A stretch of DNA of 64,000 bases from Bacteroidales bacterium (GTDB lineage Bacteria; Bacteroidota; Bacteroidia; Bacteroidales; UBA932), in contig JAEEHS010000033.1 of NCBI GenBank assembly GCA_016281015.1, forward strand, positions 31,814-95,813, read 5' to 3'. This document shows positions 1 to 64,000 of this stretch, piece after piece. Position numbers and translations under genes: made by a program. How positions within the stretch are numbered: the first letter of the stretch is position 1; every line of letters starts with the position of its first letter. The notes below the pieces were generated by a model. That model was not told where the DNA came from. It searched no databases and saw only the letters and a list, made by a program, of their open reading frames with translations.

Positions 1-750
1 GCCCTCGGCCCCCTCGACGGGAACCGGGACGCCCCAGTCCAGGTCGCGGGTCACGGCACGGGGCAGCAGTCCGCCGTCCAGCCAGCTCTTGCACTGTCCA
101 TAGACATTGGTCTTCCACTCTTTGTGCTGCTCCAGGATCCACTCCCGGAGCCAGGGCTCATAGCGGTCCAGCGGCAGGTACCAGTGCTTGGTCTTTTTCT
201 TGACCGGAGGCTCCCCGCTGAGCCGGGACTTCGGCTCCAGGAGTTCTTCCGGGCTGAGGGTCGAGCCGCACTTCTCGCACTGGTCCCCGTAGGCGCGGGG
301 ATTGCCGCACTTGGGGCAGATGCCCTCGATCAGACGGTCCGTCAGGAACATGCCGGCCTTCTCGTCATAGAGCTGCTCGCTCTCCTGGGTAATGAAATCA
401 TCCTGGTCGTAGAGCTTCCGGAAAAACGCCGAGGCATTCCGGGCATGGACCTCGGACGAGGTGCGGGAATAGATGTCAAAGTTGATACCGAGGCCCGTGA
501 ACGCGTCCTTCATAATCTTGTGGTAGCGGTCCACGATGTCCTGCGGGGTCACCCCCTCGTCCTTCGCCTTGAGGGTGATGGGCACGCCATGCTCGTCCGA
601 GCCGCAGATGAAGACGACATCCTCGCCCCGCAGGCGCAGGTAACGGACATAGATGTCGCCGGGAATGTAGGCGCCGGCCAGATGGCCGATATGGACAGGA
701 CCATTCGCGTAGGGAAGCGCACAGGTCACGAGGGTTCGCTTGAAACTCAT
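1..750 (-). CDS. metG: Methionyl-tRNA synthetase, N-terminal 250 residues (cut by window edge)
   Basis: Charges tRNA-Met with methionine in the cytoplasm. Reading the minus strand from ATG at 750-748 gives [20 protein letters not shown], with the class I signature HIGH at about residues 19-22, and the knuckle-type zinc motif CPKCG...CEKCG near residue 150. The frame is open through position 1, so the rest of the catalytic domain (KMSKS), anticodon-binding domain and any C-terminal EMAP-like domain lie outside. It starts 4 nt after the dnaG stop, so it is probably the distal gene of the small-membrane-protein/dnaG operon. It is absent from the ORF track because it runs off the edge; the plus-strand 214-aa ORF over it is a shadow. 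Confidence 0.96.
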
Positions 751-754
751 ATCT

Positions 755-2740
755 TTACTCTTTTCTGATTCTACCCAATTTGATATTGATGCGTTTGATG
801 AGGCTGTTGATTTTGCCCATTTCGGCCATGATTTCCACCTGCCGCTCCACCGGAGCGTCCGAGAGTTCCCGGGTCAGGGCGTTCTGACGGCCTTCCAGCC
901 GCTTGATGTGGTAGGCGAGAATGGCCTTCGGGACGTAAATGACCAGCCAGGAAGCCTTGGCCGTCAGGGCCGAGGAGAAGTTCTTGACCGAAATTTCGTA
1001 TTTCTGGAAGGCACAGCGGGCGGTCACGGCCGCCACTTCCCGGTCCTCCCCGTCCAGCAGCTCCCGGAGAATCTGTTCCTGGTCCATTCCCTTGTCATAG
1101 CGCTCGAAATAAGCGTCATAGGTCCGCCGGAAGGCCTCGTTGGAGAAGACGATCTGGTCCGCACCGAGGGCTGCGTCGATGAACTCGGCAACATTCTGCG
1201 CCCCTTCCGGGTCGTAGAATTCCGAATCCGACTCGAAGGCAAGAGGCTCCATGCCGTCCGCGAGGATAAAGCCCAGCAGTTCCTCCTCGGAAGGAGCCAG
1301 GAGCGGGTCACTGACCAGCGGATCCTGCCGGCGGGGCTGGAAGCTGGCGGAAGGGGTCTGAACGGTGGGGCCGCTCTCAGAGGCCGCAGGCGTCTCTTCC
1401 CGGCGGACCGAAGCACGGCTTTCCGAAGCTATCTTTTCCCTCGTGACGCGGATTCTCGCCTGCAGCAGGTCTTCGTCCACACGGAAACGCCGGGCCGCCG
1501 CCTCCAGGAACACCGCACGCTTGACTCCGTCCGGAATCAGGGCGACCGTGTCGGCAACGTCGTTGATGAGGTTGGCCCGCGCGAGGGGATCGTCTCCCAC
1601 CGGATCCAGCTGCTGAGCGGCCTTGAACTCGATAAAGTCCACCTCGTGCTCCTCGATGAAGCTGCGCACCTCCTCGAGGGTATGCTTCTGCGAGAAAGAA
1701 TCCGGATCGTCCCCGTCGGGGAGGAGGACGGCCTTGACGTTCATCCCCTCCTTCAGGATCAGGTTGATCGCCCGGAGGGTCGCATGGATGCCGGCCGAAT
1801 CGCCGTCGTAGATGACCGTGACGTTCTCGGTAAAGCGCTTGATAAGCCGCACCTGCTCCTCCGTGAGGGAAGTGCCGCAGGAGGCGACGACGTTCTTCAT
1901 GCCGAGCTGGTGCATCGAAAGGACATCCAGGTAGCCCTCCACCAGGATGCACTTGTCCTGCCGGGCGATTTCGTTCTTTCCCTGCCAGAGGGCATAGAGT
2001 GCCCGGTTCTTGACATAGATTTCGGACTCCTTGGAGTTGACGTACTTGCCGATTTTCTTGGCCTCATCACCGGATTTGAGGGTCCGGCCGCCGAAGGCGA
2101 TGACCCGGCCGCTGACCGAATGGATCGGGAAAATCACCCGGTCGTAGAAACGGTCATGGACCGAACCGTCCTCCCACTCGGAAGAAAGCCCTGTCTCGAC
2201 GAGATACTCTTTCTTGTAGCCCTTTTCCAGGGCGGCCGTCGTCAAGGCATCACGGGTGGAAGGAGCCCATCCGAGGCCATACTGCTCGATGGTCTCATCC
2301 AGCAGGCCGCGGGAACGGAAATACTGGAAGCCGACGGCACGTCCCTCCCCCTGCTTCAACTGCTCCCGGAAGAACTCCAGGGCGAAGTCGGATACGAGAT
2401 GGAGGCTTTCGTTGTGCTGGCGGGCGGCGATTTCCTCTGCCGTCTCCTCTTTCTCATGGACCTCGATATGGTACTTGTCGGCCAGGTATTTCAGGGCCTC
2501 GCCATAACTCATGCGCTCGTAGTCCATCAAAAAGCCCACGGCGCTGCCGGCCTTGCCGCAGCCGAAGCATTTGTAGATGCCGCGGGAGGGGACCACATGG
2601 AACGAAGGCGACTTTTCATGGTGGAAGGGACAGCACGCCCAGTAGCTGCCGCCCTGACGCTTCAGGGTGACAAAATCCCCCACGACCTCTTCGATACGGG
2701 TCGCGTCCAGAATCTGGTCTACTGTCTCCTTGGGAATCAT
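755..2740 (-). CDS. dnaG: DNA primase DnaG
   Basis: Synthesises RNA primers for DNA replication. The 661-aa protein has the CHC2 zinc-binding domain at the N-terminus (C37, H40, C58, C61 in CPFH...CFGC), followed by the RNA polymerase domain with TOPRIM motifs VEGYLD at about residue 267 and YDGDSAG at about 311. Length is normal for the family. The ATG overlaps the stop of the upstream 81-aa membrane protein gene (ATGA), so translation is likely coupled, and metG follows after 4 nt. The 706-aa plus-strand ORF over this gene lacks any recognisable motif and is an antisense GC-bias shadow. Confidence 0.98.
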
Positions 2741-2982
2741 GCCTCTTTCTCTACTTCCACTTCTTTCACGTCCGACAGGTCCGTGATGGTTATCTTGTTG
2801 TCTGACGGAGCCGGGGAGGCCGCCTCAGCGCGCTTCCGGGCCCTTTTCAGCAGGATCTGACGCCGAAGGCCCGCTCCGGCCCAAAGCGCCAGGGGAAGGC
2901 CCAGGACGATGCCGAAGAAACGTCCCTTGACCATCAGCAGGAGGGCGATGGCCAGAATGATGATATTCCGTACAAAATCCAT
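2737..2982 (-). CDS. Small membrane protein of unknown function, first gene of the dnaG operon
   Basis: An 81-aa protein (MDFVRNIIILAIALLLMVKG) with two closely spaced hydrophobic segments at about residues 3-18 and 22-38, then a basic stretch and an acidic C-terminus. I do not recognise the family. The ORF track begins three codons earlier at a TTG, but that triplet lies inside a perfect promoter -7 box (TATCTTTG, 2989-2996), so the ATG at 2982 is the better start. The stop overlaps the dnaG ATG. The start codon sits only 6 nt from the -7 box, so the transcript is probably almost leaderless. Confidence 0.75.
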   Translation of the reverse strand: MDFVRNIIILAIALLLMVKGRFFGIVLGLPLALWAGAGLRRQILLKRARKRAEAASPAPSDNKITITDLSDVKEVEVEKEA

Positions 2983-2988
2983 ATCATG

Positions 2989-2996
2989 CAAAGATA
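2989..2996 (-). promoter_or_regulatory. Bacteroidetes -7 box for the dnaG operon
   Basis: TATCTTTG matches the TAnnTTTG consensus exactly. About 19 nt upstream is TTTC, a three-of-four match to the -33 TTTG. It lies 6 nt from the ATG at 2982. Confidence 0.65.
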
Positions 2997-3041
2997 ATCA
3001 TTTTAGAGCGATTTTGAAATTATGCGTCCCCGTATGAGGAC

Positions 3042-3072
3042 AAAAACGCCCGGCAGCGGGATGCTGTCGGGC
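3042..3072 (-). terminator. Intrinsic terminator after the DUF3127 gene
   Basis: On the minus strand GCCCGACAGC pairs with GCTGCCGGGC around a 5-nt loop (one mismatch in the stem), followed directly by GTTTTTG. It ends the FKBP-DUF3127 transcript about 40 nt after the stop codon. Confidence 0.7.
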
Positions 3073-3113
3073 GGAAAATCAGGCGGAAACGGCGACCTCA
3101 GGCCGCAGCTTCC

Positions 3114-3542
3114 TCAGAAGGGCAGGTCATCTTCGCCTTCAGCGGCGGGCATGTCTTCCACGGTCGGGGCCGGGACGGCGGGTGCAGGCGGCGGGGTCGG
3201 CGTGGCGGCATAGCCGGAGGGCTGTGCCGGGGCCGGAGCGTAAGCGCCCTGGGGCGAGGGAGTGCCGGCAGGGGCGATGCGCCAGATCTGCAAGTCCGTG
3301 TACCAGCGGCCGTTGAACTCGCGGCTGCGAAGGTTGAAGGAGACCTTGATCTTGTCGCCGGGATTGTACTTGTCCAGTTCGGCGACTTTCTCCGTCCCGA
3401 AGGCGGTGAAACAGACCTGGGCCGTGAAATTGCCGTCAGGATATTCCAGGATGAATTCCTGCTTCGACCAGGCACCCCTTGCGGAGGTCCCGGACTGGGC
3501 GGCTAATTTCTGCCGGAGGGTTCCTTCAATTTCGAGTGCCAT
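3114..3542 (-). CDS. DUF3127 protein with an SSB-like acidic C-terminal tail
   Basis: A 142-aa protein. Residues 1 to about 88 match the Bacteroidetes DUF3127 family as I know it (MALEIEGTLRQKL..., a small beta-rich fold resembling OB-fold nucleic-acid-binding proteins). Residues 90-125 are a Pro/Ala-rich linker, and the protein ends EGEDDLPF. This layout (folded domain, disordered linker, acidic tip ending in Pro-Phe) copies that of single-stranded DNA-binding protein, whose tip recruits RecQ, primase and other partners. It starts 5 nt after the FKBP gene stop, so both are co-transcribed, and a terminator follows. DNA binding is inference. The 125-aa overlapping ORF (3098-3475) is a shadow. 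Confidence 0.85.
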   Translation of the reverse strand: MALEIEGTLRQKLAAQSGTSARGAWSKQEFILEYPDGNFTAQVCFTAFGTEKVAELDKYNPGDKIKVSFNLRSREFNGRWYTDLQIWRIAPAGTPSPQGAYAPAPAQPSGYAATPTPPPAPAVPAPTVEDMPAAEGEDDLPF

Positions 3543-3547
3543 GATGA

Positions 3548-4318
3548 CTATTTCTTACCTTTCTTCGCTTTGACAGGCTCCTCGACCGGCTCGACATAGG
3601 CGCCGACCTTGTTGACGGTCACGTCGAAGACGAGGGTCTCGTTGGGCTCGATGCCCCGGTTGCCATACTCGCCGTAAGCGAGTTCACCCGGGATGACCAG
3701 GATGATGTGGCCACCTTCGCCGACGAGCTTCATACCCTCGGTCCAGCCCTTGATCACGCGGTTCAGGGAGAAGTTGATGTCCTTGTTCTCATCGAAGGTC
3801 GTGCCGTCGAGGTGGGTTCCTTTGTAGTCCACCCACACGGTGTCCTTGTCGGAGACAGCCTTCACGTCGCTGCCGGCCTCGAGGATCTTGTAGGCGATAC
3901 CGCTCTCGGTCTGCTGGACACCCTCTTCCTTCAAGAAGGAGGCGATGTAAGCCTCACCCTTCTCGGTGTTGAGGGCCTTGGTGTAGGAACGGCGCTTCTG
4001 GACGAAGTTGTCCAGCACGGTGTTCATCTCGTTGGGATCGACCTTGAACTGGGCGAAGAAGGTGCTGTCCTGGGGCGTGCCCTTGGCCTTCATCCAATCC
4101 TTCATACCCTTGACAATCTCGCTGTAGTTGAGTTCGCCGAAGTTGTTGCCCTTGATCCAGGAACCGAAGTTCACGCCGATCAGGTAGCTGGCGGAGTCAA
4201 TCTGGGACTTGGTGGGCAGGAAAGCCTGGGCTTCCTTGCTGCCTTCTGCGGCGGGGGTGCCGCATGCCACCACGAGGAGCGTTGCTGCCGCAGCGGCGAA
4301 AATCTTGGAAATACGCAT
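3548..4318 (-). CDS. FKBP-type peptidyl-prolyl isomerase lipoprotein
   Basis: A 256-aa protein likely to catalyse proline isomerisation in the cell envelope. The N-terminus is a lipoprotein signal (ATLLVVACG, lipid Cys at about 19). Residues 40-120 form the helical dimerisation region typical of Mip/FkpA proteins, and residues 145-245 form the FKBP domain, with VWVDYKGTHLDGTTFD and the characteristic IPGELAYGE near the active-site lip. The C-terminus is Lys-rich (KAKKGKK). It is divergent from recQ and followed by the DUF3127 gene. Confidence 0.93.
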   Translation of the reverse strand: MRISKIFAAAAATLLVVACGTPAAEGSKEAQAFLPTKSQIDSASYLIGVNFGSWIKGNNFGELNYSEIVKGMKDWMKAKGTPQDSTFFAQFKVDPNEMNTVLDNFVQKRRSYTKALNTEKGEAYIASFLKEEGVQQTESGIAYKILEAGSDVKAVSDKDTVWVDYKGTHLDGTTFDENKDINFSLNRVIKGWTEGMKLVGEGGHIILVIPGELAYGEYGNRGIEPNETLVFDVTVNKVGAYVEPVEEPVKAKKGKK

Positions 4319-4375
4319 AAGTATAAAAATTTAAGTGTTTGTCCATTCATTCCGGCGTTACAATCCGGAATCTTG

Positions 4376-4383
4376 CAAATTTA
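4376..4383 (-). promoter_or_regulatory. -7 box upstream of the FKBP gene
   Basis: TAAATTTG, an exact match to TAnnTTTG, 57 nt upstream of the FKBP start. No clear -33 TTTG is seen at the expected distance. Confidence 0.5.
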
Positions 4384-4493
4384 CAAGTTTTTTCTCAATT
4401 CCGGTAATTTTTGTTGTTTATCTTTCCCGGCGACGGAAAAATTTGGAATTGAGATGGAAAATCACTAAATTGGCAGAAACAAGTTCTGCGCCC

Positions 4494-6689
<2,196 letters not shown>

Positions 6690-6759
6690 CTGCCTCCTGA
6701 TTGCCCGAGGCTGCCGACACTATCCATCAGCCTATTCATAACGCACTCGTTTTCAATCA

Positions 6760-6891
6760 CTTACAAAACATCCCATGGACAGCCCTCCTGTTTTAGCCCC
6801 CGGTGTCCATGGACGCTTTTGTAACATACTAATGGACAATTAGTTACAATTCATCCCATGGACGCCCCTCCTGCAGGACTGGACATCCTCG
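6760..6891 (-). repeat. Family A repeat, copy A1, directly after the RAYT stop
   Basis: Read in the RAYT direction it contains two unit copies built around CCATGG-containing arms (GTCCATGGACACC and GTCCATGGGATG) with GGGGGCTAAAACAGGAGGG between them, separated by TTGTAACTAATTGTCCATTA and ending at GTTAC motifs. The arms can fold into hairpins. A closely similar inverted copy (A2) lies at 8868-9100, and a degenerate one (A3) near 57.1 kb. This is the usual arrangement for REP sequences beside their transposase. Confidence 0.8.
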
Positions 6892-7827
6892 TTACAACAT
6901 GGCGTCCAGCACGTCGCCCTCAATTCCCAGCAGCCGTCCGATCTGTGCTTTCGAAGCGCCGAAGCGGCGGGCGAGAGATCGGGCGAGCCGGAGCAATGAT
7001 TTCCTGTCCAGCTGCCGCGGGTTGGCGACATGAAACTCCTCCCGGCACAGGATGTGGACCCTTTCCATCAATTCTGAATCGGTGAAACGGAGTTGTTCCG
7101 CGAGCCCATGGGACAGGGCGACGATGGATTCCAAATCGTATTTCCGCAGGAGGTCGAACAGCTGAAGAGAGCCCTCGAACTGCGCCTGGACGCGCCTGTA
7201 ATCCACGAAGCATTTGTTCAGCAGGCATCCGCTCCGGTGCTCCCAGTCGGAAGGAATATGCTGCCGGGTATGGAACAGCACCCTCGCTTCCGCCGGGCCC
7301 GGGATGGGCTCGCCCCGGACATAATCCAGATCCTCCCGGAACAACACGTCGGCCGCACTCCATCGATAAGACAGTGGGCTGCATACCCTCGCTTTGTAGG
7401 GGTTCCGAAGTTGATAGGCAACTTCATTGCGTAACATCTGTGGGTCCCCGACCACGGAAATGTCCACATCCCCCAAATGGAGGATGTCCCGGAGACCGTA
7501 CTGCTCCCGTAGTATCCGGGCGAGCCGGAGCATGACCCAGTCATAGTAGGCGCAGCAGTCCGGGAATGAACCCTCCAGGAGCAGGTGCAGATGACTGTCC
7601 ATCAGCACGTAACAAAGCAGATGGACAGGAAATTTCACGGTTCCGATGGCCAGGGAATTGACACCGAAAACATAATCGGCGTCCTGATGGAAGAGCAGGT
7701 GTCTTTCCAGATGCTTCGAAGTAAACTGAAAAATGCCGGTGGCGGCGCCGAACGGCGGGGTATAATCTTTTCGTATCATCGTTTTTTCCGGAAAGTTGGC
7801 TATCATTTTCCACTTTGGCAACGACAT
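6892..7827 (-). CDS. REP-associated Y1 (HUH) transposase, RAYT-like
   Basis: A 311-aa single-strand-specific transposase of the IS200/IS605-related RAYT group. The HUH metal-binding motif is in VLMDSHLHLLLEG (about residues 75-87), and the helix with the likely nucleophile Tyr is YQLRNPYKAR (about 138-147), the usual place in the family. The C-terminal 40 residues (RRFGASKAQIGRLLGIEG) look like a helix-turn-helix. Family A repeats abut its stop codon and recur inverted at 8.9-9.1 kb together with a fragment of this gene's own 3' end. All key residues seem intact, so it may be active. Start at ATG 7827; internal ATGs are possible alternatives. Confidence 0.85.
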   Translation of the reverse strand: MSLPKWKMIANFPEKTMIRKDYTPPFGAATGIFQFTSKHLERHLLFHQDADYVFGVNSLAIGTVKFPVHLLCYVLMDSHLHLLLEGSFPDCCAYYDWVMLRLARILREQYGLRDILHLGDVDISVVGDPQMLRNEVAYQLRNPYKARVCSPLSYRWSAADVLFREDLDYVRGEPIPGPAEARVLFHTRQHIPSDWEHRSGCLLNKCFVDYRRVQAQFEGSLQLFDLLRKYDLESIVALSHGLAEQLRFTDSELMERVHILCREEFHVANPRQLDRKSLLRLARSLARRFGASKAQIGRLLGIEGDVLDAML

Positions 7828-7952
7828 GAAAGATATTTCCCTGACACGCGAAAACGATTATTCGTAATTAACTGGTTTATAAGAAATTATCGGCCACCCT
7901 TGGGCGACCGATGAAAGAAAATTTATTGTGCACTATTTTTGTAGTGCAGCCG

Positions 7953-8801
7953 CTATTTGTTCAGGTTGATGAAAGGAAGGGCGTTGGAGCCGTTGTAGGT
8001 CGGCAGTTCGCCGTTCCACTTTTCAATGGCATACTGCTGGACCAGAAGGGCGTTCAGGGACGCCGCCACGACGCGGTTGTAGTAGGCCTCGCCGTCGCCC
8101 TGGATCTTCTGGGCTTCGGCCTCGCCCTTTGCCTTGGCGATGGCGATCTTTGCCTCAGCCTCTGCTTCTTTCACCTTGTTTTCGGCCTTGAGGGCATTCT
8201 GGACTGCTTCGTTCTTGGCATTGATGGCCGCAGTCAGGGAGGCCGGCGGATCGATCTTCGTCGTGAACTCCCGGACGATAAAGCCTTCCCGGTTCATGGA
8301 CTCGTCCAGCCGGGCGCGCACTTCGGCTTCGAACTTGGCCCGGTTGGCCATCAGTTCGTCGGAAGTGTAGTTGTTGGCGCAGGTCCGGTAGGCCTCGAAG
8401 ATACAGGTATTGATATAGCCCATTTCCAGTTCCCGCACCGGTTTGCGGTACTTGACGAAGATGTCAACCGCCTTTGATTCGTCAATCTGATAGGCCAGGG
8501 TCGGGGTCATGGAGAAGATGGCGGCATCCTTCGGGTTGACGGTGAAGGGTTCATAAGTCACCCGCTGGATGTAGGTCGGGTATTCGAAAATGCTCTCGGT
8601 GATGGGATTGTACCAGACCCATCCACGGCAGGTCCCTTCCACGCCGCCTTTGAGCGCCGCATTGGAGGACCATTTCTTGAACTTGATGCCGACCGACGCG
8701 GAGTCGATGGTGGTGCAGCAGGAAGTCATGACAAAGAGGATGAGGGCGACGACGCCGAGGGAAATCCAGGTGGCCTTCGCGGCCGTAGAAGTAGTTTTCA
8801 T
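7953..8801 (-). CDS. SPFH/Band 7 (prohibitin-like) membrane protein
   Basis: A 282-aa protein with an N-terminal hydrophobic segment (residues 10-30) ending in TSCC, which could be a membrane anchor or a lipobox. The SPFH domain covers about 30-200, and an Ala/Glu/Lys-rich coiled coil follows (KAENKVKEAEAEAKIAIAKA, about 205-250), as in prohibitin/stomatin proteins that oligomerise at membranes. Substrate or partner is unknown. It has a textbook promoter (TTTG-N20-TACCTTTG). It lies between the two inverted family A repeats together with the RAYT, which raises the possibility that it is passenger DNA. Confidence 0.88.
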   Translation of the reverse strand: MKTTSTAAKATWISLGVVALILFVMTSCCTTIDSASVGIKFKKWSSNAALKGGVEGTCRGWVWYNPITESIFEYPTYIQRVTYEPFTVNPKDAAIFSMTPTLAYQIDESKAVDIFVKYRKPVRELEMGYINTCIFEAYRTCANNYTSDELMANRAKFEAEVRARLDESMNREGFIVREFTTKIDPPASLTAAINAKNEAVQNALKAENKVKEAEAEAKIAIAKAKGEAEAQKIQGDGEAYYNRVVAASLNALLVQQYAIEKWNGELPTYNGSNALPFINLNK

Positions 8802-8818
8802 GTCAGTTCGTATTTATA

Positions 8819-8850
8819 CAAAGGTAAGTGTTTTGATCGGGAAATGCAAA
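8819..8850 (-). promoter_or_regulatory. Promoter of the SPFH gene
   Basis: -33 TTTG (8847-8850), 20-nt spacer, -7 TACCTTTG (8819-8826), all exact matches to the Bacteroidetes primary sigma consensus, 17 nt from the start codon. Confidence 0.75.
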
Positions 8851-8867
8851 CCGGCCGGATGGGCGAC

Positions 8868-9100
8868 GTGCTGGACACCCCGGTGTAATGAGGATGTCCA
8901 GTCTATAGTCTATCTGGAGGGCTATCCATCGGGCATATTATAACGGGCTGCTAATGAGAGTGTTACGAAAGCGTCCATGGACACCGGGGGCTAAAACAGG
9001 AGGGGTATCCATGGGATGGATTGTAACTAACTGTCCATTAGTATGTTACGAAAGCGCCCATGGACACCAGGGGCTAAAACTGGAGGGGCGGCCAGAGGGT
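8868..9100 (+). repeat. Family A repeat, copy A2, with a remnant of the RAYT 3' end
   Basis: The first 16 nt, GGGCGACGTGCTGGAC, are identical to the last coding bases of the RAYT read in its sense direction, and GAGGATGTCCAGTC matches the sequence just after its stop. Two family A units follow with GCGTCCATGGACACCGGGGG and TTGTAACTAACTGTCCATTA. The block is therefore a displaced, inverted copy of RAYT tail plus A1. The remaining 70 bp to the miaA stop hold short GC-rich repeats (CTTACTCGGCRGG twice). Confidence 0.8.
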
Positions 9101-9170
9101 CAGGGGCGAGGAGCCTTACTCGGCAGGGCGGGAAACCGGCGGGGAGCCGGGAAACTTACTCGGCGGGGAG

Positions 9171-10034
9171 TCAGTGGATGGCGCTGATCCAGTGGATGGT
9201 GGGGTCGCGGCGCCACCAGGTGAGCTGGCGCTTGGCGTAGTGGCGGGTGTCCACCTGGATGCGGCGGACGGCTTCCTCCAGCTCGCACTTGCCGTCGAAG
9301 TAGTCGAAGAGTTCGCGGTAGCCGACGGTCTGAAGGGCCGGAAGGTTCCGGTACGGGAGCATCCGCTCCGCCTCGGCGAGGAGCCCCTCGTCCATCATCC
9401 TGAGCACCCTCGCATTGATGCGTTCATAGAGTTCCTCCCGGGGCCGGTCCAGACCGATTTTCACGATGTCGAAGGAGCGTTCCTTGAAACGGCGGGATTT
9501 GAAGGAGGAGAAAGGCTTCCCGGTGTAGAGGCAGACTTCCAGCGCCCGGATGACCCGGCGGCCGTTCGAACGGTCGATTTCCGCCCAGGTCTCGGGGTCC
9601 ATCTCCTTCAGCTGCTCCGCCAGGACCCCCACTCCCTCGCTCTGGAGGCATTCCATGAGATGCTCCCGAAGTTGGATGGGCACTTCCGGGAAGTCGTCCA
9701 GTCCATAGCAGAGCGCGTCGATGTACATCATGGAACCGCCGGAGACGATGAGGGTTTCATGTCCCTCGGCGAAAAGCCGTTCAATCAGCTCCAGGGCCTC
9801 CGCTTCGTAGATGCCGGCGGTGTAGGGGGTGTGGATGGAATGGGATTGGATAAAAAAATGCGGGACGGCGGCCAGCTGTTCCGCGCTCGGGACGGCCGTC
9901 CCGATGGAAAGTTCCCGGAAAATCTGCCGGCTGTCACAGGAGATGACGGGGCTCCCGCATTCCAGCGCGCGGGAAATACTGTAGTCCGTTTTTCCCACCG
10001 CCGTCGGCCCAAGAATGATTTCCAGGCGCCTCAC
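9171..10034 (-). CDS. miaA: tRNA dimethylallyltransferase MiaA
   Basis: Transfers a dimethylallyl group to A37 of tRNAs reading UNN codons. The 287-aa protein has the P-loop GPTAVGKT (about 8-15), the DSRQIFREL substrate motif, and the GGSMMYIDAL segment; length is slightly short of the usual 300. The start codon is GTG (10034-10032), overlapping the stop of the upstream acidic protein gene (GTGA), so the genes are coupled. The C-terminus (HWISAIH) is followed by GC-rich repeats. Confidence 0.95.
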   Translation of the reverse strand: MRRLEIILGPTAVGKTDYSISRALECGSPVISCDSRQIFRELSIGTAVPSAEQLAAVPHFFIQSHSIHTPYTAGIYEAEALELIERLFAEGHETLIVSGGSMMYIDALCYGLDDFPEVPIQLREHLMECLQSEGVGVLAEQLKEMDPETWAEIDRSNGRRVIRALEVCLYTGKPFSSFKSRRFKERSFDIVKIGLDRPREELYERINARVLRMMDEGLLAEAERMLPYRNLPALQTVGYRELFDYFDGKCELEEAVRRIQVDTRHYAKRQLTWWRRDPTIHWISAIH

Positions 10035-10579
10035 TCGTTCTCGTCGTAGATTTCCTTGCCTTCCTCGTCGTCATCCTCCGGCTCTGCGTCCTCCTCGTCC
10101 TCGTCGTCATAGTCCTCGTCATCCCCTTCTCCGGGCAGATGGCGTTCCTTGGCGGGAAGGTCTTCGAAAGCGACATAGCCGTTCTCGAATTCGATGGGAT
10201 TCGGCCCTTTGACCTCCACCAGCACCGGGGAAAGCGCGGTGGCGGCGGAGGGACCCTCCACCGTGGCTTCCACCGTGATATTGACAGACTTACGGTTCGT
10301 CACGTCGTAGAAGTACACGAAAGCGCTCGCACCGGCTTTCACCACTGCGGCAAGCGTCACCTGGTCGACCGTGCCGGAGCCCAGGTCAAAGAGGCCGTAG
10401 CGGCCGACCACCCCGCCCTCCGCCGTGAGGGCCTTGAACATGATCAGCTGGTCCTGCGGGAACTCCAGGTCCGCGCGAAGCTGACGGTGGAACGTATATA
10501 ATGTGGTATCTCCATGGACCTGATAGACCCGGAAGAAACCTTTGATACCGGACAAACTTACTCTCAGAACGAAAACCAT
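10031..10579 (-). CDS. Conserved acidic protein upstream of miaA, possibly pRiA4b ORF-3/TnpR-like
   Basis: A 182-aa protein whose first 110 residues form a beta-rich domain (VFRVYQVHGDTTLYTFHRQL...QLIMF), and whose last 35 residues are almost entirely Asp/Glu. A similar protein, annotated as IS1096 passenger/pRiA4b ORF-3 family, precedes miaA in Bacteroides, and I recognise only a weak resemblance. The start is set at ATG 10579 because the longer ORF reads through a perfect promoter box (TATATTTG, 10598-10605). Function unknown; nothing indicates it is part of a mobile element here. Confidence 0.6.
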   Translation of the reverse strand: MVFVLRVSLSGIKGFFRVYQVHGDTTLYTFHRQLRADLEFPQDQLIMFKALTAEGGVVGRYGLFDLGSGTVDQVTLAAVVKAGASAFVYFYDVTNRKSVNITVEATVEGPSAATALSPVLVEVKGPNPIEFENGYVAFEDLPAKERHLPGEGDDEDYDDEDEEDAEPEDDDEEGKEIYDENE

Positions 10580-10597
10580 ATCTATCGTTTTTATGTT

Positions 10598-10631
10598 CAA
10601 ATATACACAATTTTTCCATCCCGATTGCAAA
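10598..10631 (-). promoter_or_regulatory. Promoter of the acidic protein-miaA unit
   Basis: -33 TTTG at 10628-10631, 22-nt spacer, -7 TATATTTG at 10598-10605, 18 nt from the start. A divergent promoter for the YigZ gene (TAATTTCG at 10648-10655) overlaps this interval. Confidence 0.6.
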
Positions 10632-10662
10632 TTATCTTAAAAAACGCTAATTTCGTACCGAG

Positions 10663-11265
10663 ATGGAAATGAAGGACACATACAGGAGCATAGAATCGCC
10701 CTCTGAAGGCCTCTTCAAAGACAATGGCTCCCGCTTCATTGCCCTTGCCTATCCTGTGGAAAGCGAACAGGAGGTCAAGGAGCATGTGTCCGCCCTCAAA
10801 AAAGAATACCACGACGCCCGCCATCACTGCTACGCCTACCGCCTCGGCCACAGGGGCGAGACCTTCCGTGCCAATGACGACGGGGAGCCTTCCGGCAGCG
10901 CCGGCCGTCCCATCCTCGGCCAGATCGACGCGGCCGCGCTGAGCGACGTGCTGGTCGTGGTGGTCCGCTATTTCGGGGGCATCAAACTCGGCATTCCGGG
11001 GCTGATCCGGGCTTACAAAAGTTCCACCGCGGACGCCCTCTCCAACGCCCGGATCATCGAAAAAACCGCCGGGAAACACTTCCTGGTCCAGTTTGACTAC
11101 CTCAGCATGAACCCGGTCATGAAAGTGCTCAAGGACCTGGGCATCGCCCCGCAGGACCCGGTGTACGGCGAACGCTGCAGCCTCCGCTCCCGGGTGCGGC
11201 TCAGTGCCATCGACAGCTTCCGGGAGCGGCTCAAAGATATCGCAGTAATACAAGAAACCATATAA
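10663..11265 (+). CDS. YigZ/IMPACT family protein (UPF0029)
   Basis: A 200-aa protein with the IMPACT N-terminal domain. The family signature is clear: [24 protein letters not shown] and [20 protein letters not shown] (about residues 50-120). The C-terminal 70 residues match the usual ferredoxin-like extension. The molecular function is not settled; the eukaryotic relative modulates the translation factor kinase GCN2. It is followed after 14 nt by serC and is probably co-transcribed with it. Confidence 0.92.
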
Positions 11266-11279
11266 TTATCCCTCTTTTT

Positions 11280-12353
11280 ATGTCAAAGAAACATGTATTC
11301 AACGCCGGTCCCTGCCTGCTGCCGCAGGTGGCCATCGACCGGACTATCGAAGCCCTGAAAGATTTCAGCGGCACCGGCGTGTCGCTGATCAGCATTTCCC
11401 ACCGGACCAAGGAATGGGATGCCGTGATGGACGAGTGCCGCGCCCTCTGGCGGGAGCTGCTCCATATTCCGGACACGCACGAGGTCGTTTTCCTCGGCGG
11501 CGGCGCTTCGCTTCAGTTCCTGTATGTGGCCATGAACTACCTGGAGAAGACAGCGGCCTACCTGGACACGGGCGTATGGGCCCATAAGGCCCTGAAAGAG
11601 GCCCAGGGCATCGGGGAGGCCTATGCCATCGCCTCGTCGAAGGACAAGAATTACACCTATATTCCGAAGGGATTCGAAATCCCCGCGGACCTGGATTACC
11701 TCCACATCACCACAAACAACACCATCTATGGAACCGAGATCCATGAGGATATGGACTGCCCGGTCCCGCTGATCGCCGACATGTCCTCCGACATCATGTC
11801 GCGGCCGGTGGACGTTTCGAAGTACGACCTCATCTACGGCGGCGCCCAGAAGAACGTGGGCCCTGCCGGCGTCATCTTCGCCATCATCCGGAAGGACTCC
11901 CTGGGAAAGGTCAGCCGCTACATCCCGACGATGCTCGACTACCGGACCCATATCGACAAGCTGTCCATGTTCAACACCCCGCCGGTCTTCGCCATCTTCG
12001 TGATGAAGGAGACCCTGAAATGGATCAAGAGCATCGGCGGGGTCGAGGCCATCTACGAGATCAACCAGCGCAAGGCCCGGACCCTCTACGACGAGATTGA
12101 CCGCAATTCGCTCTTTGTCGGCACGGCCGAAAAGGAGGACCGCTCCCTGATGAATGTCTGCTTTGTGATGGCTCCCGGAAAGGAAGATCTTCAGGATGAG
12201 TTCTTTGCCTTCGCCAAGGAGCGGGGCATGGTCGGCATCAAGGGTCACCGCTCCGTCGGCGGCTTCCGCGCTTCGCTTTACAATGCCTGCTCCCAGGAAG
12301 ATGTCGACGCCCTCGTCGCCTGCATGCAAGAATTTGAATCGTTGAAAAAATGA
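11280..12353 (+). CDS. serC: Phosphoserine aminotransferase SerC
   Basis: Converts 3-phosphohydroxypyruvate and glutamate to phosphoserine in serine synthesis (PLP enzyme, cytoplasm). The 357-aa protein begins [15 protein letters not shown], has the phosphate/PLP-contact stretch GGGASLQFL, the PLP lysine in [12 protein letters not shown] (about residue 195) and the C-terminal [14 protein letters not shown]. Length is standard. Its stop overlaps the ATG of serA, so both steps of the pathway are coupled; glyA lies 2 kb downstream. Confidence 0.97.
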
Positions 12354-13270
12354 AAGTACTGTTAGCAACACAGAAACCCTTTGCGGCTCAGGCCGTGGAA
12401 GGGATCACCGGGATTCTGACCGAAGCGGGTCACGAGGTGGTGAAACTGGAAAAATATCCCGATCAGGCCGACCTCGTGAAGGGGGTCGCCGACATCGACG
12501 CCCTCATCATCCGTTCCGACAAGGTGACCGCTGAAGTGATCGCCGCCGCCCCCCGGCTCAAGATCGTCGTCCGCGCAGGAGCCGGCTACGACAATGTGGA
12601 CCTCGCCGCGGCCAGAGCCAAGGGCATCGTCGTGATGAACACCCCGGGACAGAACTCCAACGCCGTCGCCGAACTCGCCCTCGGCATGATGGTCTTCATG
12701 GCCCGGACCCAGTTCACCCCGGCCACCGGCAGCGAACTGCTGGGAAAACGCCTCGGCGTCCAGGCCTACGGCCATGTGGGCCGCCTGGTCGGCGAGAAAG
12801 CCAAGGCCCTCGGGATGAGCGTCTCGGCCCTCGATCCCTTCCTCAGCGACGAGCAGATCCTCGCCGGCGGTGCGACCCCCGTCCACAGCGTGGAAGAGCT
12901 TTATGCCGCTGCGGACTATCTGTCCATCCACATCCCCGCCCTGCCTTCGACCATCGGTTCCATCGGCTACGACCTTATCACCCGGATGCCGAAGGGAGCA
13001 ACCCTCATCAATACCGCCCGGAAAGAAGTAATTGACGAAGAAGGCCTTATGAAAGCGTTGGAGGATCGTCCGGACCTGAAATACGTCACCGACGTCATGC
13101 CCGACAACTATGCCGCCCTTCAGGAGAAATTCGGCCTCCGGGTCTTCGCCACGCCGAAGAAGATGGGCGCCCAGACGGCCGAGGCCAATATCAACGCCGG
13201 CCTCGCCGCCGCCCGGCAGATCGCCGATTTCTTCGCCACGGGCAACACGCGTTTCCAAGTCAACAAATAA
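12350..13270 (+). CDS. serA: D-3-phosphoglycerate dehydrogenase, Lys-type (type III)
   Basis: Oxidises 3-phosphoglycerate to phosphohydroxypyruvate, the first step of serine synthesis. The 306-aa protein has the 2-hydroxyacid dehydrogenase fold, with [10 protein letters not shown] (about 80), an NAD-binding turn AYGHVGR (about 140) and [13 protein letters not shown] (about 222). It lacks the C-terminal ACT regulatory domain. At the usual catalytic His (TPHIGAST) it reads TPKKMGAQT, i.e. Lys. This substitution is known in the short PGDH of Bacteroides and Entamoeba, so the enzyme is expected to work. Overlaps serC by 4 nt. Confidence 0.93.
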
Positions 13271-13289
13271 TCTTTAAATCTCCCCTACC

Positions 13290-13814
13290 ATGAAAGTACT
13301 TTACCGCATCGTGGCCGCCATCCTGGCCTTCTGCATCATCAACTCCTGCTCCGTCCTGTCGAAGGTCGCGGGCAGCGGAAACGGCAACCAGAACGGCCTG
13401 GCCACCGGCCTCGCCCTCCTCGGCCTGTACAAAGCCATCAAAGGTGCCAACACCGGCTCCACGGCTCCTGTCAACGCCAACAACCTGGACCTGTCGAACA
13501 CGACCAACCTGCTGAACCTCGGCCAGCTTCTCACCGGTGCCAGCACCCTTCAGAACGCGACCCCGAACTACACCTCGCAGTTCTCCAACGGGCTGATCAG
13601 CGGCTCCTCCAACCTGGTGAACCAGAACAACGTGTCGAGCATCATTTCCAGCCTGCTGGGCCTGAACAACATCAACAATTCAGCCCTTCTGGCCGCTGCC
13701 CAGACGCCGCAGACCAAGAGCGCGACGACAACGACCCCGGCCGTCACAACCCAGACGACGGGCGTTTCCGAGACCCTCTCCGCCCTCACGGGGATCCTCG
13801 GCCTGTTGAAATAA
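13290..13814 (+). CDS. Asn/Thr/Ser-rich lipoprotein of unknown function
   Basis: A 174-aa protein with a lipoprotein signal (lipobox INSC, Cys at about 20). The mature part is low in charge and rich in Asn, Leu, Ser and Thr, with repeated hydrophobic blocks such as ISSLLGLNNIN. The family is not recognised. It follows serA by 19 nt and so probably shares its transcript. It runs convergently into the SpoU methyltransferase gene with only 6 nt between stops. Confidence 0.75.
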   Translation: MKVLYRIVAAILAFCIINSCSVLSKVAGSGNGNQNGLATGLALLGLYKAIKGANTGSTAPVNANNLDLSNTTNLLNLGQLLTGASTLQNATPNYTSQFSNGLISGSSNLVNQNNVSSIISSLLGLNNINNSALLAAAQTPQTKSATTTTPAVTTQTTGVSETLSALTGILGLLK

Positions 13815-13820
13815 AGGGTA

Positions 13821-14345
13821 TTACCTCACCATCTCCCAGAGGACCACACCGACGCTGACGGAGACGTTGAGCGAGTGTTTGGTTCCTCTCTGGGGAATTT
13901 CCAATGCGAAGTCGGAGGCGTCAACAACATCCTGGGAGACGCCTTCGACTTCGTTTCCGAAGACGAGGGCGTACTTGTGGCCCGGCTCAGGGCGGAAGGT
14001 GCCGAGTTTCACGGAATGGACCGTCTGCTCGACAGCGATGAGCGTATAGCCTTCGGCGCGAAGCTGCCGGACCACCGAAAGCGTATCGGCCGCATGTTCC
14101 CAGGGAACCGCGTCCTCGGCTCCGAGGGCGGATTTGTGGATTTCCGGCGAGGGAGGGGCGGCGCTGATGCCGCAGAGCCAGAGCTTGTCCACCCCGAAAG
14201 CGTCCGCGCTCCGGAAGGCGGAGCCGACATTATGGGCCGAGCGGATATTGTCCAGGACAAGGACGATGCCGCTGTCCGCTTTCCGGCGGTACTGCTCCGG
14301 GCTGAGGCGCCCCAGTTCGATATTCAGCAGTTTCCGGTCTTTCAT
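13821..14345 (-). CDS. SpoU/TrmH-family RNA 2'-O-methyltransferase
   Basis: A 174-aa SPOUT methyltransferase with the three motifs: [19 protein letters not shown] (motif 1, about 32-50), [13 protein letters not shown] (motif 2, about 130) and [18 protein letters not shown] (motif 3, about 150). The N-terminal substrate-binding domain is absent, so it is of the short type; whether it modifies tRNA or rRNA cannot be told. The ORF track runs to 15374, but that extension is antisense to glyA; the start used is ATG 14345, 5 nt from a TATCTTTG -7 box. Confidence 0.9.
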
Positions 14346-14350
14346 GGACA

Positions 14351-14387
14351 CAAAGATAGCGTTTTCCCCGAAAAAAGCGTATATTTG
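14351..14387. promoter_or_regulatory. Divergent -7 boxes for the SpoU methyltransferase and glyA
   Basis: Minus strand TATCTTTG at 14351-14358 (5 nt from the methyltransferase ATG) and plus strand TATATTTG at 14380-14387 (18 nt from the glyA ATG). Both match TAnnTTTG exactly; -33 elements are poor. Confidence 0.6.
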
Positions 14388-14405
14388 TCCATCAAACCAC
14401 ATCGC

Positions 14406-15749
14406 ATGAAACAAGATCTTCAGGTCTTCGACCTTATCAAGAAGGAGCAGGAACGCCAGTCCTCCGGGCTGGAACTGATTGCTTCCGAGAATTATGTATC
14501 CGACCAGGTGCTCGCGGCCATGGGCTCGATCTGCACCAACAAATACGCCGAAGGCTATCCCGGCAAACGCTATTACGGCGGCTGCGAAGTCGTGGACCAG
14601 ATCGAACAGCTGGCCATCGACCGCCTCTGCGCCCTGTACGAGGCCGAATATGCCAATGTCCAGCCCCATTCCGGCGCCCAGGCGAACATGGCCGTCATCA
14701 TGGCCTGCCTGCGTCCGGGAGACGTGTTTATGGGTCTGGACCTCTCGATGGGCGGACACCTGACCCACGGCTCCCCCGTCAACGCTTCCGGCATCCTCTA
14801 CAAGCCGGTTGCCTATGGCCTGGACCCCGAAACGGGGCTCGTGGACTATGACGAGATGGAGCGGAAGGCCCTGGAGCACCAGCCGAAACTCATCATCGGC
14901 GGCGCCTCGGCCTACAGCCGCGAATGGGATTACGAGCGCATGCGCCGCATCGCCGACAAGGTGGGCGCGCTCCTTTGGATCGATATGGCCCATACCGCCG
15001 GCCTCATTGCCGCCGGGCTCCTGAAAAACCCGGTCAAATACGCCCATATCGTTACCTCCACGACCCACAAGACCCTCCGCGGCCCCCGCGGCGGGGTCAT
15101 CCTGATGGGGAAGGACTTCGACAATCCCTGGGGGCTCACCACCCCGAAGGGCGAGATCAAGAAGATGTCCGCCATCCTGAACTCCAGCGTCTTCCCGGGC
15201 GTGCAGGGCGGTCCGCTTGAGCACGTGATTGCCGCCAAGGCCGTTGCCTTCTACGAGGCGGCCCAGCCGGAATTCCGGCAGTACCAGCAGCAGGTCGTCA
15301 CCAACGCCGCCGCCATGGCCGACGAGTTCCTGCGCCGGGGCTACAAGCTGATTTCCGGCGGGACGGACAACCACCTGATGCTGCTGGACCTGAGGACCAA
15401 ATTCCCGGATCTGAGCGGCCGGGTGGCCGAGAAAGAACTCGGCCGCGCCGATATTACCGTCAACAAGAACATGGTCCCCTTCGACAGCCGCAGCGCCTTC
15501 GCGACGAGCGGCCTGAGGGTCGGAACGCCTGCCATCACCTCCCGCGGCTTTGACGAGAAAGACATGGTTTTCGTCGTCGATCTGATTGATACCGTACTTT
15601 CTTCTGCGTCAGCGCATGTTGCCGCCCTGACGGCCAAAGAGCCCACCGAGGCCGACCTATCCGAGCAGAAGGCCCATGCCGACCTTGTCGCCGAAGTACG
15701 CCGGAAGGTCCACATGATGACTGCCGGCAGACCACTTAACCGTTATTAG
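14406..15749 (+). CDS. glyA: Serine hydroxymethyltransferase GlyA
   Basis: Interconverts serine and glycine while charging tetrahydrofolate with a one-carbon unit. The 447-aa protein has [13 protein letters not shown] near the N-terminus, HSGAQAN, the PLP lysine in [15 protein letters not shown] (about residue 228) and the C-terminal [13 protein letters not shown]. Length is slightly above the usual 415-430. The 624-aa track ORF includes 177 spurious upstream codons antisense to the methyltransferase gene. The nuclease lipoprotein gene starts 4 nt after the stop. Confidence 0.97.
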
Positions 15750-15753
15750 TTCC

Positions 15754-17319
15754 ATGAGAATCTGGACCTTCGCCCTGGCACTGGGGCTTGCCGTCAGTTG
15801 TACGGCCCCTGCTGCCGACGCGCCGCTTACCTTCAGCGTCCAGGCCCTTTCGCTTGACGCCAAGGGCTCTGAAGTGACGTTTATCGCCCATACCAAGAGC
15901 GAAACCTGGACGGTCGAGCCGTCCGAGAGTTGGATCCATGTCACGCCGACTAGCGGCAGCGGCACGGTCAACGTCAAAGTCAGCGCCTCCCCCAACCCGC
16001 GGGAAGAGGAGCGGAGCGGCTCGCTGAACTTTTCCATGCCGGGGGCCTTCAACGGCATCATGGCCCTCCCTCTCACCCAGGCGGCCGGGGATGGTTCCGA
16101 GGGGCCTAACGGCCCTGACGGCCCCGGCGGCGAGGCCACGGCGGTCGTAACGACCCTCGCGGCGAGTGAGGTGACGGCCTATTCAGCCATCCTGAATGCT
16201 TCGTTCAGCGGTCTCTCCACCGTCAATCCTCCCCAGAACGTCATTTTCCGCTGGGGTGAGGCCGAAGACCATCTGACGCAGGAAATCGCTGCCGAAGAGA
16301 GCGTTTCCAGCAGCGAGGGGAGCTATTTCGCCACCTTGTCGGAACTCAGCGGCAAGACCCAGTACTACTTCCAGGCCAGCCTGGATGCCTGGGACGAAAC
16401 GGCAGGTGCTTACCGGACGGTCAGCGGCAAGGTCCTCTCGTTCACCACCCGGCAGAACGCCGTCTACACCGGCACCATCGACTGGCCGGAACTTCCCCAG
16501 CTTGATTATACGCACTATACGGAAGGCGGAAACTACTACATCGACAATAACAATCCGGCCCTCTACTACACCCATCACTGGACAAACGAAAAGACAGCCG
16601 CTTCCGGCTCGGCCTACCAGCGGAACTACACCGTCTGCTGGCACAGCCAGTACAAGTGCCCGGTCTGGGTGGCGGCGCCAAGGCACAGCTGGTACAACGG
16701 CGGTTCCGGGCGTTCAAGCTATTCTCACAATCCGGACATGCCGAGGGAGGTCCAGTACACATCGACCAGCGGCAGCGGCACCTACAACCGCGGCCATATG
16801 CTCGGCTCTGCCGAACGCACCCGCTCCAGCGCCATCAACAAGCAGGTTTTCTACGTGACGAACATCGCCCCGCAGCACGCCACCTATTTCAATACCGGCG
16901 GCGGCGGATGGAACAAACTGGAAGACTGGGTGGACAAAAAAGTCTGCTCCGACACCCTCTACATCGTCATCGGCTGCTATTTCGATGACTTCACCGACGG
17001 CTACGGCAACCATGCCGAACCCTCCAAGATTCCGTCTTTCATGGGCACATCCAATGTACAGTGTCCTACGATGATGTACTACGCCCTGCTGCGGACCAAA
17101 AACGGGAACAGCAACAAAGCCGTCAAGGACTGCCGGGCCGACGAACTGATGTGCGCCGCCTTTGTCCGGGCCCATGCCGCCGGCACCAAGGGACAGGAAG
17201 TCACCGCCAAGGAAATGATGACGATCACAGACCTGGAGAAACTGACCGGATTCACGTTCTTCGCAAACGTACCCAATGCCCCGAAAGACAGCATCACCCC
17301 CTCCGACTGGGGACTGTAA
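15754..17319 (+). CDS. Secreted DNA/RNA non-specific endonuclease lipoprotein with BACON and Fn3-like domains
   Basis: A 521-aa protein: lipoprotein signal (LGLAVSC), a BACON-type domain at about 25-110 (TWTVEPSESWIHVTPTSGSG), a Gly/Pro linker (GPNGPDGPGG), an Fn3-like domain at about 130-230, and a NUC nuclease domain at about 250-510. The catalytic motif is YNRGHMLGSAERT, with the general-base His in RGH, and Asn from NIAPQ can complete metal binding. The substrate is probably extracellular DNA, for nutrient scavenging or biofilm turnover; this is inference. It follows glyA by 4 nt. Confidence 0.9.
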   Translation: MRIWTFALALGLAVSCTAPAADAPLTFSVQALSLDAKGSEVTFIAHTKSETWTVEPSESWIHVTPTSGSGTVNVKVSASPNPREEERSGSLNFSMPGAFNGIMALPLTQAAGDGSEGPNGPDGPGGEATAVVTTLAASEVTAYSAILNASFSGLSTVNPPQNVIFRWGEAEDHLTQEIAAEESVSSSEGSYFATLSELSGKTQYYFQASLDAWDETAGAYRTVSGKVLSFTTRQNAVYTGTIDWPELPQLDYTHYTEGGNYYIDNNNPALYYTHHWTNEKTAASGSAYQRNYTVCWHSQYKCPVWVAAPRHSWYNGGSGRSSYSHNPDMPREVQYTSTSGSGTYNRGHMLGSAERTRSSAINKQVFYVTNIAPQHATYFNTGGGGWNKLEDWVDKKVCSDTLYIVIGCYFDDFTDGYGNHAEPSKIPSFMGTSNVQCPTMMYYALLRTKNGNSNKAVKDCRADELMCAAFVRAHAAGTKGQEVTAKEMMTITDLEKLTGFTFFANVPNAPKDSITPSDWGL

Positions 17320-17346
17320 GATAATGACTTCTAACCACTGATAATT

Positions 17347-18609
17347 ATGGTCCGAGTAAAACCCTTCGCGGCAATCCGTCCGCCCAAAGATTTGGTGACC
17401 GAGGTCGCCGCACCCCCGTATGATGTCCTGAACTCCGAGGAAGCCCGCGCGATGGCCGGGGAGAAATCCCTGCTGCATATCACCAAGCCGGAGATTGACT
17501 TTAGCCCCATTGCCGGCGAGCACGAGCAGCGCACCTATGACAAGGCCGTAGCGAATTTCAAGGCCTGGAAAGAGAAAGGCTGGCTCCGCCAGGACGGCAA
17601 ACCCGAATACTATGTCTATGCCCAGACGATGGGCCGCCGCACCCAGTACGGCCTCGTCCTCTGTGCCCATACCGACGACTACGCCTCCGGGATTATCAAA
17701 AAGCACGAACTGACCCGCAAGGACAAGGAAGACGACCGGATGATCCATGTCCGTATCCAGAACGCGAACATCGAACCGGTGTTCTTCGCCTACAAGGACA
17801 ACGCCTCCCTCAACGAGATCGTCGCCAAGGCCGCCGCCGGGAAGCCGGAATACAAGTTCACGGACGAGAATGGTTTTGTCCATACCTTCTGGATCATCGA
17901 CGATGACGCGACCATCGCGCGCATCACCGAAATCTTTACGAGTGAGGTGGATGCCTTCTACGTGGCCGACGGCCATCACCGTACGGCGGCCGCTGCCCGG
18001 GTCGGTGCCGAGAAACGCGCCCAGAACCCCGCCCATACCGGAGAGGAAGAGTACAACTGGTTCATGGCGGTCTGCTTCCCCCAGAGCCACCTCGCCATCA
18101 TCGACTACAACCGGGTCGTGAAGGACCTCAACGGACTCAGCGAAGAAGCCTTCCTGAAAGCCCTGGAAGCGGATTTCGAGGTCGCTTTGGCTTCCAAGCC
18201 GCGCTGCGGCCGTCCCGCCAAACCCGCCGCCCCGACCGGCCTCCACAACTTCTCGATGTACCTCGGCGACAAATGGTATTCCCTCACGGCCAAGCCCGGC
18301 CGCTATGACGACAGCGATCCGATCGGCGTGCTGGATGTGACCATCCTGTCCCAGCTGGTGCTGGACAAGATCCTCGGTATCAAGGACCTCCGCACCGACA
18401 AGCGCATCGACTTCGTCGGCGGAATCCGTGGCCTCGGCGAGCTGAGCCGCCGTGTGGACTCCGGAGAGATGAAAGTCGCCTTCGCCCTCTATCCCGTGTC
18501 CATGGACCAGCTCATCCGCATCGCCGACACCGGCAACATCATGCCCCCGAAGACGACCTGGTTCGAGCCCAAGCTCCGCTCCGGCCTCGCCATCCACTCG
18601 CTGGTGTAG
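17347..18609 (+). CDS. DUF1015 family protein
   Basis: A 420-aa protein that matches DUF1015 from end to end: VKPFAAIRPP, VAAPPYDVLNSEEAR at the N-terminus and the central YVADGHHRTAAA (about 208-219). The family often sits beside serC/serA in Bacteroidetes and anaerobes, as here, and a link to serine metabolism has been suggested; the reaction is not known to me. The last codons and stop are part of a 20-bp tandem duplication. Confidence 0.9.
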   Translation: MVRVKPFAAIRPPKDLVTEVAAPPYDVLNSEEARAMAGEKSLLHITKPEIDFSPIAGEHEQRTYDKAVANFKAWKEKGWLRQDGKPEYYVYAQTMGRRTQYGLVLCAHTDDYASGIIKKHELTRKDKEDDRMIHVRIQNANIEPVFFAYKDNASLNEIVAKAAAGKPEYKFTDENGFVHTFWIIDDDATIARITEIFTSEVDAFYVADGHHRTAAAARVGAEKRAQNPAHTGEEEYNWFMAVCFPQSHLAIIDYNRVVKDLNGLSEEAFLKALEADFEVALASKPRCGRPAKPAAPTGLHNFSMYLGDKWYSLTAKPGRYDDSDPIGVLDVTILSQLVLDKILGIKDLRTDKRIDFVGGIRGLGELSRRVDSGEMKVAFALYPVSMDQLIRIADTGNIMPPKTTWFEPKLRSGLAIHSLV

Positions 18610-18641
18610 CGCATCCCCTGTTGGTGTAGCGCATCCCCTGC
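18602..18641 (+). repeat. 20-bp tandem repeat spanning the DUF1015 stop codon
   Basis: TGGTGTAGCGCATCCCCTG(T/C) occurs twice head to tail. The first copy holds the last codon and stop (TAG 18607-18609), the second repeats the stop in a different frame. Confidence 0.9.
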
Positions 18642-18651
18642 CGGGGAGACC

Positions 18652-18758
18652 CGTGAAATGGAAACAACTGATTGATAGCTACTTGCCTAATTCAACCTCT
18701 GCAATATGCGGAGGTTGAATTGCATAAAGAATTGGTAGTGAGGCGTTTCCATTTCACG
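18652..18758 (+). repeat. Family B element, copy B1 (107 bp, MITE-like)
   Basis: Perfect 14-bp terminal inverted repeats (CGTGAAATGGAAAC and its complement) enclose an internal hairpin (CAACCTCTGCA, ATAT, GCGGAGGTTG). It has the same length and layout as B2 at 56885-56991. The remaining arms differ in sequence between copies. Confidence 0.85.
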
Positions 18759-18827
18759 CCTCATTGTACCTGCGGGAGAAGCAGCTAGGGCCACGGGTTA
18801 TTGTCAGGGTGTTCCAGAGGTGCCACA

Positions 18828-19075
18828 CGGAGGGCATAGGAGCCGGAGAGGCAGGGGGCCAGCGGACGGCGTAGCCGCCCGTGGCTGCGTGAACGGGAGG
18901 GGCCCACAAGCGCAGCGACGTGGGAGGGATAGGGCCGTAGGCCCGTAACGGGCCGCTGGCCCCCTGCCCGCAGGCGACTGCCCGACGTGCCGCACCGCCC
19001 GTCCCGGACCTACAGGACGGCGGGACCTGCGGGAGAACGAAAATGGCGGAAATCGTTCGGCGGCAGGGACAGCGG
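18828..19075 (+). repeat. Family C structured element, copy C1 (candidate structured RNA)
   Basis: Conserved 5' block CGGAGGGCATAGGAGCCGGA, then an 11-bp long-range stem (GGCAGGGGGCC 18850-18860 with GGCCCCCTGCC 18958-18968) enclosing a variable hairpin, a conserved CCCACAAGCG...GTGGG hairpin and a GGGCCGTAGGCCC hairpin. A GC hairpin and an AACG...CGTT hairpin follow. C2 at 57.2 kb keeps every stem with different bases in several. No convincing reading frame is conserved. It ends in 17-bp tandem repeats (19066-19110). Confidence 0.7.
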
Positions 19076-19115
19076 GACCTGCGGGACAGCGGAACCTGCG
19101 GGACAGCGGGAGGGA

Positions 19116-20387
19116 CTACAGGGAGAGGGAGGCGGCGAAGCAGACGAGGAGGCTGTCGCGGGTGGAGGGAAGAGCCGTCAGGGGGGTGTGAGAAGGGTCA
19201 TGGACGGCGTGAAGGAAGTCATCCACGAGGAGAAAGTCGGCGCCGGCGTGGAAAGGAAGCGCGGCTTCGGCGGAGAGGTCGATGCGGCGGGAAGAGAGGC
19301 AGGAAGGGGGGCAGGAAGGGGCCGCTTCGAGTGAGGGTTCGAGTGAGGGTTCGACAGTGATGACGGCCCCGTCGGCGATGATGCGGCCGCGGGTACCCGT
19401 GAGGATGGTCCTCCGCCCCTCATCGGGTGAGAGCCCGTCCATTTCGATGTCCAGGGTAACCCCTTCCCGGGTGAAGACCGTTACCCGCTGCCAATCGGCC
19501 ACGTCGTTGCCCGAATGGAAGGCGCAGCGTCCATAGCGCCCCGTCCGGACCTCCCGCAGCACCGCCTCCTCCTTGGTCTCGCCCGGAAGCGGGAAGAAAG
19601 AGTCGGTCCAGAGGCCACGGCGGAGGTACAGATCCGTAGCCGACCAGGAGCAAGATTCCTGCAGCGGGCAGTCCAGACAGCGCTCTGCAGCACCCTCCGG
19701 GGCCTTCTCCGGACGAAAGAAGGTAAGCCCGCCCTCCGAAGACACCCCGGAGAAACCAGCGGAGGACCCGGGAGAAGCCGGCTCCGCAGGATGGACCCCC
19801 GTCATCCAGAGGAGGATATCCACATCGTGGCAGCACTTCGAAAGAAAAATCGGGGAGGTCTCCCGCGAGGAGCCCCAGGGGCCGCGGACGAAACTGTGAC
19901 ACATCCGGTCACGGCCGATCCGCACCCGGTGGGAGACCGAGCGCAACGCCCCGATGGTCCCCTCTTCCAGCAATGCTTTCAGCCGTCGGTAGAGTGGATG
20001 GTAACGCAGCACATAGCAGCCGCAGGCTACGACGCCGGCGCGCCCCACCTCCTCCAGCAAGGTCTCCAGTTCAGCCACCCCTTCACAGGAAGGCTTTTCC
20101 AGGAGGATATGGTAACCGTAGGATGCCGCCTGGAGCGCCTGCGAGAAATGGCTGCGGTCCGGCGATGAGATGAGCACCGCATCGACGGCGCGGCGCTCGG
20201 CAAAGAACGCCTCCGAAGAAGTGAAACAGGCCTCGGCCGGAACACCGTACTGCTCCCGGGCCGCTTCCAGATGGACCTCGGAAGGCTCGACGACTGCCCC
20301 CACACGGAATGCATCCGGATGTTCCTGAAGATATGCCAGATACTTCCGGGCCCGATTGCCCATGCCGATGACCGCGAGCGAAAGCAT
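19116..20387 (-). CDS. Gfo/Idh/MocA family oxidoreductase
   Basis: A 423-aa NAD(P)-dependent dehydrogenase-like protein, probably acting on a sugar or inositol derivative. It has the Rossmann motif LAVIGMGNRARKYL (about 3-16), the EKP signature in LLEKPSCEG (about 95) and the substrate-domain helix CHDVDILLWMTG (about 190). A Cys-rich insert (CLDCPLQESCSW) is typical of one subgroup. It starts 2 nt after the batD/E stop, so it is co-transcribed with the Bat operon although it has no evident Bat function. The C-terminal 60 residues are repetitive (EPSLEPSLE) and may be drifting. Confidence 0.88.
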   Translation of the reverse strand: MLSLAVIGMGNRARKYLAYLQEHPDAFRVGAVVEPSEVHLEAAREQYGVPAEACFTSSEAFFAERRAVDAVLISSPDRSHFSQALQAASYGYHILLEKPSCEGVAELETLLEEVGRAGVVACGCYVLRYHPLYRRLKALLEEGTIGALRSVSHRVRIGRDRMCHSFVRGPWGSSRETSPIFLSKCCHDVDILLWMTGVHPAEPASPGSSAGFSGVSSEGGLTFFRPEKAPEGAAERCLDCPLQESCSWSATDLYLRRGLWTDSFFPLPGETKEEAVLREVRTGRYGRCAFHSGNDVADWQRVTVFTREGVTLDIEMDGLSPDEGRRTILTGTRGRIIADGAVITVEPSLEPSLEAAPSCPPSCLSSRRIDLSAEAALPFHAGADFLLVDDFLHAVHDPSHTPLTALPSTRDSLLVCFAASLSL

Positions 20388-20389
20388 GG

Positions 20390-23017
20390 TCAGATCACCT
20401 CGATGTCAGCGGATTTGATCCATCCCTGCCGGCCATCCGAAAGCTCGATCTGTGAGTAGAGGGACACCTCGTCCATCAATTTGACCTTGGTCCCTTCGTG
20501 AAGGATGAACAGCGTCTTGGCAGCATCCGCACCCGGCGCGCTCTGGACCGAAGTCACCCCGCGCATCACGACCGCCGCATTCTTCAGGCGGGCGTCCGAC
20601 AGCTGCCAGTGGGCAAAATCCCAGCAAAGGAAGGTCAGGATAAGGGTGACGATGCCACTGAAAAAGCCCCAGCGGCGGCTCCGCTCACTGCCGCCCAAAA
20701 GGAACAGCAGCACCAGCGAGAGCGTCAGCGCCAGCAGCACCAGGGACAGGACCGCCCAGACATTGCCCGGGAGGGAATAGCAGAGCTTCCGGCCCCAGGT
20801 TTCCAGGATGAATTCCGGCACCTCGTCGATGCGGTCCTGGGTCATCGCCCGGGCGAAATCGAGGTTGTAACGCACATCGGCATCAGAGGGGTCCATCCGA
20901 AGGGCCCGCTCATAGTTGACGATGGCCTTGCCGAGCTGCTCCGACTTGAAGTAGGCATTGCCGAGGTTGTACAGCAGGTCTTTCGACCGCACGCCCGTCG
21001 AGAGGACCTCTTCCCAGGCCCCGGCGGCGGCGGGATAATCCCCCGCGGTGTAAGCCGTTACGCCGGAGAGGAAGAGGGAATCCGGATAATCTGCCGGAGC
21101 CGCCTCGGCCCCCAGCGGAACGACAAGGAGCAGGGCCCCGACCAGGGCCGCCACGGCAGCGGAAGGAGTCTTTTTCATGGACGCATCAATGGCTGTAATG
21201 ACAGAGAGCGCTTCCTCGTAATGGGCATTCATCGCTTCATGGCCCTCGGAAGGCGCATAGCGGGCAAATTCACAGGCCTCCAGAAGAGCCGTGAACCTTC
21301 CGGCGACCTCCTCGGAAACGCCCCGGCCCTTGAGGGCCTCGGCGATGTTCTCCTGGGTCTGCCGGGCCATATCCATGCCCAGCTTGTCGGTCACAAAGCC
21401 CACCAGCGCCCGGTGCAGCTCCTCATAGAAGGCCGTGTAAAGGTCCTTTTTCAGGAAATCCCCGGCCTGGCTGAGCCGGCGGAGCGCCTGACGGGTCGCC
21501 TGGCGCTTGCGGCTGCCGGAAACGTCCGCCCGGCGGGCGGCGAGTTTCCGAAGCCCCAGCCACAGTCCGGCGGCCACGGCGGCGAGCAGCGCCACAATCA
21601 CCCAATAGAGCGACTTTCCGACCAGGAAGCTTTCGTCAGCACCCAGATCGGTCTTCGTGCGGATAAAGCGGATGTCCTCCCCGAGGTTTTTCACCCCTTT
21701 GCGGTCCACTATGAGGGTCTCAGACCCCTCCACCGAAGCAGCGACCCCGGCGGAGCGGGCAACGCTCAGGTGAAGGGAATCCGTCGCGGCCACCTGGTAG
21801 CGGCGGGCGGCGATGTCGTAATAAGCATACTGGACGGGAGAGAGGGTGAACTCCCCCGGACTCCGCGGAATGAACGGATATTCAAACGTCTTGCTGCCGG
21901 AGGTACCGCCCTTGTCCACAGCACTCGTCGTCTTGACGTCATAGACCTCGAAATCCGGCGGAAACGCGATCTTCGGGGCGCTCACGAGGCTTACATTCCC
22001 CTTCCCGGACACCGTGACGATGAGCGAAGCCGCATCATGGGTCTTGAGCGTATCCTTGCTCAGGCGGGCCGAGACGCGGAAACTGCCCACGCCCCCGCCG
22101 AAGGAGGCCGGCGCCCCGGCAGGCAGGGCGGACACATGGACCGTCTGGGCGGGCGTCGTCACCCGCTGCCGGACGGTCATGAAATCGTTTTCAAAAAAGT
22201 CGTCGAGGAGGGACCCGGTCCGGGTACGCTGGCGGCGCACATTCACCAGGCAAATGATTTCAGAAGGGTCGATGGTCAGGTCGCCGGACTTCTGGGGAAT
22301 CAGGGTCCAGCGGCGCAGGACAGCAGCATTGTAAATCTGTCCGCCCAGCTGTTCCCGCTGGAAGTTGATGTTCTGCGGCGCTTCTACTTCCGCGCTCCAG
22401 AAGCCGTTGAAAGAAGGGAACTTGGCATTCTCGAAACCGGAGAGGTTCGCCCGGTTGTAGATTTTCAAGGTCGCCGTAACCGGCTCGCCGACAACCACTT
22501 TATTGCGGCTCAGCACCAGGCGTAGGAACAGGTCCTCGCCGCTGGACTGGGCGCTGCTCTGGGCGCCGGAGGATCCGGAAGCCGAGGGATTGCCTGCGCC
22601 CTGGGAGGCCCCGGAAGAAGGCTTGGAAGCGTCCCCCGGCACCACCTGGATTTCCACACTGCGGGAATGGATCTCGTTTCCTTTGACCCTGGCCGTCGCC
22701 GGTGGAAGGGTGAAAGTTCCCGCGCGGCGCGCTTGCAGAATATAGGTATAAGAGGTCTGCGAGGAACGCGTGGTTTTTCCATTGACCATGGAAATGCTGG
22801 TCGAAGAGCCTTTCTGAGGCCCCCAGACCAGGGTGAAATCCTCACCCGGCTCCCACTGGAAGTCCGAAGGGCTGTGCTCGCCCTCCACGACGAAGACGAC
22901 ATTGAAACGTTCCGACAGTTCCACGATCGAGTGGACATCCACCCGGATCGTCGCCTGCGCGAAGGCGGCGACGCACCCGAGAAGAGCCATGAGGCTGATG
23001 TAAAGCTTCTTCATCAT
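20390..23017 (-). CDS. batD: BatD-BatE in-frame fusion (Bat/aerotolerance operon)
   Basis: An 875-aa protein. Residues 1-20 are a signal peptide, 20-460 the BatD beta-rich extracytoplasmic region, about 470-495 a membrane segment, 500-610 the BatD cytoplasmic tail. At residue 614 a second Met begins a typical signal peptide (MKKTPSAAVAALVGALLLVV), then BatE follows: TPR repeats (about 645-720), two membrane helices (about 740-800) and an SH3-like end (GRQGWIKSADIEVI). In most Bacteroides batD and batE are separate genes as far as I know. Position 21178 could still serve as an independent BatE start. The complex is thought to support oxidative-stress tolerance in the envelope. Confidence 0.88.
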   Translation of the reverse strand: MMKKLYISLMALLGCVAAFAQATIRVDVHSIVELSERFNVVFVVEGEHSPSDFQWEPGEDFTLVWGPQKGSSTSISMVNGKTTRSSQTSYTYILQARRAGTFTLPPATARVKGNEIHSRSVEIQVVPGDASKPSSGASQGAGNPSASGSSGAQSSAQSSGEDLFLRLVLSRNKVVVGEPVTATLKIYNRANLSGFENAKFPSFNGFWSAEVEAPQNINFQREQLGGQIYNAAVLRRWTLIPQKSGDLTIDPSEIICLVNVRRQRTRTGSLLDDFFENDFMTVRQRVTTPAQTVHVSALPAGAPASFGGGVGSFRVSARLSKDTLKTHDAASLIVTVSGKGNVSLVSAPKIAFPPDFEVYDVKTTSAVDKGGTSGSKTFEYPFIPRSPGEFTLSPVQYAYYDIAARRYQVAATDSLHLSVARSAGVAASVEGSETLIVDRKGVKNLGEDIRFIRTKTDLGADESFLVGKSLYWVIVALLAAVAAGLWLGLRKLAARRADVSGSRKRQATRQALRRLSQAGDFLKKDLYTAFYEELHRALVGFVTDKLGMDMARQTQENIAEALKGRGVSEEVAGRFTALLEACEFARYAPSEGHEAMNAHYEEALSVITAIDASMKKTPSAAVAALVGALLLVVPLGAEAAPADYPDSLFLSGVTAYTAGDYPAAAGAWEEVLSTGVRSKDLLYNLGNAYFKSEQLGKAIVNYERALRMDPSDADVRYNLDFARAMTQDRIDEVPEFILETWGRKLCYSLPGNVWAVLSLVLLALTLSLVLLFLLGGSERSRRWGFFSGIVTLILTFLCWDFAHWQLSDARLKNAAVVMRGVTSVQSAPGADAAKTLFILHEGTKVKLMDEVSLYSQIELSDGRQGWIKSADIEVI

Positions 23018-23018
23018 G

Positions 23019-23762
23019 CTACCAATTCTTTTCCTTCTGGCGGGAGCGGAGGGCCGCCGCCTTTTCTTTCTTCACCTTGTCCTGGGTGTCTTTTTCCTTG
23101 GCCTGGATGGCCTGGAGCATCTGCTGGGCCTGCTGGGGGGAGATTTCCTGCTCCTGAGGCTGTTGCTGCTGCTCCTGATTCTGATCCGGCTTATCCTGGT
23201 CCTGCTTATCCTGGTTATCCTGCTGGTCTTGATTCTGCTGCTGGTCTTGATTTTGCTGCTGGTCCTGATTCTGCTGCTGGTCCTGATTCTGGTTCTCCCC
23301 GCCTCCACCTTGCTGCTGGTTCTGGAGCATCTTCCTGGCATAGAGGTAATTCTCCTTTGCGTCCATGTCGTCCGGATTCACCACCAGCGCCTCCATGAAA
23401 GCCTGGACCGCCTTCTGGTAATCCTTCTTCTGGAGGGCGATGTCACCGGCATTGTACGCACTGTGATGGGCCATTTCCTGCTGCAGCTTCGGATGGAGGA
23501 TCTCCGGGATATGCCGACGGGCCTGGTCCATGTATTTGGCGGCCTCGTCATACGACTGCTCCCGGTAGAGGGCGTTCGCGAGGTTGTAGGCCGCGCGGGC
23601 GGAAGTCGTGTCCACATTCAGGCCCCTTCGGTATTCGATATCCGCATCGGAGAATTTCTCCCGGCGGAAGGCACGGTTTCCTTTCCGCACACTGCGGCTC
23701 TCTGTCTGGGCCATGGCCAGGACCGGAAGCAGTAATGTTATGAGTATCAAGAACTTCTTCAT
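23019..23762 (-). CDS. batC: BatC: TPR protein with a Gln/Asn/Asp-rich tail
   Basis: A 247-aa secreted or periplasmic TPR protein. Signal peptide at 1-18 (LLPVLAMAQ), TPR-like repeats at about 25-145 (AYNLANALYREQSYDEAAKY), then a low-complexity stretch of QNQDQQ units (about 155-200) encoded by four 18-bp tandem repeats (23223-23294), and a charged C-terminus. It overlaps batB by 4 nt and precedes batD/E. TPRs would provide protein contacts in the Bat complex; that is family knowledge, not shown here. Confidence 0.88.
   Translation of the reverse strand: MKKFLILITLLLPVLAMAQTESRSVRKGNRAFRREKFSDADIEYRRGLNVDTTSARAAYNLANALYREQSYDEAAKYMDQARRHIPEILHPKLQQEMAHHSAYNAGDIALQKKDYQKAVQAFMEALVVNPDDMDAKENYLYARKMLQNQQQGGGGENQNQDQQQNQDQQQNQDQQQNQDQQDNQDKQDQDKPDQNQEQQQQPQEQEISPQQAQQMLQAIQAKEKDTQDKVKKEKAAALRSRQKEKNW
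23223..23294 (-). repeat. Four 18-bp tandem repeats inside batC
   Basis: CTGGTCYTGATTYTGCTG repeated four times with few changes on the plus strand; it encodes the repeated QQQNQD segment and keeps the reading frame. Confidence 0.9.
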
Positions 23763-24763
23763 CGCTGAAAGAGTTTTCTGCGGGATCGGCGCTCGCCGAT
23801 GAGCATTTCAATGACAAACAGGAGCAGGGCGATGCCGAAGAAATACATATACTGCTCGTCGTACTCTTCGAAGACGACGCTGCCGAACTCCTCGTCCTCC
23901 ATGGCGCGGACATCGTCCACGATGGGCCCGAGGCCGAATTCTTCGTTGCCGGCATGGATGTAGGCACCGCCGCCGGCCTTGGCCACCTGACGGAGGGTTT
24001 CCTCGTCCAGGCGGGTGACGACGATGTTGCCGTCCTTGTCTTTCATCAGCTCCCCTTCGAAGGGAATGGGCTGGCCTTCGGGCGAGCCGACGCCGATGGT
24101 ATAGACCCGGATGCCGGCCTCGGCGGCTTCCTTCGCGGCGGCGACGGCATCGTCCTCATGGTTCTCGCCGTCGGAAATGACCACGATGACCCGGCTCTTC
24201 TGGCTCTGGGCGCTGAAAGAACGGATGGCCGTATGGATGGCATCGCCGATGGCTGTACCCTGGATGGGAACCGAACCGGTGTCGATGTTCGAGAGGAACA
24301 TTTTGGCGGAGACATAGTCCGTGGTGACCGGAAGCTGGACGAAAGAGGTGCCGGCAAAGATGATGAGGCCGATCCGGTCGTCCTGCAGCTTGTCGGTCAG
24401 GCGCGCGATGGACAGTTTGGCCCGCTCCAGGCGGCTCGGAGAATAATCTTCCGCCAGCATAGAATTGGAAACGTCCAGACAGACAATGATTTCCGCGCCA
24501 CGGGTCTTATGCTCGGAGAGCTTGGCACCGATCTGGGGACGTGCCAGGCCCAGCACGAAAAAGGCAAAGCCCAGGCAGAAGAGCACCACCCGCACCCAGC
24601 CTTTGGCCCCGGACCAGGAGGGCATGAGCTGCTTCACGAGGGCCTCGTCCCCGAAACGCCGGATGCGACGCTCCCGAAGCTGCCGGAGCGCCCCGTATCC
24701 GAGCAGCAGCAGCGGAATGAGCAGGAGCAGCCAGAGGAATCTGTATTGTGCAAATATCAGCAT
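23759..24763 (-). CDS. batB: BatB: von Willebrand factor A domain membrane protein
   Basis: A 334-aa protein with N-terminal membrane segments (LWLLLLIPLLLLGYG and VVLFCLGFAFFVLGLA), a VWA domain at about 88-290 with an intact MIDAS motif (CLDVSNSML), and a C-terminal membrane helix (MYFFGIALLLFVIEMLIG). It probably exposes the VWA domain to the periplasm. It overlaps batC and follows batA by 3 nt. Confidence 0.95.
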   Translation of the reverse strand: MLIFAQYRFLWLLLLIPLLLLGYGALRQLRERRIRRFGDEALVKQLMPSWSGAKGWVRVVLFCLGFAFFVLGLARPQIGAKLSEHKTRGAEIIVCLDVSNSMLAEDYSPSRLERAKLSIARLTDKLQDDRIGLIIFAGTSFVQLPVTTDYVSAKMFLSNIDTGSVPIQGTAIGDAIHTAIRSFSAQSQKSRVIVVISDGENHEDDAVAAAKEAAEAGIRVYTIGVGSPEGQPIPFEGELMKDKDGNIVVTRLDEETLRQVAKAGGGAYIHAGNEEFGLGPIVDDVRAMEDEEFGSVVFEEYDEQYMYFFGIALLLFVIEMLIGERRSRRKLFQR

Positions 24764-24766
24764 GGC

Positions 24767-25750
24767 TCAGGGCATTTTACGGATGAGCGCCGTGGCGAGA
24801 ATCTCCAAAAGGAGGCATACGAGGGCCGCCACGGCATATCCCTTGAACAAATCCTTGTACACCGGGAAGGAATCCACGGTGGTCCGGGTCTTTTCCATCC
24901 GGTCGATTTCGCCGTAGATCTCGGAGAGTTTCGTATTGTCGTCCGCCCGGAAATACTTTCCGCCGGTGGTGGAGGCAATGCTGCGGAGCAGCGGTTCGTC
25001 GATCTCCACCTTGACATTCTGGAGGTCCATGCCCCAGGGGGTCATGACCGGATAAGGGGCCTCCCCTTCCCGGCCGACGCCGATGGTGTAGACGCGGATC
25101 CCATAGGTCTTGGCGATGTCCGCGGCCATGGACGGGTCGATCTCGCCGGAATTGTTGACGCCGTCGGTCAGCAGGATGATGACCCGGCTCTTGGCGTCGG
25201 AGTCCTTCATCCGCGCGACGGCGGTCGCCAGGCCGTTGCCGATGGCCGTTCCATCCTCGATCAGGTCCGTCTGGACCTCCTTCATGAGGTTGATCAGGGT
25301 GGCGCGGTCCGTCGTGAGCGGGCACTGGGTGTAGCTTTCACCGGCAAAGACGACGATGCCCATCCGGTCGCTCGGGCGCTGGGCGATGAATTCGATGGAA
25401 ATATCTTTCGCGGCGCTCAGCCGGTCGGGCTTGAAGTCCCGGGCCAGCATGGAGGTGGAAACGTCCATGGCAAAGACAATGTCAATGCCCTCGGTGTCAA
25501 TGCGTTCTACCTCGGAGGAGGAACGGGGCCGGGCGATGGCGATGATGATCAGGGTAAGCGCGGCAAGGCGCAGGATCTCCGGAAGGTGCCGAAGGGCTGG
25601 CAGGAGCTGCCTTCCGCCGGAGAGCCAGGGGGCGATGGTGGAAACGCGGAGGTGCGGCCTCCGCCCGCCCATCTCCCGCCAGAGGTAGAGGGCGCCGAGA
25701 AGCGGAACCACTACCAGCAGCCACAGCAGATAAGGATACTCGAAATACAT
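24767..25750 (-). CDS. batA: BatA: von Willebrand factor A domain membrane protein
   Basis: A 327-aa paralogue of BatB with the same plan: N-terminal membrane helices (LLWLLVVVPLLGALY and LAALTLIIIAIA), VWA domain from about 85 with MIDAS FAMDVSTSML and LLTDGVNNSG, and a C-terminal membrane helix (YAVAALVCLLLEILATAL). BatA and BatB are both present with complete metal-binding motifs, as in other Bacteroidales. Confidence 0.95.
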   Translation of the reverse strand: MYFEYPYLLWLLVVVPLLGALYLWREMGGRRPHLRVSTIAPWLSGGRQLLPALRHLPEILRLAALTLIIIAIARPRSSSEVERIDTEGIDIVFAMDVSTSMLARDFKPDRLSAAKDISIEFIAQRPSDRMGIVVFAGESYTQCPLTTDRATLINLMKEVQTDLIEDGTAIGNGLATAVARMKDSDAKSRVIILLTDGVNNSGEIDPSMAADIAKTYGIRVYTIGVGREGEAPYPVMTPWGMDLQNVKVEIDEPLLRSIASTTGGKYFRADDNTKLSEIYGEIDRMEKTRTTVDSFPVYKDLFKGYAVAALVCLLLEILATALIRKMP

Positions 25751-25753
25751 AGG

Positions 25754-26692
25754 CTATCCTCCCTGGTTTTCCTGTTCAACTTCGGCCTGGTAGGTCGTGG
25801 TCACGAAACGGACGGCGAGCGGAAGCACCGTGGCGTTTTCCTCGTCGGTGGCCGTATGCTTGGCGAATTTGATGAAATCCGCCCGCTCGAAGAGTTCCTT
25901 CAGCTCGTTGTACAGTTCCGGCGTCAGGTCCGTCCCCTTGAGGCCGTCGAAGATTTCGGCCGTCGTCATTTCGAGGGCGCCCACGCCGTAACGGGCGGCG
26001 ATGTACTCCCGCAGGGCGTCCGTCACTCCGGAGTAGAAGGCTTTCTGGCGGGTGGGAGCCCAGTATTCGCTGCCCCGGAACTTATCCAGCTTGCGAAGGG
26101 CCACGACATGGGCCGGATCCTTCACCGCGGCGATCTCTTCCTGACGGCGGCGCGAAAGCAGCCAGCTGACCAGAATCGCTACGAGAAGTCCCCCGAACAG
26201 GCCCCCGAGGGCCCAGGGCAGGACTTCGGAGAAGGTCAGCGGAGCCCCCGCCTGGCCTTTCAGGTCGTGCGGGACGAAGGTCGCCGTGTCAATGGGCATG
26301 GCGGTCACCTCCAGCGAACAGGGCCGGAAGACGAGGGTGTCCAGGGTGCTGTCGGCATAAGGCCGGAGCAGTTTGAGGGCCGGGAGGACGAAGGAGCCCT
26401 CTTCGAAGGGCTGGATGGCGATCTGGGCCCGGATATCCAGCAGCCGCTCATTCGCTCCCTTGATCCGGCGGATTTTGAGGGTATCCACCTGCCAGCGGGG
26501 CAGGGCCAGGATGCCGCCGCCCATGTCCGGCTGGATTTCGGGGAACTGGAGACGGGCGGTGTCGGGCCATTCCTTCAGTTCGACGCCATAGTAGAGGCGG
26601 TCGGCCACGAGGACGGAGTCACGCGGGGTGGCCGGTGTGAGGAAAGCGCCGTCCCGCAGAAGGATGCCCAGTATGAGAATCAGAACATTCAT
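25754..26692 (-). CDS. Bat-operon membrane protein of unknown function
   Basis: A 312-aa protein found in Bat operons between the DUF58 and batA genes. Signal peptide at 1-16, an extracytoplasmic beta-rich region to about 155, a membrane helix at about 157-178 (VLPWALGGLFGGLLVAILVS), then a cytoplasmic helical part similar in pattern to the BatD tail (FYSGVTDALREYIAARYGVG). The ORF track starts 39 codons earlier, but the first of those overlap the DUF58 gene in another frame; ATG 26692 overlaps the DUF58 stop (ATGA). Confidence 0.82.
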   Translation of the reverse strand: MNVLILILGILLRDGAFLTPATPRDSVLVADRLYYGVELKEWPDTARLQFPEIQPDMGGGILALPRWQVDTLKIRRIKGANERLLDIRAQIAIQPFEEGSFVLPALKLLRPYADSTLDTLVFRPCSLEVTAMPIDTATFVPHDLKGQAGAPLTFSEVLPWALGGLFGGLLVAILVSWLLSRRRQEEIAAVKDPAHVVALRKLDKFRGSEYWAPTRQKAFYSGVTDALREYIAARYGVGALEMTTAEIFDGLKGTDLTPELYNELKELFERADFIKFAKHTATDEENATVLPLAVRFVTTTYQAEVEQENQGG

Positions 26693-27567
26693 TTTCGATG
26701 GAACAGTGCCATAAGGGCACGGACATAATCTTCGTCGGTCGAGATGCTGACGCTGTCGACCTGGTAACGGTTGAGAAGGCGGGCTGTTTCGGTTTCGACG
26801 TCCCGCCACCAGCGTTCATAGGCCGCCCGCTCGCGGGGGGAATCGGTGTTCACCCAGGCGCCGCGCGCCGTTTCGGAGTCCTTGACATGGACCAGACCCA
26901 CCGCCGGAAGGCTCTTTTCGCGCGGGTCCATGATCCGGATGACGGACAGGTCATGCCGGCCCACAGCCACTTTCAGGGCCTCTTCATAGCGGGGATGGAT
27001 CCCCTCGACATCAACCAGGTCGGAGATCAGGAACACCGTCGCGCGGCGTTTGATGGCGCCGGTCAGGTAGCGGAGGCCTTCGCCGAGGTCGGTCCCGTCA
27101 TGGGCGGGTTCGTACTCCAGGATTTCACGGATGATATGGAGCAGGTGCGTCCGGCCCTTCTTGGGCGGGATGAACATCTCCACCCGGTCGCTCACGAGCA
27201 GGCAGCCGACCTTGTCATTGTTGAGCATCGCGGAGAAGGCGAGGGTCGCGGCGATTTCCGTCGCCATGGCGCGCTTCGTGCTGCCCCGGGTGCCGAACAG
27301 GCCGCTCCGGCTCACATCCACCACCAGGACCACGGTCAGTTCCCGCTCCTCCTCGAATACCTTGACGTAAGGGGCGCTCATCCGCGCGGTGACGTTCCAG
27401 TCCATGTTGCGGACGTCGTCCCCCCACTGGTACTCACGGACCTCGCTGAACGCCATACCGCGCCCTTTGAAGGCGGAATGGTATTCACCGGCGAAGATCT
27501 GGCGGGACAAGGCCTTGGTCTTGATCTCGATCTTCCGTACCTTTTTCAGGAGGTCTTCGGTAGTCAT
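26689..27567 (-). CDS. DUF58 domain protein of the MoxR/Bat operon
   Basis: A 292-aa soluble protein of the DUF58 group, a VWA-like fold that commonly works with MoxR ATPases. Recognised by FAGEYHSAFKGRGMAFSEVR (about 26-45), YQWGDDVRNMDWN (about 47) and LVVDVSRSGLF (about 80), which keeps a DxSxS metal site. It overlaps the moxR stop by 1 nt and the next gene by 4 nt. Confidence 0.93.
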   Translation of the reverse strand: MTTEDLLKKVRKIEIKTKALSRQIFAGEYHSAFKGRGMAFSEVREYQWGDDVRNMDWNVTARMSAPYVKVFEEERELTVVLVVDVSRSGLFGTRGSTKRAMATEIAATLAFSAMLNNDKVGCLLVSDRVEMFIPPKKGRTHLLHIIREILEYEPAHDGTDLGEGLRYLTGAIKRRATVFLISDLVDVEGIHPRYEEALKVAVGRHDLSVIRIMDPREKSLPAVGLVHVKDSETARGAWVNTDSPRERAAYERWWRDVETETARLLNRYQVDSVSISTDEDYVRALMALFHRK

Positions 27568-28559
27568 TACGGGACGATGACGGCGTTGAGAATCTTTTCG
27601 ATGATCTGCTCGGGGGTGACATTCTCCGCTTCGGCTTCATAGGTCAGGCCGAGGCGGTGGCGGAGGACCTCATTGGACACGGCGCGGACATCCTCCGGAA
27701 TCACATAACCGCGGCGCTTGATGAAAGCGTAGGCCTTCGCGGCGGCGGCGAGCGAGATGCTGGCACGCGGAGAGGCGCCATAGGAAATCAGGTTGCCCAG
27801 TTCCTTGAGACCATAGTCCCCGGGGGTGCGGGTGGCATAGACGATGTCCACGATATAGCGTTCAATCTTTTCGTCCATGTACACTTCCCGGACGACGCTG
27901 CGGGCGCGGAGGATATCCTCCGGGCTCACGACGGCGTTGGCCCTGGGGAAGTCGCCGCTGTTGTTCATGCGGATGATTTCCCGCTCCTCTTCCTTCTTGG
28001 GATAGCCAACGACCACTTTCAGCATGAAACGGTCCACCTGGGCCTCCGGCAGCGGATAGGTCCCTTCCTGCTCGATGGGGTTCTGGGTTGCCATCACGAG
28101 GAAAGGCTCGGGGAGGCGGAAAGTACTCTCGCCGAGGGTCACCTGGCGCTCCTGCATCGCTTCCAGCAGGGCGCTCTGGACCTTGGCCGGGGAACGGTTG
28201 ATTTCATCCGCCAGCACGAAGTTCGCGAAGATGGGGCCTTTGTGGACCTCGAAATCCTCTTTCTTCTGGGAATAGACCAAGGTGCCCACCACATCCGCCG
28301 GCAACAGGTCCGGAGTAAACTGGATGCGGCTGAATTTGGCGTCGACCGCCTGGGCAAGGGTATTGATCGCGAGGGTCTTGGCCAGGCCCGGAACACCTTC
28401 CAGCAGGATATGGCCACCGGAGAGGAGACCAATCAGCAGGTTGTCCACCAGCCCCTTCTGGCCGACGATGACCTTCCCCATTTCAAGGGTCAGCATGTCC
28501 ACGAAGGAACTCTCCTGCTGGATGCGCTCATTGAGCTGTTTGATGTTGACTGTTTCCAT
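27567..28559 (-). CDS. moxR: MoxR-type AAA+ ATPase
   Basis: A 330-aa AAA+ ATPase thought to act as a chaperone maturing VWA proteins or complexes. Walker A is degenerate-looking but family-typical (LEGVPGLAKT, about 54-63), Walker B is VLADEINRSPAK (about 118), sensor 1 is VMATQNPIEQEGTYPL (about 155). It heads the eight-gene moxR-to-Gfo/Idh operon. The gap to the divergent truA is 36 nt, so the two promoters overlap. Confidence 0.95.
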   Translation of the reverse strand: METVNIKQLNERIQQESSFVDMLTLEMGKVIVGQKGLVDNLLIGLLSGGHILLEGVPGLAKTLAINTLAQAVDAKFSRIQFTPDLLPADVVGTLVYSQKKEDFEVHKGPIFANFVLADEINRSPAKVQSALLEAMQERQVTLGESTFRLPEPFLVMATQNPIEQEGTYPLPEAQVDRFMLKVVVGYPKKEEEREIIRMNNSGDFPRANAVVSPEDILRARSVVREVYMDEKIERYIVDIVYATRTPGDYGLKELGNLISYGASPRASISLAAAAKAYAFIKRRGYVIPEDVRAVSNEVLRHRLGLTYEAEAENVTPEQIIEKILNAVIVP

Positions 28560-28567
28560 TATTTCAG

Positions 28568-28575
28568 TATATTTG
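28568..28575 (+). promoter_or_regulatory. -7 box of truA
   Basis: TATATTTG, exact TAnnTTTG match, 20 nt upstream of the truA ATG. Confidence 0.55.
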
Positions 28576-28595
28576 CATCGTTTTCGTTATCGCCT

Positions 28596-29516
28596 ATGCG
28601 TTACATTCTTTGCCTGTCATACAACGGCCGGGATTTCTGCGGCTGGCAGACCCAGCCTTCCGCGCCTTCCGTCCAAGGGGCCCTTGAGACCGCCCTGTCG
28701 CGGCTTCTCGGCTGTCCTGTGGCGGTCACCGGCGCAGGAAGAACCGATACATCCGTCCATGCATCCGGATATATCGCCCACTTCGATCTGAGCGGCCCGC
28801 TGCCCTTCCCTGCAGGGGATTTCTGCTACAAAGTTAATGCCATCCTGCCCCGTTCGGTGGTGGTCCATTCCATCCTGCCGGCGAGGGATGATTTCCACGC
28901 CCGCTTCTCCGCGCGCAAGCGTTCCTATACCTATTTTCTCCACCGGGTCAAAGACCCCTTCCTGGATGCGTTTTCCTGGCAGTGCGGCTATCCGGGGCTG
29001 GATTTCGGGGCCATGAACGAGGCCTGCCATTTTCTTCTCGGGACCCACTCTTTCACTTGCTTCGAAAAGACCGGCGGAAACGCCAAGACCTCCCGCTGTA
29101 CGGTCCATGAGGCCTTCTGGAAGCCCTATACCCCATCACACATCGCTATCCTGGGCTCGCCCCGGCTCGTGCTGGGGGACGCCTGGGGGACGGCCGGCGG
29201 TGCGGGGACAGAATGGACACATGCTGACTATCAGACAGTTGCGGCATCTCCCTTCCCCCAAAACGGGGAAGGGACATCGGCTAAGTCATTGATACACAGC
29301 GCCGAGACTTTCGAGAGCAAATACTGGTACTTCCGCATCAGCGCCGACCGCTTCCTCCGCAACATGGTCCGGGCCGTCGTCGGCTCGCTCATCGAGGTCG
29401 GTCGCGGCAAACAGCGGCCTGAGTGGATCGGGGAACTGGTCATGGACGGGACGCGCTCCGACGCCGGAGAATCCGTCCCCGGCCACGCCCTCTTCCTCAA
29501 CCGGGTGGAGTACTGA
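28596..29516 (+). CDS. truA: tRNA pseudouridine(38-40) synthase TruA with a repeat-derived insertion
   Basis: Isomerises U38-40 of many tRNAs. The 306-aa protein is 45-60 residues longer than usual. It has the catalytic Asp in GAGRTDTSVHA (about 46-56), RSYTYFLHR, and FRISADRFLRNMVRAVVG near 250. Between CTVHEAFW (ends residue 175) and YFRISADRF most family members have only a few residues; here there are about 65. Residues 210-235 of that insertion (DYQTVAASPFPQNGEGTSAK...) are the translation of a 75-bp family D repeat that lies outside the gene elsewhere. The frame is kept, so the protein is probably made. The 619-aa track ORF begins antisense to moxR; ATG 28596 is the true start. Confidence 0.93.
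   Translation: MRYILCLSYNGRDFCGWQTQPSAPSVQGALETALSRLLGCPVAVTGAGRTDTSVHASGYIAHFDLSGPLPFPAGDFCYKVNAILPRSVVVHSILPARDDFHARFSARKRSYTYFLHRVKDPFLDAFSWQCGYPGLDFGAMNEACHFLLGTHSFTCFEKTGGNAKTSRCTVHEAFWKPYTPSHIAILGSPRLVLGDAWGTAGGAGTEWTHADYQTVAASPFPQNGEGTSAKSLIHSAETFESKYWYFRISADRFLRNMVRAVVGSLIEVGRGKQRPEWIGELVMDGTRSDAGESVPGHALFLNRVEY
29224..29298 (+). repeat. Family D repeat, copy D1, inside truA
   Basis: 75 bp, same length as D2 and D3 without gaps. Central hairpin TCCCTTCCCC-CAAAAC-GGGGAAGGGA (10 bp), ends CTGACTATCA and GCTAAGTCATTGATA. 75 bp is 25 codons and the phase used has no stop. Confidence 0.92.
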
Positions 29517-29527
29517 CAACCTCCCTA

Positions 29528-29602
29528 CTGATTATCAGACAGTTACGCAATTTCCCTTCCCTGATTTGGTGGAAGGGACATCAGCTAAGTCGTTGATATT
29601 CA
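29528..29602 (+). repeat. Family D repeat, copy D2, between truA and the second RAYT
   Basis: 75 bp: CTGATTATCAGACAGTTACG at the left end, hairpin TCCCTTCC...GGAAGGGA, ACATCAGCTAAGTCGTTGAT at the right. It lies at the 3' side of the RAYT, 55 bp from its stop. Confidence 0.92.
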
Positions 29603-29656
29603 ACGCTCATTTCTGCCGAGCCACAACCGCCCCTGCCGAGCACAACGCCGCCCCGG

Positions 29657-30580
29657 CTACATCCGCCGGAGTTCTAGATGGAGGAACTTGGCAATCTGCT
29701 CCGAGCGGGCATAACTGGCTTCCCTCAGAACGGGAAATAACTGCTGCCGATGCGCTGTTTCCATGGCGAGAAAGGCTTTCGGATTGGATGGATACTGCTT
29801 TTCCATGACCGAGAACATGGGACCATAATCCCTGTCACTGACCCCACAAAAGGATTCCTTGATGTCGTATTCCGCCCCCGTATTGGAATTGACGGCCAGA
29901 AGCATGGATTCATAGCTACCATACAAACGGATAGACGCTTGATAGTCAATGACATTATAAGCACAGATAATACGGTCCGTCAGCTGAAACTGTTCTTTCT
30001 CACTGAGCCCGTCAAATAGGCGGCCCAGAAGCGGATAAGTAAGCGGTCGACCTGTCCTGGCCAGACTGTCCACATATTCGATGGCCCATCTCAAATGGGC
30101 AGAAGGGCGACCCGATGAAAGTGGAGAGGAGAAAGGATGGTCGCTGACGGCATAGGCGAGGAAGTTCCACTGGTAATCCTCCGCCCGCTTGGTCAGTTTC
30201 CTTTCCGGCCCATTGTTGGCAAGATAGGCAAAGGCTGTACGAAGCTGCTTCTCTCTTTGTTTCAGTGCACTGCCATACGTCTCAAACACCGGTCCCTTCC
30301 GTCCACAGGATGCGTTCCAGGCCTTGGCGAACCAAGCGTGGGTTTCCCTTTCGTAGCAGATCCGGTCTTGCTCATGGGCCGCACGGACCAGTTCATGGAT
30401 ATGGTCGACCATCAGGCAAAGACCCATCACGTCAATCTGGTACTTCCTGGCCACGACCGAGACAATGCTGAAATAGACCAATCGGTCATGGACACTGTAG
30501 AACAGCAGGCCGCCGTCACAGCTTCTCCTGTAAATGTGCTCCCATGCTCCCGGGATGAATTTTCGAATCTGACCCCTCAT
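29657..30580 (-). CDS. Second REP-associated Y1 (HUH) transposase, RAYT-like
   Basis: A 307-aa protein unrelated in detail to the first RAYT but of the same class. The HUH motif is in LCLMVDHIHELVRA (about 66-79), and FAYLANNGPERKLTKR (about 135-150) contains the probable nucleophile Tyr. The C-terminus (ARSEQIAKFLHLELRRM) looks like a DNA-binding helix pair. It is flanked by family D repeats on both sides (D2, D3), and D1 sits in truA. The track start at 30619 is a TTG; the ATG at 30580 is preferred, with a TTACTTTG box about 40 nt upstream. Key residues seem intact. Confidence 0.8.
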   Translation of the reverse strand: MRGQIRKFIPGAWEHIYRRSCDGGLLFYSVHDRLVYFSIVSVVARKYQIDVMGLCLMVDHIHELVRAAHEQDRICYERETHAWFAKAWNASCGRKGPVFETYGSALKQREKQLRTAFAYLANNGPERKLTKRAEDYQWNFLAYAVSDHPFSSPLSSGRPSAHLRWAIEYVDSLARTGRPLTYPLLGRLFDGLSEKEQFQLTDRIICAYNVIDYQASIRLYGSYESMLLAVNSNTGAEYDIKESFCGVSDRDYGPMFSVMEKQYPSNPKAFLAMETAHRQQLFPVLREASYARSEQIAKFLHLELRRM

Positions 30581-30675
30581 ACGCTTTGATGATTTGCATG
30601 GACGACTTGTCCATTGCAAAGTAAAGGAATCGTTTCGGAAAAAGCAAGGATTTTTCTACATTTTTTATGTATGTG

Positions 30676-30750
30676 TTGACTATTAAATAGTTACGCAATG
30701 TCCCTTCCCTGATTTGGGGGAAGGGACATCAGCTAAGTCATTGATAATCA
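30676..30750 (+). repeat. Family D repeat, copy D3
   Basis: 75 bp with a 12-bp stem ATGTCCCTTCCC...GGGAAGGGACAT and the right end TTGATAATCA, which is the complement of the left end TGATTATCA of D2. It lies upstream of the second RAYT. The rest of the 30580-30841 gap holds GC-rich non-coding sequence. Confidence 0.92.
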
Positions 30751-30816
30751 GACTGGATGTCTGCTACCCGGCCGGGGCGAAAGGGGCCGGGGCAGGACTG
30801 GCGCCGCCGAGCGCCC

Positions 30817-30858
30817 ACAGCCAGAGGACAGGCCTAGACCCTACAGCCAGAGGACAGG
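30817..30858 (-). repeat. 26-bp-period repeat at the 3' end of the Ig-like lipoprotein gene
   Basis: ACAGCCAGAGGACAGG occurs at 30817-30832 and 30843-30858; the second copy covers the last codons of the gene, the first lies just downstream. Confidence 0.75.
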
Positions 30859-33126
30859 ACGGAGGCGGGGTTTCAGAGAATTAGATGTCGGATCCTTTGC
30901 CCGGACCTGAACCGTGGAGAAGTTGAAACACCAGGCCTCGGTCTTGCTGGATTGGGTTGCAGTCCAGTAGTCATAAGGTAATCCCAAGTCTGTCAAATCC
31001 TTAAAAATCGAGGATGAATGCCCAAGGGCGACAATCTTTTCAGCGGTTTCCTTGGTCGGGACCATCCACCCGGTATGGGTAAGGGCGGCAGTCCCGAAGG
31101 TCTTCACATCCATATTGACCACCGCATATCCCGGCTTGATCTTGTGCGAACCGCCGACCCTGTTGTTGTAGTAAACCAACTGGAACTTAAGGGCATATTC
31201 GGTCTGGGCATCGGCATGAGGACCTTCCGTCCATTCGTCCTCGCTGAATATGTCATCATCGTCTTCGCTCCAGCGGAAATAGTTCGTATTGTCCGTATCA
31301 AGGGCCAATTCCGACGAAAGCACGCAGGCGTGTTTGCCGGCTTTGTTTTTAAAGCCTGGTTTGCTCGCAAGTGCATTCCACTCCGGGTCGCTGGGTAGCG
31401 TCGTTGCATACACTTTGCCGATAAAGGTCCCGAGACCGCTCACTTTCTTTGCGGCTGTAGTATTAAAATAGAAATCAGACTCTAACCTTCGCAGACCTCC
31501 GTCTGACCAGTTGAAGCGTTTGCTTGCGCTGTCGTAATAGACATAGTCTCCAGGTTTGAGATCCGTAGAATAAAACTCCGTGAAAAAGAAGTACCTTATT
31601 CCTTTATTATTATTACTGTTTCCCGAAGATGGCGTAATCCTCAGAATATAAGTTTCTCGTCTTCCATAATGGGAATTGGCCGGGTAGGTAATCGTGGTCT
31701 TGAAAGAGGACCCCGACTTGACCGTCGATATGCATTGGGAAGCATCAACGGCTGTGCCTGTAACAAATTCTACGGACTTGTACTCTTGCTTGGCGGTCGC
31801 AGGCAAGATCCGCCAAGTAACTGAGCAGGACTTGCCTTCCTTCAAATTGTAACTTGAGCCATCCAGATCGAAGTCCCCGACGATATCATCAAACTCAACC
31901 CCTGTCGCCGTGTCATAGACATAGACCTTGATCGAGGCCGAGCAGTTGCCGGCCTTTGCCGTAACAGTCGAATAAGTGGCATCTCCGCCTGCGGCATTGC
32001 CGGTAATCTTCCCCCCATAGACCGAGACCAGGCTGCCCGTAGCCGACCAACTGACAGTCGGTTCGTTCTTCATCTTGCCGCTTTTCTCAATTGTATAATA
32101 AAGGGATTCCGTATTTCCTTTGAGGAGGTCGTAACGTTCGCCGGCATTGAAGCTGATGGAGGTCACGTGACCATAGACCGTCACGGGGATTTCGATGCTC
32201 TTGGAGCCTTCACGGATGCCCCGGACGAGGATCTTGGTGCTGCCGGGCTTTTTGCCGGTGACAACCAGCGTGGTGCCGCTGCCCTGGGCGACGGTCGCGA
32301 CCGTCTCGTCCTGGGAGGCGATGATAAGGTCCTTCAGAGCGGCCGCGGAAGGCGTCAGGGTCAGCGTGACGCTGGCCGTGGTCTCGTCTGTCACCTCGAC
32401 CGAAGCAGGAGAACTGCTGATATTGGAAATCACATAGTCCGAATAGGCATCTTTCGAGAGCACGACCACCGCGATGGACTGGGCCGCCGCGGAGCCCTTG
32501 CGGGGCTGGACCTGGACGCTGCCCGTCCCGACTTGCTTCGGGACGAACTTGATCCCGCCATCCACGGCCGACACGGTGACAAGATCCGAGGCGCCGCTGA
32601 ACTTGAGCATCTGGGAAGTTGCGGAGGAGGGCTCCAGGGTCACGCCGACGACCTTGCCCTGGGTGTCGCCTTCCTTCAGGTACACCTCGGAGGAAGAGAG
32701 GATGATCTTGGAGATGGCGGTAGAGGCATAGTCTTCGGACGAGAGGACCCTCACCGTCGCCTGCTGGGAAGAGGCCGGACCGCTCTTGGCCGAAAGGGTC
32801 ACGCTAGCCTCGCCGATCTTCTTGGGCGTAAAAAAGATTCCGCCGGAGCGCCGCTCCCAGGAGACGACATCGTCAGGAGTGACTTTCACGTTCAGCATGT
32901 CGGTCGTACAGCCGGAAGGAGACAGTTTCACCTCCAGAAGGCCGCCGTCGCCGGCAGCATCCAACAGCAGCAGGGGGGCGGGCAGGGTGATGTCCGTAAT
33001 TTCATTCGCATCACCGCCGCCGGAGCCGGAACCGCCGCCGGAAGGACCGGGATCAGGGGTATTGGGTTCTTTTCCGCAGGAAAGGAAAAGCAGGAAAAGA
33101 GAGACGATGGACAAAATCTTTTTCAT
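30841..33126 (-). CDS. Large surface lipoprotein with bacterial Ig-like repeats
   Basis: A 761-aa protein with a lipoprotein signal (FLLFLSCGK), a Gly/Ser linker, three to four BIG2-like beta domains of about 85 residues between 45 and 420 (repeated pattern ISKIILSSSEVYLKEGDTQG), and a C-terminal region (about 500-761) ending with GLPYDYWTATQSSKTEAW, which resembles the C-terminal domain of Bacteroidetes/Fibrobacter surface proteins. Probable role in surface binding; no enzyme motif seen. Promoter TTTG-N20-TACATTTG upstream. It stands alone between a RAYT locus and the exbB operon. Confidence 0.82.
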   Translation of the reverse strand: MKKILSIVSLFLLFLSCGKEPNTPDPGPSGGGSGSGGGDANEITDITLPAPLLLLDAAGDGGLLEVKLSPSGCTTDMLNVKVTPDDVVSWERRSGGIFFTPKKIGEASVTLSAKSGPASSQQATVRVLSSEDYASTAISKIILSSSEVYLKEGDTQGKVVGVTLEPSSATSQMLKFSGASDLVTVSAVDGGIKFVPKQVGTGSVQVQPRKGSAAAQSIAVVVLSKDAYSDYVISNISSSPASVEVTDETTASVTLTLTPSAAALKDLIIASQDETVATVAQGSGTTLVVTGKKPGSTKILVRGIREGSKSIEIPVTVYGHVTSISFNAGERYDLLKGNTESLYYTIEKSGKMKNEPTVSWSATGSLVSVYGGKITGNAAGGDATYSTVTAKAGNCSASIKVYVYDTATGVEFDDIVGDFDLDGSSYNLKEGKSCSVTWRILPATAKQEYKSVEFVTGTAVDASQCISTVKSGSSFKTTITYPANSHYGRRETYILRITPSSGNSNNNKGIRYFFFTEFYSTDLKPGDYVYYDSASKRFNWSDGGLRRLESDFYFNTTAAKKVSGLGTFIGKVYATTLPSDPEWNALASKPGFKNKAGKHACVLSSELALDTDNTNYFRWSEDDDDIFSEDEWTEGPHADAQTEYALKFQLVYYNNRVGGSHKIKPGYAVVNMDVKTFGTAALTHTGWMVPTKETAEKIVALGHSSSIFKDLTDLGLPYDYWTATQSSKTEAWCFNFSTVQVRAKDPTSNSLKPRLRPVLWL

Positions 33127-33148
33127 GGCGTCAAAACATTAATCCAAG

Positions 33149-33180
33149 CAAATGTAATACTTTATTTCCTGAAACGCAAA
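33149..33180 (-). promoter_or_regulatory. Promoter of the Ig-like lipoprotein gene
   Basis: -33 TTTG (33177-33180), 20-nt spacer, -7 TACATTTG (33149-33156), both exact; 22 nt from the ATG. Confidence 0.75.
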
Positions 33181-33217
33181 TCGGTAAAATAAAGTAGGAA
33201 AGACGGAATAATTTTTG

Positions 33218-33225
33218 TAAATTTG
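33218..33225 (+). promoter_or_regulatory. -7 box of the exbB-aroK operon
   Basis: TAAATTTG, exact TAnnTTTG match, 57 nt upstream of the exbB ATG; no clear -33. Confidence 0.55.
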
Positions 33226-33282
33226 CAGGTTGATTGGCCTCTTAGGCCCATTACCGACCCGTTTAATACAAAAAACAACGAT

Positions 33283-34041
33283 ATGTTATTCCAACTTCTC
33301 CAAGCCGGCGCCGTCGCCGCGGACAGCCTCAGCGCTGTGGCCGAAGCCGGTGAAACCGCCGTCCAGACGGCCCCTGCCGCCGTCCAGGCCGCACCCGCAG
33401 CCCCGCAGCAGATGTCCGAGAGCCTGTTCTCCCTCTTCACGATGGGCGGTCCCCTGATGTGGGTCCTCCTCGCGCTTTCGGTCCTCGCCATCTACATCAT
33501 CGGGCGCAAATGGTGGCTCATCCACCAGGCTTCCAAGATCAACCCGAATTTCATGAACGACATCCGGGACTACCTCAACGAGGGCAAGACGAAATCCGCC
33601 ATCACCCTCTGCGGGAAGTATGACAACCCGGTGGCCCGCATGGTCGAGACAGGCATCCACCGCCTGGGACGCCCGATGGCCGACATCCAGTCCGCCATCG
33701 AGAACACCGGAAACATCGAGGTCTCCCGCCTCGAGAAGAGCCTGCCGCTGCTGGCGACCATCGCCGGCGGCGCCCCGATGATCGGATTCCTCGGAACGGT
33801 CATGGGCATGGTCCAGGCCTTCTTCAACATGTCCAAGGCCGGCAACAACATCGACATCACCCTGCTTTCCGACGGCATCTACACGGCCATGCTGACGACG
33901 GTCGGCGGCCTGATCGTGGGCATCATCGCCTACTTCGGCTACAACTGGCTGACTTCGAAGGTGTCCGACCTGGTGTACAAGATGGAAAGCTCGACGATGG
34001 AATTCATCGACATCGTCCTGAACGAACCCGGAGAGGAATAG
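33283..34041 (+). CDS. exbB: ExbB/TolQ-type proton channel protein
   Basis: A 252-aa inner-membrane protein that uses the proton gradient to energise TonB. After an Ala/Pro-rich N-terminus there are three membrane segments: GGPLMWVLLALSVLAIYIIG (about 62-81), SLPLLATIAGGAPMIGFLGT (about 155-175) and AMLTTVGGLIVGIIAYFGYN (about 205-225), matching the MotA/TolQ/ExbB domain. Start set at ATG 33283; the 20 upstream codons in the track cross the promoter box. It is followed by exbD and tonB. Confidence 0.95.
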   Translation: MLFQLLQAGAVAADSLSAVAEAGETAVQTAPAAVQAAPAAPQQMSESLFSLFTMGGPLMWVLLALSVLAIYIIGRKWWLIHQASKINPNFMNDIRDYLNEGKTKSAITLCGKYDNPVARMVETGIHRLGRPMADIQSAIENTGNIEVSRLEKSLPLLATIAGGAPMIGFLGTVMGMVQAFFNMSKAGNNIDITLLSDGIYTAMLTTVGGLIVGIIAYFGYNWLTSKVSDLVYKMESSTMEFIDIVLNEPGEE

Positions 34042-34044
34042 CAT

Positions 34045-34455
34045 ATGGCACTCAAGCGATCAACGAAGGTAGATGCGGCGTTCTCGGTGTCCTCGATGAC
34101 GGACATCGTGTTCCTGCTGCTTATTTTCTTCCTCGTGACCTCGACGCTGATCAACCCCAACGCCCTGAAGCTCCTCCTGCCCAAGTCCACGGGCCAGGTC
34201 AACGCGAAGGCGACGGTCTCGGTCAGCATCAAGGACTGGCACGACGACAGCTACACCTACCACATCAACGGCGACGAGACGCCCCTGAGCTATCAGGAAG
34301 TGGAAGATGCGCTGGTGGGACTGCTGGCCGCGGAGGAAGACCCGACCTTCAGCATTTATTCCGACGAGACGGTTCCCGTCGGCGAGGTCGTCCAGATGAT
34401 GAACATCGCCAAACGGAACCATTACAAAGTCATCCTTGCCACCCAGCCCGAATAG
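34045..34455 (+). CDS. exbD: ExbD/TolR-type protein
   Basis: A 136-aa partner of ExbB. One membrane helix (MTDIVFLLLIFFLVTSTLI, about 18-36) carries the essential Asp (D20), followed by a periplasmic domain. Begins 3 nt after exbB and is followed closely by tonB. Confidence 0.95.
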   Translation: MALKRSTKVDAAFSVSSMTDIVFLLLIFFLVTSTLINPNALKLLLPKSTGQVNAKATVSVSIKDWHDDSYTYHINGDETPLSYQEVEDALVGLLAAEEDPTFSIYSDETVPVGEVVQMMNIAKRNHYKVILATQPE

Positions 34456-34459
34456 GTCC

Positions 34460-35251
34460 ATGAAACCCTACCAGCATACCCGGGAGCAGCGGGAGCGGCG
34501 CGCCAAACTCAGCGGGGCCGCCGTCACCCTTACCGTCCATGCGCTTGCGCTCGGACTGTGCCTGGTCACGGGCCTCAGGTACCTGGACCCGCCGCCCCCG
34601 GAGCGGACCTCGCTCCTGATCGAGTTCGACGAGGCGCCCGAGGTGGATGTCAAACCGGTGGAAAACCGCATCGGACGGGAGCCGCAGGCCGACGAGACCG
34701 ACCCGGAGAAGGAGGTGGAACTGATCCAGCGCTCCGCCTCGCCGCATGTGACCACGAAGCCGAATCTCACCCCCGAGACCCGGCCGGACCCCCACGGAGA
34801 CGTCGAGGTTCCGACCCCGAAGGTGGAAGAGCCGAAGCTGGACCCGCGGGCCTCGTTCCCCGGCATGAGCAAGAGCGACAGCCCCTCCACGACCCCGCAC
34901 GGGGCCGCCGAGGCCTCCCCTGAGTTCAAGGCCGGACAGGCGGACGGCAACACCCGGGAAGGCAAGACGGAAGGCAGCGCCAACGCCCATGTCAAGGGGC
35001 GCAACGTGCTGGGCACCCTTCCCCGCCCCAGCTATGCCACCCAGACGGAAGGGGTGGTCGTCGTACAGATCAAAGTGGACCAGTACGGAAACGTCATCGA
35101 GGCCATCCCCGGCTTTGAGGGGACGACCGTGGCGGACAAGAGCCTCTGGCAGGCCGCCAAGAATGCCGCCATGAAGGCGCATTTCAACCAGAGCGCCGAT
35201 GCACCGGTGGTGCAGCTCGGCACGATTACCTACAAATTCAAACTATTGTAA
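34460..35251 (+). CDS. tonB: TonB-family energy transducer
   Basis: A 263-aa protein: one N-terminal membrane helix (GAAVTLTVHALALGLCLVTG, about 20-39), a long Pro/Glu/Lys-rich periplasmic spacer (about 60-165), and a C-terminal TonB-like domain (GVVVVQIKVDQYGNVIEAIP, then YKFKLL at the end). It would carry energy from ExbBD to outer-membrane receptors such as the SusC protein 8 kb downstream. Start at ATG 34460, 4 nt after exbD; the track start lies inside exbD. Confidence 0.92.
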   Translation: MKPYQHTREQRERRAKLSGAAVTLTVHALALGLCLVTGLRYLDPPPPERTSLLIEFDEAPEVDVKPVENRIGREPQADETDPEKEVELIQRSASPHVTTKPNLTPETRPDPHGDVEVPTPKVEEPKLDPRASFPGMSKSDSPSTTPHGAAEASPEFKAGQADGNTREGKTEGSANAHVKGRNVLGTLPRPSYATQTEGVVVVQIKVDQYGNVIEAIPGFEGTTVADKSLWQAAKNAAMKAHFNQSADAPVVQLGTITYKFKLL

Positions 35252-35274
35252 ACGCGACGTGAGTCGCTATCATT

Positions 35275-36483
35275 ATGGAAGACAACAAGAGAGGCACGAG
35301 AAAACGTATCGTGAGAAAGGCCGGTGAAGGCCGTTCAGAAAAAGTGGATTTTTCAACCAGCCGCAGTTTTGACTCCGGGGAGCGCCCGCGCCGCGCCTAT
35401 ACCCCCCGGGGCGAAGGCCGTCCCTACGGAGAAGGCCGGAGCCACGGTGAGAGCCGCCCCTACGGCGAACGCAAACCCCGCAGCGGCGAAGGCCGCCCTT
35501 ACGGCGAGAGCCGTCCCCCCCGGGAAGAACGTCCTTACGGCGAACGCAAACCCCGCAGCGGCGAAGGCCGCCCTTACGGCGAGAGCCGGGGACCCCGCAG
35601 CGGATATGGAAAACCGGGCGGCGGCTACGGAAAACCGGGCGCAGCCCGCAAGCCCTACGCCAAGCGCAGCGGCGCCTCCGAAGGGATGAGCGCCATGCTT
35701 TCCCGGAAGCCGCAGGTGTCCGGACGCGACTGGTCGGATGACGATACCGTCAAGGCCCCCATCCAGGAGGTCGTCCGCCTCAACAAATACATCGCCAACT
35801 CGGGCGTGTGCTCCCGCCGGGAGGCCGACACGCTGATCCAGAGCGGCGTGGTGACCGTCAACGGCGAAGTCGTGACGGAACTCGGAACGAAAGTGAACGT
35901 CCTCACGGACGACATCCGCTTCAACGGGGAGCGGCTCAAGGGTGAGGACAAGATGTATATCCTGATGAACAAGCCCAAGGGCTATGTCACCACCGCCAGC
36001 GACCCCCATGCGGAGAAGACGGTGATGGACCTGCTGAAAGGCTGTCCGACGCGGGTGTTCCCGGTCGGAAGACTGGATAAGAACACCACCGGCGTGCTGA
36101 TGTTCACCAACGACGGCGAGATGGCCGAGCGCCTGACCCACCCGTCCTACAACAAGAAAAAGATCTACCAGGTGGTGCTGGACCATCCCCTCGCGGACGA
36201 AGACAGGGAGAAGGTGCTCTCGGGCATCGAACTGAGCGACGGGGTGGTCGCGGCGGATGAACTCGAATTCATCGATGCCCATGACCACCGCCAGCTTGGC
36301 ATCGAAATCCATTCCGGCAAGAACCGCATCGTCCGCCGGATTTTCGAATCCATGGGCTATGAGGTCAAGGCCCTGGACCGCGTCTATTTCGCCGGCCTGA
36401 CGAAAAAAGGCCTGAAGAAAGGCGACTGGCGCTACCTGACCGAGGGTGAAGTCAATATCCTTAAAATGGGAGCGTACGTATAA
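35275..36483 (+). CDS. RsuA/RluB-family rRNA pseudouridine synthase with an Arg/Gly-rich N-terminal extension
   Basis: A 402-aa protein. Residues 1-145 are a disordered, basic extension built from PYGERKPRSGEGR-type repeats (a 53-bp exact direct repeat at 35461 and 35536). Residues about 163-225 are an S4 RNA-binding domain (RLNKYIANSGVCSRREAD). Residues 230-400 are the catalytic domain, with the catalytic Asp in PVGRLDKNTTGVLM (about 265). The probable target is 23S or 16S rRNA. Arg/Gly-rich tails on this enzyme are seen in other Bacteroidetes. It shares the operon with era; its stop overlaps the era ATG. Confidence 0.92.
   Translation: MEDNKRGTRKRIVRKAGEGRSEKVDFSTSRSFDSGERPRRAYTPRGEGRPYGEGRSHGESRPYGERKPRSGEGRPYGESRPPREERPYGERKPRSGEGRPYGESRGPRSGYGKPGGGYGKPGAARKPYAKRSGASEGMSAMLSRKPQVSGRDWSDDDTVKAPIQEVVRLNKYIANSGVCSRREADTLIQSGVVTVNGEVVTELGTKVNVLTDDIRFNGERLKGEDKMYILMNKPKGYVTTASDPHAEKTVMDLLKGCPTRVFPVGRLDKNTTGVLMFTNDGEMAERLTHPSYNKKKIYQVVLDHPLADEDREKVLSGIELSDGVVAADELEFIDAHDHRQLGIEIHSGKNRIVRRIFESMGYEVKALDRVYFAGLTKKGLKKGDWRYLTEGEVNILKMGAYV
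35461..35588 (+). repeat. 53-bp direct repeat in the pseudouridine synthase gene
   Basis: TACGGCGAACGCAAACCCCG... is repeated identically over 53 bp at 35461-35513 and 35536-35588, 75 bp apart, so the frame is kept and the protein repeat expands by 25 residues. Confidence 0.92.
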
Positions 36484-37361
36484 TGCACAGGGCCGGATTC
36501 GTCAATATCATCGGGAACCCGAATGTCGGCAAGTCCACGCTGATGAACGCCCTGGTGGGTGAAAAACTGTCCATCGTCACGGCGAAGGCGCAGACGACGC
36601 GCCACCGGATCATGGGCATTGTCAACGGAGCGGATTTCCAGATCGTCTATTCGGACACGCCGGGCATCCTGAAGCCCAGCTACCGGCTCCAGCAGAGCAT
36701 GCTGAACTTCGTGGACACGGCCATCGGGGACGCGGACATCATCCTGTATGTCACCGACACCGTCGAAAAGGCGGACAAGAACGACGCCTACATCGAAAAG
36801 CTCCGGAAGGTGGACTGCCCGGTGGTGGTGGTCATCAACAAGATCGACCTTTCCTCGCAGGAAAAGGTGGTCGCGCTGATGCAGTGGTGGAAGAACGAGC
36901 TTCCCAAGGCCGAGATCATCCCGGCTTCGGCCCAGGAGCATTTCAACCTGGAGAGCATCCTGGAGGCGGTTTCATCCCGTCTGCCGGAGGCGCCGGCGTG
37001 GTTCGACAAGGACCAGTTCACGGACAAGAACCTGCGCTTTTTCGCTTCGGAAATCCTGCGGGAGAAGATCTTCCTCAACTACGCCGAGGAAATTCCCTAC
37101 AGCTGCCAGGTGGAGATCGAGGCCTTCCATGAAGGAGAGGACCGCTATGAGATCAGTGCGGTCATCTATGTGATGCGGGACAGCCAGAAAGGCATCCTCA
37201 TCGGCAAGGGCGGCGCGATGCTCAAGAAAGTGGGGACCCAGGCCCGGCTGGAGATGGAGGATTTCTTCCAGAAGAAGGTGTTCCTGTCGACCTTTGTGAA
37301 AGTGGACCCCGACTGGCGGGAATCCCGCAAGGAGCTCCGCCGTTTCGGATACGAATTCTAA
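36483..37361 (+). CDS. era: GTPase Era
   Basis: Essential GTPase that binds the 3' end of 16S rRNA during 30S assembly. The 292-aa protein shows G1 GNPNVGKST (about 10-18), G3 DTPGI (about 59), G4 NKIDL (about 119), and the C-terminal KH domain with VIYVMRDSQKGILIGKGGAM (about 220-240). Overlaps the pseudouridine synthase stop by 1 nt; both act on rRNA. Confidence 0.97.
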   Translation: MHRAGFVNIIGNPNVGKSTLMNALVGEKLSIVTAKAQTTRHRIMGIVNGADFQIVYSDTPGILKPSYRLQQSMLNFVDTAIGDADIILYVTDTVEKADKNDAYIEKLRKVDCPVVVVINKIDLSSQEKVVALMQWWKNELPKAEIIPASAQEHFNLESILEAVSSRLPEAPAWFDKDQFTDKNLRFFASEILREKIFLNYAEEIPYSCQVEIEAFHEGEDRYEISAVIYVMRDSQKGILIGKGGAMLKKVGTQARLEMEDFFQKKVFLSTFVKVDPDWRESRKELRRFGYEF

Positions 37362-37371
37362 AATAGTCATT

Positions 37372-40092
37372 ATGAGCGAAGAATGGGACGATATTGAAAA
37401 GCAGCCGGAAGAGCCCGAGGAGCAGGAAGAGCAGCTGGTGGACGAGACGGCGGCGGACAGCGGCAAGTTCTCCCGCCTGCTGGGGGATGACAGCCGGAAG
37501 TTCAAGCTCTCCGGCATGTTCAAGGACTGGTTCCTGGACTACGCCTCCTACGTGATCCTGCAACGGGCGGTGCCGCACATCGTGGACGGGCTCAAGCCGG
37601 TCCAGCGAAGGGTGCTGCATGCGATGTACAAGATGGACGACGGGCGCTACACGAAGGTGGCGAACATCGTCGGACAGGCCATGCAGTACCATCCGCACGG
37701 AGATGCGTCCATCCTCGGCGCCCTTGTCCAGCTCGGGCAAAAAGGCTTCGCCGTGGACTGCCAGGGAAACTGGGGCAACATCCTCACCGGCGACTCGAAC
37801 GCCGCCGCACGTTACATCGAGGCGCGGCTGTCGCGCTTTGCCAAGGAGGTGATTTTCGACCCGAAACTGACCCATTGGATGACTTCCTACGACGGCCGCA
37901 ACCAGGAGCCGACCGAACTGCCGGTGCGTTTCCCGCTGCTGCTGGCCCAGGGGACCGAAGGCATCGCCGTCGGCATGGCCTCGAAAATCCTGCCGCACAA
38001 TTTCAACGAACTCATCGACGCGTCCATCGCCATCCTCAAGGGAGAGCCCTACGACATCTATCCGGACTTCCCGACGGGGGGCCTTGCGGACTGCTCCAAA
38101 TACAATAATGGCCGCCGGGGCGGCCAGGTCAAGGTCCGTGCGCGGATCGAGAAGGTGGACAAATCCACCGTCACCATCACGGAAATCCCGTATGGGAAGA
38201 CCTCCCACATGCTGATTGACAGCATCCTCAAGGCCAAGGACAAGGGCAAGATCAAGATCAAGAAAATCGAGGACATGACCACGGAGAAGGTCGAGATCGT
38301 CATCCATCTCCCGAACGACGTGTCCCCGGACAAGACCATCGACGCCCTGTATGCCTTCACGGACTGCGAAACGACCATCAACCCGAACGCCTGCGTCATC
38401 AAGGAAGACAAGCCGCAGTTCCTCTCAGTGGGTGAAATCCTCGAGTACGACACCTTCCATACGAAAGAGTTGCTGGGCCGGGGGCTGGAAATCAAGCTCG
38501 GCGAACTGGAAGAGCAGTGGCACTACGACTCCCTGGAGCGCATCTTCTTCGAAAACCGGATCTATAAGGTCCTGGAACAGAACCAGATGAGCTGGGAAGA
38601 GCAGCTTGACGACATCTTCTCCCAGATGAAGCAGTACCAGGACCTCCTCCACCGGGAAATCACGATGGACGATATCCTGAAGCTGGTGGAAAAACCGGTC
38701 AGGAAAATCTCCAAGTTCGACACCAAGGCCCTGGACGAAAAGATCTACGCCCTGGAGGACGAGATGGCCAAGGTGCGGGAGAATCTGGCCCAGCTGACCC
38801 AGTACACCATCGACTGGTTCCGCTCGCTGAAGAAGAAATACGGCGCCGCATTCCCGCGCCAGACGGAAATCACGTCCCTGGAGACGATTGCGGCCACCAA
38901 GGTCGTCGCCAACAACGCCAAACTCTACGCCAACCTCGCGGAGGGCTTCGTCGGAACCGGCCTGAAACGGGACGACGGCGGCGAACTCATCGGCGAATGC
39001 TCCGACCTGAGCGAAGTCATCGTCATCGGGCGCGACGGCCGCTACCGGGTCACGAAAGTCTCCGACAAGGCCTTCTTCTGGAAGGACCTGATTTATGCCG
39101 GCGTCTTCCACCGGGGCGATGCGCGGACCATCTACAACGTGATTTACCGGGACGGCGAGACCGGCGTCCATTACGCCAAGCGCTTCGCCATCACCTCCAT
39201 CACCCGGGACAACGACTACGACATCACGATGGGGAGCGAAGGGTCCCGGATTCTCTGGTTCACGGTCAACCACAACGGGGAAGCCGAGACCGTGCGGATC
39301 AACCTCCGCCCGCGCAAGGGCTTGAAAAAGACATCGCTGGAATACGACTTCTCGGCCCTCGCGATCAAGGGACGCGCCTCCAGGGGCAACCTCGTCACCA
39401 AGTATCCGGTCGCGAAGATCGCGCTGAAGAGCCGCGGAACCACCACCCTCGGCGGGAAGGACATCTGGTACGACGCCGACATCCAGCGCCTCAACGAGGA
39501 CGGCCGCGGGCAGTATCTGGGACAGTTCTCCGGCGAGGACCGGGTGCTGGCCATCTTCGCCGACGGCAGTTACTACACGACGAGCTACGACCTGGTGAAC
39601 AAATACCAGGGCGACGTGGTGCGGATCGAGAAATTCGACCCGGGCCTGACCTGGACGGTCCTGTACTGGGACAATGGTGCCAAGGCGTTCTATATCAAGC
39701 GTTTCTCCTTCACGGAATCCAACAACTCCCCGGTCCTGTTCATTTCCGAGGCCAAGGGCTCGCGCCTGGTGGACCTCTCCTCCGACCTCCATCCGCAGGT
39801 CAAGCTCCGCTTCGGCGGAAAGAACGAAGGAAGGGAGGAGGAAACGCTTGATGCCGAGAGCTTTATCGCCAAGAAGGGGCTCGCGGCGAAGGGCAAGAAG
39901 TGCTCGTCGCTGGAACTCGCCGCCGTGGAGTTCGGCGAGCCGCTCCCGGAGAGCGAGGCGGAGGAAGAGGCGGAGGCGGAAATCGCCGCTGAGCCGGAGA
40001 TCCCACAGGAGCCGGAGATCCCGCAGGAGCAGCCTCCGGTAGAGCCGGAGCCCCCGGTGGACCCGGATGACTGGGAGCCGACCCTGTTCTAA
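37372..40092 (+). CDS. parC: DNA topoisomerase IV subunit A (ParC-type)
   Basis: The 906-aa A subunit of a type IIA topoisomerase. An acidic N-terminal 35 residues precede the breakage-reunion domain (DYASYVILQRAVPHIVDGLK, about 55-75). The catalytic Tyr is in AARYIEARLS (about 146). A beta-propeller C-terminal domain follows from about 540, and the tail is Glu/Pro-rich (EPEIPQEPEIPQEQ). Sequence features and context favour topoisomerase IV over gyrase. The quinolone-contact loop reads HPHGDASILG, with Ala and Gly where E. coli ParC has Ser80 and Glu84. No parE neighbour is present. Confidence 0.9.
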   Translation: MSEEWDDIEKQPEEPEEQEEQLVDETAADSGKFSRLLGDDSRKFKLSGMFKDWFLDYASYVILQRAVPHIVDGLKPVQRRVLHAMYKMDDGRYTKVANIVGQAMQYHPHGDASILGALVQLGQKGFAVDCQGNWGNILTGDSNAAARYIEARLSRFAKEVIFDPKLTHWMTSYDGRNQEPTELPVRFPLLLAQGTEGIAVGMASKILPHNFNELIDASIAILKGEPYDIYPDFPTGGLADCSKYNNGRRGGQVKVRARIEKVDKSTVTITEIPYGKTSHMLIDSILKAKDKGKIKIKKIEDMTTEKVEIVIHLPNDVSPDKTIDALYAFTDCETTINPNACVIKEDKPQFLSVGEILEYDTFHTKELLGRGLEIKLGELEEQWHYDSLERIFFENRIYKVLEQNQMSWEEQLDDIFSQMKQYQDLLHREITMDDILKLVEKPVRKISKFDTKALDEKIYALEDEMAKVRENLAQLTQYTIDWFRSLKKKYGAAFPRQTEITSLETIAATKVVANNAKLYANLAEGFVGTGLKRDDGGELIGECSDLSEVIVIGRDGRYRVTKVSDKAFFWKDLIYAGVFHRGDARTIYNVIYRDGETGVHYAKRFAITSITRDNDYDITMGSEGSRILWFTVNHNGEAETVRINLRPRKGLKKTSLEYDFSALAIKGRASRGNLVTKYPVAKIALKSRGTTTLGGKDIWYDADIQRLNEDGRGQYLGQFSGEDRVLAIFADGSYYTTSYDLVNKYQGDVVRIEKFDPGLTWTVLYWDNGAKAFYIKRFSFTESNNSPVLFISEAKGSRLVDLSSDLHPQVKLRFGGKNEGREEETLDAESFIAKKGLAAKGKKCSSLELAAVEFGEPLPESEAEEEAEAEIAAEPEIPQEPEIPQEQPPVEPEPPVDPDDWEPTLF

Positions 40093-40102
40093 GCCTTTGA
40101 CA

Positions 40103-40594
40103 ATGAGAAAACTACTCCTGATATTGAGTCTTATGGGAAGCATGCTGTCCGGCTGCGGGGCCGCGGCGCCACGGGGCGCCGAAAGCGATGTGCTGGTCTA
40201 TTGCAGCTATTCCGCCACCCACCATGGCGGCCTGGGAAAAGATTACTGCGAACTCATTGCCGACCCCGGACAGAAGCCGAAAGTCGTGGTGCGCCTCCAT
40301 CAGGGGAACCACCTGGACCCCGGCGAAGTGAACGGGGATTTCACGGTCCGGAAAGCCGTCGTGGCCGATCTCCAAAAGCAATTGGAGGACGCGAACGTGC
40401 GTGCGCTCAACGGCTATCAGGTGGATGAGCAGATGATGGGCGGGACGACCTACCGGATCTACATGGAGTATGCTTCCGGCGAAAAGGTCAACGCCGTCTG
40501 GTTCGGCCATGACATCAAGCGGGAAGCGCTCGCCGCTTACAGTCTGATTGAGCGTTTCTTCCAACCCTGGGTCCAGCAATGCTCCTCGCACTGA
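40103..40594 (+). CDS. Small lipoprotein of unknown function
   Basis: A 163-aa protein with a lipoprotein signal (SLMGSMLSGCG, Cys at about 16) and a compact, mixed alpha/beta mature part (CSYSATHHGGLGKDYCELI...). The family is not recognised. It starts 10 nt after parC and its end overlaps aroK by 16 nt in another frame, so it is part of the same operon. Start at ATG 40103 because the track start lies within parC. Confidence 0.75.
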   Translation: MRKLLLILSLMGSMLSGCGAAAPRGAESDVLVYCSYSATHHGGLGKDYCELIADPGQKPKVVVRLHQGNHLDPGEVNGDFTVRKAVVADLQKQLEDANVRALNGYQVDEQMMGGTTYRIYMEYASGEKVNAVWFGHDIKREALAAYSLIERFFQPWVQQCSSH

Positions 40595-41094
40595 CCGGCA
40601 TGATGGGAAGCGGAAAGTCCACCGTAGGGGCCCTCGTGGCCGATGCGCTGGGCTGTCCGTTCGTGGACCTGGATGAGGAGATTACCCGCCGGGAAGGACG
40701 GAGTATTCCCGAGATCTTTGCTTCGGAAGGAGAAGAAGCCTTCCGGAAGGTGGAAGAGCAGACCCTGAAGGATCTTCTCCGGCGCTACGGCGGTCCGCCG
40801 GACGACGCCCCCCGGGCCGTCCTTTCACTCGGCGGCGGGACGGTGTCCACTCCGGGGGTGGCGGCGCTCGTGAAGGAAAAAACGCTCTGCATCTACCTGC
40901 GCGCTTCGGCCCCCGTCCTCGAAGAGCGGCTATCGGCAGAGAAGGACAGCCGGCCGATGCTGCGGCAGCACTCCGTGGGGGAACTGCTGGACAGGCGGGA
41001 AAAAGACTACCTCGCTGCGGCACAGATTGTCCTGGACACAGACGGGGTGGACGCCTTGGAAATCGCCGATGAAATCCTGATTTCCTGTCTGTAA
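40579..41094 (+). CDS. aroK: Shikimate kinase
   Basis: Phosphorylates shikimate in aromatic amino acid synthesis. The 171-aa protein has the P-loop GMMGSGKST (about 7-15), the shikimate-binding DLDEEITRREG (about 31-41) and GGGTVSTPG (about 88). Normal length. Last gene of the exbB operon; a terminator follows. Confidence 0.95.
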   Translation: MLLALTGMMGSGKSTVGALVADALGCPFVDLDEEITRREGRSIPEIFASEGEEAFRKVEEQTLKDLLRRYGGPPDDAPRAVLSLGGGTVSTPGVAALVKEKTLCIYLRASAPVLEERLSAEKDSRPMLRQHSVGELLDRREKDYLAAAQIVLDTDGVDALEIADEILISCL

Positions 41095-41097
41095 ATG

Positions 41098-41128
41098 AGC
41101 AAAATGATTCATTTTTTGCTGTTTTTTT
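41098..41128 (+). terminator. Intrinsic terminator of the exbB-aroK operon
   Basis: AGCAAAATGA pairs with TCATTTTTTGCT (A/T-rich stem), followed by GTTTTTTT. Begins 4 nt after the aroK stop. Confidence 0.65.
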
Positions 41129-41147
41129 AAATTTTTTTGCGAAAGAA

Positions 41148-41179
41148 TTTGCTTATTTGCTTGAAATAGCGTAAATTGG
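41148..41179 (+). promoter_or_regulatory. Promoter of the histone-H1-like gene
   Basis: -33 TTTG (41148-41151), 20-nt spacer, -7 TAAATTGG (41172-41179, one mismatch to TAnnTTTG), leaving an AT-rich leader of about 50 nt. Confidence 0.6.
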
Positions 41180-41232
41180 CCGTCGCGTTTTGATAAAACA
41201 CCAATACAATAAACCACTAACAAACCAAAATT

Positions 41233-41388
41233 ATGGAAAAGATCATTGCTGAAATCAAAGCTCAGATCAACGCTATCTGCGCCGACATCGACAAGGTGGA
41301 CAACAAGGCTGCCAAGGCCCGCGTCCGCAAAGCTACCCTCGCCCTCGAGAAGATTGGCAAGGAGTATCGCAAAGTCAGCGTTAAGTAA
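41233..41388 (+). CDS. Histone H1-like DNA-binding protein, 51 aa
   Basis: Too short for the ORF track. It reads MEKIIAEIKAQINAICADID, followed by NKAAKARVRKATLALEKIGK and ends EYRKVSVK. This fits the short histone H1/Hc1-like proteins of Bacteroidetes (RARKASLALEK...FRKLS in relatives). It is Lys/Ala-rich and helical, likely nucleoid-associated. It stands alone with its own promoter and a strong terminator, which suggests high expression. Confidence 0.88.
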   Translation: MEKIIAEIKAQINAICADIDKVDNKAAKARVRKATLALEKIGKEYRKVSVK

Positions 41389-41408
41389 CTGAGATACAGC
41401 GTTTGCTG

Positions 41409-41436
41409 AGCCGTTCCTTTGGGGACGGCTTTTTTT
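41409..41436 (+). terminator. Intrinsic terminator of the histone-H1-like gene
   Basis: AGCCGTTCC-TTTG-GGGACGGCT (9-bp stem with one G-T pair) followed by six or seven T residues. Confidence 0.9.
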
Positions 41437-41492
41437 GTGCCTATTTCCTCAAAAAAACTATAATAAAAAATATAACTTTTTAAGTTTTTTTC

Positions 41493-41500
41493 TACATTTG
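41493..41500 (+). promoter_or_regulatory. -7 box of the transporter-SusCD operon
   Basis: TACATTTG, exact TAnnTTTG match, 31 nt upstream of the transporter ATG. The region before it is almost pure A/T and shows no -33 TTTG at the normal distance, as expected of a promoter needing an activator. Confidence 0.6.
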
Positions 41501-41531
41501 TGATTACTAAGGTAATAACACGTTATTCGAG

Positions 41532-42908
41532 ATGAGTTTTTTATCGTTTTTTAAGAATGAGCTCCCCGCCAACATCCCCCAGGTGAGCGCGGAGAAAGTA
41601 GACAAGACTTACAAAAGACTGAGAATCCAGACCTTCCTGGCCGCGACCTTCGGCTACGCCCTCTACTACGTGTGCCGTCTGTCGATGGGTGTGATGAAGC
41701 AGCCGCTGATCGACGCGGGCCTTTTGAACGCCACCCAGCTCGGTATCATCGGCGCCTGCCTGTACTGGGCCTATGCCGTCGGCAAGTTCGTCAACGGTTT
41801 CCTCGCTGACGGGGCCAACATCAAACGTTTCATGGCCGCGGGCCTCGTCGCCTCGGTGGCGATGAACTTCATCATGGGCATCCTCGGGGTGAGCGCCCTG
41901 AACGGCGCCATGGCCAATTCCACGCTCTTTATCGCCTTCGCGGTCTGCTGGGCCATCAACGGATGGGCCCAGTCCATGGGAGCGCCGCCCGCCATCATCT
42001 CGCTCTCGCGCTGGTTCCCCCTGCGGATCCGCGGCACCTTCTACGGCTTCTTCAGTTCTTCCCACAATATCGGCGAAGGACTCTCCTTTGTATTCGTGAG
42101 CGCGCTCGTGGCCGCATTCGGCTGGAAATGGGGCTTCTTCGGAGCGGCCCTCGCCGGCATCCTCGGCGTCGTGATCGTCGTCTTCTTCCTCCACAACAGC
42201 ACGGAGAGCAAGGGACTTCCCTCCATCGAAACCCTCGCGGGCGAAGCGCAGCCCCAAGAGGTTTCCGCCAGTGAAAAACGCGCCCAGACCCGCCGCATGC
42301 AGGCCGCCGTCATCCGGAACCCCGGTGTCTGGATCCTCGCCGCGGCCAGCGCCTTCATGTACATGAGCCGCTATGCCATCAACGAATGGGGCATCATCTT
42401 CCTCCAGGAAGCACGGGGCTACTCGCTCACCGAAGCGGGCGCCATCGTCGGCATCAACCCGATTTTCGGCATCCTCGGCACGGTCTTCTCCGGCTGGCTG
42501 TCGGACGCTGTCTTCAAGGGCGACCGCAAGTACCCGGCCTTTGTCGCCGGCATCCTGGAAGCCATCGCCCTGGTCCTGTTCCTCTTCGGCGGACCCCAGA
42601 AATGGGTCGCCATCCTGTCCATGGTCCTCTTCGGGGTCGCCATCGGCGTACTGATCAGCTTCGTGGGCGGCCTGATGGCCATTGACCTCGTTCCCCGCCA
42701 GGCCACCGGCGCCGCCCTCGGCATCGTGGGCATGGCCTCCTACGCCGCAGCCGGACTGCAGAACGTCGTGACCGGAGTGCTGCTGGACAACCACATCGTG
42801 GACGGTGTCCATGATTTCACCTACGCCAGCTGGTTCTGGATCGGCTCGGCGGTCGTTTCCTTCCTCCTTCCGATCCTGAACTGGAAACGGAAACAGCAAG
42901 TCATCTAA
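41532..42908 (+). CDS. MFS transporter of the organophosphate:phosphate antiporter (GlpT/UhpT) type
   Basis: A 458-aa inner-membrane protein with 12 predicted helices. FGYALYYVCRLSMG (about 35-48) and AYAVGKFVNGFLADGANIKR (about 80-99) align with the GlpT pattern (YGFSKFIMGSVSDRSNPR), and a Trp/Gly-rich loop SRWFPLRIRGTFYG follows. This group exchanges glycerol-3-phosphate or sugar phosphates for inorganic phosphate. It is the first gene of the operon, with susC 18 nt downstream, so imported product and outer-membrane system are expressed together. Exact substrate is unknown. Confidence 0.88.
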   Translation: MSFLSFFKNELPANIPQVSAEKVDKTYKRLRIQTFLAATFGYALYYVCRLSMGVMKQPLIDAGLLNATQLGIIGACLYWAYAVGKFVNGFLADGANIKRFMAAGLVASVAMNFIMGILGVSALNGAMANSTLFIAFAVCWAINGWAQSMGAPPAIISLSRWFPLRIRGTFYGFFSSSHNIGEGLSFVFVSALVAAFGWKWGFFGAALAGILGVVIVVFFLHNSTESKGLPSIETLAGEAQPQEVSASEKRAQTRRMQAAVIRNPGVWILAAASAFMYMSRYAINEWGIIFLQEARGYSLTEAGAIVGINPIFGILGTVFSGWLSDAVFKGDRKYPAFVAGILEAIALVLFLFGGPQKWVAILSMVLFGVAIGVLISFVGGLMAIDLVPRQATGAALGIVGMASYAAAGLQNVVTGVLLDNHIVDGVHDFTYASWFWIGSAVVSFLLPILNWKRKQQVI

Positions 42909-42926
42909 TTCCTAATTTTAACCCAT

Positions 42927-45900
42927 ATGAACCACATGTTGAAACATTTGCTCACTGCGCTGCTTCTCCTGGTGACGGGAGCGGCGGCCGTGGCGCAGAC
43001 GACATGGCTCTGTGAGGGTGTTGTACGTGACAGCGCCGGGGAAGGCATCCCCGGCGTTGCCGTTATGGTCCCAAACGGGCCCAGCACCATTACCGACCTC
43101 GACGGCAAATTCTCCATCCGCGTCTCAGAGGGCGCGACGGTGGAATTTGTCTCCCTCGGGTATGAGACGCAGACGGTCGTCATCGCCGCTGAGCGCCGGC
43201 TGGACATCGTCCTCGCCGAAGAGACCACAGCGCTCGACGAAGTGGTCGTCGTCGGTTACGGTACCCAGAAAAAGGCCAACCTGACCGGCGCCGTCTCCGT
43301 CATCAAGGCAGACGAACTCAAAGACCGCTCGGCCCTCGATGTCGGCCACATGCTCCAGGGCTCCGTCCCGGGACTGAACGTCACCTCCGGTTCCGGCCGT
43401 CCCGGACAGGCTGCGACCCTGAACATCCGCGGATGGAACTCCATCAACGGAGGCTCCCCGCTCGTGCTGATCGACGGCGTGGAAGGTGACATCCAGTACA
43501 TCAACCCCGCCGACGTGGACAACATCTCCGTCATCAAGGACGCCGCCGCGGCGGCCATCTACGGTGCGAAAGGCTCCGCCGGTGTCATCCTCGTGACGAC
43601 GAAAAACGGCACCCGGGAGAAAGACGGACGTGCGAAAGTGAGCTACAGCGGCCGCTTCGGCCTCACCGCTCCCACGACCTCGACCGACTATGAAACCCGC
43701 GGTTACGACCACGTGTATCTGACGAACCTCTTCTGGGAGCGCTACAGCCCCGGTACCAAGTACGCCAATTACACGGAGCAGGACATGCAGGAACTCTGGG
43801 CCCGCCGGAACGACAAGGTGGAGGATCCCGCCCGCCCGTGGGTCGTCATCACCCAGGAGAATGGCCGCGACGTGTATAACTACTATGCCAATACGGACTG
43901 GTATCACGTCCTGTACAACGACATCAAGCCCACCACCAACCACATGATCACCCTGAGCGGCGCCACCGGAGCGATGAATTACCTGGTTTCCGGCGGCTAC
44001 CTCTACGAACAGGGTATGTTCAAGGACGACCCGGACCATTACAACCGGGTGAACCTCCGTGTCAAACTGGGCTTTGACGTGACTGACTGGCTCCGGATCG
44101 GTTCCAACCTGAGCTATTTCAACAGCTCCTACTTCTATCCGGGACAGGGCGGCATCAACAACAATTTCGCCAAGAGTACGGTCCATGTGCTGGCCAGCTA
44201 CCCGGCCATGAATCCGGACGGATCCAATATCTACACGACCAAGTACAATGGCTATGAGGCCATGGACGGTCTGTTGATGCTCCTGAACAGCGACCATTTC
44301 AACGAGGACAAGGTAGACAACCTGTCGGAGACCATCGACTTCACCATCACCCCGCTGAAGGGATTGAAGATCAAAGGAGACTACACCTATGCACTCAAGT
44401 ACAACCGCTACCTGAACCGCAGCGTAAACGGCACCTATTCCAAATACCCCGCTGAAATCCAGGTCAAGGACGACAACTCCGCCTTCTACGACCTTCTCAC
44501 CGAAAGTGCCAACACCAACATTTATCAGGCCTACAACCTTTACGCAACCTATGAACACAGTTTCGCCGAAGCCCACAACCTAAAGTTGATGGCCGGTGTG
44601 AACTACGAGACCCGCTGGATCAAGGATCTCGGCGCGAAAGGTTACAACCTCTACTCCACCGAACTCAACGACCAGGACCTGGTCGGTGCAGATCCGGCAG
44701 ACCCGGATGGTAAGAAGCGGATGGAGACCAGCGGCGGCCAAAACGAACTGAAGACCGCCGGTTACTTTGCCCGGTTGAACTATGACTACAAGGGAAGGTA
44801 TCTTTTGGAACTGAACGCCCGTTATGACGGCTCCTCCCGCTTCCTGCGGGGCAGCCGCTGGGTTTTCTCCCCTTCCGCTTCACTGGGTTGGAAAATCTCC
44901 GAAGAGTCGTTCTTCCAGCCTCTGAAAAGCTGGTGGGACAGCGCCAAGCTTCGTGTGTCCTTCGGTCAGCTGGGCAACCAGCAGCTGAGTGATTACTACC
45001 CGGCCATCCAGACCATCTCCACCGACGGCAAGTCGAGCTACCTGCTCGGCGGCGCCAACCTGCCCCAGGCGACGCTATCCGCCCCGGTATCCTCCGGACT
45101 GACTTGGGAACGCTCCATCCAGAGCAACGTCGGACTGGACCTTGGATTCTTCCAGAACCGCCTGACCTTCAGTGCAGAAGCCTACATCCGTGACACCAAA
45201 GACATGCTCACCGCCGGTGAGCCGCTGCCCGCCGTCTACGGCGCCAGCGTCCCGAAGGAGAACACCGCTGACCTCCGCACGAAGGGTTACGAACTGACCA
45301 TCGGATGGCGGGACACCCGGAGCCTGGCCGGCCGCGCCTTCCACTATGGCGCCAGCGTCGTTTTCAGTGACTATGTGTCCCATATCACCCGCTTCAACAA
45401 CCCCGACAAACTCTTCGCCAAGACCTACTGGGTCGGCCAGAAATACGGGGACATCTGGGGCTACCATGTAGACGGTCTCTTCGCCACCGATGCGGAAGCC
45501 GCCGCCTATACCGTGGACCAGTCCAAGGTGAATGACTCCCAGATCTTCCCCACCACGACCTCTTCCCCGAACGGCTTGTACGCAGGTGAAATGAAATTCG
45601 CCGACCTGGACGGGAACGGAAAAATTGACCAGGGCAATGAACGGGTCGGTGACAGCGGTGACTGGCAGGTTATCGGTAACAGCCAGCCCCGCTTCAACTA
45701 CGGTATCAACCTGAACGCCTCCTGGTTCGGCTTTGACCTGAGTCTATTCTTCCAGGGCATCGGCCGGATGGACTGGTATCCGCCGGCAGGATTCCGTTCC
45801 TTCTGGTTCCTCTACGACCGTCCCTACCAGACCTTCATCCCGCGGGACTTCCTCGACGACTGCTGGTCTCCTGAGAACCCCAATGCGTACTATCCGCGTC

Positions 45901-46202
45901 CTCACGGCTATGTGTCCATGTCGACCGCGCGTCCGCTGGGTGTCAACAATGACCGCTACCTCCAGAACATCGGTTACCTGCGCCTGAAGAACCTCACCTT
46001 CGGTTACACGCTTCCGGAAAGCCTCACCAAGAAGATCTCCATCCAGAAGTTACGCGTTTACTTCACCGGTGAAAACCTCTTCTACCTCGCCCCGGGCCTC
46101 CACGGGAAATTCGTGGATCCTGAAATGGCCCAGACCGGCGGAACGGGACGTATCTATCCCTGGCAGAAGAGCTTCAACATCGGCATCGATATCACCTTCT
46201 AA
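42927..46202 (+). CDS. susC: SusC-type TonB-dependent outer-membrane receptor
   Basis: A 1,091-aa receptor importing glycans across the outer membrane. Signal peptide at 1-24, a carboxypeptidase-regulatory-like domain at about 30-108, the SusC signature VVVGYGTQKKANLTGAVSVI (about 108-127), plug domain ending IKDAAAAAIYGAKGSAGVIL, then the beta-barrel. The C-terminus ends with an aromatic (ITF) as expected for barrel assembly. It overlaps the first possible susD start. Confidence 0.97.
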   Translation: MNHMLKHLLTALLLLVTGAAAVAQTTWLCEGVVRDSAGEGIPGVAVMVPNGPSTITDLDGKFSIRVSEGATVEFVSLGYETQTVVIAAERRLDIVLAEETTALDEVVVVGYGTQKKANLTGAVSVIKADELKDRSALDVGHMLQGSVPGLNVTSGSGRPGQAATLNIRGWNSINGGSPLVLIDGVEGDIQYINPADVDNISVIKDAAAAAIYGAKGSAGVILVTTKNGTREKDGRAKVSYSGRFGLTAPTTSTDYETRGYDHVYLTNLFWERYSPGTKYANYTEQDMQELWARRNDKVEDPARPWVVITQENGRDVYNYYANTDWYHVLYNDIKPTTNHMITLSGATGAMNYLVSGGYLYEQGMFKDDPDHYNRVNLRVKLGFDVTDWLRIGSNLSYFNSSYFYPGQGGINNNFAKSTVHVLASYPAMNPDGSNIYTTKYNGYEAMDGLLMLLNSDHFNEDKVDNLSETIDFTITPLKGLKIKGDYTYALKYNRYLNRSVNGTYSKYPAEIQVKDDNSAFYDLLTESANTNIYQAYNLYATYEHSFAEAHNLKLMAGVNYETRWIKDLGAKGYNLYSTELNDQDLVGADPADPDGKKRMETSGGQNELKTAGYFARLNYDYKGRYLLELNARYDGSSRFLRGSRWVFSPSASLGWKISEESFFQPLKSWWDSAKLRVSFGQLGNQQLSDYYPAIQTISTDGKSSYLLGGANLPQATLSAPVSSGLTWERSIQSNVGLDLGFFQNRLTFSAEAYIRDTKDMLTAGEPLPAVYGASVPKENTADLRTKGYELTIGWRDTRSLAGRAFHYGASVVFSDYVSHITRFNNPDKLFAKTYWVGQKYGDIWGYHVDGLFATDAEAAAYTVDQSKVNDSQIFPTTTSSPNGLYAGEMKFADLDGNGKIDQGNERVGDSGDWQVIGNSQPRFNYGINLNASWFGFDLSLFFQGIGRMDWYPPAGFRSFWFLYDRPYQTFIPRDFLDDCWSPENPNAYYPRPHGYVSMSTARPLGVNNDRYLQNIGYLRLKNLTFGYTLPESLTKKISIQKLRVYFTGENLFYLAPGLHGKFVDPEMAQTGGTGRIYPWQKSFNIGIDITF

Positions 46203-46213
46203 TGAATCCTGCC

Positions 46214-48004
46214 ATGAAAAAGATTTTATTCCCTATCCTGTTCGTGCTTGCCGGGTTCGTTTTTACCGGCTGCGATGACCTGCTGGACACCATTCCGAAA
46301 GACCGGCTCACCAAGGACACTTTCTTCAAGAACGAGAGTGAGCTCAAGGCTTTCGCGATCGTCTTCTACGGTGCCTTCCCAGAAGGTGACCTGTACGTCT
46401 CCAATGACGACCATTATACCCAGAACAACCTTTCCAACGAGGAAATGGGCATGCGTACCATTCCCGCCAGCGGAGGCGGCTGGAGTTGGGGGGCGCTGCG
46501 CAATATCAACACCCTGCTGGAGAATCTGGAGAACTGCTCTGATGCGGCGGCCCGGACCAAGTATGAGGCGCTCGCCCGTTTCTTCCGCGCCTACTTCTAT
46601 TTTAATAAGGTGAAGCGCTTCGGTGACGTGCCGTGGTACGACTCGCTCGTCGGTTCCACGGAGACCGAAAAACTGAACCGTCCCCGTGACAACCGCGAAT
46701 TCATCATGGGCAAGATCCTCGAGGACATCAACTTCGCCATCGAGAACCTTCCCGCTGAAAAGAGCACGTACGAGGTCACGAAATGGACCGCCATGGCGCT
46801 GAAATCGCAGATTTGCCTCTTTGAGGGGACCTTCCGCAAGTACCATGCAGGGGATGTCTTCCTGAAGACCCTCCCCGCAGATACCCATGATTACAAGTGG
46901 TACCTGAACGAATGTGCCACCGTATCCCGCGAGTTCATCCAGACCAGCGGCTACGGCCTCCATCCGAGCTACTGGGAACTGTTCCATACCATGGACGCAG
47001 TCGAACTGACGGACGAAGTGATCCTGGCCCGGAACTACAACAAGACCTACGGCGCCTACCACAATGCCGGAAGTACCATGAACACCGGCTCCCGCGGTTG
47101 TCCTTCCATGACCAAGAAACTCATTGCCAGTTTCCTGATGAAAGACGGCACCCGCTTTACGGATATCGCAGGCTGGAGCAAGATGGATTTCGTCCAGGAA
47201 ACCCAGAACCGCGACCCGAGGCTTGCCTCGTGTATCCGCATTCCCGGTTACACCCGGATGGGCGAATTCGCCACGACCTCCCCGGACTTCAAGGTAACCT
47301 TCTCCGGCTATCACCCCGACAAGTATGTCACCACTCCGGAGCAGGATACAAACAATGCCTCGGATATCGACCTGATTCTCTTCCGCTCCGCTGAGGTCTA
47401 TCTGAATTATGCAGAAGCGCTTGCAGAAATCGGGGCCCTGACCCAGGACGACCTCGACATCTCCATCAACCCGCTCCGCAAGCGCGCCGGCGTTACCAAG
47501 AGCCTGGACCTGACGGAAGCCAACACCAACCCGGATCCCTTCCTCACCGACCCGGCCTGGGGCGGTTACCAGAGCCCGGTGCTTGCGGCGGATGCCAACA
47601 AGGGCGTGATTCTCGAAATCCGCCGCGAGCGGGCCGTCGAGCTCTGCCAGGAAGGCTTCCGCTACTATGACCTCATGCGCTGGAAGGAAGGCAAGCTCTT
47701 CGAAAAGCCCTTCTATGGCATGTACTTCCCTTCCGCGGGCACCTTTGACGTGGATGGAAACGGTACCAAAGACCTGGAAATCTTCACCGATGCGAGCACC
47801 AACAGCGCCGCCACCGCCAAGAAGCTCGACGAAGAGATCTTCCTCTCCGAAGGCACGAGCGGCTTGGTTTGGCTCCATAAATCGGTGCTCCGCAACTGGA
47901 ATGAGGACAAAGATTATCTCTATCCCATTCCCACGGACGAACGCAACCTCACCGGTGGTGTCCTTACCCAGAATCCCGGCTGGGATGACGGTTTAACCTT
48001 CTAA
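46214..48004 (+). CDS. susD: SusD-type surface glycan-binding lipoprotein
   Basis: The 596-aa partner of SusC that caps the barrel and binds glycan. Lipoprotein signal LAGFVFTGCDDLL (Cys at about 20), then the SusD helical fold, with IRRERAVELCQEGFRYYDLMRW (here ILEIRRERAVELCQEGFRYY) near 475, the usual family signature. Start taken at ATG 46214 in front of the signal peptide; ATG 46202, overlapping the susC stop, is possible and adds four residues. Confidence 0.96.
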   Translation: MKKILFPILFVLAGFVFTGCDDLLDTIPKDRLTKDTFFKNESELKAFAIVFYGAFPEGDLYVSNDDHYTQNNLSNEEMGMRTIPASGGGWSWGALRNINTLLENLENCSDAAARTKYEALARFFRAYFYFNKVKRFGDVPWYDSLVGSTETEKLNRPRDNREFIMGKILEDINFAIENLPAEKSTYEVTKWTAMALKSQICLFEGTFRKYHAGDVFLKTLPADTHDYKWYLNECATVSREFIQTSGYGLHPSYWELFHTMDAVELTDEVILARNYNKTYGAYHNAGSTMNTGSRGCPSMTKKLIASFLMKDGTRFTDIAGWSKMDFVQETQNRDPRLASCIRIPGYTRMGEFATTSPDFKVTFSGYHPDKYVTTPEQDTNNASDIDLILFRSAEVYLNYAEALAEIGALTQDDLDISINPLRKRAGVTKSLDLTEANTNPDPFLTDPAWGGYQSPVLAADANKGVILEIRRERAVELCQEGFRYYDLMRWKEGKLFEKPFYGMYFPSAGTFDVDGNGTKDLEIFTDASTNSAATAKKLDEEIFLSEGTSGLVWLHKSVLRNWNEDKDYLYPIPTDERNLTGGVLTQNPGWDDGLTF

Positions 48005-48016
48005 GCGACCCATACT

Positions 48017-49798
48017 ATGAAAAAGTATATTTCCTACGTTCTGCTTCTTCTTCCGGTCCTGCTTCTTGCGGGCTCCTGTGAAAAGAAGAACAAAGAGAAC
48101 CAGCATGTCCAGGAGACGGCCACGCTGACCGGCACCTACTACGTGGGTTCCGATGCGGCCGGGAAGGTCTATGAAATCGCTTCCGGCAGAAGCGAGACGG
48201 TCCTCATCCGGGCCCTCGCCGATGAAGGGAACGTCTCCGACCTGACTGTAAGCATTTCCTTCAAGGCCGATCCTTCGGCCGTCGCAGCCTACAACAAAGC
48301 CCATGGGACATCCTATGTGATGAGCCCGGGGTCAGCGTACGAATTCACGACGCCCTCTGTCATGATGCCCCGCTATGGCCGCTCCTCGACTTCCGCCAAG
48401 CTCAAGATCAGCGCTTCGGGCCTGGAAGACGGCGTCACCTATATCCTGCCTGTCACCATCGACAAGGTGACCGGAACCGACAAATGGGCGGTTTCCGAGA
48501 CCCCGCAGGTTTACATTCTCTTCAAGCAGGCTCCGCCCCGCCCGGGATCCGGCACCAAGGAGGACCCTTACAACCTCTATACGGTCCAGGACCTCAAGGA
48601 AATGAAGAAACTCCTTATCGCAAAGAAAGTTACCTACTTCCGCCTCGAGCAGGACATCGACATGGCCGGTGTGGAGGACTGGGAACCGCTCAACTGGGAG
48701 TCTCCCTATGAACTGGGGATCGATTTCGACGGCAACGGCCACACCATCTCCAACTTCTACTGCGACTATGCATCGTATCCCAGCTTCTTCGGTGTGCTGA
48801 ACGGCAAGTGCTACGACTTGACCCTCGCCCATGCCAAGGTCGTCGTCGCCGACGCCCGGTCGGGTATCCTGGCCGGTTACTGCGGCCTGCAGGATGCCTC
48901 CAAGGGCATCCGAGGCGACTGCGAGCGGGTCCATATCCAGGGTGAACTGGACCACACGAGCTCCTCCAAATATGGCGCCGGCGGCTTCTTCGGCTTCATG
49001 GGCACAGGCTCGCTCCATGCCTGCTCGGCCGATGTTGTCATCAACTCCAAACTGAACAACGTCGGTGGCCTCTTCGGCTACTGCGGCAAGGTCGTGGAGG
49101 TCAGCGACTGCTGGACCAGCGGTGTGATCACCGGCGGCCAGCGCGTCGGCGGCATCGGCGGCGGTACGGTCGGTGATGATGATCCCGCCATTCCGATCAA
49201 GATCTCCAACTGCTACTCTGTTGCCAAGGTCCATGGCTCGTTCGGTATCGGCGGCATCGGTGGTTATTTCTGCAAGGCTACCGCTACCCCGAAGGATGTG
49301 GATCCCGGTAACATCATCGAAAACTGCATTGCCTGGAATGAAGAGATTCGGGCGAATTCGTCCTACAAAGAGGATGGATCGGTCGGCAATCCGACCCCGA
49401 ACGACAAGAGCCACTACAGCTGCGGCGCCATCATCGGATGGACCGCTATCCGGAATACACTCCAGGGCTGCCTCCGCCATCCTGACATGAAGTACAATGA
49501 AAACATCTTCTTTGACTACACCGACGCGTTCAGCCTCTACAACCAGGCAGATGTGTCTCCCGGCTCCCCGCTGGTGGTGGTGGCCGTGGAAGGAGCGAAC
49601 TACAACTATCCTTACCATGGAAAGGCCGCTCCTGCCGGCAAGACCCTTTCGCAGGTAGCCAAGAGCCTGGGATGGAGTCAGAAGGTATGGGACTTCAGCG
49701 GAGATTTTCCGACACTCAGGCCCAAGTCCGACAGCAGCGAAGAGGAAGAGCCGGATCCTTCCGGACAGCTTCCCGACTTTTACGAGAACGAGTTTTAA
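48017..49798 (+). CDS. Surface lipoprotein: DUF1735 domain plus GLUG-type repeats
   Basis: A 593-aa protein: lipoprotein signal (LLLAGSCEKK), DUF1735-like domain at about 40-170 (VAAYNKAHGTSYVMSP is the family hallmark), then a beta-helix-like region of GLUG-type repeats (about 180-500; for example YFRLEQDIDMAGVEDWEPLN and VGGLFGYCG). It ends near ...SLGWSQKVWDFSGDFPTLRP plus an acidic tail. In SusCD operons the third gene is generally a surface glycan-binding protein, the likely role here. No catalytic motif seen. Confidence 0.82.
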   Translation: MKKYISYVLLLLPVLLLAGSCEKKNKENQHVQETATLTGTYYVGSDAAGKVYEIASGRSETVLIRALADEGNVSDLTVSISFKADPSAVAAYNKAHGTSYVMSPGSAYEFTTPSVMMPRYGRSSTSAKLKISASGLEDGVTYILPVTIDKVTGTDKWAVSETPQVYILFKQAPPRPGSGTKEDPYNLYTVQDLKEMKKLLIAKKVTYFRLEQDIDMAGVEDWEPLNWESPYELGIDFDGNGHTISNFYCDYASYPSFFGVLNGKCYDLTLAHAKVVVADARSGILAGYCGLQDASKGIRGDCERVHIQGELDHTSSSKYGAGGFFGFMGTGSLHACSADVVINSKLNNVGGLFGYCGKVVEVSDCWTSGVITGGQRVGGIGGGTVGDDDPAIPIKISNCYSVAKVHGSFGIGGIGGYFCKATATPKDVDPGNIIENCIAWNEEIRANSSYKEDGSVGNPTPNDKSHYSCGAIIGWTAIRNTLQGCLRHPDMKYNENIFFDYTDAFSLYNQADVSPGSPLVVVAVEGANYNYPYHGKAAPAGKTLSQVAKSLGWSQKVWDFSGDFPTLRPKSDSSEEEEPDPSGQLPDFYENEF

Positions 49799-49807
49799 CC
49801 CCAAAAC

Positions 49808-51889
49808 ATGCAGATCATGAAAACAAGATATTTCATCATTGCCTTGTCCCTTGCCGGAATGCTCTTCTCGTGCAAAAAAGCCCCGCAGAACGATATTCCT
49901 GCTCCAGGTGAACAGATGACCATCAGCGTGACCATCCCGGATGGGGCCACCAAGGCCGGTGCCGGTGAGGTCAAGACCCTGTCATGGACCTGGTCATCCA
50001 CTGACAAGCTGACCATCGTGGGGGAAACCACCGAAGTATTCTCCATCAAGGCTGGCTTCACGCCCAAGAAGGCGGAATTTACCGGAACGCCCGTCAAGGG
50101 TGAGAAATTCTCCATTTACTATCCCGACCATACGATCGGGACAGCCGATTGGAGCGGCCAGGTGCAGAAAGGCAACAACAACCTCAACCACCTCTCCTAT
50201 GCCGCTGCCATCACGGATGTGGACCAGTACAGCAGTTTCTCCTTCAGTGCGGACTGGGCCGAAGAACACGGCGGCAGCTTCTCCCAGATTGGCGTCCTGA
50301 AATTCGTGATGGCTCCTCCCACAGGGACCAGCCTCTTCACGGAAGTGTCCATCGCTACCGAAGACGAACTCTTCTACAGCGGTAATGGCGACACGAAAGT
50401 CAGGAGCCTGAGCCTGAGCATGGAGGAAATCACCCTGGGCGCTGGGGAAGACCTTGTTGCCTGGATGGTAACTTCCTGCAACGAGGCCGTCATCCCCTCC
50501 GGTACGCCCTACACCGTGACGCTCATCGCCGACGGAAAGACCTATGCCCAGAAGATTTCCAAGACCAGCGATTCCGTCCTGAAAAGCGGCCAGGTCAATG
50601 TGATTACCCTCGCTGACCCGACCCTCTGGAAGGACGATACGCCCCGCTTTGCTTCCGGTGAAGGCACAGCGGCCAGCCCGTACATCATTACGACCATTGC
50701 CCACCTCAAGAACGTAGGCGATGAACTGCTTGCCGGCAGTGCGGTCTACTTCAAGCTGGGCGCCGATATCGACATGACAGGGCTCACCTGGACTCCGATT
50801 TCCTGCGACGGCGGCAAGCAGCTGGTCCTGGATGGCGACGGCCATACCATCAGCCATTTGGGAGCACCGCTGGTGGACAAGTTGAACGGTACTGTCCAGC
50901 ATCTTACCCTTGATGCGGCTGCGATAACGATTTCCGGGGTAGGCGGCATTCTCGCTGCCTCGGTGCCGGCAGACTCCGAAGCGACCATTTCCGATATCCA
51001 GCTCAGCAACAGCAGCATCTCTGCGACCAGCTCCACCGGCGGCGTGCTCGGACAGACGGATGGCAAACTGACCATGTCCAAGGTCACGGTCACCAGCACG
51101 AATGTGTCCAGCAGCAATCTCGCCGGCGGCGTGGTGGGCTTCGTAAATCACAGCGGGACCGCCACCAGCTCGTTGGACGAGTGCTCCTACATCAGCGGCA
51201 CCGTCTCGGCCTCCGCCCGCTATTGCGGCGGTCTGGTCGGCAGCGTGTCCAATGTAGCCCATGTCGTTTCCAACAGCCTGGTCAAAGATGCCACGATCAC
51301 GTCCACCAAAGACCGCGTGGGCGGTGCCCTTGGCCAGCTTCAGAGGGCAGCCAGCCTCCTCCACAGCCAGGTGGAAAACGTGACCATCTCGGGTGGTGAT
51401 AATACCGCCGGCGTCATCGGCGTATGCTACGGAACCGCGTCCCGCTGCTCTGTCACCGGCGGCAGTGTGACCAGTACGACCAAACAACTGGGAGGCTTTA
51501 CCGCCTATCCGGAGAATGCCACCATCACCGACTGCTATGCCGTTACGACCGTCAACGGAGGATCGATCGACTATGTCGGCGGCTTCGTGGGCCTGTGCAA
51601 GGGCGGAAATACCGTCACCAACTGCTATGAGGCCTGCAGCGTCAGTGGGACCGCCACCAACATCGGCGCCTTCATCGGCTACATTGACACGGCCGGCTCG
51701 ACCGTCAGCAAGTGTATCGCTTGGGAGGCCGCACTGCCCTTCGTCGGCGGTGTCAAGACGGCCGGACAGGACAGCAATGTCACCGACAACTATATCGGCA
51801 CCGAGGGGACCGTCTCTGCCAAGGCCCAGTCCATGGGCTGGAGCGCTGACATCTGGGACTTCAGCGGTGATTTCCCTAAACTGAAATAG
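49808..51889 (+). CDS. Surface lipoprotein: fimbrillin-like N-terminus plus GLUG repeats
   Basis: A 693-aa protein: lipoprotein signal (LAGMLFSCKK), a fimbrillin/Mfa-like beta domain at about 35-265 (WSSTDKLTIVG ... FSIYYPD), then GLUG-type repeats (about 290-640; YFKLGADIDMTGLTWTPISC, VGGFVGLCKGGNTVTNCYEA). C-terminal signature SMGWSADIWDFSGDFPKLK. It is a paralogue of the proteins at 53027 and 59304. Probable role: surface binding or adhesion. MKTRYF at 49817 is an alternative start. Confidence 0.8.
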   Translation: MQIMKTRYFIIALSLAGMLFSCKKAPQNDIPAPGEQMTISVTIPDGATKAGAGEVKTLSWTWSSTDKLTIVGETTEVFSIKAGFTPKKAEFTGTPVKGEKFSIYYPDHTIGTADWSGQVQKGNNNLNHLSYAAAITDVDQYSSFSFSADWAEEHGGSFSQIGVLKFVMAPPTGTSLFTEVSIATEDELFYSGNGDTKVRSLSLSMEEITLGAGEDLVAWMVTSCNEAVIPSGTPYTVTLIADGKTYAQKISKTSDSVLKSGQVNVITLADPTLWKDDTPRFASGEGTAASPYIITTIAHLKNVGDELLAGSAVYFKLGADIDMTGLTWTPISCDGGKQLVLDGDGHTISHLGAPLVDKLNGTVQHLTLDAAAITISGVGGILAASVPADSEATISDIQLSNSSISATSSTGGVLGQTDGKLTMSKVTVTSTNVSSSNLAGGVVGFVNHSGTATSSLDECSYISGTVSASARYCGGLVGSVSNVAHVVSNSLVKDATITSTKDRVGGALGQLQRAASLLHSQVENVTISGGDNTAGVIGVCYGTASRCSVTGGSVTSTTKQLGGFTAYPENATITDCYAVTTVNGGSIDYVGGFVGLCKGGNTVTNCYEACSVSGTATNIGAFIGYIDTAGSTVSKCIAWEAALPFVGGVKTAGQDSNVTDNYIGTEGTVSAKAQSMGWSADIWDFSGDFPKLK

Positions 51890-51891
51890 CC

Positions 51892-53016
51892 ATGCGTACA
51901 ATACAACGGATCCTATGGATCACTACTGCTCTCCTGCCGCTATTCTTCTACGGCTGTGAAAAGGGCAAACAACACGTCGAGCTTCCCCCGCCGACGACCG
52001 AGATTCCCGGCGGAGAAGATCCGGGGGGCGGGAACAACCCCGGGGGCGAGACCCCCGGGGGGAGTTCCACCCACTCCGGTCCCTGGGATGAGAACCGCGG
52101 CAAGGTCGTCACTCCCTCCGGGGAAGGATGGACAAGCAAGACGGTCCGCGAAGGCATTGTCTACTATGCTTTCTCCGGGACGGACGCCATCTCCGGCCAG
52201 CCGCAGAAGATTTTTGCCGTCGACCTGGACCTTAGCAATCCCAAGTATGAGCTCAAACTCACCCGGAGCGCTTCGGCCGTCTACACCTCCGAGGTCCATA
52301 AGAACTACAATGCCATCGCCACGATCAATGCGGGCTATGAGGCCCCGTCCATCTACATCCGGTCGGAAGGAAAGGATTTTTCCGTCATCAACAATGTCCA
52401 GATCGGTGATACAGGCCAGGACAATTGGAAAAGCGAAGGGGCGTTTTACCTGACCTCCAGCGGTGAACCCGGCATCGTCTTTGTGGGCTCTCCCAAACGG
52501 GACGGGGTCGTCAGCGGGATCAAGGGCGGCAGCTATGCCGATGCCTGCAAGAAACAGCGGGAGTACTACCAGGGGATGAAGAAGGCCAGCTATCCCTATC
52601 TTCTCTCCAGCGCCCCGCTGATGATCGACGATTACGAGCCGCTCGGAGACACCTTCTGCGACTTCACCATCTCGGAATCCCAGGCCAACGCCTTGAATTC
52701 TGAGAACCTGGAACACCACCAGCGGGTCCGCCATCCCCGTACGGCCATCGGCATTACCGAGAACAAGCATTTCATCATGCTGGTCGTGGACGGGCGGCGC
52801 ACTACCCGGAAAGGCATGTCCTGCAAGGAACTCACCGACTTCATGGTCAAGTGGTTCAATCCACAGTGGGCCCTCAACCTCGACGGCGGCGGTTCGACGA
52901 CCATGTGCGTCGAGAATCTCGGTGACAGCCGAAATGTGGTCAACTCCCCCATTGACGGCAGCGTCAACGGACAGGAGCGCAAGCGCGATACCCATATTGT
53001 TATTTTAGCCAAATAA
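51892..53016 (+). CDS. Phosphodiester glycosidase (NAGPA/DUF2233 family) lipoprotein
   Basis: A 374-aa lipoprotein (FFYGCEKG, Cys at about 21) with a Gly/Pro-rich linker (about 35-65) and a NAGPA domain at about 80-372. The family hallmark is WALNLDGGGSTTM (about 322-334), with TINAGYEA and GITENKHFIMLVVDGRR. The human relative removes GlcNAc from GlcNAc-1-phosphodiesters; bacterial members cleave sugar phosphodiesters. It is the only clear glycan-cleaving enzyme in this operon. It begins 2 nt after the preceding gene. Confidence 0.9.
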   Translation: MRTIQRILWITTALLPLFFYGCEKGKQHVELPPPTTEIPGGEDPGGGNNPGGETPGGSSTHSGPWDENRGKVVTPSGEGWTSKTVREGIVYYAFSGTDAISGQPQKIFAVDLDLSNPKYELKLTRSASAVYTSEVHKNYNAIATINAGYEAPSIYIRSEGKDFSVINNVQIGDTGQDNWKSEGAFYLTSSGEPGIVFVGSPKRDGVVSGIKGGSYADACKKQREYYQGMKKASYPYLLSSAPLMIDDYEPLGDTFCDFTISESQANALNSENLEHHQRVRHPRTAIGITENKHFIMLVVDGRRTTRKGMSCKELTDFMVKWFNPQWALNLDGGGSTTMCVENLGDSRNVVNSPIDGSVNGQERKRDTHIVILAK

Positions 53017-53026
53017 AGCGATCCCC

Positions 53027-55342
53027 ATGAAAACTAGACATTTCCTTTACCTGATTTTTGCTGTGGCGGCACTCGCCTCCTGCGAGAAAACGAAAGAACC
53101 TGCCGCTCCCGGGGGCGGTGGGAGCAGCACCCCAAGCGGTATCAAGGTAACACTTCCCTCCTCGGGGCCCTTCAGCGTGTACCGTTGGGTTGCTTCCGAC
53201 AAGATCCGTGTAGGCGATCTCGTGTATTCCCTTAAGGAAGGCGCCGGGGCAGCCGCCGGTGTATTTGACGGTACACCCAAGAAAGACAATTTCTACACGA
53301 TTGCCTATCCCTCCGAAATCAAGGGGGCGGACACCTATATGGCGTACAATCTGACAGGACAGGTCCAAAGCGGGAACGCGTCCACAGACCACCTGGCCCT
53401 CACGGCCCTCATAGAGGACGCCAATAGCTATGAAGACATTGTCCTCAGCAAGGAATGGGCCACGTCCAAAAGCGGATCGTTCCGCTCCAACGGCGTGGTG
53501 GTGATGAACCTCACGCTGCCTTCTGATGCAGGCTCGCTGAAGCGTATTACCCTCTCGGCCTCCAGTGTTTCGTTCCCGACCAATAACTCCGGCAACGAGA
53601 CCGCAGAGAGCCTGGAGCTCCAGCTGAGCGGTGCATCAGCTTCCGCTCCTGTGAAGGCCTACCTCGCCGTATCGGAAAAAGCGGTTGACCTCCCTGCCGA
53701 AGCACTCAAACTCACCGTAGAGGGAGACGTCACCTATATGATCATGGTTCCCCAGGCCGTGAAGATGGGCGGCGGCATCCTGACCGAAATCACCGTCAGC
53801 ACCGCTTCTTCATGGACCGCCTATACTCCGATCTCGGGGAAGGGCACAGAAGCTTCACCCTACATCCTGGAGTCGGCTGAACATATCGAGCAGATGCCCG
53901 AGCTCATGGAAGAAGGCAAGACCACCTGGTTTGAGCTCGGCGCCGACATCGACATGAAGAACATCCTCGAATGGGAGGCTATCAACGTTATCTCTCCTTA
54001 TTCCAAGGCGGTCCATTTCGACGGAAAAGGCCATACAATTTCCAACTTCAAGTGCGATGCCGCCATCTATCCGAGCCTGTTCGGTGTCCTGAACGGCACC
54101 GTCCAGAATGTAGTCTTTGACAAGGCCGAAATCGACGGAAGCGGCAAGGCCGGCATCGTGGCCGGATACTGCGGCACCAAGGTTGGATCCGACTACGTCA
54201 TCGGCAAGATTTCCGGCATCACGGTGAAGAACTCCTCCGTGAAGACGGACTCCTATGCCGGCGGTATCGTCGGACAGGTCTACTGCCCGACCGAGATTTC
54301 CGACTGTCATGCCATCAATACCTCCATCATTTCCACGGGTGAACGCGTGGGCGGTATCGTCGGACAGGCGGGTGTATCCAGCGAGAACGTGGGCATCACA
54401 CTCAAAGAATGCACCGCGGAGAATGTGACCGCCGAAGCCCAGAAGAATGTGGGCGGGATCATCGGCGTGAGCTATGGCGATGTTCTCAAATGCACGGCCT
54501 CCGGCCACCTGACGACGAATCTTAAAAACGCCAAGGAAGTTTCCGTCGGCGGCGTCATCGGCCACCTGGAAAATGGTAACGCAGCCGACTGCTCGGCTTC
54601 TACCGTCATTGAAGTCACCCTCGAGGGCCGTGGACTGGGTGGATTCGTGGGCACCTTCAAGGCCGGAAAGATTGAGCGCTGCTACTCGACCGGAAGCGTC
54701 AGCGGCATTCACCGCAACACCGGCGGTTTCGTGGGCCTGATCCAGACCTCTCTCGCAGCGGCCACGATCGAGAACTGCTACGCCACCGGCAAGGTGTCGG
54801 CCAATTCCTATGAAGGAGGCTTTGTCGGCCTGGTGGACGGTCAGCCGTACGACGTCCTCATCAAGAACTGCTACTGCACCGGCGACGTCGTGGGTACGAA
54901 GTTCGGCATTGGTGGTTTCGTCGGCTTCCAGTCCTGCACCAAGTTCCAGGCCATCGGTTGTGTGGCATGGAATGAAAAAGTTACGCCCGGCGACATCGCT
55001 GAAGGGAGCTGGAGCAGCGGCGCCTTTGTGGGCGTTACCTACCCGCTGTCCACCATCACCAACTGCTATCGCCATCCCGCGATGGAACTGACGGCCTACT
55101 GGGTCCCGGCGGTGGGTTATTCCCATCCCGACGTCAGCCCGAGTTCGCCGCTCATCAAGCAGGACGGTACGCCTTCCAAGGCCACCTCCACGGCCAACGA
55201 CCAGGACGGCTATCCGCAGTTCCCTTACCACGGGAAGGTCGCGGCTGCCGGGAAGACCCTTCCCCAGCTCGCTTCTGACGTCCTCGGCTGGGACAGCGCC
55301 GTCTGGGATTTCAGCGGAAACCTCCCTGTCCTGAAAAAGTAA
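53027..55342 (+). CDS. Surface lipoprotein: fimbrillin-like N-terminus plus GLUG repeats
   Basis: A 771-aa paralogue of the 49808 and 59304 proteins. Lipoprotein signal (VAALASCEKT), beta domain at about 35-265 (YRWVASDKIRVGD ... YTIAYPSEIKG), GLUG-type repeats at about 280-690 with clear copies VGGIVGQAG, LGGFVGTFKAGKIERCYSTG and GGFVGLIQ, and C-terminal VLGWDSAVWDFSGNLPVLKK. Charged residues are few and the repeats suggest a beta-helix. No enzyme motif; a surface-binding role is inferred from the operon. Confidence 0.8.
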   Translation: MKTRHFLYLIFAVAALASCEKTKEPAAPGGGGSSTPSGIKVTLPSSGPFSVYRWVASDKIRVGDLVYSLKEGAGAAAGVFDGTPKKDNFYTIAYPSEIKGADTYMAYNLTGQVQSGNASTDHLALTALIEDANSYEDIVLSKEWATSKSGSFRSNGVVVMNLTLPSDAGSLKRITLSASSVSFPTNNSGNETAESLELQLSGASASAPVKAYLAVSEKAVDLPAEALKLTVEGDVTYMIMVPQAVKMGGGILTEITVSTASSWTAYTPISGKGTEASPYILESAEHIEQMPELMEEGKTTWFELGADIDMKNILEWEAINVISPYSKAVHFDGKGHTISNFKCDAAIYPSLFGVLNGTVQNVVFDKAEIDGSGKAGIVAGYCGTKVGSDYVIGKISGITVKNSSVKTDSYAGGIVGQVYCPTEISDCHAINTSIISTGERVGGIVGQAGVSSENVGITLKECTAENVTAEAQKNVGGIIGVSYGDVLKCTASGHLTTNLKNAKEVSVGGVIGHLENGNAADCSASTVIEVTLEGRGLGGFVGTFKAGKIERCYSTGSVSGIHRNTGGFVGLIQTSLAAATIENCYATGKVSANSYEGGFVGLVDGQPYDVLIKNCYCTGDVVGTKFGIGGFVGFQSCTKFQAIGCVAWNEKVTPGDIAEGSWSSGAFVGVTYPLSTITNCYRHPAMELTAYWVPAVGYSHPDVSPSSPLIKQDGTPSKATSTANDQDGYPQFPYHGKVAAAGKTLPQLASDVLGWDSAVWDFSGNLPVLKK

Positions 55343-55348
55343 ACGGCG

Positions 55349-56716
55349 ATGAAGCGAAACGCAATCCTTCTTTTTCTCGCAGCGGCGCTGTCCTCCTGCA
55401 ACAAGACAGCGCCTTCTGCCGAAGTAGTTCCTCCTTCCGGACTGGAAATCAGCGGTGAAGGGACGGAAGTCGCCTTGGTCCAGGCTATGGTTCCCGTCGC
55501 AGAAGGCGTATGGGACCTCTACGGCCAGTTCCACAGCGGCCTGGTCAAGGTCGCCGAGACCGGTGGCAAAGAGTTCGTCTCCTTCAGGGTTAATCCCCTG
55601 AAGGAAGGACTCTGCCGGCTTCGCGTCAAGGCTGACAAGAGCTGGAGCCTTGTCCACATCAACAAGGTCTCCCTCGTCGTGACCGAGGGCGGCGTGGACG
55701 ATCCCAAGACTGGAAACAAACCTCCCATCGAGGCCGTTTACGCGGGTGACGGCGTATGGACCGTACCGAAGTTGTATATCGGAACGGACCATGTCCGCTA
55801 CCGCTTCCATCTGGAAACCGACGCGCCCCAGGAGCTTCAGTACTGGTGTGCCAGTTGGGACAACGCCGGCAGCCAGCCGACGGAGTACACGCCGGAGTAC
55901 CTGAAGATTCGCGCCCTCGGAAGCACGGAATACGAGGCCCTCTACCTGAAGGACAACCGGGCCTGCTGGATGTTCCCTGCTTCCGAGACCGAGCGCCTGG
56001 CAGAGTTCCAGCTGTCCATGAATTCGGCCTCTCCCAGCATGGCGGTCAGTTTCTCCACAGCCCACATGGGCCCCAAGGCTGTGTTCATCGGCGACAGCAT
56101 CACCTGGCAGTGGGGTACTTCCCCGAGAGAGATTGCCAAAACTTCGATCGTGATTCCGCTCTCCCCCCTGCCCTCCTTTCTGGAGGACAAAGGAGCGAAT
56201 GTGAAGGTCACCTGGCATCCGCAGTTCTTCACCTCCAATGGCTATGTGGACAAAGGCGTAAGCGGCGAACGGACCGACCAGATGGTCCTTCGCTACCAGC
56301 GTGACGTGTTGAACCTGGATCCCCAGTGCGTCGTCATCATGGGCGGGACAAACGACCTCGCCAATGGCTACACAGAAGCTACTATCCTGTTGAATATCAA
56401 GAAAATGGCAGAGCAAGCTGAGGCGCTGAACATGAAGGTGGTCCTCTGCTCCGTCACACCCTGCAACCGCGAGTACTCCGCCCTGTCAAATCCCAAGACC
56501 AAGGGCGCCCATATCATCAAGTTGAACCAGATGATCAAGGAGTATGCCGACGAGAAGGGCTTCATCTGGTGTAACTACCACCCTCATCTGGTGGCAGAGG
56601 ACAAACTCTCCATGCAGGAACGCTACTGGCTCTACGACGACCTCCATCCCAACCCCGATGCCTACACGGTGATGGAAGGCATCATCAAGCCCATCATCGA
56701 CTCCCTGACGGAGTAG
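55349..56716 (+). CDS. SGNH/GDSL esterase lipoprotein with a SusE/F-like N-terminus
   Basis: A 455-aa lipoprotein (ALSSCNKT). Residues 30-230 look like two small beta domains of the SusE/SusF starch-binding kind (WTVPKLYIGTDHVRYRF). Residues 240-455 are an SGNH hydrolase: block I FIGDSITWQ (Ser, about 250), block III GGTNDLANG (Asn, about 333), block V DDLHPNPDAY (Asp and His, about 432). It would remove acyl or acetyl groups from a glycan. The stop codon is inside a 12-bp tandem repeat. Last gene of the operon. Confidence 0.88.
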   Translation: MKRNAILLFLAAALSSCNKTAPSAEVVPPSGLEISGEGTEVALVQAMVPVAEGVWDLYGQFHSGLVKVAETGGKEFVSFRVNPLKEGLCRLRVKADKSWSLVHINKVSLVVTEGGVDDPKTGNKPPIEAVYAGDGVWTVPKLYIGTDHVRYRFHLETDAPQELQYWCASWDNAGSQPTEYTPEYLKIRALGSTEYEALYLKDNRACWMFPASETERLAEFQLSMNSASPSMAVSFSTAHMGPKAVFIGDSITWQWGTSPREIAKTSIVIPLSPLPSFLEDKGANVKVTWHPQFFTSNGYVDKGVSGERTDQMVLRYQRDVLNLDPQCVVIMGGTNDLANGYTEATILLNIKKMAEQAEALNMKVVLCSVTPCNREYSALSNPKTKGAHIIKLNQMIKEYADEKGFIWCNYHPHLVAEDKLSMQERYWLYDDLHPNPDAYTVMEGIIKPIIDSLTE

Positions 56717-56759
56717 ATGACGGAGTAACTGACAGAGTTGCTGACGAAGTAGCTGACAG
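56705..56759 (+). repeat. 12-bp tandem repeats spanning the SGNH esterase stop codon
   Basis: CTGACGGAGTAG, ATGACGGAGTAA, CTGACAGAGTTG, CTGACGAAGTAG and a partial fifth copy. The first unit contains the natural stop; since 12 bp is four codons, later units repeat the stop in frame. Confidence 0.92.
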
Positions 56760-56771
56760 TTTTACGAAAGC

Positions 56772-56799
56772 ACGAGGCCGACCCTTCGGGGCCGGCCTC
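56772..56799 (+). terminator. Possible hairpin terminator after the SusCD operon
   Basis: GAGGCCGACCC-TTC-GGGGCCGGCCTC forms a strong GC stem with one mismatch, 55 nt after the stop, but no T tract follows. Three GC-rich repeats (GGCSKYTTTGTGYGYGCGGG type) come next. Confidence 0.4.
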
Positions 56800-56884
56800 T
56801 GTGCGTGCGGGGGCGGCTTTGTGTGTGCGGGGCGGCCTTTGTGCGCGAGCGGGCGGGGTGACACTAGCTCGAAACGAGGACAGC

Positions 56885-56991
56885 CGTGAAATGGAAACAA
56901 TTGAGCAACAGTAAATTATGACTTTCAACCTCTGCATTATGCAGAGGTTGGATTGCATAACTCATTGATGGATATGAGTTTCCATTTCACG
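56885..56991 (+). repeat. Family B element, copy B2 (107 bp, MITE-like)
   Basis: Same 14-bp terminal inverted repeats (CGTGAAATGGAAAC) and same 107-bp length as B1 (18652-18758). Internal hairpin CAACCTCTGCATTATGCAGA, then GGTTG. Both copies are followed by GCCTC and a CCTGCGGRAG motif. Confidence 0.85.
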
Positions 56992-57122
56992 CCTCGGAGG
57001 GCCTGCGGAAGGAACTGCTGGGGCTGCTGGTCTGGTGGTGCTGCTGGACTGATGGGTTACAGGCCTGCGGGGCTGCGGGGTGTTCATCAGCATCTTTGTA
57101 AACTGCTGCTATTCAACACCTT

Positions 57123-57226
57123 GCAAAGTAGTCGATGGACAGTGGCGACGAAAAACAGAGAGGTATCCATGATGCATTTCATAAGTTGTTGCAATTCAAA
57201 ATGTTATGAAAACACCGATGGACAGC
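57123..57226 (+). repeat. Family A repeat, degenerate copy A3
   Basis: GATGGACAGTGGCGAC..., GAGAGGTATCCATGATG, TTGTTGCAATTC and ATGTTATGAAAACACCGATG line up in order with the A2 unit (CATGGACACC, GGAGGGGTATCCATGGGATG, TTGTAACTAACTG, ATGTTACGAAAGCGCCCATG). It lies between B2 and C2. Confidence 0.65.
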
Positions 57227-57227
57227 C

Positions 57228-57527
57228 CGGAGGGCATAGGAGCCGGAGAGGCAGGGGGCCGAGGATGGCATGGCCACCCTGTGCACCCCAGCCATCTGAG
57301 ATGGCCGGGGACCCCGACGGCCGTGTTAGAGGGAGGGGCCCACAAGCGAAGCGCAGTGGGAAGGATAGCCCCGAAGGGGCGTACCAGCCGAGGCCCCCTG
57401 CCTGCAGGCGACTACCCGACGGGCGAGAGCGAGCCCTTCCGCCCCGACACCCTTCGGCCACGCCCCGCCGTGACCTGCGGAAGAACGGAAAAGGCCGATA
57501 GCGTTCGGCGGCAGGGACGGCAGGATG
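57228..57527 (+). repeat. Family C structured element, copy C2 (candidate structured RNA)
   Basis: Begins with the same 33 bases as C1 (CGGAGGGCATAGGAGCCGGA...). The 11-bp stem is GGCAGGGGGCC (57250-57260) with GGCCCCCTGCC (57392-57402). Inside: a longer variable hairpin than in C1, the conserved CCCACAAGCG...GTGGG hairpin, and CCCC-GAA-GGGG in place of C1's GGGCC-GTA-GGCCC. A 3' block ACCTGCGGAAGAACG...GCGTTCGGCGGCAGGGAC is shared with C1. Confidence 0.7.
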
Positions 57528-57719
57528 CTTTGTGCGGCCCGAGGCGTGCACACCGGTCCATCGCAGTTACCTGTAGGCTCAAAAAGGCCCGTTTTTGAGT
57601 ACACCCTGCCACCAGTGTGGACCGGTGGGTTCGGGCGTGGTAACAGAGTGGGCTGATGGAATCGGGCGGTGGAATCGGGCGTGGCGACCGTTATACGCAC
57701 CACCTCCCCCGTGAAGAGG

Positions 57720-57795
57720 GCGCCAGCGGGTGACAGGGGCGTCAGCGGGTGACAAGGGCGCCAGCGCGTGACAAGGGCGTCAGCGGGTGACGAAG
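57720..57795 (-). repeat. 19-bp tandem repeats spanning the histidine phosphatase stop codon
   Basis: Four copies of GCGYCAGCGSGTGACRAGG in a row (57720, 57739, 57758, 57777). The last holds the TGA stop and final codons of the phosphatase gene; the other three lie downstream of it. The 57530-57720 stretch before it holds no gene. Confidence 0.9.
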
Positions 57796-59108
57796 AGGGC
57801 GGTGCGGGCGTTGAGGTAGCTGCGGAGGTCTTCCCAGCGGTAGAAGGGGCCATCGGGGGCCGCGTCAATGCCTTTGAGGGTGCCGAGACGGACCTCTTCG
57901 CCGTTCAGGAGCACTTTCACCAGGACATCACCCCGGCCGCAGGCCTTGTCGAAGAAGACCAGCTGGATATTCGCCGCCATGGGCGAACGGAAATTCTGGA
58001 ACCACAGGGGAAGGTCATCTGCCGAAGCGGGATACTGCCCCATCCGGTCGATGTCCATGATCTGGAGAAGGGTCAGCAGGACATGGTCATGGCCAAAGCG
58101 GAGATCCGCCCCGCAGGCCGCATTGCGGTCCACCCGCCCCTTGGCACCCCGGCGGAGCGCCAGCCGCTCATCCGCCTTCGCGACCATGTCGTCGATAACC
58201 GCCGAACAGCTCGTCCGGTACTTGATGTACTCCCGGAGCGATTCGTAGTTGAACGCCTCCCACATGTGGGCATACTCCGAAGGGGTGAAAATGCCGCTGA
58301 CATCGATACGCTCCGCCTCCGGAAGGCTGTTCATCCCACCCACCAGCATATACAGATAGTGGAGGATGCGCATCTCACTCCGGCCGCCCAGGCAACGCGA
58401 AGGGTCCCGCAGCAGGCGCTTCAGCACATTCCCGTATTCGGGGAAAACGTGTTCCAGAAACGCTTCGTTGCTGTCCGGATACGGGAAGACGTTCTCCGGG
58501 CCCGTGTAGCGGAAGGGATTCTCCCCGCCGTGATTCGGCCGTGTCGCCTGGACATCCAGCATGCTCTGATGGGTGTAGATGGCCGTTTTCGGCGCCTTCC
58601 GTGCGAGAGAGAGGCACTCCGAGGTCATGCTCATGATGGCGCGGGGCGAGGGCGAAGAGCAGCCGTCCACCCGGCTCCCCTTCCCGAAGGCGCCCGGGAA
58701 AGACTGGACCATCTGGGCGGCGATCCATTCATGCTGGGCCCATCCGAGGGGCGTCAGGTCGCCGACCTGCCAGCGGTGCTCCGCCCAGAAAGCTTCGAGC
58801 GCGGTCAGAAGCGTCGCTCCCCGCGGCGTCAACAGCCCCGCATCCGCCCCGCTCCGGAGGACCTCCAGCGGCACCGAATAGGTTTTCTCCGTGTAGGCAT
58901 AGCGGGAGCCATGCCGGGCATAATGGCTGATGTAGAAGGCTTTGTAGCCGGAAGGGGCCGGCGTCTGGGCCTTGGGACTGCAATCATAGACGCAGTCGAG
59001 GCCGCTGGCCTTGTTCCAGTCGGAGAGGACTTCTTCGCGCACCGCCGTGCGCTGGGCCCATCCGAGAACGCTCCAGGCAAGGAGCAAAAGAGTCAGAACG
59101 CGTTTCAT
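57780..59108 (-). CDS. Histidine acid phosphatase, MINPP/phytase-like, secreted
   Basis: A 442-aa secreted phosphatase. Signal peptide at 1-18 (LLLLAWSVLGWAQ), catalytic RHG motif in SHYARHGSRYAY (about 59-70) and the distal FGHDHVLL (about 338), where the proton donor would be Asp after His. Pattern and length resemble the inositol-polyphosphate phosphatases (MINPP) of Bacteroides; the natural substrate could also be another phosphomonoester. ATG 59108 precedes the signal peptide and lies 4 nt from a perfect -7 box. Next to a locus that may release phosphorylated products. Confidence 0.87.
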   Translation of the reverse strand: MKRVLTLLLLAWSVLGWAQRTAVREEVLSDWNKASGLDCVYDCSPKAQTPAPSGYKAFYISHYARHGSRYAYTEKTYSVPLEVLRSGADAGLLTPRGATLLTALEAFWAEHRWQVGDLTPLGWAQHEWIAAQMVQSFPGAFGKGSRVDGCSSPSPRAIMSMTSECLSLARKAPKTAIYTHQSMLDVQATRPNHGGENPFRYTGPENVFPYPDSNEAFLEHVFPEYGNVLKRLLRDPSRCLGGRSEMRILHYLYMLVGGMNSLPEAERIDVSGIFTPSEYAHMWEAFNYESLREYIKYRTSCSAVIDDMVAKADERLALRRGAKGRVDRNAACGADLRFGHDHVLLTLLQIMDIDRMGQYPASADDLPLWFQNFRSPMAANIQLVFFDKACGRGDVLVKVLLNGEEVRLGTLKGIDAAPDGPFYRWEDLRSYLNARTALFVTR

Positions 59109-59112
59109 ATCA

Positions 59113-59143
59113 CAAACATAGCGAAAAAACGGCGCAATTGCAA
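59113..59143 (-). promoter_or_regulatory. Promoter of the histidine phosphatase gene
   Basis: TTG (59141-59143), 20-nt spacer, TATGTTTG (59113-59120), only 4 nt from the ATG. Confidence 0.6.
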
Positions 59144-59221
59144 CCACCCTACGGCATCCCGGAGACGCATACCGTCCGTTGCTCGCACACACGGCGTAAT
59201 TCGTAAACGCTTCGTTAATAG

Positions 59222-59270
59222 GCAGTTACGAAAAATTGGTTAGCCCAGACGGACCAACCAATTTTCGATA
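59222..59270 (-). repeat. Hairpin between the GLUG lipoprotein and phosphatase genes
   Basis: CGAAAAATTGGTT pairs with AACCAATTTTCG across 14 nt, flanked by CAGTTACG and CAACTTAC motifs. It may end the GLUG lipoprotein transcript or be another REP-like palindrome. Confidence 0.5.
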
Positions 59271-59303
59271 AACAGTTGTCTATAAGCAACTTACAAATCA
59301 CGC

Positions 59304-61766
59304 CTAGCTTTCCGGGTTGGCCTTCAGCGTCGGGCGGTCGCCGGAGAGGTTCCACACGGCCGTATCCCAACCGAGGCTGGTAGCCAGGGAGGTCACCGTA
59401 GCCGTTGCAGCAGCCGCCGTGCCATGGTAAGGGCACTGGTATTTCTTGCCGGTACCGGGGGTCGTTCCCTTCGCCCAGTTGGTACCGTCGCAGTCCGGCT
59501 GATCCACGCCATGTCCAGCGTATTCACTGTCGCTCGGCTGGTAATCGATGTTCGAATTGCGGTATCCTTTGCTCAAGGTATTCTTCACCGAGGTAAACCC
59601 GACGATGGTACCAGAACCGCCGGCGGAATTGGCATCCCGGGTATCCGTGCAGATGATGGAAGGATTCCAGGCGATGCAAGCCGTGACGGTGTTGTTGGAT
59701 GCTACGGTAACATCCCATGCCGCATTACAGGCACGCCCGACAATGCCGCCGAGAACACGCTGACCGCCGATGGCTGCCATGGAATAGCAGTTGGAAACAG
59801 AGCCGCCGCTGCTGAGTTCACCGACAATACCACCGCCACACTGCGCGCCACAGTTGATGGAACCGATGGAATAGCAGTCCTTGACCGTCACATCCGTATT
59901 CGCGAAACCCACGATGCCACCGGCATGGTTGCTGGTAGACGAGACCGTCCCGCCCGAATAGCATTCCTTCACCGTCGTATTCGGATTGGCGTATGCGACG
60001 ATGCCGCCGGCGTAGTGGGCACCCGAAGCGACTTTTCCTCCTTTGTAGGCACATTTTTCAACCGTCAGATTATTGACTCCGACCTGGCCTACAATACCGG
60101 CTGCCGAATTGTTTTCCGTTGATATATCGGCCGTGGAAGTGCAATTGCGGAGCGCTGTTCCTCCCCACCATCCGACGATACCGCCGGCCACTTCACCATT
60201 CCGGTTATTCATCTTCTTGGCCTTGATGGTCCCGCTGGAAAGGCAGTTCTCCACGGTGACAGCCGTCGGGGCATAACCGATGATGCCACCGGCAAGACGG
60301 CCGCCGTTCAAGGTGGAGTTCTTGAATTCGCAGCTGGTGAACGTGCTGGTATGGGCCCATCCCGCAATACCGCCGTAACCGTTGTCTCCCGTAGAGGTCG
60401 AGCAGGTCGTGGCCGTCAGGGTCACATCTTCCACACTGCAGTTCGTAAAGCTCGCATTGCGGGCCTTACCGGCGATTCCACCCATCTGCTGGACCACATT
60501 CTGCGTAACGGAACCGCCCTTGACATGGACATTTTCCAGGACACCCCAGGTCGTTTCATCGTTGGCACCCGCCCAACAGCAGACTGCTCCGGAGGGATTG
60601 CTGTTCGAAGTCACATCGACTTTTTCGAAAGTGACATTCTTCAGGGTTCCGTAGAGAATCCCGATGAAACCGCCCTCATAAGAGCCGCCATTGACCGTTT
60701 TCATGTTCTTGATCACATGATTGTCGCCATCGAAATGAATCAACTTGTACGGATTGGCCACAATCGTGTCCCAGTCGTTTCCTGCCAGGTCGATATCGCT
60801 GATCAGCTTGAAATAATTAACCGTAGTCGCTTCCGAGGCCACCAGGACCGCCTCGATATTCCCCAGCTGCCTTGCATTCCCGATGAGGTACGGACGCGTC
60901 TCGGTACCGGCGCCGTCGTAGAAGGGCTGGAGGGTGAGTTTGCTCTTGTCGAGGTTGAAGGTGTTGACCTTGCCGGCGAGCAGGTTCAGCGACTCGAAGC
61001 TCAGCGTCCGGGTATAGGTGTCATAGTTGCCGGTCGCGAAGGCGAGGTCGATACTCACAGCGGCCGGAATGGCCATGTCACCGAGCGGCAGGGCCGCATA
61101 GGCCGTGAGGATATGGTCCGAAGAGATGTCGGCGCCACCGGGGAAGTCCAGGGAAATCCATCCCATCGAAGACGAGCCGACCTTGACATGCATGAAGACC
61201 TTGTCGACCGATTTCACCTCGGCGGGGAACTGCTCGCGGATGCGGACCACCCCGTTCTGGCGGAAGCTGCCGCCATGGGCCGTGGCCCACTCTTCGTTGA
61301 ACTGGATGTCCTCAAAGCTGTCGACGCCGCTCAGCACGGCGACATACTTCAAGCCGTCGGTCGAGCCATTGCCGTTCTGGACCTGATTGGCGAAGGGATC
61401 GCCTGCCGCCGCGGCGGACTCGCTCTCGAAGTCAGCGGGATAGATGATGGTGAAGGAGCTGCCGGAGATGGAAGGACCGCTGAACGAAGCGGTATGGCCT
61501 TCAAAACCGGGCTGGATCTCATACACGGCGCTTTCGCTGCCGGAGATGATGCGGATCTTGTCGCCCGCGGCCCAGGAAAGGGCCACACCGCCGTCGGGTT
61601 CTGCGGCCGGGGTGAAAGCGACCTTGCTGAGGGATGCGGGGAGAGAGACCGTGATGGTCTTCACATCAGAGGGAGCCGCGGCGACCGGGCTGTCAACCGC
61701 GGCCTTTTCCTTGGAGCAGGCCAGGATCGCTGCGCCGACCAGGAGGATGGAGAAAATCTTTTTCAT
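59304..61766 (-). CDS. Surface lipoprotein: fimbrillin-like N-terminus plus GLUG repeats
   Basis: An 820-aa paralogue of the two SusCD-operon proteins. Lipoprotein signal (VGAAILACSKEK), beta domain at about 35-270 (LSWAAGDKIRIISG ... FTIIYPADFE), then the longest GLUG array of the window (about 285-720), with regular units such as AGGIVGFANTDVTVKDCYSIG and a Cys near each turn (NCYSM, KCAYK, ECYSG). C-terminal SLGWDTAVWNLSGDRPTLK. It follows a 47-aa small gene by 3 nt and recJ before that. Role inferred as surface binding. Confidence 0.82.
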   Translation of the reverse strand: MKKIFSILLVGAAILACSKEKAAVDSPVAAAPSDVKTITVSLPASLSKVAFTPAAEPDGGVALSWAAGDKIRIISGSESAVYEIQPGFEGHTASFSGPSISGSSFTIIYPADFESESAAAAGDPFANQVQNGNGSTDGLKYVAVLSGVDSFEDIQFNEEWATAHGGSFRQNGVVRIREQFPAEVKSVDKVFMHVKVGSSSMGWISLDFPGGADISSDHILTAYAALPLGDMAIPAAVSIDLAFATGNYDTYTRTLSFESLNLLAGKVNTFNLDKSKLTLQPFYDGAGTETRPYLIGNARQLGNIEAVLVASEATTVNYFKLISDIDLAGNDWDTIVANPYKLIHFDGDNHVIKNMKTVNGGSYEGGFIGILYGTLKNVTFEKVDVTSNSNPSGAVCCWAGANDETTWGVLENVHVKGGSVTQNVVQQMGGIAGKARNASFTNCSVEDVTLTATTCSTSTGDNGYGGIAGWAHTSTFTSCEFKNSTLNGGRLAGGIIGYAPTAVTVENCLSSGTIKAKKMNNRNGEVAGGIVGWWGGTALRNCTSTADISTENNSAAGIVGQVGVNNLTVEKCAYKGGKVASGAHYAGGIVAYANPNTTVKECYSGGTVSSTSNHAGGIVGFANTDVTVKDCYSIGSINCGAQCGGGIVGELSSGGSVSNCYSMAAIGGQRVLGGIVGRACNAAWDVTVASNNTVTACIAWNPSIICTDTRDANSAGGSGTIVGFTSVKNTLSKGYRNSNIDYQPSDSEYAGHGVDQPDCDGTNWAKGTTPGTGKKYQCPYHGTAAAATATVTSLATSLGWDTAVWNLSGDRPTLKANPES

Positions 61767-61769
61767 GGC

Positions 61770-61913
61770 TTAGTCCTCCGTAAATGTTTCATCGACAATC
61801 GGATTCGTGTCCATGTCGGACAGGGAACTCGCCAGGATGTTCCCATCGTAAGAAATCGGGCGCATGCGCTGGCCAGGAGCCAGGTAATGCTTTTTGGAAG
61901 GGGATAGATCCAT
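61770..61913 (-). CDS. Small protein, 47 aa, between recJ and the GLUG lipoprotein gene
   Basis: Below the track cutoff. It starts MDLSPSKKHYLAPGQRMRPI and ends SDMDTNPIVDETFTED. It begins 17 nt after the recJ stop and ends 3 nt before the GLUG lipoprotein start. The K-Y-x-x-P beginning and ILASSLSD centre resemble the short peptides found before surface-protein genes in Bacteroidales (family name not known to me). It is open, has an ATG and fits the gap exactly; function unknown. Confidence 0.65.
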   Translation of the reverse strand: MDLSPSKKHYLAPGQRMRPISYDGNILASSLSDMDTNPIVDETFTED

Positions 61914-61930
61914 AGTGTAAGTATTTGAAA

Positions 61931-63667
61931 TTAAATAAGTTCGTCTCTTTCTCGAATATCCTTCAGGCGAAGCTGGAGGGTCGAGGATCCGCGGTAGAAG
62001 TTCTCGACGATCGAATAGCAGATGTCCATCGGGTTGCCGCCCTTGATGTAGTCATAGAAACCGGCCATGTTGAAGCCAATGGCACCGATCTGGCGGTAGG
62101 GCTGCGATCCCTGCATCAGGTCCAGTTTGAGGTGGACCCCGCCGGCGCCGACCTTGCGGCCGTTCCCGGCATCGTAGACGTCCTCGGTGAGGAAAACGGG
62201 CGTGGAATTACCCGGTCCGAAGGGCTGGAACTGCTTGAGGATGCGGAGGAATTTCGGGGTAATCTGCGAGAAATCCAGCGCGGCGTCGATGTCCACGACC
62301 GGGGTCAGTTCCTCCCGGGTGATGTTCCCGGACACAAAACGGTCCATCCGGCGGCAGAACTCCTCCAGATGCTCCTCTTTTAGGGTCAGGCCGGCCGCAT
62401 AGACATGGCCGCCGAAGTTTTCCAGGAGGTCGGCGCAGCTTTCGATGGACGCATACAGGTCGAAACCCTGGACCGAACGGGCGGAGCCCGTGACCATGCC
62501 GTTGGACTTGGTCAGGACCACCGTCGGTTTGTAATAGGCCTCGACAAGGCGCGAGGCGACAATGCCCACGACACCCTTGTTCCAGGTCGGATTGTAGACG
62601 ATCGTGACGTTCTCCGTCGCCAGGGCGCGGCCGTCCTGGACCATGGACAGGGCCTCCTGGGTGATTTCGCGGTCGATGGACTTGCGCTCGTTGTTGTTGT
62701 CGTTGATCTTTTCGCCGATGCGGAAAGCCGTGCGGTCGTCCGCGGCGGTCAGCAGGTCCACCGCCAGGCGTCCGCTTTCCATGCGGCCGGCGGCGTTGAT
62801 CCGGGGACCGATCTTGAAGACAATGTCGTCGATGGTGATATGGCCGGGCTCCAGCTTGGCCAGGTAAATCATGGCGAGGAGGCCCTTGCGCGGGTTCTCA
62901 TTGAGCCGTTTCAGGCCGAAATGGGCCAGGATGCGGTTCTCGCCGGTCATGGACACCAGGTCGGAAGCGATACTCACGACCTGGAGGTCCAGCAGGGGCT
63001 CCAGGGTCTCGAAGGGAATCCCATAGCGCTGGGCATAGCCCTGGACCAGTTTGAAGCCGACGCCGCAGCCGCAGAGGTCGTCGAACGGATAGTGGCAGTC
63101 CTCCCGCTTGGGGTCGAGCACGGCGACGGCCGCGGGGAGCTGCTCCTCCGGAAGATGGTGGTCACAGACGATGACGTCGATGCCCTTGGTGCGGGCGTAT
63201 TCCACCTTGTCGATGGCCTTGATGCCGCAGTCAAGGGTAATCACCAGCGAGAAGCCGTTGTCCGAGGCCCAGTCGAGGGCCTTGTAGGAAAGGCCGTAGC
63301 CTTCGTCATAGCGGTCCGGGATGTAATAGTCCACCTTGTCCGAGAAGCGTCCCAGGAAAGTGACGACCTGCGCCACGGCGGTGGTTCCGTCCACATCGTA
63401 GTCCCCGTAGACCAGGATTTTTTCTTTTCCCTGGAGGGCCGTATGGATCCGGTCCACGGCCTTGTCCATGTCCTTCATCAGGAAGGGGTCGTGGAGATGG
63501 TCCAGGGAAGGGCGGAAGAAACTGCGGGCCTCGTCAAAAGTCTTGACACCGCGCTGGACAAGGAGCTCCGCCAGCACCCGGTCTACGCCGAGTTCGGCCG
63601 AGAGGCGGCTGACGGTATCCTGATCCGCCGCCGGCCTGAGGTTCCATTGTCTGTCTGCCGTACCCAT
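61931..63667 (-). CDS. recJ: Single-stranded-DNA-specific exonuclease RecJ
   Basis: A 5' to 3' exonuclease for recombination and mismatch repair. The 578-aa protein has motif I in VYGDYDVDGTTA (about 85-96, DHH-family metal site), motif III CDHHLPEEQLP (about 168), the DHHA1 signature GGHVYAAGLTL (about 427) and a C-terminal OB-like part. Length is normal. A -7 box TATCTTTG (63675-63682) lies 7 nt from the ATG. Confidence 0.96.
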   Translation of the reverse strand: MGTADRQWNLRPAADQDTVSRLSAELGVDRVLAELLVQRGVKTFDEARSFFRPSLDHLHDPFLMKDMDKAVDRIHTALQGKEKILVYGDYDVDGTTAVAQVVTFLGRFSDKVDYYIPDRYDEGYGLSYKALDWASDNGFSLVITLDCGIKAIDKVEYARTKGIDVIVCDHHLPEEQLPAAVAVLDPKREDCHYPFDDLCGCGVGFKLVQGYAQRYGIPFETLEPLLDLQVVSIASDLVSMTGENRILAHFGLKRLNENPRKGLLAMIYLAKLEPGHITIDDIVFKIGPRINAAGRMESGRLAVDLLTAADDRTAFRIGEKINDNNNERKSIDREITQEALSMVQDGRALATENVTIVYNPTWNKGVVGIVASRLVEAYYKPTVVLTKSNGMVTGSARSVQGFDLYASIESCADLLENFGGHVYAAGLTLKEEHLEEFCRRMDRFVSGNITREELTPVVDIDAALDFSQITPKFLRILKQFQPFGPGNSTPVFLTEDVYDAGNGRKVGAGGVHLKLDLMQGSQPYRQIGAIGFNMAGFYDYIKGGNPMDICYSIVENFYRGSSTLQLRLKDIRERDELI

Positions 63668-63674
63668 AGTCTTG

Positions 63675-63705
63675 CAAAGATAACAAAACTCTTTGGAACT
63701 ATCAA
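63675..63705 (-). promoter_or_regulatory. Promoter of recJ
   Basis: TTG (63703-63705), 20-nt spacer, TATCTTTG (63675-63682), 7 nt from the start codon. Confidence 0.6.
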
Positions 63706-63757
63706 GAGGCCGGGAGCCGCAGGGGTGTATGAGGGGGCAGCGCCCCCTGTATTGACG

Positions 63758-63831
63758 TCGGGGTGATGTGACTCGAACACACGACCCTCTGCTCCCAAAG
63801 CAGATGCGCTAGCCAACTGCGCCACACCCCG
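63758..63831 (-). tRNA. tRNA-Pro (anticodon TGG)
   Basis: 74 nt. Acceptor stem CGGGGTG/CACCCCG, D-arm GGCGCAGTTGGCTAGCGC, anticodon stem TCTGC/GCAGA around TTTGGGA, T-arm with GTTCGAGTC, discriminator A; no encoded CCA. A GGGGGC-GCT-GCCCCC hairpin follows 3'. Confidence 0.95.
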
Positions 63832-63855
63832 ATAGGGACCGGAAACCCTCCGGTC

Positions 63856-63885
63856 AAAAAATAAAAGCGACCCCGAAAGATCGCT
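63856..63885 (-). terminator. Intrinsic terminator after tRNA-Leu
   Basis: On the minus strand AGCGATC...GGGTCGCT is followed by TTTATTTTTT. It separates the tRNA-Leu and tRNA-Pro genes, so transcription of the latter needs read-through or its own promoter. Confidence 0.6.
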
Positions 63886-63889
63886 TCTG

Positions 63890-63972
63890 TGCGGATGGAG
63901 AGAGTCGAACTCTCACGGGCCATCGCCCACTACCCCCTCAAAGTAGCGTGTCTACCATTTCACCACATCCGC
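63890..63972 (-). tRNA. tRNA-Leu (anticodon GAG)
   Basis: 83 nt, class II. Acceptor GCGGATG/CATCCGC, D-arm with AAATGGTAGACAC, anticodon stem CTACT/GGTAG around TTGAGGG, long variable arm GGGCGATGGCCC, T-arm GTTCGACTC, discriminator A. Confidence 0.95.
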
Positions 63973-64000
63973 CTGAGGTTTGGGACTGCAAATGTACTAC

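Follow-up and report, generated by a model that had tools for sequence, protein, structure and literature searches.

Previous work showed that RAYT genes can have palindromic repeats on their flanks, or terminal inverted repeats that are partly self-complementary, in arrangements called REPtrons and TIRtrons (PMC3733652). Palindromic repeats are also found within genes across many bacteria, and in-frame elements have been credited to Rickettsia (PMC3733652). For example, truA of Stenotrophomonas maltophilia contains a REP and truB of Rickettsia conorii contains RPE-1, while the recB genes of two Xanthomonas species have different REPs at roughly the same position (PMC3733652). Furthermore, CGTC-tagged REPs have been reported from Bacteroidetes as well (PMC3733652). 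This general REP survey was the only literature that we found on the phenomenon in Bacteroidales. Intragenic REPs, the palindromic elements of Rickettsia and palindrome-flanked RAYTs are known already (PMC3733652). What is new here is that a single loop has been used repeatedly, by at least five repeat families in one uncultured Bacteroidales genus, with differences between near-identical genes and with a candidate enzyme alongside.

The DNA analyzed here (the window) is a stretch of 64,000 nucleotides from an uncultured Bacteroidales bacterium. It contains a truA gene, a RAYT-like gene and three copies of a repeat that we call the D element (Table 1). The initial annotation described three gap-free 75-bp copies. 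Three gap-free copies were found, with 78-100% identity to D2 (78% for D1), while the length proved to be 74-75 bp: the alignment common to the copies spans 74 nt, and an extra leading C is present in 8 of 10 copies. As in REPtrons and TIRtrons, a gene, here for a putative HUH/Y1 transposase, has copies of a genome-dispersed palindromic repeat on both sides. The arrangement differs from these systems in that D2 and D3 repeat a near-palindrome in direct orientation, and in that RAYT-hairpin pairs are numerous in the Bacteroidales genus of the host. D1 resembles RPEs and intragenic REPs, by description, in being a palindrome in frame in the gene for a conserved protein and absent from this site in related proteins; to this extent the likeness to Rickettsia elements drawn in the initial annotation is apt. 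Unlike in those cases, at least five repeat families occupy one loop within one Bacteroidales genus, sister species differ in the repeat that they carry, and a candidate mobilizing enzyme adjoins one of the families.

Table 1. Features of the truA and RAYT region, numbered from the first nucleotide of the window.
Feature	Position	Strand	Description
truA, tRNA pseudouridine(38-40) synthase	28596..29516	+	306 aa, open and complete through the insert
Variable TruA loop, predicted disordered	29157..29312	+	residues 188-239, between strands 167-177 and 243-250
D1	29225-29298	+	in-frame copy within truA, about TruA residues 210-235, ADYQTVAASPFPQNGEGTSAKSLIHS
D2	29529-29602	+	intergenic copy; gap of 54 bp to the RAYT gene (stop-codon end)
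RAYT-like Y1/HUH transposase gene	29657..30619	-	320 aa; HUH in VDHIHELV, Tyr in AYLANNGPERKLTKRAEDYQW
D3	30677-30750	+	intergenic copy; gap of 57 bp to the RAYT gene (start-codon end)

The truA gene was expected to stay open and to gain about 25 residues from the repeat, and this is what its reading frame shows: D1 lies in frame and supplies 25 residues. The product scored 146.7 bits against NCBIfam TIGR00071, exceeding the cut-off, conserved TruA residues are present on either side of D1, and the part after the insert is ~65-85% identical to congeners. The loop is 66 residues long, compared to 16-20 for the majority of congeners and 4 for each of two order-level relatives. These loop lengths, together with the near-absence of D from relatives (see below), show that the segment is missing from related TruA proteins. 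Approximately 48 loop residues are extra; 25 of these are D1 and ~23 others lie mostly just before it, fewer than the ~40 unexplained residues first counted there. We considered that the 84 nt ahead of D1 might be another repeat, but dropped this idea because they are single-copy in the genome.

An AlphaFold2 model of TruA, made with a 16-row alignment, had a mean pLDDT of 80.6, and residues 188-239 were the only stretch below 50. It superimposed on E. coli TruA (1dj0) with a TM-score of 0.86 (target length) and an rmsd of 1.7. The insert was modeled as part of a disordered segment between two strands, with the remainder confident. Thus, in the model, the TruA sequence and predicted fold are shown to be intact around the insert, which occupies a predicted surface-exposed, fold-neutral position. 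We infer that TruA with the insert is a functional enzyme carrying a disordered loop.

We searched the host genome (2.35 Mb in 84 contigs, 84% complete) for further copies of D. Ten were found, nine of them intergenic, and D1 alone lies in a gene. The match of D1 to the genome-wide family (E = 7e-12) excludes chance likeness. The seven copies beyond the window are on other contigs between genes such as lgt/pgk and aspS/murB, these names being mostly taken from translations. The family is nearly absent from 109 relatives, with matches in only 2 of 110 genomes, i.e., the host genome itself and one congener (a weak match), indicating that D1 is a lineage-specific insertion. An alignment of the ten copies revealed an invariant core, TCCCTTCCC..GGAAGGGA, within long imperfect arms. 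Nine copies start with TGA and one with TCA, and nearly all end with TCA or similar. The GTAG or CGTC tag was absent from the ends of the ten aligned copies, in which respect D differs from REPtron and TIRtron repeats and is nearer to the self-complementary type. Like MITEs, D is short, non-coding, has inverted-repeat structure and lacks a transposase gene of its own; unlike MITEs, it showed no target-site duplication around its copies by eye, and its partner enzyme would be of the Y1/HUH rather than the DDE type. The phase that is read in truA (+2) is stop-free in 6 of the 10 copies, and an open phase is therefore a common property of the element.

Single-strand folding of the three window copies beat shuffled sequences, with z scores of -2.9 to -5.0. 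The fold energy of D1 was -12.4 kcal/mol (z -2.9), compared to -10.8 for D2 and -15.2 for D3, in agreement with the proposal that its hairpin equals those of the intergenic copies. However, the further proposal that pairing in D1 was kept despite changed bases was not supported. Covariation in the arms over the ten copies was no higher than in shuffles, and there is thus no sign of selection keeping D pairing. The 26-nt core of D1 has 3 and 2 mismatches to the reverse complement of D2 and D3, respectively, and 7 and 6 in the direct orientation, whereas its arms fit D2 and D3 directly, with 9-10 mismatches of 48 versus 20-21 when reversed. From this comparison, the hairpin core of D1 looks inverted relative to D2 and D3, and a flipped core would be a simpler cause of its differing loop-proximal bases than kept pairing.

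An HUH motif and a tyrosine region are visible in the RAYT-like protein. It matched NCBIfam REP_Tyr_transpos over residues 52-151 (1.6e-5; 24.8 bits, below the cut-off of 80) and Pfam Y1_Tnp under the cut-off (0.0048). The same genome has homologous RAYT genes, and three Y1_Tnp matches there are above the cut-off. A PDB sequence search with the protein returned no match. As first described, D2 and D3 flank this gene, here termed RAYT-like. Homologs of it were detected in 30 of 73 genomes, each of them from the same genus, and the hairpins beside them differ from gene to gene. Because RAYTs of the genus commonly have gene-specific flanking hairpins, as in REPtrons and TIRtrons, D is likely the partner of its neighboring RAYT, and may be moved by it.

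We consider it highly probable that D is a non-autonomous mobile palindrome, that the RAYT-like gene which it flanks is its partner, and that a copy of D entered a tolerant loop of truA in frame. In the mechanism that we propose, a single D copy would have inserted in this lineage, in frame, into a loop on the TruA surface, with the RAYT presumably moving D through single-strand cutting and joining like that of its IS200/IS605 relatives. Given a disordered, tolerant loop and a stop-free D phase, TruA would gain ~25 residues and should remain functional. The loop would be generally tolerated as a landing place, where sister species have other, unrelated repeats, and tolerance rather than targeting would underlie its repeated use.

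Alternatively, D might have been spread or placed by another agent, such as a different HUH transposase, or template switching during replication where hairpins occur, leaving the RAYT as a chance neighbor. For other families in the loops described below, e.g. GTCATT-type REPs, no RAYT partner was identified here, CGTC REPs occur without a dedicated transposase (PMC3733652), and the inverted core of D1 suggests in-place rearrangement of hairpins as well. Nevertheless, D2 and D3 are positioned almost symmetrically around the RAYT gene, at 54 and 57 bp. Moreover, among the 25 RAYT genes of the genus with enough flanking sequence, 31 of 50 flanks carried a gene-specific hairpin whose arms were 13 bp or longer, versus 3.6% of shuffled flanks. 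A chance association is accordingly rather unlikely, in our judgment.

We gathered 68 truA genes from this genus, using draft genomes, one per species. Short palindromes of the GTCATTTCGAG or GTCATTCCCGG type were present in the loops of G063, G056, G050 (two genes), G003 and G053, and long-hairpin elements in those of G068, G005, G028, G036 and G044; the G036 row is a partial sequence, whose insert matches the long-hairpin family core in part only. By BLAST-based family assignment, the repeats to which the congener inserts correspond are present in multiple copies in the genome concerned or in sister genomes. Those of G003 and G053 start with CGTC and have an 8-bp stem and a short loop, like CGTC REPs and unlike D, although they occupy the same loop in sister species. 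Separately, the truA loop of G046 (L123; compare L110 of G023) is encoded by a perfect or near-perfect 31-bp inverted repeat (-86 kcal/mol) that is single-copy in G046.

In a TruA tree built without the loop, a quick tree with many weak forks, 11 of the 12 repeat-bearing genes, including the one studied here, fell in one 13-row clade (SH-aLRT 95), with G044 outside it. Hence, 11 of the 13 clade genes have repeat-derived inserts, comprising D and at least three other families, and one further family is present in a truA gene outside the clade. The two exceptions are G037, with a normal loop, and G019, with a small palindromic loop. Pairs of closely related genes gave the strongest evidence: the TruA cores of G003 and G063 are 95% identical, as are those of G050 and G053, and each pair has different repeats in the loop. 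G005 and G037 TruA are 93% identical and have loops of 62 and 17 residues, with and without an insert, respectively. Since near-identical pairs differ in this way, the truA loop is, at the sequence level, a recurrent landing site for different mobile repeats that enter it or replace one another.

The long-hairpin family has ~10 copies in the host genome, four of which are in frame in genes, namely those for a YgiQ-family radical SAM protein, an aminotransferase-like (PLP) protein, MtaB, and a methyltransferase-like protein with no library match. In MtaB and YgiQ, several congeners have long-hairpin elements in the same loops, and other congeners have short loops there. These observations bear on the possibility that the inserted hairpin is kept because it is useful, either by controlling truA expression as an mRNA structure or by giving TruA a new binding surface. 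The inserts in 11 of 13 truA genes of one clade are all hairpin-capable, as this would predict. However, their families, lengths and reading frames vary, clade member G037 has no insert, and D pairing shows no compensatory excess. MtaB and YgiQ loops behave like that of TruA, and tolerance is therefore favored over a useful hairpin, which we regard as improbable. An assembly or binning artifact is very improbable: the assembly is fragmented (84 contigs, 84% complete) and repeats are prone to misassembly, but the insert keeps the frame, D1 is distinct from D2 and D3 (78% identical to D2), and independently assembled congeners have a like insert at the same loop. The idea that D1 is native truA sequence and D2 and D3 are decayed pieces of truA, to which the spacing of just ~300 bp between D1 and D2 lends itself, was rejected and has next to no chance of being right, because seven copies lie dispersed on other contigs between unrelated genes and relatives lack the segment.

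Tolerated insertion of mobile palindromes, the reading that we prefer, would allow the addition of protein segments by mobile DNA to be studied as a natural experiment. Near-identical enzymes in sister species are distinguished mainly by the loop repeat, so the cost or use of an insert is directly measurable. It would also widen the known range of intragenic palindromic elements, which are best known in Rickettsia, to include a large uncultured Bacteroidales genus. D is paired with a candidate mobilizing enzyme that is testable in vitro, and the peptide region DYQTVAASPFPQNGEGTSAK is a proteomic target for the TruA insert.

The orientation of long-hairpin elements varies between species. In YgiQ, the outer arms are common to G000 and G036/G005 and the core is reversed. 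Comparison of these sequences suggests that in-place flipping, and not always new insertion, accounts for some of the orientation differences. Opposite orientation at one site was dropped as proof of independent insertion because cores seem to flip, both in D1 and in YgiQ. A more tentative proposal, which we hold to be possible but doubtful, is that certain loops of housekeeping enzymes in this genus (TruA, MtaB and YgiQ) are standing pads which several palindromic repeat families enter, displacing one another and inverting their cores in place, and that the long-hairpin family may form its arms in part from host sequence when it inserts. If so, such loops would provide a continuing, genus-wide supply of new protein segments, and host-derived arms would represent a new mode of insertion.

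Several further observations were made on these elements. Copies of the long-hairpin family (L194, L203, L211, L215, L200, L207, L206 and others) have a conserved small-hairpin core and closing arms of 17-30 bp, which are near-perfectly complementary and differ at almost every locus; in the orthologous copies L211 and L220, both arms have changed together. Searching the long-hairpin loci against Rfam yielded no family (one meaningless weak miRNA match). Same-loop in-frame elements were seen in several congeners in mtaB (L226, L208, L222, L280) and ygiQ (L309-L311, L315), and also in folP, encoding dihydropteroate synthase (L206, L221). The murB gene of the host genome (L023:2079-3239) has an extra segment resembling an in-frame relative of the long-hairpin family.

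A scan of the whole window for long hairpins, with thresholds that miss the D hairpins, found four versus 0-1 in shuffles, none of them clearly in a real gene. GC-rich, long-armed elements with arms GGCAGGGGGCC.., related to the in-gene long-hairpin family, are located at 18850-18968 and 57249-57403. They stand near intergenic copies of another palindromic element (18648-18762 and 56882-56994), which has outer arms CGTGAAATGGAAAC and an inner hairpin TTCAACCTCTGCA. The hairpin of this latter element resembles the flank of another RAYT gene (L060, C37:27269), and a second RAYT-hairpin pair in the genome is therefore likely.
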